The notes under the pieces are model-generated. The model was not told where the DNA came from. It saw only the letters and a program-made list of their open reading frames with translations, and ran no database searches. Shown in pieces: positions 1 through 64,000 of a stretch of 64,000 nt of DNA. This stretch comes from Paracyclopina nana. Lineage: Eukaryota; Arthropoda; Copepoda; Cyclopoida; Cyclopettidae. A program made the translations under genes and the position numbers. Within the stretch, counting starts at the first letter, position 1. Every line of letters starts with the position of its first letter. The stretch covers positions 3,720,001 to 3,784,000 of the forward strand of contig JAGUCH010000005.1 of NCBI GenBank assembly GCA_019096065.1, read 5' to 3'.

Positions 1-3
1 TCT

Positions 4-78
4 GTATTGGTGGCTCAGTCAGTAGGGCACCGGACTCCTGATCTTGATGTTCAGGGTTCGATCCCCATGTGAGAACAA
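4..78 (+). repeat. Degenerate tRNA-like sequence (tRNA pseudogene or SINE head)
   Basis: A good polymerase III A-box-like segment (GGCTCAGTCAGTAGGG, from about position 12) is followed by a B-box-like GGTTCGATCCC near 55-65, with spacing right for a tRNA. The D stem folds. The anticodon stem has one mismatch around a loop that would present CCT, the outer T-stem pairs fail, and the 7-bp acceptor stem does not pair. I therefore read it as a decayed tRNA copy or the head of a tRNA-derived SINE. The left window edge prevents checking further upstream. Confidence 0.4.
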
Positions 79-140
79 AGCATTTTTCTCCTTTTTTTCT
101 GCTATGGGATTTACTTCTTGGACAATATCATGGTCTCTGG

Positions 141-710
141 TCAAACTAAAGACCTGTATGTACGGGTTAGCCAGTGACGTCACTCACTGCCTTGAGAATA
201 AGAACGGACGATCTCGTTTTTTGAGGAAGCGTGCGCTCAAAGTAGCTATGTTATAAAGGGAAAACCCATCTTTGCGCTGACATTTTTAAGGCTTCTTTGA
301 AAAAATAATTTTAGAATTGTTGGCAATGTAGTGATCAATTTTAATTCAAGACCTAGTTTTTGCAATGATTCTTTTTTGTAGAAAGATATTGCTTGATTAT
401 TTTGTACTGTATTCGTATTTTACAGAAAAAAAGTGAAGAAGCTTGAACTAAGTCGAGCAGCAATTTTAACAATTCGGGCTTATCCCGATGGGCGATCAGA
501 AAATGAAAATTCTTATCAAAAAATATCGCTTTTATCGGCTTACCTTTTTAAATTACGCACAAGACATAGCAATAATTTTTGGCTTTCTTAATTAACATAG
601 CCATTTTCGCGGCGCCCCTGTCGGCAGGCCGGTCAATTTTCCCTTTCTAGATGACCGTCCGTTCTTATTCCTAAGGTTGCGAACTACGTACATGCAGCCC
701 TTTAGGTCAA
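141..710. repeat. Imperfect inverted repeat (arms 141-210 and 656-710)
   Basis: The 15-mer GAATAAGAACGGACG at 196-210 recurs as its exact reverse complement at 656-670. The flanking sequence outward also corresponds between the arms (for example TGTATGTACG near 155-164 against the complement of CGTACATGCA near 687-696), with an insertion of about 15 bp in the left arm. This looks like an old foldback or MITE-like element. No target-site duplication was identified, so the ends are approximate. Confidence 0.35.
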
Positions 711-1055
711 ACAGTGGAGCAACACACCTTATAAAATACTTTATAATGTGTGTCACTTCATAAAGTAAAACGTCAGAGCTTTTATATATGTGTAGTTATA
801 TGAACTGAGACGAATTGGTAAACTGTACATGCGAAAATTGCTTTCCATCATATAAAATTAAAAGTTCTAGGGGTACTAAGTAATTTTTAGGCAAAAAATC
901 ATTCTAATCATTGTGTATCAAGTTACTAAAAGTTGAAAATAAGTATAAAAGAGTGATGGCATCTACTTAATACCAAAATAAGCAGATATCTCATGAACAG
1001 AGGATTCTAACTAGGTATCATTGAAATAATTCTTTATGCACTTTCTTTTAGGGTG

Positions 1056-1521
1056 CACAGTGGGTCAAAAAGCCGATTTTACGCGCACGAGAAATTACGT
1101 TAAATCGCAGATTTCCGATTTTAGCACCCATTTTCAGCTTCTAATTTGTAGGACTTCTAGGCTACCTAAAGAGCACAAATTAATGTTTATTGACAGATAA
1201 AGGTTCAATTTTGGTGAAGAAAACATAATTTTTGGGCAAAAGTTGATTTTGGCGAATTCAGTAGAACAGCAACTTTGCACAATTTGAGCAAAAATTGAAT
1301 CTCCCATAACTTTTGATTCCAAACGACTCCAATTGAGTGACCAAGTCAGGGAAGTCAAGCTTATAGCATAAATTGATAATCCACCAGAATTGGCTGCTCT
1401 TACTTGCTCTCCCGGGTGCCAGGATGGCATATTTTTAGCTTACCGCTAATAAGAAAAAGGTGCTACGTTGATTTCGCAACTTTTTTCCGTGCGCGTGAAA
1501 TCGGCCAATAAACCCACTGTG
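1056..1521. mobile_element. Transib-like MITE, 466 bp, with 5-bp target duplication
   Basis: The left end 1056-1089 and the reverse complement of the right end 1488-1521 match at 28 of 34 positions, including a perfect first ten bases (CACAGTGGGT) and the block CCGATTT.ACGCGCACG. GGGTG stands immediately outside both ends (1051-1055 and 1522-1526), as expected of a 5-bp GC-rich target-site duplication. Transib transposons have CACNNTG-type ends and 5-bp duplications, and the first seven bases equal the RAG recombination-signal heptamer CACAGTG. No transposase-like frame lies inside, so it is non-autonomous. Family assignment rests on ends and duplication length only. Confidence 0.75.
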
Positions 1522-1679
1522 GGGTGGATCGATTTTGTACATTTTTCTAAAAAATGAGCTGGTGAAAGAGCAGAAGTTTTTCAACTTCTTTTGTAGTGAT
1601 GGGCGCCGGAAATCGATTTAAACATTTGCAAACCTGACGAGCTACAAGAAAGACCTTTCAGAAAATATATACATATTGG

Positions 1680-1717
1680 GGTGGTCGAATTCATTTGGGT
1701 TGGGGTTGGCGACCACC
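1680..1717. repeat. Short hairpin upstream of DDB2
   Basis: GGTGGTCG at 1680-1687 is complementary to CGACCACC at 1710-1717, an 8-bp stem with a 22-nt loop, ending 112 bp before the DDB2 start codon. It could be a palindromic regulatory site or chance. Confidence 0.3.
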
Positions 1718-1829
1718 TTATTGCGTCTTGCACTCTCGCGGAATATATCACGCAACCTTGTATTTTGTTTACCTTTTACGTAACATCAGAAAAATCCGCG
1801 AAAACACCACGGCATGAAAAATAACTAAA

Positions 1830-3510
1830 ATGCCACCGAAAAGAAAATCAAAATTTGTTGTTGAATCCAGGGAGGATGAAGAGGACTTGACCAATTCGAA
1901 GCCGTCAACGTCATCTTCGAAATCCCAAAGTCTCACAAATAACAAGGAAAACTCAAGGCCTACTCGTAAGTGTGTTCAACAATCTGCAACAAGGAACAAA
2001 GCCAAGTTGGAGGAGAAGCAAGATGAGGATTCTGAAGATGATTTTGAGCCATCTCCGCCTAAAACAAAGAAAATTGCAAAAGTAGCCGACAAAAAGGTCA
2101 AGGAGAAGCCCAAGAAAGCTGATGGCAAAGATAAAACCAAGAAAGCTGAAGGCAAGAAAAAGGCCAAGAGGCCATTAGTGGAACCGGATCAGGACAACAA
2201 CGTTGAGGTCAAGGAGGATAAAAATAAGAACATTATTTTGGCTCTATCCAGCATGCAGAACGGTGGCCGTTGTCGTTCATCCTTTCAGCTTGAACAATGC
2301 GCTCGATCCGTGATAGTGAATCAGCTGAAAGAGTTCTCTGTGTTCAAGTCTGTGACTCCTTTTGACCGAAGAGTGACTGCGATTGCTTGGCATCCTCGTA
2401 AACCGACTCTATGTGCCGTTGGCTCAAAAGGAGGCGAAATAATTTTATGGAAATATGACAAAGACGAATTTGAAGGTATTGCTCAAGGAATGGGCCCTGG
2501 GGGATCCATTCAAAAAATTATGTTTGATCTCAACTCGCAGTCCAGAATCTACACTTGTTCCATCGATGGTACTTTCGAGGCCAAAGATCTGAACAGAACT
2601 GGTCCCACTAATACGGAAACGTTTCTCAACACTCAAAATTGGGACAAGTGGTACACCAGCTTCGATGTAGCGCCCGATGGAATGACACTAATTACCGGTA
2701 AATCGTCCATAACTTTAAAATTGGCCTTCTTATGAGGAATGCTGTGTTTCAGGTGAAAACTCTGGATTTGTGACTCTTTTGTCATCCAGAGGCGAGAAGA
2801 TCTGGAGGGACAAGTTGCACAAATCTAAGGTGACCAACATCCAGTTCAGCCCTCGTGAGCCTTGGCTCTTTGTTACTACCTCAACTGACAATTCAGTGAA
2901 AATTTGGGACATTCGTAACTTGACGGATTCAGCGGATCAAAGTCAACAGCGCAAGGACAAGTTTTTGCAGTCGTTGGTTCACAACAAGGCCGTCAATTCA
3001 GCCTATTTCAGCAATGTTGACGGAACAAGGCTGCTGACCACCGACCAGCATTCTCAAATTCGGGTGTACAAAGGACCTTATTGGGATTTGGAAAGGATCG
3101 TTCCTCATCCACATCGCCAATTTCAGCATTTAACGCCGATCAAAGCCACTTGGCATCCATTGGTCGACCTTGTTGTGGCAGGGAGATATCCAGACGAAAA
3201 TTTCCCTGGGTTCGTCGAGGGCGAGCTGAGAACGATTGATATCATGAATCCAGATTCAGGGGCTATGGAGTGCCAAATTAATCAGCCAGGCTTCAACAAG
3301 ATATCCAGCTTGAACTTGTTCAGCCCAAATGGAGAGGCCATGCTCTCCGGAATGGGGCAAACTGTTCTGATTTGGAAGCAAAAGCCTCAAACGGAAGTCA
3401 AGTTTGAGCAAAAGAGTACGAACGTTGAAAGTATTGTTGTCGAAGAGTGGCCCGGGCTAAAATCACAAGTTGCAGCCAAGCCGCGTGGAAAAAAGTCGAA
3501 AAAAGTCTGA
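1830..3510 (+). CDS. DDB2: DDB2, UV-damaged DNA-binding WD40 protein (2 exons)
   Basis: DDB2 is the lesion-recognition subunit of the UV-DDB complex. It docks on DDB1-CUL4 and starts global-genome nucleotide-excision repair in the nucleus. Exons are 1830-2697 and 2753-3510, joined by a 55-bp GT-AG intron in phase 1, giving 541 residues against about 427 in human. The extra length is a Lys/Glu/Ser-rich N-terminal tail (residues 1 to about 135) with several basic NLS-like clusters. The seven-blade propeller region aligns throughout from memory with the human protein. Key elements are present: the DWD/WDxR box WDIR at about 341-344, which binds DDB1, and the FQH hairpin at about 413-415 that wedges into the DNA minor groove, followed by LTPIKATWHP. 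The start was chosen as the first ATG of the open frame. A poly(A) signal follows 15 bases after the stop codon. Confidence 0.95.
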
Positions 3511-3525
3511 TTTATTTTAACTTAC

Positions 3526-3531
3526 AATAAA
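3526..3531 (+). terminator. Poly(A) signal of DDB2
   Basis: AATAAA begins 16 bases after the last base of the DDB2 stop codon, so the 3' UTR should be very short. Confidence 0.75.
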
Positions 3532-4876
3532 AAACCTCCTTTGGCAATTCTTCGCTTCAGTTATTATGCAACTCAAAACAGAACAATAATCTTCCTTTAA
3601 CTTTTATACGCTTTTTTGTAAGCGTTTCCTAATCAAGTTTTAATAAAGTCAAATAGGCCCCTAATATTTAGTCAACTTGTTGACTCTTAACGATTGCGTA
3701 GCGCTGCTAATATGCCTTATTGCAGCTTACCCTTTATAAAATAGCATAGTATTTTATCGGTAGTTATCGAGAAAAGGCCTCGCGTTAGATAAGGAGCAAG
3801 GTCACCAAGTAACTTTGATGAAAAAGCCGACAAAGAAACTCGTACTCACAGTTGGATGGATATTAGAAGCAGATCTGCATAATTTGGGCAAAACAATCGT
3901 CATAGATTTTGCTTATCATTCTTGTCGAGTCCGTTCGAACTTTTTTTTTACTTTCGTTATCAGTTCCATGGGTTTATCTTGAATGAAAAATGTCATCACC
4001 ACTGTTTAGTAATCAATTGTTGGCGCGTCATTTTGCAAGGAAACTTATCATCTAATTTTAAACATGTAAGTCATTTTTCCGCTAGCGTCATGAGCACAAG
4101 AATTGTTAGTAGTCCTTTTCGGTCTGTAAATGAATGGCTGTAAAATTGAGTTTTCATATGCATTGAGGAAAATGGTCCTTTCTTTTTCAGACTATAGCTT
4201 TCTAGGGAAGAGACTCGAATTGCTTTTTTGTTAAAGTGCTAGGCAACTTGGTTTTTCCACCACTTCAAATTAGCAAAAGCATGTCTACTTGAAGTGGTGC
4301 CTCACAAATTGAAACCACTTTGTTTCGGGAACAATCAGTTGAAATGCAATTTCATAACAATTTGGCATGTGAGTCATATTGATGCACAATCTAGTTTTTT
4401 CCAACTCAATTCGAAATTTTCAGGCATGGAATCGTATGCATATTGCCAAATTAGGTCTTATTTCCATCTGCAAAGTGCTCTAAATAGGAAGCTAAATAAA
4501 TGACAAATACAGCTATATACTAATAATGCATTGCACATATTGATTGCGAAAAATAGTCGTAAGTAGGCTGTCACCGCATATCGACTCAACTTAAAGGATT
4601 CATCCATTATGTGAAGTCTGCCCAACATTACTTTCAATTAGAAAAGGCCTTCAAAAAAGCAAGTTGTGCCCCTTAGGCAAATATTATACCGCGCTACAAA
4701 AGCTACTGTGTAAATAGTTGACTTCTACCACATTGTTTTTTAGCCGCACTTCACTCAATTATTGGAATTCCTGTCACTTCAAGAGGCCTTCTACGTATGT
4801 GCGACACTCATCAAAAGCTACCAAACGAGGAAAGAGTAGTAGCATAATTTTTGTAACGCGAAAGCTTTTAAAAGAA
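3532..4876. other. Intergenic region between DDB2 and the ABCA gene
   Basis: There is no convincing coding exon here. An 11-bp hairpin lies at 4258-4299 (CACCACTTCAA pairing with TTGAAGTGGTG). Pyrimidine-rich AG sites upstream of 4877 could mark a 5' UTR splice junction for the ABCA gene, but none could be tied to a donor. Confidence 0.5.
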
Positions 4877-7800
4877 ATGGCGGCCTCGCTGAAGAAGCAG
4901 CTCAAAGTTAGCTTGTGGAAATGGTGGCTGATCCGGAGAAGGCAACCTCTGCTTTTTCTTAGTGAACTCTTATGGCCGTGTGTCCTTTTGCTCGTTCTGG
5001 TTCTGATTCACAGCATGACTCGTCCAGGAGCCCACAGCAATTGTTACTTTCATGCCAGAGCCAACCCATCTGCGGGCATGTTTCAATTTGCTCACTCCAT
5101 GTTGTGCAACATCAACAATCATTGCTACAACGAGTCATGGCACGAAGAGATTCCTTCCTTTCCTGGATCCAAGTAAGCAATGACACATGATATCAACCGT
5201 GGCCTTTAGATTTATCAAATTTGTCTTCCTGCAAGGCTTCAAGAAATTGCCACACTGGGTGCTCCAATATTTGAAAACGAAAACTTGACCCAGTCAATTA
5301 ATGCCTTGCCACCCGGATTGAAACTGGTACGAGCAGCTGCGAAAGTGTACAATGACTCTGAAGTTCTTCAACAGGTCATAGGTAACTTGTCACATTTTAT
5401 AAAAAGGATGTTAATGAATTTTGTCATTCAAGAGGACGACCTGCACATTCATGAAATATTTATGCAACCGGAGAAAATCCTTGACTTTTTGGCCAACGAA
5501 GGTGGCATGAAACTGGAAGAAGCGACAGACTTTCTGAATTCGACACTCAAAATTGCCCAACTGTTTCTAAGCATGAACAACCTCGAACTCAAGGCAATAA
5601 CGTGCAATCCTGAAAAACTAGCAACTTTCATCATCTCCGACAACACCGAGGCCATTCAGTCGTTGTCAGCAAAGCTGTGCCACATGAGTTCAAATCAAAT
5701 TGAGACTTTTGTTCGCACTGTGCATCAAAATCTGGATATCGATGGGCTGGTGCAAAGAGGCCTGGAAGTGGTAAATCGGACTTTTTCCTATGACTACTCA
5801 TCAGTCTCTAGTGATTTGGGCTCGTTTTCCTCAACCTTCTGGTCGATGCCTGCCCTGCAAGGAATCGAACCACCGCCTATTTCCCAAGTTGACTTGTGGT
5901 CAGATGATTTAGGCCTTTTCCTAGAATCAGCACTCACCACAAATGACATCAACTTTCATATGTTAGCTAAATTGTTTGTAGATTAGGCAGACAAGGAATA
6001 GCTTTGCTGCTCTCTTCTAGATTGGATACTTGGTCAAATTTGACCTTGGCTCAGTACTTGGATCCTGTCGAATATGACAATTTGATGGATGGTGTGTCCA
6101 AGGCAGCAGGAATTGTGCATGATTGGTTGCAAGTTTGGATCAACGGTGGCACTACTCGACCCAAGAGAGAAGCTCAGGTGATTGATTTCACTGTCCTCCA
6201 AGATAACATTAAATAACGCTTTTTCCTGCTATTTTATTAGGGGAATCTATCTGCTTGGTCTGCACTTGCTGATGAAATAGAAAATCTCATACGATTCTTC
6301 CTTGAGGCCAAGACAGTGACACATTGGTCAGTATCAAATCATTTTTTTGCTTCACTTAGAAAATATTTTACTCTTCATCAAATATTTAGTGTGGGGGAAA
6401 CAGTTATGGAGGAAGCCAATATTTGTGGGCAATCCTGCAATGAGCTTTTCCAAGAAAACTGCTCTATATCAAAGGTAATAGTCACAAAATTAAATGCTAT
6501 CAATTGAGCCAATTTAAAAAGGCGTTTCAGCGTAATTTTTAGAGCAACTGGTAATTGACTAAATTCCTTAGGTTGAAGAGTTGCTGGGAGAGTTTTTAAA
6601 TCAAAGCAAGCTAATAAGCTGCATTTTGGATGGATTTCTATCGGACAATCAAAACGATTGGACACTCCTTAGCCTTAACAAAACGACATCATTGTCAAGT
6701 TTGAAATCTCTGATAAGCAATGGCTTTAAAGCAGTAAGTATTTTTAGGAAGCAACATGTTTTTCGCTTAACTTTTTGTCGTGAATGAAGGCGCTTTTTGG
6801 CATTCCTAATGTATGTCAAGTTGCAAACGCATCACTCCAAACAGGCAACATTTCTCATGCAATTAACGATACGCTGTGTTCATTAATTAACCAGCCTGAA
6901 AGTTTGTTGCCCATGTCCTGGCAACCACAGAATGTAAGAAAAAATTGAGACGTCAATTCAATGCTTTACATTCACCTTTTGTTAAAGATTTTCTCATGCA
7001 ACCAGCAAAACATCACCATATCAAAGCTGAAATCAAGAGCCTTCAAATTCACTCAATACTTGGGCCAATTCAGAATGGATGACTTATTTTCAATGGGTGA
7101 GTACATGCTAGATGAAGTTATATTTGCTCTGGACCAAGCTCATTCTGCAAATGGCCCTCGCCTCCGCGCTATAAGGTAATTATTACTCAAAATACAGAGA
7201 GTTTCCCCATAAACCACAATTATTTTATTGCTCCTTGCTCAGCCCATCGTGGTGCAAAAATTGTCCCCTGGAATTGGTATATAACGTTTCAACATCATTA
7301 GTTAAACTTTACACAAATGAAACGATTTCCAAGCTTGAACAGATATCGGAAGTCTTTCAATGGCCCAACTCAACGTTCGATGGTAGAGAAAGAGCCTGTT
7401 ATGCTATAAAAATCAATACCTAACATGCAATACTTTTTTTAAAGTGATTATTCCTTGGGATGTGATGCTTCAAAATGCCCCCAATTTCTCTGCTCTCATT
7501 AAGTCAACTCTAACAAGTTTGCCAAGTGTTTTTAATTCATGGTCTAGCAGCATCAAAAGTGGAAACTGGACAAAAGTGACTAAATCTAATATTTAGCTTG
7601 CTTCGAAGTAACAAAGCTTGAGATTGCTTTTAGGTCATCCGAGGCTTTCAAATGATGATTAACTCTTCATGGCCTTGCAATGGAACAATGTCCGATTTTT
7701 GGAGTAATACTTCAATGGGCTCTATAACAATGGAATATTTGCTATGTCATCCATTAATTTTGCAAGAGGAGCTCAACAATAATCCTCTGATCAAAGAAAC

Positions 7801-10800
7801 TTTAAACAGAGTACCAAAAATACAAAATGAAATTACCTTAAGACATTTTTCATCAACTTTTTTCAGATACATAACTACACGGATGCAAGCAGCCTAAATG
7901 AATCGCGCCACAATTTCATCACGATTGGCGCTCAAATCGCAGATTTGATTGATCAGAGTAATTACAAGGAAAGTGTTTCTATGGAGCTTTTGAATGAAAC
8001 CTTGATTTCATCGTTTCATCAATTGCTAGACCAACTCATCACCTTTTTGAACGAGTAAAACCATTAGGCAACATCTACATTTGAGCAAAACGGTTCATTT
8101 AATTTTTGCAGCAAGTGGAAAGACCCATACCTCGCTAAAAATGACCCTTTCAACAAAATTGATGATCTAGACAGAATTTTGCAATGCTGGAGGCCGCACC
8201 AACAAGAGGGAGTCAACAATTCGATTTGCTCATTTCAAGGCAGCATTTCAAGGCAAGCCCAAAAATAGACTCTTTACTTTTCCTCCTTATAAACCATGGC
8301 ATTTTCTCAGGCTGGGAAAATTCTTGGCAAGCATTTTACGCGATTTGGAGGATGAAGGATTGCTTTTTCATGGAGTTTCAGAGGAAAACAGAAGTGCACT
8401 CATGACCTTGATTTCGACACACATGCCTGTCATAAAAAACTTTTCTGACGCCTTCGTTGCAGACGATGTTTTGCACGCATTGCTAGAGAATGCAGGATTG
8501 AGTGAGGAAATTATTGCTACCATTTTTGACGGATACGTCAATATCAATAGAGTAAGTGAAGAGCATGAACAGAAATGGTGGAAAATATGGTTGCGTTTCT
8601 TTCAGCTCCTATTTCAAAATATGACGGTCTCTGAGAGAATAATGAGCGAAAAGAAGGAGTATGAACGGCTCTTGAAATTTGATGACTTGCTAAGCACCAA
8701 TGCGGTTGGACGAGCAATGAAGAAAGCTAACCAGTCTTTTGTAATTGGCGCTCTAAATCAAGCTATTGACACCAGAGCCATAGAGTTGAACAAAACCACA
8801 TGGCAACAAGAAGAATTTCTCAATTTCGCTTGGTTGGAAGGGCTTTCGAAAATGGTCCAAGTTCTGATAAACGATGCTGTAAAAATGACAGAAGGTGCTA
8901 CGCAAATAATTCAAGCTCTACAAGATGAACAGTCCAACGCTGAATTGACGCAAGAGCTTCTGAAACTCATTTCAAGTGGCACAATAGGATCCATTTTGGA
9001 TGGGTATGCTACAGCCAAAATAAAACTGCTTACGTAATGCTCATGAGTATCACATTTTTCCCCAGAATGTTCGAAATGTTTGACACAATAGAGATCATCA
9101 TGGGGAACGATCCAGCGGCTGAAAACGTCAGACATTTGCTGGATGGCCTAAAAAAGTTGGAATTGATTGATATCCTCACTTTGCTTCAATTCGAGTCTCC
9201 GGTAACGAAACTTTTTAACGATTGGGCGCCTGTCAGACAATTTTTGACCGCGGATTTGGGCTTGAGTGAAATTCATGCAGATGCCATCAAAAATGCGGAA
9301 GTCAATATACCAAAGGTGAATTCAAGTTAAGGAAGTTTGCCATAGTTACAACTCTTATTGAATTATTAGATAATGAATGGCAATGGAAACACTTTCAATG
9401 CCATATCTGTAATACCGAGCATTATATGTAGCCCAGAGAACATGTCCCAGTACATAAATCTAACTCACAATGGGCTGAACCATTTGAATGTTACCATGGA
9501 GGGAATCAGTAGCAAGCTCTGCGAAATGACCAAGTCTTATGCAACGTTGCTTGACTTGAGTAAGGTCGTTTTGGAGGAGCTTGACCTTGGCACATTCTTC
9601 TCTCTGGTAATCTTTCCAAGCTTATCGTTTGACTAAAATTGTAATGAGGTTTTAAAGGCACTCACGGTTGATGACGTTCTATTTTTGAGCAACATGACAA
9701 GAGCTGAGGCTAAAAATACCATTAAAATTTTAATGGGAGGCCAAAAGATAGTCGAGGCATTAGAAAACAACATCACCAGCCTGTACGACGTCATTACCGC
9801 GTCGTTTGCTAATTACGATGGGCCATTAAATAACCAAATGGGAGTGTTCCTCTGCGGGGACGAAAAAGCTTTCCAGTTTGACATTCCAGCAAACGCTTTT
9901 TTGCCAACTAATCAAGATGACGATGATGAGAACGATGAAAGTGCAAATGTGAGGCCTCCCGAGCCTTTCAAATCATCATGCGAGCTGCTTAAAGAAAAGT
10001 TGAGTGAGAGCAAAGAGGGCAAACTCATTTGGAGAATGATGGCACCTTTCCTGATAGGAAATGTGGTGTATTCACCTAATGACCAATTTACGAAAGATAT
10101 AATTGCTCAGGTAAGCTCTAAAAACTACATTGTGCCGTCGATCCATCTTCTATCCTATCTCTTTTCAAGGCTAATCAATCGGCAGAAGCAACAGGCAAAT
10201 TTATGCATCAAGCCAAATCATTCCTGGGGCTGGGTCCAGTAGGCTTAACTTTGATAAGCATGGAACGAGAATTGCTGCTAGTTCAGGTGACGGAATTCAG
10301 GCTCAAAAGAAAATACAGCCATTTCACCAAAAGTACTTCTTATGGATAGGATGTTCTAAGGAAGCCAGTAGTGCACGAAATTGTAAATGAAACTTATCCC
10401 GGAGTTAACAACTTGACATCTATTGACACCACTGAATTGATCAAGGCACTAAAAAACGCCTCTAAAATACTGGATGCAATGAAATGGACTTCTAAAGGCG
10501 TGGACTGCTACAAAATTGATAGGTTCATAAGCGCCGAAAATGAGCCGGATTTGGTGCAGAAAGCCAAGACTTTGAACGACAATAGCTCTTTTTTTGCTGG
10601 TACGCTATATGCTGTGTTATTGTTTTTCCAGAGCTGATGAAGAAAGTTGAGCTTTCTCCTTGTTTTCAGGTCTTGTTTTCCTGCACGAGAATGGCACTTA
10701 CCCGAAGCATGTCCAGTACAAAATCAGGATGGGCAAAGATTCGGTTCCATTGACAAACAGCCTAAAATCTCAGTACATCATTTGCTACAAGAGTGCAAAA

Positions 10801-13800
10801 AATTTTCTTTACCAACAATGATCATTGCTACTTAGGTTTTGGGTGCCTGGACCAGATGGGGGATTCATCTCAGACTTGAAATACGTTCGAGGATTTCTGC
10901 AGCTGCAAGACTTGATTGACAGAGCCATTTTGAGGTGGACACAAAAGCAGTCAACCTCCTTGCAACAGCCAAACTTGGATGAAATCGGAGTGTACACTCA
11001 ACAGTTTCCGTACCCTTGCTTTGTCAGAGACAAGTGAGACACAAAATCTAGAAGAAAAACAAGGTTATGACCATATTTGCACGTTAACGTTTCTTTTTGC
11101 AGCTTTTTAAGCAGTCTTTACGTAACCCAAGCCTTGACAATGATGGTTGTATTTGGAATGGCTTTCGCAATGGCCTCAGCAATAAGGCAACAAGTTTGGG
11201 AGAAAGAATCGCAAAATATCCAGGTTTGTCTTGGCTTTTCTGTTTGGCTTAGTTGATGTAATTATGCCTTGATTTAGATGCTTGAAGTCATGGGGCTTAG
11301 CCTAACAATGAATTGGACTGTGTGGATCATCATGACTTTGCTAATGCTCTTCATAATCAGTGGGCTGCTGACTGTGTTGATGGTTTTTGCAGATTTGCTC
11401 AAGTTCTCTAATCCCATCTTGGTTTTGTTCTTATTATTTTGTGGCTCTGTTGCAACATTAGCCTTTGCGTAAGTAGCTTTTGGTCCCTTTTAGAAAGTTA
11501 AGAAGGCATTTCATTGTGCCTTATACCCAGAAAGCATGAACATTTCTGTTTTCCAAGAAATAATTCAGGTAGATATTATGTGGGCCCCATTCATTCTCTT
11601 TTTCATTTGGTAGGTTTATGATGGCAGCTGCAATGTCAAGAGCAGTGGTGGGTTCAGTTGTTTCAATCCTCATCTACATTGTTTCATTTGCTCCATTCAT
11701 GGCAATTTTTGCTTTTGAAGATTCAGTTGCCTTGTGGCAAAAGCTACTGGCAGTAATGCATTTCAAATTACCATATCTTGCAATAAGCCAAAAGCTTGCT
11801 TTCATTTAGGATGTCTTAATGACAACCAGCCTCAGCTTTGGGCTTAATTATGTGACTAAATATGAGCAGCAGAGCATTGGAGTCAACTGGGACAATAGGT
11901 GGAAATCCCCAGTGGAAAATGATCCTTTGAACCTGTCCTATTGCTGCCTCATCCTCTTATTTGATGCACTTTTGTATGCATTCGTTGCAATTTTCATCCT
12001 ACTAGGTACTTAGCATCTATTAGGTAACATTCTTCTTACACTTTGTGCACACCATTTTATCTTTTGAAGTGCAAAACAGAAAGAAAGCCACGAAAAAAGG
12101 CTTTGGGAGTGAACGTAACGCACTCGAAGAAGCACACATTGAATACCTGAAAGCTGGAGTGTCTCTTCAGAATTTAACCAAGGTTTTCCCTGTGACTGGC
12201 AAAGAATCAAGAGTTGCAGTGAATAATTTGAGTCTTGACTTTCAAGTTGGAGACGTTACGTCATTGTTGGGCCACAATGGAGCAGGAAAAAGCACCATGA
12301 TGTAAGTCTTCATAATTGTAATCAGCAACTCAATATTTTTAATCGGAGTTGCCTGCTGGCTGCTGCCAGATCGTCACTTAGTTTTGAAATTTTTTTCAGA
12401 CCTGATTTTAGCGTTACCAGATGATTTTGAAAGTCATCTGTTTTTACCGTAATGTTTAAACTTTTGTGCAAGAAAAGCAAGAAAAAACTAGAAAGGCTGG
12501 CTTGATCTGACGAGCATAAGCCATTTTTCATGCCTTGAGGCTCTTAGCAGCCAAAATGCATCTTTACTTTTTTCTACGTGTTGATTTCTCTTTTGGCGTT
12601 TTTAGCCACTATTTTGCTATCTTGCAAAATTTTAATACAATAACGCTTCAAACCAGAATTAACAAGAAAAATAGAACGACAGTAACGGATTCAGATTTCA
12701 GAAATTTGAATCCAGATTTTTCTGATAAAAATGGATAAATCCCTCAAGTCCGAAACAATCGTTTGGAAAGGAGGAAGATTCGTGACATTTCGCGTCATTC
12801 CACCAATGATGGGAAAGGTCGCCTGTCTATGTTCGGCATTTAAAAATTCCCATTTAAAATTGGCTTTGGTATGGTTTCAGTAAAATGTTGACTGGGCTGG
12901 TTGAGCCCACGTCTGGCCTTGCATTAGTCCATAGATTTGACACTTGGACTCAATGGGGTGTGGTGCAAAGTTTGATTGGTCTGTGTCCTCAACAAAGCAT
13001 TCTCTATGACACTCTGACCCCTCGCGAACATCTTGGCCTTTATGCCATGCTTAAGAGTGCCATGACGCCTTTGGAACAAAAGAAGGACGTGGAAACGTAA
13101 GCCAAATTCATAACCTGGAATGTACTATAACTTGATCTTTAAAATTTCAGCTTCCTCGAGTCCATGAAGATGACTCATCTTGCAGACGTTCCTATCGCTT
13201 CTTTGTCAGAAGGAATGAGACGCAGAATTTGCGTGGCCTTGGCCTTTATTGGCGGCTCCAAAGTGGTAATACTAGATGAGCCAACTTCTGGCGTTGATCC
13301 GATTGCAAGAAGACATATTTGGGAGCTGATTACCCAATTCAAGGAGGGTCGCACTATCATTTTCACTACGCATCACCTGGATGAGGCTGAACTTTTGAGT
13401 GATAAAGTTGCCATAATTCATAAGGGTTCACTACTCACCTATGGAACCTTGTCCGACATCAAATCTCACTATGGAGCCACTGGATTCGAACTTACCATCA
13501 ACCACAAGGCCAACAGGCAACAGGATGATTACGAAATCATTCAATACATTGGTATGCTGATGCTGCATATCTTGGCATAATTAGATGACTAATTTGATTA
13601 TGTAATTTTTATAGAGAAAACTGTCCCCAATGCTGAAAGATTGCCAAGAAGGCACAAAAAAGACCACAGCTTGAGATTCTTGCTGCCGCTCCATGATTTG
13701 ACCATAGACGATTCTGAAACCAATGAACTCGAAGTGCTTTTTGCCATCCTCGAAAACGAGTCCGACTCTCTTGGCATTGACAACTACATGCTGGAATGCA

Positions 13801-16800
13801 CCACTCTGGAGCAAATCTTTCTAGACATGGAACGTGAGGCGAGCTCTCCTGCTGCGCAAAAATTACTTGCAAAAGTGGGATTAAAGGATCGAAAACTCTT
13901 AAGGCCACCTCCAAGGATTGAAAATGATGCTGTGTCAGAGCAATCGGATTTGTCCGAAACGTACTCTGCGACGAGCAGCAGTGCAGGGTCTCATCAAGAA
14001 CGAAGTCTGATACGCGAGGAAATATTGACAGGTTGGAGCCTTACTTGGCTTCAATGTAGAGGCCTCTTGAAGAAGAGATTCTTTCATAACCTGAGGGACT
14101 GGCGCTTTTTCATCTCAATTTTCTTCATGCCTGCTGCCCTCATCGTGTTGAGTATGTTGTTGGGTCTCCTTAAGCCTGGTGACTCGTATGCTCCTTTGTT
14201 GATGACACCTTCGATTTATGGGCCGTTTTCCCATTCCTTTGTCAAGTAAGCAATATCCGACGTTTCGTTCAAAATATGTTTCATGTGATAGTAAATCACG
14301 TGTGCTATGGCTATATTGACCTGTCAAAAGGAACTATATCGGTTAAAAAAAAATACTTTCCTCGCAGGTTCAACTCGGAAAATCCAGTCTCTCATTCTAT
14401 TTTGGAAACTCTCACTGACCCTCCTGGAATTGGCACATCATGCATGAAAAACCTGAAAAACATATCAACTCATGTGTTTTGCCAATCCTCCAACCAAGAG
14501 AGCTTTGAAGTGGACTATGCAGTAAGCTTGATTGTCTGGTTAGTATTGAACAAAAAATAATAAAACTGTTCTTTAGGGCCCTGGAGCTATGTCCAAAACT
14601 TGTGCTTGTTCAGCGTATCACTGGACATGCGAAAAGCAAAGCAACTCCAGTGTGAAAAAGCCTGCCAGACTTATCACGAATACTACTGATGTTTTGTTTG
14701 ATCTTACCTCATTGGGTGACATCAATGAATGGATCCTTCAAACCCACGTGGACTTCATAGGCGGTAGATATGGTGGCTGGTCTCAGGCTTCAGATTACAA
14801 AACTCAAAATAGCTCATGGCTGGACGGCTCTCGGACTAAGATGATTGTATGGTACAACAACAAGGCTTTCCACGCTTTGCCTTCGTATGTGAATACAATC
14901 CACAATGCAATGTTGAGGTCAATTGTGGATGCAGATCATCGACAAGATTTCGGCATTTCAACCTTCTCGCACCCGTTGAACTTGTCAGTCGGTCAGGTCG
15001 ACATTGGCTCATTGTAAGTTCTATTTTAAGATCGGCGTTCATTTAGCCAAAAGCTAATTTTTTATGCGTGTTCCATATTACCATAAAATGATGAGTGTTT
15101 CCATTAAGCCAATGAAAGAAATAGACATCAGTCTAATTGAGTGTATGTTACTGTATTCAAAATTAACCCTCTCAAAATACTCAATTTAGCAAATAGCTAA
15201 CAGCAAATATTAAGGCTCTTACGTAACGCCAGTCAAATTACATGGTAGCTATTGTTATTGCACACAACTCGCTAAATCTAATTTTAGGATGCAAATACTC
15301 AGCAACTACGGTGTCTCTCTTATGGTCTTGGTGTCCATGGCATTTCTACCATCAGGGTTCATATCGTACTTGATTGGGGAACGAAAACGGGAAGAAAAGC
15401 AAGTACAACTTGTCACAGGAGTCTCCACCATGACGTACTGGACTGCTGCTGCAATCTGGGATATTTTCGTAAGCTACTTTTCTCAAGTAACGATTGCTTT
15501 CGATATGAAGCATTTTCGGTGGCAGCAACGCTAAAAATGTATTTTTTGCTGACTCTTCTTGGCGTGTGCTTTTGTAATTAGGCTTGTAATGAAGGCTAAA
15601 TATATAGCTTAGAGGCTGCATTTTTCGGCTTGGCAGGGGTTCCATTTTTGTGTAAGGAAAACCTGCTACTAGAGAAAGTGCACTCTTTCAGTCATTTCGA
15701 AAAAAAGCCTTTCTAAAAACATTTCTTCTGATGAAGCAGCGTTGCAAACTGCAACGACACTTTCTGTTTTGCCCTTCTAAGCACAGCCAACAATAAAGTA
15801 CCAAATGAGTTGCCATATGATGCTATTTGTTTTGTTGCAGGTCATCATGCTGTTTTTGCTAATTTGCGCCCTTATATTTGCTCTGTTCGGCCTCTCCACT
15901 TATACGGCCCATGAGAATTTGCCATCTGTTCTAATCCTGCTGTTTGCCTACTGCTTGACCTCAACGGCCTCAGTATATTTGGTTGAAAAGGCCTTCTCAG
16001 AGCCTTCAATGGGCCAACTGGTTGTCCTCTGTACCACAACTTTAGTTGGCCTCTTAACACTCATCATTACGCTGATCCTTCAGCTTCTCTGGTGGATTCC
16101 AGTAAGTAATTTGAAAGCTTAGTAATTCTCAGAATTTTCATTTTGCCCATTGCGTCTCATTTCTTTAGGAAGCCCAAAAAGTGCGAGCAATTTTGAACAG
16201 GGTTTTCCTCGTACTGCCACCTTATGCACTTGGAGGCGGTTTGTTGGCCTTGACAACCAATCAGGTCACGAGTGAAGTGATGAGCGAGTATGGTGTGGAA
16301 TCATACGAGCATCCCTTAAGTTGGGACATTCTTGGCATCAATATTTGCGTGATGCTCACAGAGGCCATTTTATTTTTCATCCTCAATCTCATGGTCGAAT
16401 ATAAGTGGTTTGACATCCTCCACAAGAGGTTTGTTCAAAAAGGAAGAAAGTATGCAAAACTCACATCTTAATAATGAGTCGTTTCCTTTGCAGCCTCGGC
16501 ATGCCTTCTGCTACTTCAAAGATATTCCCCAATGAGGAGGATGAAGATGTGACTGCTGAAAGAGTCAGAATTGAGAATGAAAGCGATGAGCAGAGTGCTG
16601 ACATATTAAGAATACGCAGTCTGACAAAAATATTCAGAAAGAATGTTGGGAAAAGTTGCGTTGCTGTAGACAACATCACCCTTGGAGTGAAATCAGGAGA
16701 GGTTGGAAATTCCTCTTTAAAATGCCCTATTTTCCAGCTATAATATCGTATTCCTTTATAGTGTTTTGGTTGGCTGGGTTTGAACGGAGCTGGAAAAAGC

Positions 16801-18163
16801 ACTGCGTTCAAGCTGCTCACTGGACAAATGGAGGCCACATCCGGAACATTTAGTTTCGGGAATCTCGCCGGCCAAGCACTGAGAATGGGATATTGTCCAC
16901 AAATGGATGCTCTTGACCGGCTTTTGACTGTCAGAGAGACGTTGGACGTTTACTCCAAACTGAGAGGAATCCCACCTATGTTGTCGCATAAGGTATGATA
17001 CGCTTCATATCACTCTCAATAAGTACTTTGATATCCCTCGAAAAGCATAAACGAGCTTCAAATTGTGCTTTTTGATAGCCTCTTTATACCAAGGATGAGA
17101 GCTCTTTCAGCTAATTAGAGTTCACAGAAATTATTATCCAGGCGTGAGCTTTGAAATATTTCTCCATGTTGGTAATTTAAACTGTTTCGTAATAGGTTGT
17201 GGCGAAAGCCATGCAAGACTTTGACCTTGAAGGCCATGCTGAGAACCAATGCGGTGATCTCAGTGGTGGCACGAAGCGCAAACTTTGCTCAGCAATCGCC
17301 ATGATTGGAAGCCCTCATTTGATCCTCATGGATGAGCCCACAAGGTGCGTGAAAAAAGGCGGCCCTTTTTTTCAAGACGAACGCTTTGATGCATTTTTCC
17401 TCAATTTTTTGCAGTGGAATGGACGCTGTAACCAAGAGGCTCGTTTGGCGGCGAATCCAAAAGCAAATTACAATGGGAGATTCCGCTGTAGTTTTAACTT
17501 CCCACTCAATGGAAGAATGTGAGTTTTTGTGCACTCGTCTAGCCATTATGTCCAATGGGAGGTTCAAATGTCTTGGCTCGCCAGATCACATCAAAGCCAA
17601 GTAAGTCAAAAGAATTTGGCCTAAATAAAAGCCCATTTCTTTATCTGATGAAGTTTCTTGAGACTTGCCCGAATATTGATTGGACTTTCCCTCTTGCTCT
17701 TTTTAGATATGGTAATGGATACTCTGTGTCTCTATTCTTTGAAAGCCAGGAAGACGTGGATGGAGGCATGCATTTTATAGCCTCCAGATTTCCCTTGAGT
17801 ACTCATGTGGTTAGGCACAATTCTACAATTCAGTTTAGAGTCTCCTCAGATCCACCCAGTGTGATTTTTGGACACATCTTGGCTAACAAATTGTCTCTGA
17901 GGATCCAAGACTTTGCAGTAAAGCACACCACCTTAGATGAGGTAAGTGTATGAAAAACAATCTGCGTTAGAGCTGCATAAAGACCAGGGGATTACTTTAA
18001 GGTGTTTGTCAACTTTGCTGATGGCAGCTGCCAACCAAAAAAATCCAGTGATCTACCACAGAGGCTGGCTGAGGTGTCTTTCTTGAATGATTTTCCTGAA
18101 AGCCCTCCTGGATCGATCAATCTTTATGTAGGTAACTTTTTTGCAGTATGGGATGCTCGTTAA
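4877..18163 (+). CDS. ABCA12/13-like full-length ABC lipid transporter (40 exons, ~3,164 aa)
   Basis: ABCA proteins move lipids across membranes using ATP. Exon 1 is 4877-5172 and exon 40 is 18002-18163. All 39 joins are phase-consistent and the exons total 9,495 nt. The N-terminus (one membrane segment at about 27-47, then an [15 protein letters not shown]-type start of the extracellular domain) resembles ABCA12/13. The first extracellular domain spans roughly residues 50-1640, followed by TM2-6 (exons 22-25). NBD1 has Walker [10 protein letters not shown] (exon 26), Walker [14 protein letters not shown] and H-loop TTHHLDEAE, but its signature reads LSEGM instead of LSGGM. TM7 lies near residue 2300, ECD2 follows, and TM8-12 are in exons 32-34. 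NBD2 has [26 protein letters not shown] and TSHSMEECE. Length lies between human ABCA12 (~2,600) and ABCA13 (~5,060). The last exon might instead splice at about 18133 to a short alternative tail. Confidence 0.93.
8253..8310 (+). other. GC-AG intron in the ABCA gene
   Basis: Exon 13 ends ...TTTCAAG at 8252, followed by GCAAGC, and the acceptor ...TTTTCTCAG ends at 8310. The frame continues only if GC is used (phase 2 on both sides), and the donor otherwise matches the U1 consensus well, as GC donors usually do. It is the only non-GT donor among the 39 introns. Confidence 0.75.
12302..12880 (+). other. Longest ABCA intron (579 bp)
   Basis: This interrupts NBD1 directly after Walker A. It is about ten times longer than most introns of the gene. 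I see no repeat with defined ends and no coding potential in it. Confidence 0.6.
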
Positions 18164-18266
18164 TACTGCTTGTCCTTCTTTAGGGAAAATCACCTAATAA
18201 TTTGGTTGTAGATAATGTTTGCGTCGACTCGACTCATCTTTGAAGCCAATTTGTATCCGTCAAGTT

Positions 18267-19535
18267 TTAATTTTGCTTTAAAATTACATTCAGTTGAAAT
18301 GCTTCTTTTGGCATTGGCCAGACTTCATCTGTAAGAAATTGTGATAATCATGTTGTTGATGCATTATTATACAATGTAATATACTTTAATACTAGTACCT
18401 TCACCTAGGATCACTGATGGCCCCACATTTTTGCTCATGTTGGTCAAAGGATCTGGAATGCTATCATCTAGAGCAACAGCTTCAATATTTGAGGGCTCTG
18501 GTAGTAGGCTGACCATTTTTTCGCTCACTAAATCGATGGCTTTCTTTACTGATAGCTAGTGCAAAAGAAGCCAGTATATTTTGATTTGCGGTTTGATAGA
18601 GTTGGCTAAATTTCATCACTTACAGGTGCTTGCTTACGTATGAAAGTTAGTAATTGGAACAGCGTTTTAGTGAGCTGTAGCCGTTGCTCGAATGAGGTTT
18701 TCTTCACTTTGTTATTGATGATGTTAGCTGCCTTGACTTCATTCCGCTCCATAGGTGGCTCCATAGATCTGACAACGATGTTGGAAAATAGGCGCTGAAA
18801 ATACATTGCGTCAGAAAGTATTCTTTGTTTAGGTAGCTTATTTACGTAAGCTTACACTTTGGATGTTATTCTGAACATTGGCAATTTTATACTCGAGTAA
18901 TTTTGAACTGTCCTTGGTGGCCAAAACTGCCAAAGCTTTCAGGCATTTTCGTATTCCTTCCTCGTTGCTCTGAAACAGGTAGCACCTTATTTATGGCCTT
19001 CTATTTTAGCTGGAGTAAAATGAAAGCGTACCTCGAGGTAGCCAACAAGTTGGCAAGGGTAAAATAGGAGTAGTCCAGTGACCATTTGCTCAGGATTTTC
19101 CTCGCCCACTTCTTTGAAGCTTCTCTCCCATAAATCTTGCACTGGCGTTGATGAAACACCAGTTGAATTTGATCCATCACTAGGTGCTACTCTGACATTG
19201 ATTTGGCTTAATTTGGCAGCAAATACGATCCCATGAAGGCTGGGTTTCTATGGGAAAGCCACGCGTTAATTTAAACGATGCATACAGCATATTTAGAGTT
19301 ACTACACCTCGAGGTTGGAATATTTGTGAGTTGGTTTCTTTGAGCTGCTCCCGGTGCTTATTGTTGGCTTGAGCATCTCATCAAAGCTTTCTGAAGCTCT
19401 CCAGCCAACTACCAAGCCAACCTGAATATTTTTCCTGAATACTAGGTAGCGCACTGTGCTGAAAACGATCCCTTTAAAATATTACAATTTTAATGTAAAC
19501 AGGAATCATTTTCCGCATAGTCACACTAGTGACAT
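18267..19535 (-). CDS. Seven-exon gene, tentative TEX47/BLUF-like protein (291 aa)
   Basis: Exons on the minus strand are 19525-19535, 19308-19458, 19032-19247, 18856-18969, 18624-18794, 18405-18555 and 18267-18328. All have GT-AG junctions and compatible phases, and they total 876 nt. The introns are 54-78 bp, like the neighbours. The middle of the protein (about residues 105-130, containing MVTGLLLFYPCQLVGYLE) resembles the core strand-helix unit of the TEX47/BLUF-type ferredoxin-like fold, but I recall that family imperfectly and identity is uncertain. The C-terminal half is helical and charged. The 11-bp first coding exon is the weakest part of the model. The gene is convergent with the ABCA gene (stop codons 103 bp apart) and divergent from tektin, which suits a sperm or cilium gene. 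No signal peptide or membrane segment is seen. Confidence 0.7.
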
Positions 19536-20460
19536 GAGTCGTGTGAAATGCACCAATTTTGAGCCCTTTGCCCCTCTGTGTCGGGGGTGTGATAGCATGT
19601 CAACTCTACCTTGACTTCAGCCTGGAGAAATATAGAGTACAGAAATACTATGACTTTATTCCATGCCTTTTCTCACTTGCTCCTAAATCGTGACATCGAA
19701 CAAAGAAAGGCCCTCAACTATTTTTGACCCAATCAGCCATTATTGCATAAGCGTTTTCCTGTTTTTAAGGTCGCGCGTTCTCCGTGATGGTTTCTCCAAC
19801 TAGCTAATTTTTCTTGTATCGATCAATCTGTATCTTTTCTGATCAAATGATAAATGCCTCGCAGCTACAACTGTATTCTTCAGTTTTTACTATGCCGCCA
19901 TTTGGCATTTTTCTTCACATAATAAAGCCTGTCTTATAGAGACAAAAGATGGTAAAATTGAGCTAAAAAGGCATTCCTTGAAAATCTAAAAGTAGCTCTT
20001 TGGGCTTCTTTAATTGAGGATGAAGCTTTGAAACTCTCCTCTAAAAGAGCGACCAATCAAGATTTACCCGAATTTTGAAATTAAATTGCCTGCGAGCATC
20101 CAATTTTGATTGATAGAAGCCAAATGCATCGAGCTCGCTAAAACGTGAACTATCTTTTTGCCATAATGGGAAAAAATGGTAAAAATTGGTCACTTTCGAT
20201 ATTGTTTTCATTGGTCATGATTCATTGTTTGCTACAATCATTTTGTGCTGTATCTGCGCATTTCTCTTTTTTTCAGCTCAATAGCTTATAAATGTCAACT
20301 TTATAGGGTAAGTACACAAACATAACAGAAGGTAACTTGCACTATGTGTACGTGTACTACAGAGTTGGTTGAAGTGGAGCAGCTTTCATGCACTTGGTTG
20401 TCATGACGGCAATAATCAAACAACTGAAGGACTTGCTCCACTTCTTGCTGGAAATCCAAG
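19536..20460. other. Divergent intergenic region, TEX47-like/tektin
   Basis: This 925-bp stretch must hold the promoters or 5' UTRs of two genes transcribed in opposite directions. No coding exon, TATA box at a sensible distance, or repeat was recognised. Confidence 0.5.
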
Positions 20461-23222
20461 ATGGCTGGAACCGTTCGCCCCAGAGAGGACTCCTTTATGA
20501 GACACCCAGTCGAGGATGAACGAGAATTGCTCAGCAAAGGAACAATTGGAGTGGACTCAGCCATTGCCAAGCAGCCTATTCTGGGCTCCTATTTGCCAGT
20601 CAACCCTGTGAATCGGTACACATTCAAGAAGTGGGATTTGAATGACTGGAGCAGGCACAATGAGAACAAATACTTTCAAGCCAATCGGGATCGGGATCGT
20701 TCAATGACGTGAGTAAAAAAAAAGTCTGGGGTCAGAGGCAATATTCGATTACAGCAGCTTTCAGCTCAATTTTCCCACCGATGTTTTAGCCGCGGAGTGA
20801 AAAGTGATCATCGTGATTTTTTTGCTCCTCTCTTCGTTGCAGTACAAGAAACGAGGCAAGGGAATTGATTGAGGCCACAAACAATCGCACGAATGTAACT
20901 CAAAATGAAACAACTGAACGTCTTGGAGGACGAGTGCAAGATATTAGCTATTGGAAGTTCGAGGTGGAGAGGGCGATTCAAGACATATCCAGTAAATACC
21001 ACTTTTTGCACTTTCTTCTCCACAGCAACGAGCTAATGAATGATCCAACTACGAAAAAAGGTAGAAAAAGGGCTAATTTTTACGTGGCTGCCTCAAGTTT
21101 TGTAAGTGCTTTGAAAAACCTTCAGCAAGAGAGCACAAAGGAAATTTAAAGGCATTAGGGTTTGTGGAATAGGTGCATTACTTAGCCACTTTGAAGAGCC
21201 TAATTTCTGCTCTTTTCTCTAACAAAATAGGCGAAAATGATTTGATGGTGCAGGAAATTCGTCGTCTTGAATATGCCATTCAGGCCACTGACGTTCCTAC
21301 CCAAATTGCCAAGGATTGCCTGGGTAATCGCCAGCGTAGGATCGATAATGATCTAGTCCAAGACAACACCGAAAACCAGCTGCTCAAAGAGCTTGAGATA
21401 ATTTCTCAGGTCAGGGATACTTTGACTGAATGTTTACGCAACGCTAGGGACCAATTGACAGCCAGTCGTGAAGCCAAGCATCAGCTAGAAATGGATTGGA
21501 GCGATAAGGTTATTTTCACATTGAAGAAAAGCAAAACAAAATTGATCAAATATAATGACTTTGTGTTGCTTACAGCTCAGGGCTCATCAACTGGATACGA
21601 AAAATACGAGCCTGAAGAACTCACGTGGAAACGTGATGCATCGTCCTGGAGCTGCTCTATACCAAGAAATGTAAGACAATCTTACCAGAAAAATAAGAGC
21701 ATACAACCTCGCTAAACTTAAATGGCTGCCCTCAAATACTAATTCTTATGCTTCTAATGTTACCACACTTTCTCGTTTAATGACCCTGATATCCATTCCA
21801 TAGGTTCAAGGCTCGTTAATTCAAATCTTACACGTTTGCTTCAGTATTTATCTTTGGCCATTAGCCCATTTTTTCCTATACCAATGAAAAGTAGGATGAA
21901 CCTTTCCACCACCAAGGCTAATTTTTTCTTTTGTGACAATTTTTAACAGGGAATCCATGCCTCCCAACTGGATGGATTTTAGCCAGGAAAACATCCGTAT
22001 TTCTGAGCATGAACGTGAAGCTAGCATTCGTTTGCGTGGAATGATTAGTGGCACTTTGTCTCAAACCAGTGCTGATATGAGGGATCAAGCTGATCGAGTG
22101 GAAGAAGCTCTGAGTCGTAGGATTGCCGAGACAGAAGAGGCATCGCGAACTCTAGAAAATGAACTGAAAGCCGTAAGCCATTTCAAATCACTAATGGCTT
22201 TTTAATCATTCCGCCTGCTTTGTTTCAATTTATGAACATCTTCTTTTGTGAAAGTTTTTTCCGTGGCTTGAGCTTGCCAAGCGCTTTTCAAGGTTTTTAA
22301 ATGAGGAATTCATAATGGCTTTCACATGTTTTAGAGAGATTCGCTTTTGAGGTTGAAACAAAAGCATTCTTTTAATTCCACTTCCAGACTGTTGAAGAAA
22401 TCACTCATATGGAAGCCAACATTGTTAATTTGCGAGATGCAAAATGGGAGAAGCAAATGCCACTGAAAGTGGCTGAAACGAGGCTTGGGAATAGGCATCA
22501 AAGGCCTAATATTGAAATGTGCAGAGATGAGCCTGCTCACAGGTAACATAATCTAACGTAAATGCTCGTTATTCGTGATGTAGTTGAGCTCGGGTATGCA
22601 TCATATGTATCACATTACACCTCATACCACAACCGAGAGAACTCCTATGTCTGCAAGGCTGCTAAAAAGTACTTTGGGCAATCAGCTAAACTATAATTTG
22701 CTGTAAACCTAGCAGACGAGCAGCTCTAATGAATTTCTTTTCTTCAAGACAAAAGATCTTGATGAGTTTGACGTCACAGCTTTTCCAAGGTTCCCCAATT
22801 TTTAGAGCCTTTTCACAAATACATTGCTCTTTAAAAAAATGAAAGCCACGCCATTTTCTCTCCCATCTAAACAAAACTGTGATTTTTTGCTTTGAAGAAA
22901 TTCCAGAGAAAACAGGAAAATTTTCTTGTATCAGGAGGCGTCAATTTTTGACGGATCAAGGTGAAGCAGGAAAAAAGGCTTATTTTACTCCTTACTTTGC
23001 AGATTGATTGAAGAAGTTGGCGAGCTGGAGCAAACAATTCGATCCTTAGAGTTGAAAAGTGAAGAGTCAGAGGATCGTCTACGCGATTTGCAGCACACGA
23101 GGATGGCTTTGGAGAAGGAAATCAACGTGAAGCGGAATTCTTTGGGGATTGATCGTGATCGATGCCAACGAATTAGAGGCCTATTCCCTAGTACTAATTT
23201 ATTGTGTGGATATCGCAAATAA
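20461..23222 (+). CDS. TEKT4: Tektin-4-like axonemal filament protein (7 exons, 455 aa)
   Basis: Tektins are coiled-coil filament proteins inside the doublet microtubules of cilia and flagella. Exons are 20461-20708, 20843-20991, 21231-21508, 21576-21670, 21950-22172, 22388-22542 and 23003-23222, totalling 1,368 nt (human TEKT4 is about 435 aa). The tektin signature appears as RPNIEMCRDEPAHRLIEEV starting near residue 370. Other family landmarks are DISYW, LEYAIQATDVPTQIA, LEMDWSDK and the C-terminal SLGIDRDRC...GLFPSTNLLCGY, which fits tektin-4 better than tektin-1, -2 or -3. Most of the protein is predicted coiled coil. The first ATG of the open frame was used. The gene lies divergent to the TEX47-like gene. 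Confidence 0.93.
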
Positions 23223-24150
23223 GCGAGTTGCGCGCAATTCCCATGTAGTCATTCGTTTAGATTAAGCAAGCTCATCTGTACATGCTCACACTCAATGCAC
23301 AAAATGACGAAAATACAGTAAAATGAACTCCCTGTGATTTTGGCTAAGACTTTTCCTCAGTTAGAGAAATGCGAGAGTTTTTCAGAACATTCAGGAATGA
23401 CGTCACGCAGAAGTGACTATTGCAACCATTATAAGAATAAACTTAGTGCTACAACACTGCTTCATTGTACGCTGTATGTCACGTTCGGCAATCTTCGATG
23501 AAGTGATGCTCGAAAAAAGGCTAATGCCTTTTTGCAAGCTTGTAACTAGCTTGATTTTGCATAGAAGGCATTTGCATTAGAAAAAAGTCTCAAAGACGGT
23601 AGCAACTTAGAACTGTAATTCATTCCTAGACTGTATTTCTAGCTCAATCGGTAGTTGCTTGAAATTCTTTCTCGTAATTTCCTCACTGACAATGTATTCT
23701 GCTTAGTCAGGTTACACATTTGTGACGATTCTCAAAGAGGAAATCAATTGAATGAATACGTCGTAAAAAGTGATACGAGCAGTTATATGTGCCTGCAGCC
23801 AAGTTCATATTTATTTTTATCTTGCGCGGGAAAGTAAAACTGGGCAATTTCTGGTTAGGTAAATATGACAGAGAGTATTCTAAAGAAATAAGCCCTCAAT
23901 CCATTTCAGGCTAATTTAATGGCCTTAATGAATGCAATTGTGGAAGCCAGGAGAAAAACGTCCTCTTTAAAACTTCGAAGAATAAATGCAAGGAGGCCAT
24001 TCTTAGACGAAATTCGCTTCGAAGGCCATTACATTTGGCCTTATCTTGAAGTTAGTCACTTTATTACGTGCATATAGCTAAATATCCTGACCGCGGATCG
24101 TCGTCGTCTTCATCCGTGTCCTCGTAAAAGAGGCTGTGGCGGCTCTCTAC
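23223..24150. other. Intergenic region tektin/GPCR with poly(A) signal
   Basis: It contains an AATAAA at 23436-23441, the best poly(A) site for tektin, and a perfect CRE-type palindrome TGACGTCA at 23398-23405. The remainder is AT-rich without coding potential and should include the GPCR promoter. Confidence 0.55.
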
Positions 24151-27100
24151 ATGCGTGGCCTCTCATTTCTCACCCATAGCTCGCTTTGCTCATTTCGAGA
24201 CTCGAAGCCGATGAAAGAGGGTCGTCTCACCATGAGCGGAAACACAATGGGCATCAGCGAAATGTGCCACCTTACCCCAATTGAATTGGAGAGCCTCTAT
24301 TACAACATCAGCGCGGGGGAGGCCGCCGAGGAGAACGTGGATTTCATCAGCACCAGCGTCAATGTCTCCGTGGACTACGAAAACGAGGTCGAGTCCAACA
24401 TGAGTCTGCACGACTTCCTTGGCATACATGGGAACATGTGCGAAAACAAAAGGATCGAAAGGATGATCTCGATTGTGGTACCCATCATTTTCGCAATCAT
24501 AACCATCGTAGGCATCGTTGGGAACGTCCTGGTTCTACTTGTAGTAGCTCTTCGCCAGCAAATGAGAAATACGACGAATGTTCTAATTGTGGTAAGGGAC
24601 ATATGTAAATCATAACAAATGCTTGAAAGCGCTACTTGGCTTGTTACGTCTCCAAATACTTAAATATATGCTTCGCGTGCTACATAAAATAATAAGGACC
24701 CTGTATTTGGATTTGTCGCGCTATTTTGCTTTTTAAAGTATTTTTAGGATTCACTCGCATGGGCTCATTATCTTCCGCGTCTTTGATCGTGGCATGCTTA
24801 CGGTTGTTATCGCTTCTTATTTACTGACATCGCAACCTCGTCAGTAAATAAGAACCGATAACAACCGCAACCATGCTACGATCAAAGACGCGGAAGATAA
24901 TGAGCCAAAGTTATGTACGTATTTTTTTGAGGGAAGGATTTTTGAGTGTATTTGTAAGCTCCTTGAAAGCCCGCTTTTAGAAATGAATCAAAATGGGGAA
25001 ATGCAAGCAAGGTATGGCAAATATTGTTGCAAATAAGAGGATCTGCCTTGATGCATCGAGGAATGATAAACATACTGCCCGTGATAGTTGTGGTGAGTGC
25101 ATGGATAGATTTAAAAGTTATGTAAAAAAACCTATATCAAACCAAAGCACGTCAAATATTGCGCAAAAGTACGTTAAGAGCTCCATTGACACAGATCTAC
25201 CAGCAGTACATTGGTCACTTGAGGGAATGTTGGTGGAAGAAATGCCTTCCTTTGGGCGTACTTTCACTCTATCTTAATTAAAAGTCTTTTCGCGAGAAAT
25301 TCATTTGTTCACGCTTATTAACTCTCCCACAGTGATTTTTAAGGATAAATCAAGGTTGATTTTGCTTCAAACTAAAAAGCAAGCGAAGGAAAATGTCAAA
25401 TTTCACTCATTAGCATATGGTTTGGTAGTATTTTCTCAACTTTGTTAGTTTTACGAGCTCGATCTCTCAGCTGCAAGCTCGCATAAAAACCATCTCAGAT
25501 AAGCTTGGGAAATCCCCCACAAGCTAACCATGCCGTTTGAAGGAAGGGATAAGCCTTGATAGCGTAAACATCGTGCCTTTTAGTTGTTTTGCTCAATAAA
25601 ATACGGAGATTTTTCATTCGTATGATGACTGACTGTTTGTTATTCTTGGCTACTTTGTATTAATAGGCTAGCAGCTGCTAAAGGGAAATTGATTACATTT
25701 ACAGAGGAGGCTTTCATGTAGGCTTTTTAATGAGCAACACTTGGGTAAGCTGAGAAGCTTCTCACTTTTGAGCTTTTTTAGAAAGCATGGACAGTTATGA
25801 GTTCCAGGGTCAAATAAGCAACACACAGATCCCTTGATAGCATGAAAGCAAATGTTTGCTCACAGCTTATCGAACCAATAAGATATAGATATTAATAGAA
25901 ACGTAATAAAAAACTACGCTCGCAAGTAATTATAGATCTACGCACTTTTCGGGAAACATATTTATGTATTTGTGCTACATAACTGCGACTGCGATCTTGG
26001 CAGTATTTGCTCAACTAAGCCCAAGCTTGTCAAAACATTGAGGCCACAGTGCAGCTGCACCTTACGAAAGGAATATCTCTCCATTGAGAAAAGCTAAAGC
26101 ATAAACGTATCTATCAGTGTGACAATAAATTAAGAGCAGTGAAGCAAAGGCTTTTAGGAAATTACAATTGCTTCAGGGGCATACATCAACTTTTTTGATA
26201 AATGCAAACAACTCTATCCATATTTAAGGGCGTCAACATTCACAACTTTCACATGAGTAATTTGATTAAGCTCTCGCGAAGCAGCTTTTCTCGTGATTAA
26301 TATATAGCTGGCAGTCATATATGATGTAGTTGCATAATTTTTGAGAAATGTGCAGCAAAGTCAGCAAGTATTTCATTAGTATGTAAATTAGGTGACAACA
26401 TTTCATGTGATGAAAAGCCAAGAAAAGATGATGTTTATGGTGAAATGTTGCAGAATTTGGCGACTTCAGACCTGCTCTTTGTGACGATTTGCATCCCTCC
26501 TTCCGCGTTGGACTACGTCATTTCCTGGCCACTGGGTGATGTTTTCTGCCGGCTCGTCCAATATATGATTCATGTGACTTGCTATGGATCTATTTACACA
26601 CTCGTTTTATTGTCATTGGATCGATACTTGGCGGTCGTTTATCCAGTCAAAAGCATTTCTTGGAGGACAGTCTGCAACACATCAATCGTCATCTTTCTCA
26701 CTTGGATATTCACCCTGACTACCTGTATCCCAATCCTTTTCGTCTACAATGCAAGAGAAATCGAATTTCCTCACGGAGGCACCAAAACGATATGCAGGTA
26801 AAAAATAAGGAATTATTACATACTTGTCTTAACAGATTGGCTTTCTAATTAATTTGTAAGTTATACGAGCAATTATGTTTAGCACTAGTTAGGTCTCCTT
26901 TGCAAGGAGCTTTATTTGAGCTTATCACCAGAAAATTTAAGAAGCTCAACTCGACTCATCTTTTCTTTTTTCGTAGCTTCGATCGTAATACAAGGAGCGA
27001 AAGCATGTACCAGACCATATTTTTCATCACCTCCCTCGTGATCCCTCTGATTGCCATAATTTGGCTGTATCTGAACATGCTACACCGACTTTGGAAAGGA

Positions 27101-27798
27101 TCAGCAGCCACGCACGGCCCAGGTCCCATGAGGGATAAAAATGCCTGTAAAGGCAAGGAGAACAAGCTGAGAGTGACCAGGATGATCATTGTCGTAATCA
27201 TTGTCTTTGTGGTTTGCTGGCTCCCGCTGCAGTTGGTGTTGCTCCTCAAATCTCACGATCAGTATAGCATTCAAACTGGCTTTGGTAGCGTGCTCTTCCA
27301 AATCATAGCCAACTGCTTGGCATACTGCAATTCCTGTCTGAACCCCATCCTCTACGCATTTTTCTCCCCGAATTTTCGAGCTGCTTTCCTGCAACTCGTA
27401 TCATGCGGAAAAGCATCGCATCGACAGATCATCTCAATGGGAAACGGAAACGGAGGAAACAATACAGGAAACGCAACAGCCAATCGAGAAACGACACCGG
27501 ATAGGCGACAGTCAGGCACGAATGATGGAAAAAATCACAAATCTGACGTCTTTGGAAACGGAACCGATCTGGAGCTACAACCACTGGTCAATGAACGGAA
27601 TCAAGTGAGTCTCCTCGCTAATTACCTCTCTTGTAATCTCGCAACCTTTCACACTTTTTCCAGGCAATGAAACTGCGGAACTTGTCGCGCACTGAGATCA
27701 GTGAGAATGGAAGCTTGGGCCTCACTGAAGGCCAAATAACGCCCCCAAAGGCCAATGGCCACAGACCTGTCCACGAAGTGAAGGCCACTCTTCATTGA
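24151..27798 (+). CDS. AstA-R: Allatostatin-A/galanin-type neuropeptide GPCR (4 exons)
   Basis: This is a rhodopsin-class receptor at the plasma membrane, expected to bind an FGL-type allatostatin A peptide. Exons are 24151-24591, 26454-26797, 26977-27604 and 27664-27798 (515 aa; the ATG at 24232 has the better context, ACCATGA, and gives 488 aa). Visible features are NXS/T sites in the N-tail, GNVLVLLVV in TM1, NLATSDLLF in TM2, a TM3 cysteine (FCRLVQYM), LDRYLAVVYPV after TM3, an ECL2 cysteine, VVCWLPLQLVLLL in TM6 and NSCLNPILYAFFS in TM7. The stretch from TM2 to TM3 closely follows insect allatostatin-A receptors. The third intracellular loop is basic and the C-tail is Gly/Asn/Thr-rich. 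The first intron is 1,862 bp and carries a long hairpin. The stop codon lies 52 bp from that of the convergent EMAP-like gene. Confidence 0.92.
24592..26453 (+). other. Large first intron of the GPCR (1,862 bp)
   Basis: Besides the hairpin at 24762-24906 it holds a 94-codon open frame at 24993-25277 that matches nothing I recognise, and AT-rich sequence. It interrupts the coding region just after TM1, before the conserved N-L-A of TM2. Confidence 0.6.
24762..24906. repeat. Near-perfect hairpin, 67-bp arms, 11-nt loop
   Basis: The left arm 24762-24828 and the right arm 24840-24906 are reverse complements at 63 of 67 positions, separated by an 11-nt loop. Both arms begin or end with the GGCTCATTATCTTCCGCG block. 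As RNA this is a 67-bp stem, longer than an ordinary animal pre-miRNA; as DNA it could form a cruciform. It may be a small foldback element, although no target duplication was found, or a hairpin-siRNA precursor made with the receptor transcript. Confidence 0.85.
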
Positions 27799-27849
27799 TG
27801 TGATATGTGTATTGTTATATATGCTACTTTCATGTAATATTTTGTGAGA

Positions 27850-27855
27850 ATTAAA
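27850..27855 (+). terminator. Candidate poly(A) signal (ATTAAA) of the GPCR
   Basis: ATTAAA begins 51 bp after the GPCR stop and overlaps the reverse-strand stop codon of the EMAP-like gene (27851-27853). If used, the two transcripts overlap at their 3' ends. Confidence 0.5.
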
Positions 27856-30481
27856 CGTTTTTCCACTGAAGCAGGCTGACCTCGCCACCTCCAGATGACA
27901 CCAGTTGGCCTTCACCAGTAAAGGCCACATTTTTTACATGGTCTGCATGGCCTAACAGTTCGTGCGACTCGGCATCACTCTGACTGCATGGGTATTTATA
28001 CAGGCGCACTCGGCCAAAATCATCTCCAACGGCGAGGAGATCGTTGAAGGCCGCGCTATTGTTGATATCAGTTCCATCAGCAATTTGAGGCCAAATGCCG
28101 ATTGCCTCAAAGGCCAGAGTGCAATTTTGCGTTGCCCACGTCTTCTCCAAAATGGCGTCAATCATGGCCTCATCGCTGACCAGCGATCTGTCTTCCCAGA
28201 AGAGCAATTCATAATCCAGGGAATTCGATCTCAAATTGAGGCCGTCCTGAGTAAAGTCCAAGTGGGTCACGTGACTAGTGTGGCCTTTGAGTTTCTTATA
28301 CTCGAAGGCTTCTGGCAGCATGGAAGTGTCGTCGCATAAATAGATCTTTCTGTCTTTGGCGCCCACGGCCAATTTGAGGCCGTCCTCGGAAAAGGCCAAT
28401 GCCGAAATGGCCTCGCCACCTTTGGTGACTTTTATTCGCACGAGGCTGCGATCATCGACCTCAGTGTAATAAAGATGGCCGTCTTCAGATCCTGCGGCAA
28501 ATTTCGTCCCGTCCGCGCTCAACACGACACATGACAAGGCAGACCTCACGGTCTCGACCCATTTGGCCTTGTGGGCTACAGCATCCCACATAATGATTGT
28601 CTTGTCGAGGCCACATGTAATGAAATTGTCTCTCGCGCCAGACAGGCCTGTGATTTCCTCTCCATGGCCTTGGACAAGTATTTCAACTTCCATATCGACC
28701 TCGGTGGTTGCAGAGGACACAGTGAAGGTCACATCAGCTACGCAGCCTTTATTAGTGGCCACGTAGAGATGGTAATGTCTATCTCCTGTCTCTTCGTCCA
28801 CAACAAATCTCCAAGTGAGGATCTTTTTCACGCCACCCAACGCCTCTGGCAGGGTTGCACCCGCACCTATCAGTTCGTAGTTTTCGTTGAAGACCACCAG
28901 GGAATCATCATCCAATCCTCCACTCACGAAAGAGCCATCATCCATAACCCTGATATCTCCTACAGTTCCAGAATGAGCGCCCTTCAGCACTCGTACCACC
29001 TTCACACCCCTCCAAATCATGACATTTCCATCGGAGTCACCGGTCAAGACCTCCCCATTCTTGGCAAAGGCTGCACAAGTGACTAGTTTTGGCCTTGGAA
29101 TTTTTCTGGTGAACAAGCCTGTCCTACTTTGAAGCTCATCACCAATATTCCACATGGTGACATTACTCTTTCCGGTTGTCAGCAGTATGTTGGCAGGTTC
29201 CGGATAAAAGGCCACACTGAGAACAGCCTCACTGTGAGCTTGAACCTCTCCGACAAAATTGCCCTCGCCTTCCTCAAGGTCGTTCCACAGCCTCATCAAA
29301 GGCATCTGGTTGGAGTCGATAACAGCCAAAAAGGCCGTGGCCTTTGATTCTCCTTGGTACAAGGATGACCAGGCTAAGCACTTTATGCTGGTTTCAAATT
29401 GGTCCAAGCCAAGGGTATGGGATAGGGAGAGGTCCTCATAGTTCCAGATTTGGACGTGAGGCTTCTGAATTGTGGTCGTTTCGTGGCCTTCTGCTTGGCC
29501 AGAGGCCACGATGGGTAGGGTAGGATGCAATGACACAGCAGTGACAAGGTTGGTGTGGCCAGCATAAAACCTTTGTGAGTGAGACTCAATGTGATACATG
29601 ACAACAACAGCTCCAACGGAATAGATGAGCTCACCAGTAGGATATATGAAATCCATCGTTTCTCCATTCGGGCATCCATAGGCCCAGTCAATTTTGTAGT
29701 CAACTTCAGGTGCGTCAAGAAGGTTATCGGAGTCGTATGTGTCTCTGACATTTGGAGGAATTCTGATGACTATTGGACGACCTCGTATGTTCAGTTTTAT
29801 TGAGTCATGATCAATCCTCGATATGGCTCGTTTTGCGGTGTGAGCTCTAGTTCCTGCCTCTGACTTGAGCTCGTCAGGAACGCCCCCATTTTCTTCTCCT
29901 TCAGAAGCTTCCTCATGGTCATCTTCATAACCGTTTTCATCAGCTCCCTCATCAGTTGGTTCAGCCTCTGGTTCAGCTTCTGGTTCAACTTCAGCCTCAG
30001 GCTCAGCTTCTGGCTCAGCTTCCGGCTCAGTTTCCGGCTCAGCTTCTGGCTCAGCTTCTGGCTCAGCTTCTGGCTCAGCTTCTGGTTCAGCTTCTGGTTC
30101 AGCTTCTGGCTCAGCTTCTGGCTCAGCTTCAGGCTCAGCTTCAGGCTCAGCTTCAGGCTCAGCTTCAGGCTCAGCTTCAGGCTCAGCTTCAGGCTCAGCT
30201 TCAGGCTCAGCTTCAGGCTCAGCTTCAGGCTCAGCTTCTGCCTCAGCCTCTGGTTCAGGCTCAGCCTCTGGTTCAGGCTCAGCCTCTGGTTCAGGCTCAG
30301 CCTCTGGTTCAGGCTCAGCCTCTGGTTCAGGCTCAGCCTCAGGTTCAGCTTCTAGCTCAGGCTCGGCTTCTGGTTCTGGCTCGGCTTCTGGCTCAGGTGC
30401 AGCTGCAGGCAGTCTTCTTCGTGCCCCCCTTGGAAGCATGTAACCAGGGATGCCATTTTGTGTTGACGTTACATTTCCCAT
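27851..30481 (-). CDS. EMAP-like (EML) WD40 microtubule-associated protein, intronless (876 aa)
   Basis: EML proteins bind tubulin through a HELP motif and tandem WD40 propellers. The frame is open for 876 codons with no intron, unlike its neighbours. Residues 1-6 read MGNVTS, a fit to the N-myristoylation consensus (Gly2, Ser6). Residues about 28-175 are a repeat of Ala-Glu-Pro-Glu, followed by an acidic linker. The HELP-like segment starts near residue 230 ([12 protein letters not shown], later [12 protein letters not shown] and [17 protein letters not shown]). WD40 repeats continue to the end, with typical blocks such as [37 protein letters not shown] and [17 protein letters not shown]. 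The N-terminal trimerisation coiled coil of vertebrate EML1-4 is not seen. An upstream non-coding exon is possible. The missing introns suggest an old retrocopy or intron loss; the frame is intact and the gene looks functional. Confidence 0.9.
29970..30370 (-). repeat. 12-bp and 18-bp coding minisatellite (Ala-Glu-Pro-Glu)
   Basis: About 30000-30235 is built of 12-bp units (AGCTTCAGGCTC and close variants on the + strand). About 30240-30345 is built of 18-bp units (AGCCTCTGGTTCAGGCTC, about six copies). All units keep the minus-strand frame, so the array encodes AEPE and AEPEPE repeats. Homogeneity within each block suggests recent slippage or unequal exchange. Confidence 0.9.
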
Positions 30482-31007
30482 AGACTTCCAGCGTCTACTG
30501 GCCTATAATTTGACAATTGGTCAATGGTAAAAAATGATGTTGTGGAATCATTTTTTACGTTCTTGGGAGCTGACCTTTGGAGTAGTGCATCACCACACAC
30601 GTGACAATTGTATTATACAATCTACAACATCTAGAGTAATTTGAATGGTTTTTTGGTGCAAGACGAATGGAAAACACTGTGATGGAAAATCAAGCCTCAT
30701 GGAGAGCTTCAAAAGCAACAAGATTTCATCGGAAACAAGACTGTGCAGAGCAAAAAATCAAACCCAGTAATAATTACCTTTTTACCTTCTTATTAATTTT
30801 TTTTCAGTATAAGCACAATATTATTAGTGTATATGATATTGACGATTTTCCAGCAGAGGAACAGTAGTGGAGGTTACTTCAAAAACATGTTAATTTAAGA
30901 TGTAGCAGAGCGCTGACCGAAAAAGGTGTTACCAGCCATATCAAGCATGAAAAAAGCAACAGCAGAGCAAATGTTGGGATCAAAATGCCTTCCAAAAATA
31001 TGGTCTA
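30482..31007. other. Intergenic region EMAP-like/MAP gene
   Basis: It lies upstream of the EMAP-like start and downstream of the MAP stop, both genes being on the minus strand. No coding exon and no canonical reverse-strand AATAAA close to the MAP stop were found. It should hold the EMAP-like promoter. Confidence 0.5.
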
Positions 31008-34000
31008 TCAGTTAACATGAATGCCAGCAGGGAGGGATCCAAAGTCTGGTTCACTTGTGAATTCAGCCATGAAGTTAAATAGTTTTGGGGAATGAACTCT
31101 TGTTTGTGGAGGGGCAAAAAGTCTTCCTTGCAAATCAGCCTCGCTGAAGGCATTTTTTATGCCCTGGCTTGACATGTAATAGTCCTCATGTTGGCTTTTT
31201 CTCTTCAAATCCATTTGCATGCTTCTTCTTCTTCGCAAATACGACAAATGAGCCTGTAAGTTCAATCAGTGTGTGTGTTGGAGAAATGCATTCGATCATC
31301 AATTTTTGTTTTTAGTATGAAATTGTCAAATGTTGTTGAGTGTATCACAAAGAAACCTGAACTGAACAGCAGCATTAAATAACAAATTGAGGTGCTTGAC
31401 TAGGGGTGATTTTTTAGCATTTTTAATACTCTTGGTGCATTTTCAGCTTTGTGATGATTTTAGAGTTGTGGTGATGAATGTGATGATAGCATTTTTTGCA
31501 GCTGAAGAAGCAGTCGTGAGTTTGTTTAACTTGCACCACCCACAGATTGTGGCTGAGGACTCTGTAGAGAAGAAAAAGGAAAAAAGTGGCGTTTAGGTTG
31601 CAGTGCGACACTTTTAAATATGCATGATTTCTTTACTTAGCTTACCGCAGGTGAAAAATTATGGGTAATGTTAACAAAATATTAAAAGCCATTGCTCATA
31701 GGGGACTGCAAATAGAGGACAAAACAAATAAAATAAAAAGTAGACAGAAAAATGTGATGGTTTATTACCAAACGGCGTCTCATTTGGTACTGGAATGAGG
31801 TTCCAGTGCTCGGGTTAGACTTGGGAACGGATCTCAGGAAATCAAGGGAAACTGGTCCGGAATTGGTGCTATCATTATTGTTGTTGTTGCTGCGGCTGAT
31901 ATTTAAGGGCTTGGACGGTTTAGACTGAAATAAATCGATGCAACACAAAATAATAAACATAATTGAACGAAATTAGGCAACAAAAGAGGTAGTTAACATG
32001 CGCTTTGTCAACTTATGACCATTTTGTATTGGTCACTTTTTCGTTTATAAAACAGGGTATTAGAAAGCCAGGAAGTGCAATTAAATAACTTCGTACAACG
32101 TTAAGAGGCAGAAGTACAAGAAAATTTTTAGCTGACAAAAGAAAACAGAAGGCCTTTCACAATTATTGCAAATATGTTCTTTGAAGTCAAGCCACAAAGC
32201 AAGGGAAGGAGATTGATTTTTCTTTCATACCTGAACAGCTGATTCTCTTCTGGAGCTATTCTGACTGGTGGTTCCAGATACAGATGATTTGGCCATCAAT
32301 TGAGCACCTGTGGTTTCACTCATTTGCCTCAAATAGTCCACATCATTAAAGACTTTTTTGTCACCACCTCCTGGTCGGTGTTTTACATTATCGAGTGAGC
32401 CAACTTTGCTTTGAACCTTCAACTCAATTTTCTGGTCGAGAATCTGTAAACAGAAATTTTGCTGAAGGTGCTTCAAACGAGGGCAAACAAATGGCACCAC
32501 CACACACTGTGTTAAAAAACTCGTGCTTTCTTGCATTATGATAGTGAATTGCGTGTGCAAGTAAAAAATCACCCACCTGACAGCTCCCATAAAGATTTTA
32601 AACTTTCATACTAAATCCCTTGGATTTACGACTTTTACTCAAAATGAATTAGCTCCCCCAAGATTCACGATTAGAAAGCATTTTCATAGGATATACCTTA
32701 ACGTTGCCACCTCCTGGTTTGTGTTTGATATTCTCAATTGAGCCCACTTTTGAGTTGGCATTCCATTCCAGCTTCTTAGACGCGATTTTTTTGTCGCCTC
32801 CTCCTGAAAAAAACCAGCCGTATTTTTAAATCAAATGCGAAAAAACCTGCATTCGCATGATTAGTCATGTGCATGGCCATATGTGTGTTTGGTTAGCACT
32901 TTCTGCCACGTTGCATGTCTCAGCCAATATGTGGGTCAAAGTGCGGCTAAGGCAAAATATTTCGAGGCTTAGTCACAGAGCTTTCAAAAATGCAAGAGGC
33001 TGCATTTTCTCCAAGAGCAAAATACGCGCTCGCGCGCATTCTAGCCCAAACTGGTTATTTCTGCTATATGCTATGTTCATTAGCGGTTCCCTTCAGTATC
33101 GACTTCGCCTCCTAGTATTTCATAGAAATTGATCTCTTTCTGTGGTCGTGCACAATATAACGAATGCCTTTAATCAATGCTAACGCAGCAAAAACCGGAT
33201 CTTCATAATTGTGCAAAATAAATGTACCTGGCTTGTGGCTTGAATTCTCGAGCGACCCAACTCGAGCACCGGTATTCCACTCGAGCTTTCGCGATTCAAT
33301 CTAAAAAAGAGATTAGTACAATGTTAAAAATAGAGTGGTGACCTTGACAAAAACCACATGGTTGGGCCTAATTAACTAGCCTACAACAATTATTAGGAGA
33401 TAGCGGCCTCGAACCAGTTTTCACCTTTTTGTCTCCTCCTTTTGGGGTGTAGCCTTCATTGAAAGCTTGTGTGCGTGGGGCAGCCTTCCATTCCAGCTTT
33501 TGGGTTTTGATCTTGAATTCTCCTCCACCTGGCTTGTAGCTAGCATTAGCAAGGCTGCCAACCTTAGACTGAACTTGCTTGATATTCGGTGCTGAAGTCG
33601 TGCCAACTTTGATTTTGTTCATGGGAACTGCAATGCATGATTCATGATTATTTTTTACCTTCAATTGAGCCTTTAGCTTCAATACCTTTTTTGATAAGTG
33701 GGAGCTCCTCTGTGTTCATCACAGATAGCCCATAGGAAGTGAATGGTTTTGGTACTGATTTGCTCCTCACAGGTGGCCTTGCTCCAAATGGCCTTGCATC
33801 CGTTGAGCGACCTCGACTGCCACTTTTTGACGGGGTCATTGGTGGGGTCTTTTTAGGAATCCTTGATGAGCCACTGGGAGTTTTTGTGGGGGAGCCATTT
33901 TGCGTTGATTCATCCACTCCGGAGTCTCCATCAGTTTCTGCAAAATATCAACCATACATGTCAGCCAAAAGAAGAATGGAAAGAAAACACATTTTGAGCA

Positions 34001-37000
34001 GACAAATCTCTTTGACCACACACACTGTGAAAGAAAGGCCAATTGCGCAGAGTAAACACAAAATAGAAAAGTACATGTGTGGATGATTGATGAAAAAAGG
34101 CTACAAGAGGAAAGTTTTGGTAGGAAAGGGTGTGTGCATAGCTTGATTTGTATGTGAGTGTGTATGCAGCAGAGGCCACACACAAATAATGGACATGCAA
34201 TCGATTTTTCAAAGCTCCAGACAGAAGTGTGTAACAGAAAGTATGCATTTTCATGGTAAACCTAGCTGTGATTTCCATCCTCAGTTTCACTCACTCCTGC
34301 ACACAACTCTAAGCAACCACTGTGACTTTTTCAAATGTCAAGACCGTGCAAAGAAAACGTGGCTCTGGTACAAGCTAGAGCAAATAAGTGCAAAAATATG
34401 TATAAGATTGCCTCTTTTGTAGTTAACGTTGGACGTAAATGTTTCATGGACTTTGGAACGCACATTAGCCAGATATGCCGGAGCACCTTTACGCACTGCT
34501 GAAACAACCAAAGCCAATCATGTGGGCATTCTTTGTAGGTAAAGTAAAGACGGCACCTTTTTTATACACTAGAGCTGACATGGCGGATACTCCTGCAGCT
34601 GCAGCTGCAGCACCAGCAACTATTTCCGCTGATGAAATTCTATCGTCATCAACTACAACATCCTCAGCTTCACCAGCATCCTCAGTTGAAGCCTCAGGCT
34701 CTTCAGGTGCTGCTTCAGCCTCCTCGGGAGCAGCTTCAGCCTCCTCGGGAGCAGCTTCAGCTTCCTCGGGAGCAGCTTCAGCTTCCTCGGGAGCCACTTC
34801 AGCCTCCTCGGGAGCTGCTTCAGCCTCCTCGGGAGCTGCTTCAGCCTCCTCGGGAGCAGCTTCAGCTTCCTCGGGAGCAGCCTCAGCTTCCTCGGGAGCA
34901 GCTTCAGCTTCCTCGGGAGCCGCTTCAGCCTCCTCGGGAGCCGCTTCAGCCTCCTTGGGAGCCGCTTCAGCCTCCTCGGTAGCCGCTTCAGCCTCCTCAG
35001 GGGTCTCTTCAGCTTCCTCGGGAGCTGCTTCTACCTCCTCGGGAGCCGCTTCTACCTCCTCAGGAGCCTCTTCTGCCTCCTCGGGAGCCACTTCAGACTC
35101 CTCGGGAGCAGCTTCAGCTTCCTCGGGAGCAGCTTCAGCTTCCTCGGGAGCCACTTCAGCCTCCTCGGGAGCTGCTTCAGCCTCCTCGGGAGCCGCTTCA
35201 GCCTCCTTGGGATCCGCTTCAGCCTCCTCGGGAGCCGCTTCAGCCTCCTCAGGGGTCGCTTCAGCTTCCTCGGGAGCCGCTTCTGCCTCCTCGGGAGCCG
35301 CTTCTACCTCCTCGGGAGCCTCTTCTGCCTCCTCGGGAGCCACTTCAGACTCCTCGGGAGCCATTTCAGGCTCCTCGGGAGCCACTTCTGCCTCCTCAGG
35401 AGCCTCTTCTGCCTCCTCAGGAACTGCTTCTGCCTCCTCAGGAGCTGCTTCAGCCTCTTCTGGAGCCGCTTCTGCCTCCTCGGGAGCTGCTTCAGCCTCC
35501 TCGGGAGCCGCTTCTGCCTCCTCGGGAGCCGCTTCAGCCTCTTCTGGAGCCGCTTCTGCCTCCTCGGTAGCTGCTTCAGCCTCTTCGGGAGCCGCTTCAG
35601 CCTCCTCAGGGGCCGCTTCAGCTTCCTCAGGAGCTGCCTCAACCTCCTCGGGAGCCGCTTCTGCCTCCTCGGGAGCCTCTTCTGCCTCCTCGGGAGCCGT
35701 TCCTGCCTCCTCTGGAGCCGCTTCTGCCCCCTCAGTTTCATCAGCAGGGGCTTCAGGTTCGACTTCTTCCTCAGCAGCAGCCTCAGGTGCTTCTGAAGAG
35801 GCCTCAGGCTCTTCTTCAAGAGCTGGTTCTGCCTCTACTTCTTCATCTTTGGCCTCAGGTTCTTCTGACACTGCCTCAGGCTCTTCCTCAGGAGCTGCTT
35901 CAGCCTCTGCTTCTGGTTCTTCTGCCTCTGCTTCTTCAGCAATGGCCTCAGGCTCTTCTCCAGCAGCCGCCTCAGGCTCTTCCTCAGGAGCTGCTTCTGC
36001 CTCTGCTTCTGCCTCTGCTTCTTCAGCAGCAGCCTCAGGCTCTTCTTCAGGAGCTGCTTCTTCAGTAGCAGCATCTGGTTCTTCTGAAGCGGCCTCAGGC
36101 TCTTCCCCATGAGCTGCTTCAAGCTCGGCTTCTTCAGCAGCAGTCTCGGGTTCTTCTGCATCTGCCTCATGCTCTTCTTCAGGAGCTGCTTCATCCTCTC
36201 CTTCTTCAGCGTCTGCTTCTTCAGGAGCTGCTTCAGCTTCCTCAGGAGCTGCTTCAGCTTCCTCAGGAGCTGCTTCGGCTTCTTCAGGAACTGCATCAGC
36301 TTCATCAGGAGCTATCTCTACAGCTTCTTCAGGAGCTGCCTCAACATCCTCGTCAGGAGCTGCTTCAACCTCGTCATTTGTGAGCTCAGCATCCTCAGGA
36401 GTTGCTTCAGCATCTTCAGTAGCAGCCTCTGGTTCCTCTAAAGCTTCTTCAGCTGCAGCATCCTCAGCCTCTTCTGGAGCGTCTTCAGTTTCCATTGGGG
36501 TGTCCTCAGGGGCCTCCTCTGCAGCCTCAGTAGCCCCATCGGCATCCAAAGGTGCTTCCTCAGCTTCCCCAGTGGCCTCTTCAGCATCCATTGGAGCCTC
36601 CTCAACTTCTGCAGAGGCCTCAGCAGGTAATTCTTCGCCTTCAGGGGCTGCTGAATCATCTGGGGCTTCTCCAGGATCATCAGCTGCAACATCGGCCTCA
36701 GTTTCCTCAGGTACACCTTCTATATCATCTAATGCAACGGCCTCCTCTTCGCCAGGATCTGGATCATCTTGAGCTGTCTCTGCTTCACTACCATCAATGC
36801 TTGGCTCTTTGTCTTCGCCCGTTCCACTGTCATGATCATCCATGATTGCCTTGGTTGGGCTAGGTGTTCCAGAAGAATTGATGTAGTCCAAAATTTGGCT
36901 AGTAGTAATCCCTACACTTTCTGACAAAGATCCATTTTCATTCTCAGGATCTGGATCATCATTATCTTCTCCACCATATTCTACGGTTACTGATTCGCTA

Positions 37001-37390
37001 TCACCTTGAATTGTATCACCATTTGCAATGGAAGGAGCTGCAACTCCATTCATTGGATCAATGTGATTGTCTTCGCCAGTTCCATTTTCGACGCCCTCAA
37101 CAAAATGCACTACCTTGGACTTATACTCTGCAATAGCATCGGGATCACCCAAGTTCATTTTAGAAGGAGACCGAATTGCTTGATACTTGGTCTGAATTTC
37201 TCCTTTGGAAGCCTCTATATATTCCAAGAGTGAAGCTGTTACGTCTTCTGTCGTTCTAGCTTCGTCCTCCTCTCCAAAATCACCATTAGTCAAGCTTTGA
37301 GCGTCCTTAATTTAAGTTACAATTTGAAACTACTTCAAGCTTTTAAAAGTATCGTGACAAGCAGAAACATACCTCATGATTTTCGGCCAT
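31008..37390 (-). CDS. Tau/MAP2/MAP4-like microtubule-associated protein (about 9 exons, ~1,347 aa)
   Basis: Members of this family bind and stabilise microtubules through C-terminal repeats. Exons on the minus strand are 37373-37390 (MAENHE), about 34557-37305, 33659-33937, 33425-33627, 33228-33300, 32697-32803, 32231-32443, 31769-31924 and 31008-31253, with consistent phases. The 2.7-kb second exon encodes a Glu/Ala/Pro-rich acidic projection domain. Exon 3 is Pro/Ser/Lys/Arg-rich, like the tau proline-rich region. Exons 4-7 carry five repeats ending in K/R-PGGG-type motifs: VQSKVGSLANASYKPGGG, a degenerate one (YTPKGG), VGSLENSSHKPGGG, SKVGSIENIKHKPGGG and VQSKVGSLDNVKHRPGGG. The donor of exon 2 is uncertain: phase-1 sites near 34555 and 34608 both fit, and I saw no signal that decides between them. 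A further 5' exon may exist (45508-45568). Confidence 0.9.
34690..36310 (-). repeat. 21-bp coding minisatellite in the MAP projection domain
   Basis: On the + strand the unit is close to GCTTCAGCCTCCTCGGGAGCC, 21 bp, repeated with substitutions from about 34695 to 35725, then in shorter irregular runs to about 36310. Read on the minus strand it gives a seven-residue E-E-A-E-A-A-P repeat. No unit breaks the frame. The opposite strand is also open over 545 codons purely because of this composition. Confidence 0.92.
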
Positions 37391-40300
37391 TTTGAAAGCT
37401 CTCAGTTAAAACAATTTGCTAAATCTCTGCTCCCTCTTGAACCAGATGATAGACTGAATGTCAGGACATTTTCCTATCAATTTTTTATGCTTTTTTGCTA
37501 CCTCTCACTGAATGTAGAGAACATGTACAGTAGCACTTTTTTCAACAATAAAAATTCCTTTTTTTATATCCGATTGGTTTAAGGTAAAAGAGCTATTTTG
37601 GGTGGAATTCTGAGCTATGGCAGCAAAACAATATTTCCCCCGATTTTGCTCAGTTTTTGCCAAGCCTTTTGGAACATTGCTATATCTATTTATCTAGACT
37701 TTTTGTAAGCTCTCCCTCTCATCAATAAGGCCTTTCATGAGGGAGAAGCAGGTAGAAAATCGCTACAAAATGTCTCCTATCATCATGTTGCAATGACAGC
37801 TTGGCACGATACTTATGTCGAAACAATTTTCTTACTTGAGAGGTTTGTTTTAAGTCCCCAAGGCTGAAGCTAGGAATGCTATGACAATTTGTCAGAGTGC
37901 CTCGTTGTACTTAAATGTGTGTTCGCCGAAAGTCGTATCCTCGAAGTAAACCACCTTTCTGACCAATTTAGAAAGGCCCCCCCATATGCAATACAGTGCA
38001 GGAAATGTTTCATTATAATGCATTCAGTGAAGAGATTGTATCGGATTTCCTCAACAAATGCATTAGATTTGTATGCCCTACTTACGATAAGTGATGTATC
38101 ATGTAGTAATTAAGCATTTATTAGATGCAATGCATGAAATGATGGATTTTACAGGCGTGTAGAAGAGAGCAAAAAGTTGGCTAAAAAAACACATCAAGGA
38201 CTCGCGTGCACTTAAAAAAGTCACAAGATGAAATCAATACTCAGGCAGAGGACGAATGAATTTAGAATGAGCTTTGGAAGAGTCTCAGAAAACGTTAGCT
38301 TTAGGCCAGCCAAGTTGCACCAACTGTACAACAACGTATGCATGTGTGTCCGCCTATACCTTTACGTAGCATTCGACTAAGTATTTTTGGCTTTCCTATT
38401 ACTCTAGGTAGTATAAATAAAATGTAGCAGAGTGAGTGACCGAGCCATTTCAATAGTTTCTTCAAGGACAAAAGCATGACTTGAAGAAGACAGTACATTT
38501 CTACTCATACATTACTAGGAGCCTAATCAATTTTTTATAGCATAACTGGCTGTAATTTCGATATGGTCTAGAAGAGTCATAGCCATGATTGTGATCAAAC
38601 ATGAGCTCAAAGCAATGGCAATAATTGAATATGTCAGGGAGAATTAGCTCTTGCATTCCAACACAACTGTACAGCCTTGGCTGAAAAAGTTTGCATGTGC
38701 AAAAGCTCGTTACTGATTTTATCATTAATGTGCGCAAACCTCAAAATAGCATATTGCATTCCTTTATTTCTAGGCATAAAACTTGCTCAAGAAACTGCTA
38801 CAAGTTGCATATAACTTAAGATTTTCGATAGGACATTACTCATCCATGACAACCTTGAATGGAAAATAGCTTAAAATTACACAAAAAATGAAAATATTAG
38901 CAATGGCCCTAAGATAGCCTATAAAAGTCTCTTAAAACGGTCGTAATTTAATGGATTTCACAATAAAATAATAATTTTGAATTTGAATTTTAGAATTTGA
39001 ATTTTGATCCAGTCTACTGCTTTCTTTTTTTCTAGCCATCTATAAATGCTAGGATCTCACTTATTTGACTAATATCACAAGAGGGCAATCCATTAACAAA
39101 ATTCGTTGGGCCTGGCAACCAAGAAATCTAATTGACAGCGAGAAAATGATACTTTTCTTTAAACATTGATAAGCCCTAGAGCATTTGTGGAGTTTCAGAA
39201 AGCGTCCGTTAGGTGTCGTGACGGTGGGAGCAAGTCCGCCACTCGCTCCCTCAGCGCTCAAGTTGAGAGCAAAATTGTGAAGGAACCCTAGCTAAGCATT
39301 TTGTAGAATTGCTTCAAGAAGGTTCTGACACAGATTTTGTCGAAAAAAAATTGACAAGGCCAGTCTCTTTCTCCCTGTGCACTCCCCCTGATGAAACGGC
39401 ACGAAACGCGAAATAAACCCTCCTTAGTATTTAATCAATATTTCAAGTACTTTTTTATTCAGTGCACATGAAGGGTGGTATTATGTAGCCTAGCATTCCA
39501 TGAGGAAAATAATGGGAGCGGTAATGAGTGGGGACTTGACAAATGCAGGGCAACATGGCTGCCATTATTTCTTCATTAGTTTGACAAATCAAGATATCAT
39601 TTTAGCAGTTTTGAGCATCTTGTAACTGTACACAAATACAAATATTATTGCAATTTCTTTGTTGAAAGAAAGGAGGATTGGCAACAAAAAATGCTCACAT
39701 GGCCTTTTGAACACAAAATTCGAAAATATAGGACAACTGCAAAATGCTAATTAATTTCCGGGGTAGCTCAGTGTAGCTAGGCGGCGATACCAAGCCATAC
39801 AATAACCTAGCTTCTCAGCTTTTAATTTTGGCAATATTGCGTAGTGGGTAAATAGTACACACGAGTTCAATCAAGTCTGCAAGCCTTCCGTATTTGGGCT
39901 AGCTACAAAAGAGCACAATTTTTTCTTCTGCCGGCAAAAAGTAATGCCATAAAGCCTCATGAAATAACTTGGCAATTTCTTTGATGAATTCTTATTTTGA
40001 GGATTTGGGCGCTCACAATGACACAGCCAAGCGAAGAAGGCCTTTCAATGCCTACAGCTTGTGTTCTGTACTCACGAAGCAACGAAGACAAATGGATTTT
40101 TAGCTAAAAACAACAGGAGAGAGAAACGGCTACCCTCATTGTTATAGCATATTCCGGCTAGATAAAATCATGGTGGCGTCGGGTTTTTTGTGTGACAATT
40201 TCACATACTTTTCATCGCGATTCTACGCGTAAGTCACGCATAGTTTGGAGTCATCATCCATGACAGATTTTTCTCGACTCTAACTTTTGAAACGCCCATT

Positions 40301-43300
40301 ATTCAGGCTCGAAATATGGGGTTGCATTCGGGTGATTTATAACACTTGCCTCTTTGAATGTACACACATATGTGCGGGGTGAAACTTTGACATGAGCAAA
40401 ATTATTGGTATGAACCTCCTCTATGGAGAACAATTATGCCAAAGCTAAGCCCAGCCCGTCTTGGAAAAGTAATTCACCAGCAAGGCCACAAGGAAGTATT
40501 TTTTAAAGAATCGACAACAAAATTCAGCATATACTTTCCATGGAGTAACTTTGAGCATCCCTCTCAATTTCAATTTCAGATTATTGCTAGCTAGAGAGAA
40601 AGATGATATAGCAAGGTCAATTTTACACACTGCTATCTTCACCGTCTCAAAATTCAAATGAGCTGTTAGATGCAAAAAAATGAAGAGAGAAAAGATCATT
40701 ATTCAGAGTGGGAATTGCGTAAACATTCAAGGCAAGATTGCTCAAGAAAAAGGGGATGATTCCCAGATGCCCCATTGTGCACTTCTTTTAGCCCCTGCAA
40801 AATTAGGCCAGCAATGCTATCCTATCTGCTCAGCTTTCCTCGGCTAAGATGTCAAGTTGTCATTCTTCTGAGGAGCATTATTACCTTGATGTTAGGGCAG
40901 CCCAATATAGAATCATATCTGTTAGAGTAAGAACAAGATCAATAGCCTTGTCTAATGTTAACAAAATGTCTTATTGCTGTTATAGCTGGTTGCTTATCTC
41001 TTTTTCTACCCTCTCCAACAACATTGTTAGCAAGATTTTGACTTAAGGGATTTAAAGTGAAAGATAACGACCGGCTTCTACAACATGATGATCTGGGGCT
41101 TAAATTATGTCCATGCACACAATTTGCCTAAACTGAGTAACTTGCACTTGCATGAGTGCATCGTTAAACTGCTCCACATTTGCGCTACACCAATATACAT
41201 TTTTGCTGCCAATATAGAGAAGGAAAATTTGTACTCCTATTGATTTTCGGTGCGAGCATAACGAGGCAATTACAATGCGCCACCAAAAATCTTTTATAGC
41301 CTACGTGATCATATATGAACCAACACCCATTAAATCAAGCTGAACGAGATAGAAATGCGCGTGTCAGCCTTACATTGAATGTGCACATTATCCGATTTAT
41401 CCTTATCATTTTTGCTGCATGAAAGAATGTAAGGCAAGAATTCATTTGCATAAACATGCAAGCACATATTATGATCCAATTAGGTTCTTCCTTGCCTCTG
41501 CCTACATCCAAAAATGATCCAGAAGCTCATTGTAACTAGACTGATGCTTATTTACTAGAAGATGACTCCACCACGTAAAAAAAGCACAAAATATGACATG
41601 AGCATGTCCATGTTTACCATTTGTTGTGCATTTTTTTCCAGTGTTAACAAGATAACAACTAATTCCACTTTTTTCCCTCCTACACCCACGTAATGTTTGT
41701 GATTGCTGTTTTCTTGCCAAGGACTTCAACTGCCCACTTTTTTAGCAATTTGTGTCGGGGCAGTTTCCGATCTATCAACGCGGAAACTGAGCCTTGTTTT
41801 GGGTAGCGCGTCAATGACGCGGCTCAACGCATATCCCGCCATAAAAAAGCGAGTAACGCTGTTCAAGGTCAGTGGTTTGGGCGATTCATTCAAAATAAAC
41901 GCATTGGCACAAGATGGCATCATTTTGAAGCCACACAATAGTTGCCTTGATAAAATTGTTTGTTTGTTGCATGGTCTTGATAATTGAAGCTCTTGCATCG
42001 TGAATAAGACGAACCTCAGGTCAGCAATTATGACCATATTTAAGCGCGCTTACGAGACCTTGATACAATAATTGGCATTAACTCCCAAATTCCTTAGCTA
42101 GCCTCATACTTTGAATGCCACAAAATAAGGCACGAACGATACCTTGAGCAGGTCAAATATATTCCAGTAACGTGAAGAAATCTTGAACTTGTGGCTGAAT
42201 GACGTTTACAGGGTAAACCCAGACGGCTACGAATGATGAATCGGGCCAATTTCAGACATCAAAAGCATCAGCAAGTTGCATGACACACCAAAAGTGTCAA
42301 AATCAATGCCATTTTCATAACAGAGCTCAAAAGGCATTTTGAAATCTTGCAGCCTTGCTTCAATTTATTTCAAATATCTTTGTAGCTGACCTGGTGCATA
42401 TATTGGGGATTATAGTTTCTTTATTGGCTCGAAAATTGTTCATTAGTTTTAATATTCAGAATGGAACAACTGTTATGAGCAACTGCTGCAGTCTATGAGG
42501 GGGAGTTTTTTTGCAGTGTTTCCAGCTTTTGCTAGCTAACTTTCTCAGCTTCATCCATCTCAGTTTGGGGCAGGGGATGAGTCATCAACAAACCCAACGA
42601 AACCATAGCATGATTTACATGAGCATGCGCGTGAAAACGAGAGTCTTTTTGGCACACAAAGATAAATGCATCATTATTGATTTTGAGCAGCAGGAAGTGA
42701 AACTGGGTGATGTAATCATATATCCCCAAGTAAAAAATAAACACACTTTTCATTCATTCTGTCAGTTCCAAGCACGCTCCCACTAAAGACAAGCTCTTAG
42801 TAGTACTCAGAATCCTCATTACGAATTCTTATTAGTGGCTTAAGTAAAGCTCACGTACGAGGCTTAACCTCAATGCAAGAATAATGAAAGCAAGCATTAT
42901 TTTTATACATATCTTTAGCAATTTGATCCCAGCTATCCGACAACAAAGGAAACACTGCTATGTCCAAAACTGGAAAATAAATGGGGAGAGATTTACAAAG
43001 AAGTCTTCAGAAGGAAAGTCTACATAGTTGTTCAACTGTGGCGGAGGTTTACCAATTCAGAGGAATATATAGTTGGACCATCGAGGCGATATAAACCTCC
43101 CCTCTTAAGAATCGCACCAGAAGATAGTTTGAACTCCAGTTGCCTTTTTGCTGGGAAAATCAATAATTCTGCACCGCACTCACAAATAAGAGCAAATAGG
43201 CCCCCTAAAATCACTCATGCTCAACGGAAGTTTGCTAATGGAGAAACCATTGTACTGTTGTCTTGATGATTCTTATTTATGCTGCAAAATAGTAATGCCT

Positions 43301-45507
43301 TGCAAATCTTCTCTCCATTGTTCCATTTCCCCTCGCAGCTCAGCCAAAGTGAAACCAGAAGCTTGCTCAGTATGTTGAGGAGCGATCAATATGGATCAGA
43401 TATTGCGAATTTTGAGGCTATCTACGCCGCATGAGATATCATTCTTCTTTTCAGGAAGAACAGAGATGACGATCATTTGGCTGCAGGCAACAATAATCAC
43501 CCATCATGGCCCAAAGGTAGTAGTCAAATTTTTTTTGCACGTCCTTAAATGCTCATTTCAGAGTCACGACTTGCATAGCTCAAGAGTAAAATGAGCGGGA
43601 TTTTTGTATTATTTTCTTGGGCCAAAAGTGACGTACTTGAATCTGACTTCCTCATAGCGCATCGATGGGCAAGATGCTATTTCCATCCCAAACCGATCAC
43701 CCGTTTCCAATTTGCTGGCGTGGACCTATATCAAGGCCCGAATTGACCTGATCCATACCCAAGTTTGACCCTACTACATCCATTTCAACCAAATGTCCAA
43801 AGTGGCATGAGAAAGAGTAGACACCAAGGCCACCAACTCACTATGCTCTACATTTGCACTCATGATATATCCCTATAGCGTTAATAGCGCGTGTTCTTTG
43901 ACCCAACGAGCAAGCATTTTATTATGAAGGACCCACTAACCGAAAATGGAAGTTGAAATGTGCAATGTGCCTTCAGGCCAAAACTCTATTGTACTCCAAG
44001 TACGGCTAAAAGAAATTATCAGTCTGGAATAAAAAACCTGAGCAAAGCTTAAAAAACACATTTTTGCATATAATGAAGTTTCCTGTGCACCTAAATGCAA
44101 GTATATGCATATTTTAGCCCCGAATCTTGGCCTTAGAAAAAGAACATGGCTTATTGTATTTAAGTCAAGACGCATCAACTTGACCTTTAAAATCTTGTGC
44201 TGGGTTTTGTCCGTAAAAGCTGATGGTCAAGCATTTGCTGCCTATGGGAAATGCAAATGCAGAGTACCCATCAGATATGGACGACCGACTTGACGCTGTG
44301 TCTGTTTGTTTAGCCGTCGCAGTGCATAGAAGCAACTTTCTTTAAGAAGCACCCTAGTCAGTATAGTAATTACATATCCTGTGGCGCAGCTGGTTAAGGG
44401 TAGTTTTGTAAACATGAATGTTGTTATCCGGAAGGATGCTCTTGAGTAGCACATACTGATGCCAAAAACATCATTAACCCAGATATGGAATGCAAATTGT
44501 AGCAACATGGCGATACATATACGTGCTATACGTGTCAATACGTAACATAATTGGACGTAATCATCTTGGCAGTGGCAGCATCAGGTAGAGAAAAATCCTA
44601 ACAGAAGCAACATGGTGCGACTAATTGAGTGGAACTATCACTGATGAAAAGGCAATAGATTAATTGGCATGCATGATAGTAGTCCAGCATTTTTATGTGC
44701 TTTTTTGGCGAGAAAAAAGTGGCTCAAAGTGGCTCATTAAGATGAAGAAGCCGGCCAACTTTGATTGGTATTTTTCCACTCGGTCAATCACACGGTAGTT
44801 GCCCAGTGACTTGCATACAAATAAATGTTGCCTGCTTAGCAGATAATGCAATTGCATGCACACAAGTCAAGCGAATCAGAGCACCCTCAAGGATGATAAT
44901 AATGTGGTGAGACAAGGATAATGCACTCCTTCTGTTTTCGTTTGCATCGAGATGAAGAGCTAGGTTTGGTAAAAATTGCGGCCATTTCCCAGCACAAAAA
45001 AAATAAAAGTTGTCCAATAAAGCTAAAAGGCTTCACTATTTACTGTGAAGGAGGGCTAGCAAATATAAGAGCTTTCTTTTTTCGATGAGCAACCTACTTT
45101 TCACCAAGTGAATTTTTTATGGCAATGCGTACAATGACCTAATGGGTCATTTTTTAGCAGATTATCGATTCTGACAAGAAGCAATTAAGCCTATTAGCGA
45201 GGTGGGTGCATTTTCACAGTCTCTACCAAAAGGTTCATCTCGTTAATATCTAAGAAGACAGCCCAATAAATCCATTAGTATCCAATACAGCCAGCTGACG
45301 AAAACTGCCAATATACCAGTATTTCGCGGCAACCTTGACTACGGCTACTACATTAGCGAAGACTTTCAATTGAGTTGATTGCATAACAAACACACACTTG
45401 CTGTCTGGCCTTCCGCCAAAAACTTTCCTCTTATTAGCACGAATGACATTGAAGAGCTATTTTATGTGGACAGGGAAAAAAGTCGGGAACCTCTAGTTCC
45501 TTCTTAC
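37391..45507. other. 8-kb region without recognisable genes
   Basis: Only short open frames occur and none resembles a known protein. Noted items are a hammerhead-core-like string with a following AATAAA (39388-39417), nested palindromes (41761-41826), an AT-rich GAATTTGAATTTT duplication near 38980, and tRNA D-arm-like fragments at 39764 and 44381. It may be a long 5' intron of the MAP gene if the exon at 45508-45568 belongs to it. Confidence 0.5.
41761..41826. repeat. Cluster of nested palindromes
   Basis: CAGTTTCC (41761-41768) pairs with GGAAACTG (41782-41789). The perfect palindrome CGCGTCA-A-TGACGCG occupies 41807-41821, and GAGCC/GGCTC flank it. Two adjacent hairpins in otherwise AT-rich DNA are unusual but may be chance or a fragment of a foldback element. 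Confidence 0.4.
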
Positions 45508-45568
45508 CTGACTGGTTAATTTGCTTTTCAGCCTCCACGGCGCCGTTGACACTCGCAGTAACCTCCAT
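45508..45568 (-). CDS. Candidate first coding exon of a minus-strand gene (possibly MAP isoform)
   Basis: On the minus strand a strong start context (GACATGG) opens a frame encoding MEVTASVNGAVEAEKQINQS and ends in a good donor (CAG followed by GTAAGA), phase 1. It sits at the edge of a CpG-rich block, as a promoter-proximal exon would. Splicing to an AG just before 37398 would continue in frame through FKMAENHE into MAP exon 2. That join is about 8 kb long and its acceptor is mediocre, so the link is inference; it could belong to another gene. Confidence 0.4.
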
Positions 45569-47620
45569 GTCTGTGAATTTGATGATGATCACTTCCTCAA
45601 ACGCACAATGAACACTGAAATTGTTGATGAGAGCGGCGCAAACTGAAGTCGTAACAGCAGCAGCAGCAGAACTCGGAGCTCCGAGAGCTTCGTGCGCGCA
45701 CCCAAAATATAGTAGCGCACTAGCCTACCCCGCTTTAGCCGCGAAGGCTCTTATCAAACCAAGACCAAGGCTGATGCTGCCAAAGCTGCTAAGGAGGGAG
45801 AGAAAGGCCTCGCGGATGCTAAAGGCTCTCTTTTCCACTCTCAGGCAAAAGCCACTCCGCTCCCAAGCTGGTTGCTGGCATGCTCCCAAAAGGGCTCCGA
45901 GCGTAGAACAGCAGTAAATGGATCACAATTATAGTAAAAATAGATGTCAGTTGCTCACGCGGAGAATCATCCCTTGCACCTGCAATCCAAGCTTTAAGCC
46001 TTTGAAAGCTGCCTTAATCGAGGCTTCAGCACCTCATTGCAGTGCACTAGTAATTGTGCAGATTGAAAGAAAGTTCCCCCCCGTATGCCTCAATTTCACA
46101 ATAGGTAATTCTGCATGCGTGAGTGCGAGGGAGCTTCCACGGGAATTGCTCCGTTGCATCGACTCAGTATAGATGGCGCTCGCATCAGTGAACGCTTTGA
46201 GCGTAGGGAGCGCTGCATTACGACCTTTGGGCTCTGGCGATGTTCCGAGCTCCGTGCGAAATTTCAGTATTTTGTAGCGTCCTTCCCTGACGTGGCAAAT
46301 TTCTTTTAGACTCGTCCTCCCCAACGGCAGTTGGCCGGAATGCGAGGCAAAGGTGGGACATGGATGCCCGCACGTCTCGTCAGTTCCCACCTTCAATGCG
46401 CGTTTTACTACAAGGAGCAGCTACAAGGAACTTGGCTCGAAAACGGCTTCAAAAGCTACCATTTTCCATCCATCGATTCATGCGGTCCCAATAGTTAGTA
46501 CACTACTATAAAGGGCTCAAGGTGGGAAGTTGGGGAGGGAGGGGCTGGCAGCTTTGTCGTCCGAAGGCCCTCCTATGTATGGCACAAAGTAGCGCAACTT
46601 TCCGCCAGAATAACAAGCCACCTCAAAGAAGGTGGACGTTTTTACGCGGTGCATGCGCGAGTGCGGTGCGCGTGAGTGTGCCCAAAAAATGGGCCATGTG
46701 GGTAAAGTTGGGCAAAGGCCTGCAGATTCACCGATTTCCCCCCTGTTCCATCCGGCAAAAAGAACAGACCCAGATCCTGCCTTTCACTTTGGGCACATGT
46801 GTGTGTGTACGCACACTTTCCTCGCCCATTTGCCCAACTGCTACGAAGCGCATGGTACCGTGCCGTGCCGACGAGGAGCACCAAAAATAATGCGAGAATT
46901 GGGCCTTGAACTTGAGCGCCGCGACATTAAAAACCTTGATGGATGTCACGGCATTTTTGGACGCGTTGCATCGATGATCCGGACCCGGTGGAGGGGCGAG
47001 CATCTTCCGAATGAGCTCAACTGGTCGGGATATTCACGCGTTGCGGCGCTTTAATATTAAGGTCCGTGCGCGACGTGCCGGCTGCCTGCTTTCCTCGCTT
47101 TTCCACGCGTGCTGGCTCCAGCCTTGTTCTCCGCTCCCACCTGGATTTTCCAATGTGGAGACCTAACCCAAGGTAACGCGCCACTCGTATGGCTTTACCC
47201 GCCCACACATGGATCCGCCGCCGCAGTGCACTTGTCGGAAAGCTCCGTCCGTGTCTTGGCGTCCCGGCAAAATCGTAATGGAGCGGTGAAACGGTGAAAT
47301 TCCCAGTCGTGCATCTCTCGGCGTAGCTGCATTATTATGCCCGCCGACGTTTGTCGCGCGGTTCGCCGTTGGGCTCCGCGGCTGTTCTGCGTGCCGGTCA
47401 TTCACGCTCGCCACACCCTGATGCAAACCGGCCATTTTCCCGTCCGTCACTCGCTCACTCGCAACAGCATAGCGATAAAAAGCGGGTTATGCGTGCTCCG
47501 ACATTGTTTTTTTAAATGTGACAAGCAACTCCGTTTAAAGCCGCGTTCAATGCTCAATCACAGAACTGGAAGCCTTCGCTTGCTTAGAAAGGGATTCCGC
47601 ATTTCTACAGCTTGCCTGTG
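45530..47620. promoter_or_regulatory. CpG-rich block (CpG-island-like)
   Basis: CpG dinucleotides reach about seven or eight per 60 bases (for example 47041-47100 and 47221-47280), against one or two per line in surrounding DNA, and GC content is clearly higher. A TATAAA lies at 46507-46512. Open frames inside are short, differ between all frames and resemble nothing known. It may hold promoters or 5' UTRs for the minus-strand exon at 45508-45568, for the first RTK gene (whose 5' UTR acceptor is at 51672), or both. Confidence 0.5.
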
Positions 47621-47629
47621 GCCGATTTA

Positions 47630-48041
47630 GGCCTGGATCAGCTGGTCCTGATTGCAGCGCAATTTCGGTCATAATTTCAGCTGCTGTTTGTAATTGCGCT
47701 GCAATTTAAGTGGATCAGCTACTACAGATAATTGCAGCGCAATTTCGGCGAGCAAAGCAGCGGCGGAACTTTAACAGTAAAGTCAACCAAACCTTTGCAA
47801 TTTAAGTTGGCCTAACTTTTGGCCTTATTTGCCATAACAGAGGCTGTTTTTGATAGTTTAAGCTCTAATGATCCCATTTTTGAATTTTGGTCTTAAAGTT
47901 TGAATATAAACCCAATATAGAAGTAATTTTTGAGCATGGCAAATATTGGATTACAATTACCAGCTGATCGCTGTTATGTTGACAATTGCATCGCAATTAC
48001 GGCGCTCAAAATTGCGGTGAAATAACCAGCTGATCCAGGCC
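47630..48041. mobile_element. PIF/Harbinger-type MITE, 412 bp, TTA target duplication
   Basis: Both ends carry the perfect 17-bp inverted repeat GGCCTGGATCAGCTGGT, and TTA stands directly outside each end (47627-47629 and 48042-48044). A three-base TTA/TWA duplication with G-rich ends is characteristic of PIF/Harbinger elements. Internally the self-complementary string ATTGCAGCGCAAT and variants occur several times in both orientations. No transposase frame is present. Confidence 0.8.
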
Positions 48042-51000
48042 TTAATGTAAAGAAGGCTTCTTCCGTCTCTCGAATCGCCTGGTTTGAAAGCTAGGCAAGG
48101 TAAACAAAAATACGCTACGTTGGATTCATAAAAGGCACTAATGAGGGCGAACTAGGGAGGCTCGTTAGTCGCTTTATGACGCATTTGATAGAGGAAAACT
48201 CTTTGCGGGATGCGCAATTCTTTATTAAAAAGCGGCACGCGCGTTGATGCGAACATTGTCATCCGTGAATTATTGAGCGAATCGTAATTAAAGTAGCATG
48301 ATGAAACGCGAGGTGAAAAATGAATTTTGCATGACGTCGTCGCACAAGCTCCATTAAATGGGAACTGGTGGAAGTGTGACTTGACTCGTATTGATTCAAG
48401 GCTTTTGAACCCCGCACGTCGGACGTGAACATTGAACATATACGCCCCACCACGATGTGTGTACTTTTTCAGACATGCTGCCATAGTATATACATATTGA
48501 ACCAAAGTGCTTTTGATGATGGCACCTCATGCGTCATCGCATTGACTTTTTAGAAAGGAAGGCCGACCTCAACCAGTCTCCTCAGGATATTATGATTTGC
48601 CGCCTTCTGTTGCCACAGCTACAATATTCCTAATTAATGGAAAGCTACCACCAATCAATTTGAGTGATCCCCATGCAAACAGTCATATTCCACTATTTGC
48701 TCACAGCCTTTTTCGTTTGGACAGCAGCCTATTGGCGAATTCGACAAAAAAGGGGACATTTCGCGATGATGACATATCCTGAAGAACGACCAGAAATAGC
48801 GCATTTATCATCGAGGCCCAGTTAATGCAATTTCCTCTAGTGACAGAAGAACTGTTCGAGAATAATTGAAAGTCTCACACGCTGAAAAACTCATTCGGCT
48901 CAAATATTTGATGCCTTTTCGCGCATACAATTCTTGCCTAGTATGAAAAGTTGCAGAAAGCTCTAGACCTGGCACAAAATGCATCATCACATTTTCATCA
49001 AACTGGCGGAAAACACACTCCACCCTGCTAATAACGAGCTGGTAATATTTGCCAGAAATGCCTCGGCAAATGAAATTGAAAAGCTCCATGATCAAATTGA
49101 CTATTATTCTTGCATTTAGAACATCACCGCTACTTCTACGCATCAAGTGAAAATGATCTCGAGAAGGACGAAGCTAGACCGGCTTGCTTTGAAAGTAAAC
49201 AATCATCTGCCAAGAAGACAAACTTGATTTGGTAAAGCTTCGAGCTACAAGTGAGAAACTCAGCTTGAGCACAGCTGCGCTAGATATTTAATCAACTGCG
49301 TCTCTCCGAATTGGTACAGTCGGGCCTAACACAATCCAGATTTTCGTGGATGTCTCAGATAAAAAGGTCAGCATTTGTGTCTCGCGTTGAATCACGGTTG
49401 ACTTGGTAGCTTAAAGTGAAAAACGTCCATGTATTTAATGCTTTAGGGGAAAATGGCACATTTTCTACCATGAATGCCCAGAGCACAAATATAGCTTTCC
49501 ATAAAATATTAACACCCTGGTATGAGTAAACAATTGTAGAAAAGCCTTGGAATGAAAGCTGAAATAGATCAATGTTCATAAAAGAAGGAAAGAAAAAAAA
49601 CTATGTAATGTGCCTTTTTAATGAAGTGGCCTAAAATAAATCGGTTGATACAAGAGGAGCTGAGAGGGATGATTCTTCTAAATTGTTTATGCTGAGAAGA
49701 TTTTCTCTAATGGCGAGGCTAATTGCTGACACAATCTGTCAGAATGCTAACATTTATCTGCCCATATTTACCTTAAAACTTTTTGGGCCTCAAAATTGAA
49801 TTTCCCCACTGCCAAATTAATTGTCTGGCAAAACTCCTGTCCTTCAAGGATTTGACGAATAAAAACACTTGAAATGTAAACATACTAAGCTCATCTAAAG
49901 CAGCTGAACAGTAGCAAAAGAAGACTCTAATCGTGCAATTGTTGCGACAAGTGATCTTCACAAACAAAATTTATGCTAGGGTGAATCAACCAAGCATAGG
50001 AGAAGTTAAACGAACGCGTTATCGGAGATTTTTCCTTTCTCCCTCTCTTTTGGTCTCTGAACGACCGCTTTGCTCATAGCAGGCTTTTAGTTGTTCTTTG
50101 GGGCGTAGACTAGCAACATTTTTCGAAGCATTGTCATTGTAGCTCTGAACCAGGCAGCACAAAAGGTAATTCTTTTAATAACCACATAGTATTTGGACAC
50201 TTCCTTTCCAAAAATGAAATTAAGTAACATAAAAAACGTCATGTCAGATGCCATAAACTGACATCAATCAACAAGGAAAAAAATTATGGACTATGAGGGA
50301 CATCGATAACTGCTTATCAAATTTTACATAGCGAAAACTTAGACAGTTTCTATTTATTGTAGAATTAAAATTGTGCTCAAGCAAGAATTACACAAAGAAT
50401 ACATTTATCTAAGAGTTGCATAAGTTTGCATTTTTCTCAACAATTTCTTCCATCATACATTAGCCAATTTATAATTTACGGCAACAAGTGCACAACTAGC
50501 TATTAATAATCCTTTAAAGGTAGAAAAGGAAAAGTCATTTTTTGGAAAGCATTAATTTGCTTGAGCTATCTTATACATGAGAGAATGGCTTACAATGTAT
50601 TGACCAAGAACTAATATTTGAATGAGGTAAGGGTGTACAAAGGTGCACAGCCTATGACAACTGAGGCACTTGTGATAGCTATTAGTACAAAAAAGAAAAG
50701 TATCACATTTCAATTATTTTCACACGGTTTCAAGCAATGAGAAAGTTATGAACACCAATGTACGGGCTCATGGAACCTAAATATAGAAAAAGTGGGCAGT
50801 TTTATAAACGATTTTGCTATCTAAATCATATTGGCCCTTGTGATCTGCTAGGTCTCCAAAATCAGTTGCTGTTATAAATTTGAGCTCTTTCTAATTTTCA
50901 AGGTTAATGTAATCAGCGTGAAAGAATATCAGATACACATAAGTCCTTCTGTCTAGAACGGATCGATAAATGCATGGAGTACACCTCAATGTTACGATCG

Positions 51001-51672
51001 AGCATAAGTCTCAACTGTTGCTGCAAATGCCCATTGCACCGCTTTATACGACTTTTTGTTTGATCAACACGACGATAAGTTTAGCTAGCTAAAGTTCATC
51101 CCCAATAAAAGCGATCGAGACCACATTTACAACCAGATTTCTCTTGGCCGCTTTGACCATTAAACTTTTGTAATCAAAGTGTGAAAATCGAGCCGAAACT
51201 TACCACACACTCGTGAAATTGACAAGACTAGTTAATTTTGGCAGTAGTTTAATGAAAAAGTACTTTAAGAGTAGTAAAAAAGCGATAAACTTTTACCTGT
51301 GCCCACTAGATTGAGGCAATTCCTTGCAAAAAATTAGCCCCTTTTTCTTATCTCAACTTATCTGAACTGCGTAGATTTTCAACAAACTGTTTTCAACTGT
51401 TGCTGCATAAGGATTACCAAAATAACAGGGAAAGAAGAGCTGAAAGTCATCGCGAATTATTACATCGGAGCTCTTGAGACGAATTGCTTCAAAGTTTGCT
51501 TAGCAGTAGGTAAACGTTGCCAAATATTACGCAAACCTACTCATGATGTATTGTGGACAATGTGATGTGACTCTATTTTCGCAAGCAGCTACGACGAAAT
51601 TGCTTTTTTAAGAGGATATTGCATCGCACAAAAGCCTATTTTTTCTAGCTTCTACTCCTTTTTGTGATTTCA
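48042..51672. other. Intergenic or 5' UTR intron sequence upstream of the first RTK
   Basis: AT-rich with no coding exon recognised. It ends in a strong polypyrimidine tract and acceptor (CTCCTTTTTGTGATTTCAG, ending 51672), which suggests that this DNA is, at least in part, an intron in the 5' UTR of the first receptor kinase gene. Confidence 0.5.
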
Positions 51673-51819
51673 GCTTTAGGCGGGCCTGCTCGTTGTGGGA
51701 TTCACACTACAGCCGTAGCTCATGTTTGTGTATCTTATCATCAGCCGAGTAGTTGCAAAGCCAAGATTGCAAGAGAGGTGCTTGTTTTTCGACGACAGCC
51801 TCAAGTGAGGCCATTGACG

Positions 51820-54800
51820 ATGAGGATGATGACCAGGATCGTGTTTCTATTGTCTTTTCTGCTCGCAGCCTCTCGAGGCATTGATCAAAAAAGGCCTCCA
51901 CGGTTGCAGCCTCCCAATGACCAGCATGTGCTATCAGCTGGAGACACATTGGAGCTCAACTGCGTAGGAGACTCTCCATTGGAATGGGAGCTACCAGCCA
52001 TTGAGAATGGTGAAGAGCCGAGTGAGAGATTGAATATAACTCAGTCCTCAGACGGATATCAGTTCTTTGCGGAGCTAAGGCTTGAAAATACCACCTACTT
52101 GGACACTGGGGCTTATGTGTGCAAGTATGAGGGCACCAACAATGAAAATGTGAGAAAATCCTTACAAAGCTTATGTACTACTACATATATAGTCCCTTGA
52201 GCTTCTTCGCTGTATCGTTGTTGTGGCAAGGATTGATTGTCAACGTTTGGAAGGCCTTTTCCATTAATTTGAGGGCTTTTCAGTGGAGCCATCTCAATGT
52301 AGTTTAAAAGCATTTTGGGGAGCGCCATAGAGAAAGCAAACAGTCCCACATAATTTCATTTTTTTCGAGCCTTCACTCGTAAATAGATCTTGACAAGAAA
52401 CTTCTTATTTCAGGAGTGGATGGCCACAGCTCGGATATATTTGTTTGTGTACGATGCAGTGCACTTGATTGACTTTCGAACTTCGGCATATAGTCTGATG
52501 AACGTGCATGAAGATGACGAAGCTGTCATTCCATGCAGACCAACACATCCCAATGTCACAATGACCTTCTTCAACGTGAAAAATGACCGAGAAGTCGAAA
52601 TCAGCGACTCGCTGCAAAGAAGACTTTTCAAATATGATCCCCAAGTTGGGCTGACAATTACAAAAGGCAGCCCTATGTTCCACCAGGACAAGGTTATTTG
52701 CAAGGCTCGATTGGGGGAAGTTGAGCAGAGCTACAATTTCATTCCTAATTTTCACCGTGAGCCAGAGATGAGAGACACCACAATTCAGAGCAGCCACGAA
52801 TACCCCATAAAAGGTGACAACTTCACCCTGACCTGCAGAGCTCATTTCTTCCAACATTATAACCCTGCCACTGAGCTCTTTTGGAACTACGATGAAGACC
52901 CGAGAATCAATGTCACCAAGCAGACTGTAACCTATCGCGCAAAAACTGTAGGCGAAATAACGAAAACACTGATAATCACCAACTTGCAAAAGTCGGACGA
53001 GAACAGGTCATTTTCCTGCTATTTGCAACTCAAAACGAATACCAAGACAGCCAACTATAAGCCGTCTGTCTACAAGCTGGGGTACATAAGAGCAAGTGAG
53101 ATGGAAGGCTACATCGGCAACATTTCCTGGCACGGAAGCCCAGAAATAGAGAGGAACTCCACGCATTTGGGTAAAATTAACAAATAATTTGTATTGGCAT
53201 TATTTCAGCCGAGATATAAGGCCAAATGTAGCAGCAGGATTTTATGCGTTTTTAATTACAGGAAGGCCAGTGATGTGGATTTTTGATGTGTTTGCCACCC
53301 CCAATCCAGTGCTATCCTGGTATGATCCGAAAGGCTTCGAAATTGACTACAGAAAATGGGAGAAATACAAGCTGGAGTTTGACAGTACTAAGCACAAGTT
53401 CAAATTGACCATCAATGAAGTTCAAGTGCCCGATATGGGTCATTACATCCTAAAAATTGTTGTCGGCAATGATTATCACCAGGCAAACTCGACCAAGACT
53501 AAACAGGTGGACATGTTTTTAAACATTTACTCTGATCCGCAAGTGATCTTGACACCTCAAGGGAGCAGCATCAGCGAAAGTGAAGAGAAACCTTTCTACA
53601 TTGTAGAAAAAATGATCATTTTCAGCTGTGTCGCTCAAGGATTTCCCATGGACGTGGAAAGCCTCCAATGGACATTTCGACAATGCCATAACTTTTCTAG
53701 CTGTGAGGAAGAGGAGATTATCTCACCAGAAATGTATTCCCCTTTGGCACCAATTGATGGGCTGATTAATTCCAAGTATCACTTCAAGTACACATCTCAG
53801 TTGGCAGTGATTCCTGAAAAATCTGGCATTTTTGCATGTTCAGTGTGCAACTTTAGCCAAAAGACTAAATGTGACAAGAAAGCCACGCCAGTGTTTATCA
53901 ATGAATTCAGTCATAAAGGATGCTCTCTCGAGGAGCCAAAAAATTTGACCTACATTGTGGAAGGTGACGAGGTCAGCTTGACATGTACAGCATCTCAATA
54001 CAACTTCACACAAGTAGAATGGTTCAAGCACACTGGCAATGGCCTGACCTCAGCGTCTGAAATTTCAGGCGTTGAAGTAATTGATGAGGAAACGGCTTTC
54101 AGCTTCGTCAGTAGGATAATCTTTCGGAGAATTCGACTCACCCAGGGCGGCACTTTTGTATGTCAAATATCCGGAATTGAGAAAAATCGCAACAAAACAC
54201 TAGAGACTACAATCAATGTTTTGCCCAAAACTGAACCGGTAAAGTCGACTAGTTTCAACATGAACGGCTCTACAATTCTGCCTTTGGGAGGAAAGACAGT
54301 GATCCTTGACTGCTCCATGAAATCAGGAAGACCAGAACCGGTCATAACTTGGACCAAGGATGACCAGCCTTTTCCAAGTGAAATGGAAAATTCAAGTCAC
54401 GTCGTAGTGGCTATGAATGGATCAGTTTTGAAGTTTCAATACCTGCAAGTAGACGATTCCGGGGTTTACAAATGTACTGCAAGAAACAGAGCCGGATCTG
54501 TGAGTGGATCACTCGTCATGGAAGTGCAAGAGCCATTCAACCTTTCCCCATTTGTCATCGCACTCATAGTCAGTGGCTGCGTGGTCCTGGTCATTCTTAT
54601 CATCTTAGGAATCGTTTTAGTCTGGAGAGTGCGAGTCTACAACGAAAAGTACAAGCAGCTCACAGCTCATGAGCTGATCATGTTTGAAAATGGTGATCCA
54701 GCCAGCATCAACCCAGAGCTAGGGGTAGATGATCAGGCTGACCTGCTGCCATATAATAAGAAATTCGAGTTTCCAAGGGAGTCATTGAAGCTAGGAAAGC

Positions 54801-56474
54801 AATTGGGATCAGGAGCCTTCGGAAGAGTGCTCAAGGCTCAGGCCATTGGGATCAATGCTTGGGAAAGGTCGACAACCGTCGCAGTGAAAATGGTCAAGCC
54901 AAATGCTGACATTATGTACGTGAGAGCATTGATGGCTGAGCTAAAAATCATGATCCACTTGGGCAAGCACTTGAACATTGTCAACCTCCTCGGAGCCTGC
55001 ACAAATGGACTGGCCAGAAAGGAGCTTTTGGTCATCGTTGAATACTGCAGATTTGGAAATCTGCAAAAGTACCTGCTTCAACATAGGCATCACTTCATTG
55101 ACCAAATTGACCCCATCACTGGGGACATTAATTTCAATATTGGCCAAGACATGATTGATGGCTACGGGAATGACTTGCCCACAGTGAGAGAACAGGCTGA
55201 AATGTCAGCAGTCTATTTGAGCCATAACAATGCCACAACCCACCAAGATGGGTATTTGCTTCCACGAGAGCAGCAACAGTGCAACGCCAGCCATGAGGAG
55301 CAAAGGAGGAATTCCAGCATCAGATATGTGGCCAATCCGAGCGACAGGAATAGAAGGAAACGGACAGTTTCCATTCAATCAGACTACAATGGTGGCAACC
55401 AAGTTGTCAACACTGACATGACAACGCTTCCAGAAGAGGAGGAAGATGAAAGTACAAATACCAATGGTGGTAGACCAGGTGTATCGAGGACGCAAAGTAC
55501 GTCCTCCAGATGCAGTCAGAATCCTGGATGGAGAGGCAACGTAAGAGGTGATTATGACGTGACCTCAGTAAGACCAATATGTACCAAAGATCTTATCTGT
55601 TGGGCCTACCAAGTAAGTTATTTTACATTAAACCTAAAATATATTATGTGACATGGTTTGCAGGTCACAAGGGGCATGGAGTACCTTGCAAGCAAAAAGG
55701 TCATGCATGGCGACTTGGCATGTCGGAACATTCTGCTCGCCCAAGACAATGTCGTCAAGATTTGTGACTTTGGCCTCGCTAAAGACATTTACAAAAACAA
55801 TGCATACCAAAAGAAGACAGATGGACCACTGCCAGTCAAGTGGATGGCCATCGAGAGCATCAGAGATAGAGTATTTTCGACCCAATCTGACGTCTGGGCA
55901 TTTGGCATTGTCCTTTGGGAGATGTTTTCAATGGGGAAAACTCCATATCCTGGAGTGGAAGCTTGTGATCTTTACAATATGCTATTGAGGTAAGAAATTT
56001 GGAAAATTGCAGGCTTGGGTATTTTAATTGGATGTTTTCAGGGGGCATCGAATGGAGAAGCCGGAGGTCTGCCCTCAGCAAATTTATCAAATGATGCTTC
56101 AAACGTGGGACAACGAGCCCACAAAGAGGCCAAACTTTCTTGACCTAATGGACGAGTTGGGTGATCTCCTTGAAGAGGGTGAAAAAGATCACTACCTCGA
56201 CCTGACCAAAAAGTTTGATGCTTCAACTGCTGAGGCAGCCAATAACACGGTTGAAAACAAAGACTACTTAGCCATGATGTCACCTCCAGACTTTGCTACT
56301 CAAATGAGTGTTTCGCCGTGTGAAGATCCAGAAGGCTACCTACAGCCTCGGAAATCTCCCTTGCATATGGACAATGATGAATATCTATTACCCAACAGCA
56401 AAAACCAACAAGTCATTGAAATGCTGCCACTAATGAGCAATGGCAACAATGGCACCTTAGTTTCCTTATCATAA
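51820..56474 (+). CDS. VEGFR/PDGFR (PVR)-like receptor tyrosine kinase 1 (5 exons, 1,398 aa)
   Basis: A single-pass receptor kinase for a PDGF/VEGF-type growth factor. Exons are 51820-52149, 52414-53170, 53262-55612, 55664-55989 and 56042-56474. A signal peptide ([20 protein letters not shown]) precedes seven Ig-like domains. The fourth lacks the Cys pair, as in VEGFR domain 4. The TM lies near 788-815. The kinase has GSGAFGRV (~878), VAVKMVK (~905), a kinase insert of about 160 residues, HGDLACRN (~1160, Gly in place of the HRD Arg), CDFGLAK and an activation loop with tyrosines ([11 protein letters not shown]). The tail has DYLAM, a YxxM motif that would recruit PI3-kinase, plus EGYLQP and EYLLP. 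A 2,351-bp exon covers Ig4 through the kinase insert. Start chosen for the signal peptide; the open frame extends upstream but runs into the acceptor at 51672. Confidence 0.93.
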
Positions 56475-56600
56475 TTACCTAACACTACTATACACATGCA
56501 ACAGAACGTTGTTCATTACATTGAGAAAAAAGGGGAACACGAATATGCTTCAAAATGGAATTACTTCACATCTTTATAGTAGAGCTAGTCACCAACAAAA

Positions 56601-56606
56601 AATAAA
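56601..56606 (+). terminator. Poly(A) signal of receptor kinase 1
   Basis: AATAAA starts 127 bp after the stop codon and 115 bp before the start of the next gene, so the first gene must end here or very close. Confidence 0.65.
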
Positions 56607-56720
56607 GATACAACTGATAAAGGGCTTCTTGTCTGGGGACCTACATATCATATTGGCTTGGATTGATAGCTTATCAGTAAGGCTAGCTTGAGCAGAAAAT
56701 GATAGCGTGCAACTGCAATA

Positions 56721-59700
56721 ATGCTCAAAAGTTTTACTATTTTGCTGCTGCTTTCCTCGATGAGAACTCATCCAGTGAAATCCATAGTACTATCACATCA
56801 AGCAAAGATCCCGAAAGAACCCCTCAAGAATGAAACTTACATGGTAGGCATTCAAGGCCAACCTTTTGAAGTGAACTGTATCGCAGGAGAATCCGACATA
56901 GATCATCCAACATGGGTTTTCACAAGGGACATTTGGGAACGAACGCCCCAGGATGAAAGCACAAGTACAGTATAAGAGCAAGTTAAAACTTATAAAAAAC
57001 GATTGCCTCACTCCGTTTTCAGTTAATCATGGGTATGATTCAGAAGCCACGGGAAGGTATATGACAACATTGCACTTTAATCGTGTCAGATTAGATGACT
57101 ACGGATTGTATGAATGCCTGTCAGAGTCGAAACAAGTTCTGAGGAAATTCTTCCTCTACGTGCAATCCAAAAAATCCCTGCTTCTTCCTGTGGAGCAATC
57201 AATTCTTAGAATCAATGCGGGAGGAGCAGCGATTATACCTTGCAGGGTTCTCAATCCAACGGATCCAAATATCAAAGTAAAACTCATCAGGCAAATGACC
57301 GGAGAGAACCTGGTCAACACTGTGTACCTAGGCCCTACTGAAGGGTTCGAAATTCAAAAAGCCCTGCTGCCTGATCATGATGGAGTGGTTGAATGCCAGG
57401 CTGAATCCGGATCTTTGGTGGACAAGATTCAATTCATTCTAAGCTTGAATCTAGCCTCTGATGGCCCCATTATCAGCCCTCCCCAGGACTGCAAGCAATG
57501 TTTTGAACTGACCAAGCCACATATTCAATTGGAGGGAGAGAATGAAGAAGATATCCACGAGGGAGACAACGTTGAGCTCAAATGCATGCTCACTATTCCT
57601 TCGTCAATGAAGGGGCAAATTGAGCTGAGTTGGCTAACATTTAAGCTCGGACCGTCACTAGGCCAATTCAATACGACTACTTTGGCCATAAACGAGTCCA
57701 ATGGATACATAGAGCTTGTGGCCCTCAATCATATAAAAAATATCACCTCCCCTGGACCATTCAAGTGCGCCTCGCGGTCCAAAGATGAATATGGCACAAC
57801 TTTGGAGCAGCTTTATACAGCCATCACTTTTAAGCTGGTCCAATTCAAAGAAGGCAAAAATAAGACCATTGAATGGCACAAAGATACGTTTAATGAAGTC
57901 ATCCACGTGGACGAAATGGAAGCAGTCAAATGGGTCATCGGATTCACCATCCACAGCAGAGAACGAGTTGACGTCAACACTCCGCCCAATTTCAAGCTTT
58001 CTAGACGGGATGGAGCTCTTGTAAGATTCTCAAATGAAACCAAAAAAGACACGTACCATCGGAATAGATTTGTGCTCACGCTTCACCTGGAACAATGCAC
58101 CATCGAAGATATGGGGGAGTACGAGCTGGAGATCTTTAATACAGACGATGGAGTAGCTTTCAAGCCTCATTTGCCCATGTCTCTTTACGTGAATGGAAAG
58201 CCCAAGGTGAAAATCGAAGGGAATAATCCGAGTGGATTTTACCATTCCGGACAAGACTACAACATCACAGCATCCATATGGAGCTATCCTATTAACGAGA
58301 CCAGGTACTTTCCCAAAGTAAACTTATCATAAGTATTTTTACCCTAAGCAGAATTGCATTTTGCAGCATTGAGATATTCTTTACGAATTGCACCAACGAG
58401 GAAATGAAAGCTTGCACTCCTGAGAATGCCAAAATGTACAATGAGAGGGTAAGCTTAGAACCAAGCTCGATAGGAGGGCCTTGGGTTGCCAAAAGTGATG
58501 GCCTTGATATCGTGCATCATGAGACGACACCAGGGCGTCGAAATGGATACTCCGAGTCCTTTTACATCAAAGTTCACGGGGGCGACCACAGTGGCTTTCT
58601 AGTGAGCAAAGCTTGCAGAAATAGTGGCTCCTATTGTTCTGAAGAAATAGTGCCACTTTTTGTCACCGATCTGCCTACGAGTAACGGGACTTTCTTCGAC
58701 TCATCAGCGACCTCTGTTGTCGAGGGCGACGCTGTCAGCTTTACATGCGCAGCCTCCAAAGTCATGTACTCGAATGTCACATGGGGGCACTCGAGCGGAG
58801 CAAGCATAATTGAAGATGATGGAGCGGAAGTTCACTTTTGGGAGACCGATTTTTCTTATTGGACCAATATTTCTGTGGAGCAGAGCACTCAAAAAAATTC
58901 GGGCTCCTTTATCTGCATAGCGCTAAGGTTGATTTTCAAAGCCCATCAAAAAGACACTAAAATTATCGTTTTTACCAGAGAAATCATCTTAACAAAATAT
59001 CCTTAAAAAAGCGTACACTTTTGGTTAATTTACACCTCTGTGGAAACTTTGGCCAACATAAGATCCCTTTTGCAACCTAAAAAAACGCATATTTCACAGT
59101 GAGGAATCAGGGGCTTTTTAGTAATAACTCCACTCTAATAATACAAGGCACTCTGCTATATACTCCTTTACTATTTCATTGTTGACGGCTTTAAAATCAA
59201 CCTTAACCACCAAAAAAGTGAAAGCAAGCAAATGACAGCCAGGTTTTCTCGAAGCCTGCAAGTGAGAAGAGTGCAACCGCCAACAATTACAGGAAACAAC
59301 AACACTCAAGTCATCAAGTTGGGTGAGAATTTCACGCTATCGTGCGGATACGACATCAAAGGAGATCCAACTCCAGCCATTGTTTGGTCCAAAGATGGAA
59401 ATCCGATTGAAAGCGTGGTAGTGGGTCCCAACGAAAAAGACGAATACTTTGAATACCGAGCTGAGCTAGCTTACTTCGGCAGCAATTCTGAGCACAGATT
59501 TTTGGCCACAAAGTGCTTCCCTGAGGGGTCGAGAAAGGTTCAAAAAAGAACGCTTGGACGTTGCCAATCAACTATTATGGCCTCAATTGAAGGCTACTAC
59601 GTTTGTACTGCGTCTAATCGAGGAGGCTCAACTAGCATATTTACCAAAGTGGAGTATCAAGTGGAAGTGCCGAGAACGCATGTGATTTGGGGAGGCACAA

Positions 59701-61621
59701 TTGCTGGCATTGTCGTCATATGCATTATCATATTTTTTGCGTTATGTAGCTACCACAGGTAATTATTCTCCCTCTTGATTTTTTGTGATTGGGCATTTTT
59801 TCATTTTAGCCTCTGCAGCTCTGCAGTGCAGAACATATTATTAGCAGTTATTAAAAACGCAATATTTTTCAGATGGAAGCTGGGCCGTGAGAAACTCAAG
59901 TACAAGAAGATTTTAGAGACATTTCACATGGGTGATCCGAAAGGCTTGATGGAGCTGAAAAAGGAGATTTTGCTCAATCATGGCATCCCACTGAACGATG
60001 TCAATTTGGATGAATGTGGAAGTTTGATCAACGAAGACATGGGGCAATTTCAGCAGCCTAAAAATGCTCACATGCTTCCGTATGACGCCAAAAAGTGGGA
60101 GATCCCCTATGAGAGACTAACTTTTCAAGAGCCGCTTGGTGAGGGCCAATTCGGAGTGGTGAAAAAGGCCAAGTTGGACCAAAAAAGTGGCGGAGGGCAA
60201 AAAGTGACAGTCGCAGTCAAGATGCTTAAGCCCACGCCAAGCTTGAGCGAGATAAAAAACCTCATGTCTGAGATCAAAATCATGATACATTTGGGCCGAA
60301 ACGAGAATATTGTCAATGTTCTCGGGGCCTGCACGACCCAACTGGAGAGGCAAGAGCTCTATGTTGTGGTCGAGTATTGCGAACATGGGAGCATTCTTGA
60401 GGTGCTTAGAGGACACAAGCAGGCTTTCAGGTAAAGAGCAATTTGTTTACGGAGAAAAGTAATTATGCTAAGTGAAAAGCAAACATTGTCATTTAGGCGC
60501 AAAACGCTCAAAATGCAAAGGGAATTAAGCAGGGCCTCGTTGAAGCCGACGAGCACTAAGCCGCGAACGACTTCAACTTCGTCGGGTCATTTCAATTTTA
60601 ATGGAAGCATCAAGGAAGAAGACGAGGATGAAGGCTCCAAAGAGGAGAACAGTGAAGACCCTTATTCCTCACTTCGAAGGCTCTCTTCTCCTGGGAGACG
60701 AGACGTGCTTTCTGACGTTGAGGCCGTTTACTATCGGTCTATGAATAAGAGGTCTCCCGCTTCAGCTCATATTAGGCAGAGAACTGAGACAATAAGGGAG
60801 TCTATCACGTTGACCATTAACAAGCTCATCTCTTGGTCAGAGCAAATTGCTAATGGCATGGACTATTTATCATCTAAAAATGTTGTGCATGGAGATTTGG
60901 CTTGCAGGTGAGCACCGATATTTTGAAATCTAGAGAAGAAAACAAGAGCTCCATGTATTTTTTCAGGAATATCCTGCTGGCCAGAGATAATGTGGTGAAA
61001 ATCAGTGATTTTGGCTTAGCAAAGTATGTGGAATACAAAGACTACTACAAAAATGAGAAAAAGCAGGTGCCTTTACCCATGAAATGGCTCTCTTTGGAAA
61101 CATTGGAGACAGGAAAATACACCTGTCTCTCAGATGTATGGTCCTATGGTGTGGTGCTGTGGGAAATATTCTCCTTGGGAGAAACTCCTTACCCGGAGGT
61201 GCCAATTCAAGAAATTCGGGATAGAGTCATCAACGGGCTACGTTTGGGCAGGCCTGAACACATCCTGGATCCGATTTATGATTTGATGATCAGCTGTCAA
61301 CATCCTGATCCTGAATTAAGGCCAAGATTCTCTAACCTTGTTGCCATGATGAGGGCCATTGGCAATGATTTCAGGTTTGGGCGAATAGCAACTCCGCTGC
61401 CAGCTCAGCCCAGATCAGCATTTGCCAACAGCCTCTATTTCAACAGTGACTCGAGCTCTGTTGTTTCAGGTCCAACTTCAGCCAGACCTGAAGAAGGTCA
61501 AGATGGCTACCTCATACCTTCCACACCCCAAATTCCACCTAATTACTACTTGAAATTAGAGCAGAAGCATTTCAATCCCAATTACCATGAAAACGCTACA
61601 GAACCAGAGGCTGGAGTGTAA
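56721..61621 (+). CDS. VEGFR/PDGFR (PVR)-like receptor tyrosine kinase 2 (7 exons, 1,408 aa)
   Basis: A tandem relative of the preceding receptor. Exons are 56721-56964, 57023-58304, 58367-58927, 59243-59758, 59873-60430, 60497-60907 and 60967-61621; the acceptor of exon 4 could instead be at 59254. A signal peptide (MLKSFTILLLLSSMRTHPVKS) leads seven Ig-like domains. The fourth lacks cysteines and the fifth is irregular and Cys-rich. The TM is near 840-865. The kinase has GEGQFGVV (~955), VAVKMLK (~981), an acidic/Ser-rich insert (~1055-1165), HGDLACRN (~1183, again without the HRD Arg), SDFGLAK (~1205) and an activation loop YVEYKDYYKNEKK. The tail holds GYLIP. Intron positions differ from the upstream paralogue, so the duplication is old. 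Only 246 bp separate the two genes. Confidence 0.92.
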
Positions 61622-61625
61622 TAAA
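61620..61625 (+). terminator. Poly(A) signal overlapping the stop codon of receptor kinase 2
   Basis: The stop TAA (61619-61621) shares two bases with an AATAAA. If used, the 3' UTR would be only 15-30 bases long. Confidence 0.5.
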
Positions 61626-62618
61626 ACTGCTCATTTTGATTTCGCTCTTTCTTAAATGTACAGGATAATTTGGCTTGGACATTGTAGGCATTAGCAGAGG
61701 AAATCGGTATTTATAGGGGCATTGGTTACGAGAAAAGTAACCCTCAAATATAATTTAGAAAGTAGATGCAAAGGGCGAGCCAAAGGGAAAAAAATCAAAA
61801 CTATAGGCAACTTCAAATAAACAGAAACATAGCACAAATTAATGCTACATTTTCTATTTTTTGCTGGGACACACTTTAGTTGAGGATTGCCCATGAAGAA
61901 CATAATGTTTATGACTGCCTCTAGACAAAGACACAATATGAATGAGATGGGCCTGAAAAATGACAGGGATAAAGACTGATGCAGCCTACCTTCATTGTGC
62001 GCGTTGAGAATAAGAGCAGAAGCTTTATATTCCAAGCGGTTATCCCGGCTTGGATGATTTTCACGGCCAGCGTCTTTTCGTATGCAAAGTGAAAATCCTC
62101 GTATACGCCGTAAGACGTGCAAAGGCAGATTCTTCTATATTACCATGCACGAAAAAGACACACACACACACTTGGCTATCCGAGGCCTAGAATGCACTAC
62201 GTTCAGCAGAGGACTGATCGGAATCGCGTGGCCTGCTCAGTTTCGCTTTTTGAGACAAGTAAACAATCACAAGAATGCCAATTACGAAATGTGCCGAATT
62301 TTGGCAAAAAACGCCATCATGAGCAGAATTTGGCAAAATTGCGATTTTCTCGAAATGTTGAAGGAACTACGACATAACGCTATTATGAATTGAGTATTCC
62401 CACATTTTTGCTCTTTTTTCCAGGAATTAAAAGCGCCGGTCTTCCCCAAGCGCGTAAGTGAATCATATATTTAAGCCGCGTGGACTATTTCAGTCTTGTA
62501 GAGTGACCTTAGGAGCAAGTTGAAAAACCACCTAAAGGTTTCTGAGAACGGTTAGTTTCGCGTCTAAGGAGACTCTTATTAGAGCTCGTCGTTTTGCTCA
62601 AAGTGGAAAAGTTTTCTC
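61626..62618. other. Intergenic region with (AC)n microsatellite
   Basis: It contains an (AC)7 run at 62158-62171 and a locally duplicated phrase around GAATTTTGGCAAAA (62296 and 62321). No coding exon was found, and the promoter of the last gene should be here. Confidence 0.5.
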
Positions 62619-64000
62619 ATGGAGGCTGCAGCAGATTCGAGGACACGGACAGCAGCAGCTGGTCGAGTGTTTTTTGCTCGTTTTGCAACCTCTGCCATCA
62701 TCATTGCCACAGTTTTAAGGTGGTGCTCATCTGCAAGAGTCTTTTAGCAATCAAGATTTATTTAATTTTTTTTGTATAACTAAGAATCTTTACTGAGAAT
62801 ACTTTTTTTGGGCTGAGTTATTTAATCCTTAATGATGAGCACCCCCTTAGGCCGTCATCAGCTGCCTCTTTAACGTCACATCCAACCTCAACAACAAGAG
62901 AAGGTCGAAATGGATTTTGGCCTCCATTTATCTTTCTGCCAGTTGTGGCAGCTTCTAGTTCGAGTGGATTATACTATGATAATTATCGATACCGTCAGCC
63001 CATATGGCAACAAGGAAGCGAAATAGAGGCTCCAGAAACTATAAGCAGTGGGCCAAAGGACCTTGAGGCCAATGCGAGGATTTCCGAGGCCGATGAAATT
63101 GAGCTAGAATCGAGGCTGGGAAATGTGGACATTATCGACAACAGCTTTGCTCGACAGTCAAATACATCTATAGGTAAAAACACAATGTGAGGCTTTCCTC
63201 TTGTCTGCTTTTGGCAGCACTACGTTTATGCAAAGCCAACTAAGGAGGCGCCTCTATAAATATCCCATTATTTTCATTGCCAGCTTGGATTGATGGCTAA
63301 TAGTACATGCACTGTGGCCTTATACACAAAAGTCATGAAGAGGAGAAGCATGTGTTCTGGCTTTTAATTATACAACCTCTTTTGAGGGGAGAGATCAAAG
63401 CAAACTTCCGTTCAGCATCTGTCGATAAGACAAATAAGATATGCTGCAAATAATGCAATCTGGAAACTTTCCCCGCCTCATAAAAGTATTCCTTCTTTTG
63501 GCCGCAGCAAATACGTTTTCCCTCAATTTTCCTTCGAAAAGAGGCCTAGCCATAAAAGAACGATTATCTGTCTAGAGCCATAGATAGGCATTTTAACCGC
63601 AAGCACTGAATTGTGATAGCACTTTCCTTGCGCTGATGAGTTGTTTGTTCAACAGAGCATTTCATCATCATAGTCTTCGCTTTTATCAGGCAAACACTCA
63701 TCACACTTGGATTTTCTTTCAGACGATTGCTGCTGGAAAGTGAAAGTGGCTTTTACTACCAATAACTTAAATGGAGCCTACAAATTGCACAAGTACATCT
63801 TTGGATACTACACGATGGAGCCAGGCCTCGTAAATGGCAGAAATCATTATACGAGTGCTCATGGTGATGGAGCTTTCGCTTTGGCCTATTGTGGAGACTC
63901 TTGGTGGCTTCAATCAGCTGAAGTCAGAGGCGAATGCAAGGGTTGGGCTCATTCTGGATGGCAAGACAACCAGTGCGTGCATGATATTGACTATTCATGG
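62619..64000 (+). CDS. 5' part of an unrecognised membrane or secreted Cys/Trp-rich protein
   Basis: Exons 62619-62719, 62851-63173 and 63723 to the window end join in phase (2, then 1) and give 234 residues with no stop. The N-terminus has a basic patch followed by a hydrophobic stretch (VFFARFATSAIIIATVL), then a second one (FWPPFIFLPVVAA). This suits a signal anchor or signal peptide, but topology is unclear. Residues about 60-140 are acidic and helix-prone. The third exon starts with DDCCWKVKVAF and continues as a Cys/Trp/Tyr/Gly-rich module (NGAYKLHKY, YCGDSWWLQSAEVRGECKGW). Its pattern of N-G-x-Y, G-R-x-x-Y and a W-x-L/I strand resembles small beta-sandwich extracellular modules common in marine invertebrates; I cannot name the family. 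The first donor (GTGGTG) is weak. Confidence 0.6.
63174..63722 (+). other. Second intron of the last gene (549 bp)
   Basis: AT-rich. No repeat with defined ends or coding content was seen. The acceptor is strong (GGATTTTCTTTCAG ending at 63722). Confidence 0.55.

Follow-up and report, generated by a model that had tools for sequence, protein, structure and literature searches.

Transib transposons are relatives of the enzyme that builds antibody genes, and the N in the names Transib N1, N2 and N3 presumably stands for non-autonomous. In Anopheles gambiae, these three Transib members possess RSS-like ends with 12/23-like spacers (in the portion of PMC8355894 available to us), and non-autonomous RAGL elements are in print as well (in the accessible part of PMC7204232), such that the miniature inverted-repeat family (MITE) described below is of an already known sort. 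Two Drosophila Transib elements, hopper and transib2, make 5-bp duplications at a CCANTGG target, as given in the available part of PMC3276498. The family that we describe appears to be new; non-autonomous Transib elements as such were already known.

We evaluated a window, meaning the whole 64-kb stretch analyzed (C5:3720001-3784000), of a host genome of 91,952,342 bases in 10 contigs. Near its start, positions 1056-1521 very probably represent a non-autonomous miniature element belonging to the Transib superfamily of transposons, whose parts and immediate surroundings are as follows (window positions):

1056..1521, + strand: element read as a non-autonomous Transib MITE, 466 bp (from genomic copies, ends and duplications)
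1051..1055, no strand: left target site duplication GGGTG, 5 bp (from the letters; single in a paralogous empty site)
1522..1526, no strand: right target site duplication GGGTG, 5 bp (from the letters; single in a paralogous empty site)
1056..1094, + strand: left terminal inverted repeat, starting CACAGTGGGTCAAAAAGCCGATTT (from a repeat search and genomic end-pattern matches)
1483..1521, - strand: right terminal inverted repeat, starting CACAGTGGGTTTATTGGCCGATTTCACGCGCAC on the - strand (from a repeat search and genomic end-pattern matches)
848..1719, no strand, broken by 1056-1526: older dispersed repeat that hosts the MITE insertion (from flank alignment)
1830..3510, + strand: neighboring gene DDB2, in open frames 1830-2735 and 2770-3510, a short gap separating the two

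The preliminary description had reported 34-bp ends matching at 28 positions and flanked by GGGTG, and both observations are borne out, with 28/34 identity between 1056-1089 and 1488-1521, CACAGTGGGT starting both ends, and GGGTG at 1051-1055 and 1522-1526. The binomial chance that one fixed pair of 34-base ends would agree at 28/34 positions or more is 6.6e-12, and a repeat search of the window extends the arms to 39 nt at 79% identity. The element is non-coding, and its full end pattern is CACAGTGG[AG]TCAAAAAGCCGATTT. The CACAGTG heptamer marks each end of the window copy, as it does the majority sequence derived from 40 copies. A V(D)J signal was considered for these ends and rejected, the nonamer ACAAAAACC agreeing at 2/9 bases at each of four places (12 and 23 bases, both ends of the window copy). 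The location beside DDB2 was also correctly called: the element lies just upstream, and frame 2770-3510, the sole frame compared, matches the solved DDB2 4a08_B at 9.1e-61, with frame 1830-2735 probably part of the same gene given its position. Elsewhere in the window, positions 10-70 resemble part of a tRNA (GGTTCGATCCC) and are perhaps a tRNA-derived repeat; ARAGORN made zero tRNA calls in the window. Long open frames at 27851-30481 and 34475-37293 consist mostly of short acidic or serine-alanine repeats, and two long frames on opposite strands overlap at 34489-36112.

Searching the host genome by DNA returned at least 44 matches to the element, 40 of them full length including the window copy (40 of 430 candidates scored), and the counts given here for full-length copies exclude the four partial matches. 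All 40 cover the identical interval, revealing fixed ends and no copy whose ends lie elsewhere among those scored, in keeping with the element boundaries that had been proposed from the window alone. Copy lengths run from 464 to 470 bp with a mean pairwise divergence of 3.9% (gaps excluded), and the copies nearest to that in the window among the 40 compared are L009 and L010, at 2 substitutions each. Two pairs (L015/L016 and L023/L027) show zero differences and a third (L033/L039) differs by one gap alone, all three with unlike flanks; copies without any difference imply recent movement. Shorter patterns point to a wider family: the left end (21 bases, up to 3 mismatches) has 346 genomic matches versus 11 for a reversed control, and the right end of the window's subfamily (33 bases, up to 3 mismatches) has 112 versus 0. 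The 31 further left-end places that were fetched include members of a second subfamily, about 450-459 bp long, as well as a form of 225 bp. MITE right ends at C2:14416616, 14418326, 14420038 and 14421750 are spaced in tandem at intervals of 1,710-1,712 bases, apparently a tandem array that holds a MITE end.

The duplications proved equally regular. The claim of a 5-bp target duplication holds in that 37 of the 40 copies possess a perfect one, where base composition predicts about 0.0013 per site, and duplications of 2, 3, 4, 6, 7 or 8 bp were found in 0/40; as a control, shifting the left five bases by 1 to 7 gave 1, 0, 0, 0, 0, 0 and 0 of 40. The three imperfect cases are L012 (1 mismatch), L018 (3) and L031 (3). 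Within the 37 perfect duplications, the successive positions favor C (27), A (22), a mixed base, T (29) and G (31), and the outer flank bases of the 40 copies are C in 18/40 on the left and G in 16/40 on the right. The resulting target, C-[C A N T G]-G, is a per-position preference with no strict rule, and agrees with the CCANTGG of hopper and transib2. Two copies appear to have reused related targets: L028, whose duplication is CAGTG, landed in a related element's CACAGTG heptamer, and L036 consists of two elements in tandem with one CACTG target common to both. The likeness of the heptamer to the target motif may be sufficient reason for such reuse.

An empty site was found as well. Queried with the right flank, the genome returned at least 40 matches including the window, many of them partial (40 of 49 candidates scored), and an uninterrupted relative of the 848..1719 repeat, lying beside the transposase locus L082 (about 2675-3047 in L082 numbering), carries one GGGTG. 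Aligned to this site, the joined window flanks score 410, the flanks in wrong order 226 and the MITE itself 31, with 80% identity over 350 columns between the site and the window flanks. This is one paralogous, non-allelic site, the one site examined, and together the duplications and the empty site document the outcome of integration.

Turning to the host's transposases, our starting probe was a 67-residue Transib-like sequence, which matched the solved transposase 6pqn (which we take to be Hztransib, from the moth Helicoverpa zea) at 1.7e-22 and hit 14 places in the host genome at E up to 1. Querying with the protein of L082, one of those places, then returned 16 matches (E up to 0.001), grouped into 13 loci, revealing at least 13 Transib transposase loci in the genome; the 14th probe place (C2:17290965, E 0.95) was absent from this second search and was dropped. 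Ten of the 13 loci have a stop-free main frame of 453-703 codons. One of these ten, the match at C1:9566911, runs on in another frame near its end. Of the remaining three, C3:6176112-6177606 and C1:10057929-10059399 are each split across two frames, and the C9:774695 locus is short, with a stop. A profile of seven transposase frames (six near full length and one fragment) matched 6pqn at 2.4e-67 (231 bits, profile positions 4-459), vertebrate RAG1 at 1.1e-4 at best, and RAG1L at 22.9 bits. Against Pfam RAG1, L085 passes (26.7 bits, cut-off 25) and L082 had no match; a genome search with PF12940 (RAG1) yielded 0 matches, but its control was equally silent. Residues D78 and D182 (L079 numbering) are invariant in all seven frames and an LSEEGSE block is present in all six longer ones, which we take to be the catalytic residues, as in RAG1 and Hztransib. 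Ratios of dN/dS were 0.09-0.17 in the 8 of 15 pairs where both rates were estimable, and with dS saturated in the other 7 and above 2 for most of the rest, these values say merely that the transposase proteins were kept.

Both ends could be located for seven of the 13 loci, giving these two-ended Transib elements:

C3:6175578-6178782: two-ended Transib element
C9:3657915-3661094: two-ended Transib element
C1:10056787-10059956: two-ended Transib element
C1:10234639-10237801: two-ended Transib element (L086)
C1:9565701-9568881: two-ended Transib element
C3:3749015-3752359: two-ended Transib element (C3 pair)
C3:10177911-10181251: two-ended Transib element (C3 pair)

These elements span 3,163-3,345 bp, each is flanked by a perfect 5-bp duplication (CATGG, CAGGC, CGGTG, CACAG, CTCTG, CCCTC and CACCG), and 13 of their 14 ends start with CACAGTGG, the exception being the 3' end of L086, which starts CACAGAGG. 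At four further loci the 3' end alone was seen, with CACAGAAGG at L079, L080 and L082 and CACAGTGGGCC at L095; that the first three have CACAGAAGG rather than CACAGTGG counts against the Transib reading of the MITE. No clear end was found in the 601 bases inspected at C9:774695. The C3 pair, with frames of 534 and 533 aa, matches without a difference over 353 bases at the 3' end, a count that takes in one flank base, though the whole lengths are 4 bases apart, and the elements at C9:3657915-3661094 and C1:9565701-9568881 have 95 identical 5'-end bases; since duplications are unlike within each pair, both pairs moved recently. As side observations, the related loci L079, L080 and L082 have a variant end, CACAGAAGGTTAAAA, in common; a AAAAACTCGC-like, nonamer-like block lies about 14 bases past the heptamer in most autonomous ends, at neither 12 nor 23.

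Seeing these features together, we file the element as Transib because of its duplication length, heptamer, target motif, and local Transib elements whose outer bases agree with its own, and the preliminary description's reading of a Transib-type non-autonomous element thereby gains support from the copies, the fixed ends and the resident transposases. Its broader grouping with RAG-related (ProtoRAG) transposons is borne out for Transib, the transposases being Transib rather than ProtoRAG by sequence. The serious rival is that the MITE belongs to a 5-bp-duplicating hAT group (hAT5) and bears CACAGTG ends by chance. Such hAT5 families with 5-bp duplications do exist (in the part of PMC12730594 available), but we consider this origin highly improbable, given that the insertion sites follow the target motif of two Drosophila Transib elements, and that in the seven local Transib elements the duplications are 5 bp long and 13 of 14 ends agree with the MITE in their outer 8 bases. 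The motif comparison was made with the table in the available part of PMC3276498, in which the sole hAT element, hobo, has 8 bp and GTNCGNAC. A search with PF05699 (hAT dimerization) gave 0 candidates in the host genome; its control was silent too, so it carries little weight. Descent from a ProtoRAG or RAG-like (RAG1L-RAG2L) transposon would also account for CAC-type ends and 5-bp duplications, which RAGL elements possess (PMC7204232, as far as accessible), yet it is extremely improbable: the host transposases reach 231 bits with 6pqn versus 22.9 with RAG1L, the seven two-ended elements span just the lengths given above with transposase frames identified in them, and protostome RAGL ends are CACTWMCAAAC-like in the accessible part of the same source. 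Nothing seen in the transposase frames examined would point to ProtoRAG.

With the Transib assignment preferred, the family was presumably moved by one of the Transib transposases now present or by a lost close relative. A source transposase elsewhere in the genome had been predicted, and this stands insofar as Transib transposases are there, several of them with open frames and both ends, but an element with the MITE's whole 34-39 bp end was not found among the 13 loci, and none of the 11 of 13 loci with at least one end read has a CACAGTGGNTC start. The best leads among transposase elements have the outer bases and some inner motifs in common with the MITE; beyond the first 8 bases, MITE versus autonomous ends give a mean z of 1.07, a weak likeness, where autonomous ends among themselves give 1.98, and 12 of the 52 MITE-autonomous end comparisons pass z 2, across several loci. 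We see about an even chance that the family is an orphan, its autonomous Transib partner with the same full ends having been lost or having decayed in the assembly. The missing full ends favor this, as does the recurrence at other genomic places of the end prefixes CACAGTGGGGCCAAT (L086 5') and CACAGTGGGGCAGAT (L083), a hint that in other families short relatives sharing the ends have been kept. A remnant of the partner may be L081 (C7:3723400-3724836), a 500-aa open Transib-like frame beyond which GACAGTGGGTTTA begins 119 bases later, equal to 12/13 outer bases of the MITE right end; on this 3' side the exact CACAGTGG is absent and only GACAGTGGGTTTA was seen. Allowing 1 mismatch at most, a scan for the 13-base end hit L081 once, 0/7 of the other transposase loci scanned, and the 64-kb window once, this being the MITE itself. 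Against an orphan family, identical MITE pairs require a transposase in the recent past, the L081 end beyond base 13 is unlike the MITE (8/47 positions), and no 5' end with flank TATGC was found near C7:3725000 (14 exact matches genome-wide). L081 is a candidate decayed element, former partner of the MITE, or domesticated transposase. Another long open frame adjoins it.

Alternatively, a Transib transposase now present, perhaps that of the C3 pair, may move the MITE family in cross-mobilization, which we regard as plausible while leaning slightly against it. As proposed, C3-pair recognition would use CACAGTGG plus GCC, ACTCGCA or ACGCGCA, GAAAAA and CGCGAAATC, and the C3 3' end and the MITE do have GCC, AC[TG]CGCA, GAAAAA and CGCGAAATC at like distances. 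This 3' end is the top autonomous scorer for three of the four MITE ends (z 3.2, 3.2 and 3.5; of 400 shuffles, 0.25, 1 and 0.5% scored as high), and the pair's frames are open, its 353-base identity coming with unlike duplications. However, the fourth MITE end (MITE2_L) does better with L080 and L082 and falls below z 2 versus the C3 pair, and the C3 5' end, which lay outside the 52-comparison test, is without the GAAAAA..CGCGAAATC block; with 12/52 comparisons passing z 2 over several loci, moreover, the C3 pair does not stand out strongly. The nine matches to the C3 3'-end pattern (4 in the pair, 5 at other transposase elements) are all at transposase elements, such that the pattern brought up no short relative with equally close ends. 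Rather doubtful, in our judgment, is a MITE family of hundreds of copies moved in trans through near heptamer-only recognition, by its outer 8-9 bases and a few motifs; if true, this would be a natural case of relaxed end use, and a possible forerunner of V(D)J signals.

Longer spans between MITE ends were also evaluated, after pairing by eye from the listed matches, e.g., C4:175456-178466 (3,011 bp) and C2:8919344-8922199 (2,856 bp). Searching with the L082 protein found no transposase within either span. A 500-base piece of the 3,011-bp span (L099, C4:176050-176549) is largely an approximately 150-base tandem repeat without similarity to the L082 transposase or the other loci compared, and represents either satellite growth inside a MITE or an insertion. 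Two further candidates for long elements, L074 and L077, were rejected: their common 2.1 kb includes flank before the end, indicating a MITE fragment inside another repeat.

Mechanistically, a Transib transposase from another locus would act in trans and bind both CACAGTGG ends, and CAC-dependent cleavage at the two ends followed by excision would be expected from relatives. Insertion with a 5-bp stagger at a C-CANTG-G-like target, and repair of that stagger, would then leave the GGGTG duplication. RAG and Hztransib cut by a flank-hairpin route, and by analogy the MITE may be cut in the same way.

The element itself is ordinary. The genome is of interest, with its at least 13 Transib loci (ten with a stop-free main frame), two pairs with identical end stretches, and large MITE families whose heptamer is the one found in vertebrate V(D)J signals. 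This makes it a compact system for asking how Transib transposases distinguish ends, a question that underlies how the 12/23 signals arose. Among known systems, ProtoRAG/RAGL elements possess a CAC-type heptamer and 5-bp duplications, as the MITE does, but differ in their RAG1L-RAG2L gene pair and, in the lancelet, a CACTATG heptamer (both from the available parts of PMC8289069 and PMC7204232). Compared with Anopheles gambiae Transib N1-N3 and their 12/23-like spacers, as known to us from the available part of their source, the MITE is without a nonamer at 12 or 23 bases. The host transposases align over nearly the whole chain of the DNA-mediated transposase 6pqn and retain the D, D and E blocks, whereas they are distant from it and the MITE encodes nothing. 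With hopper/transib2 of Drosophila melanogaster, the MITE, although just 466 bp and non-coding, has in common the 5-bp duplications and the palindromic CCANTGG (in the available part of PMC3276498), and it is by duplication and target motif that we liken it to these elements.
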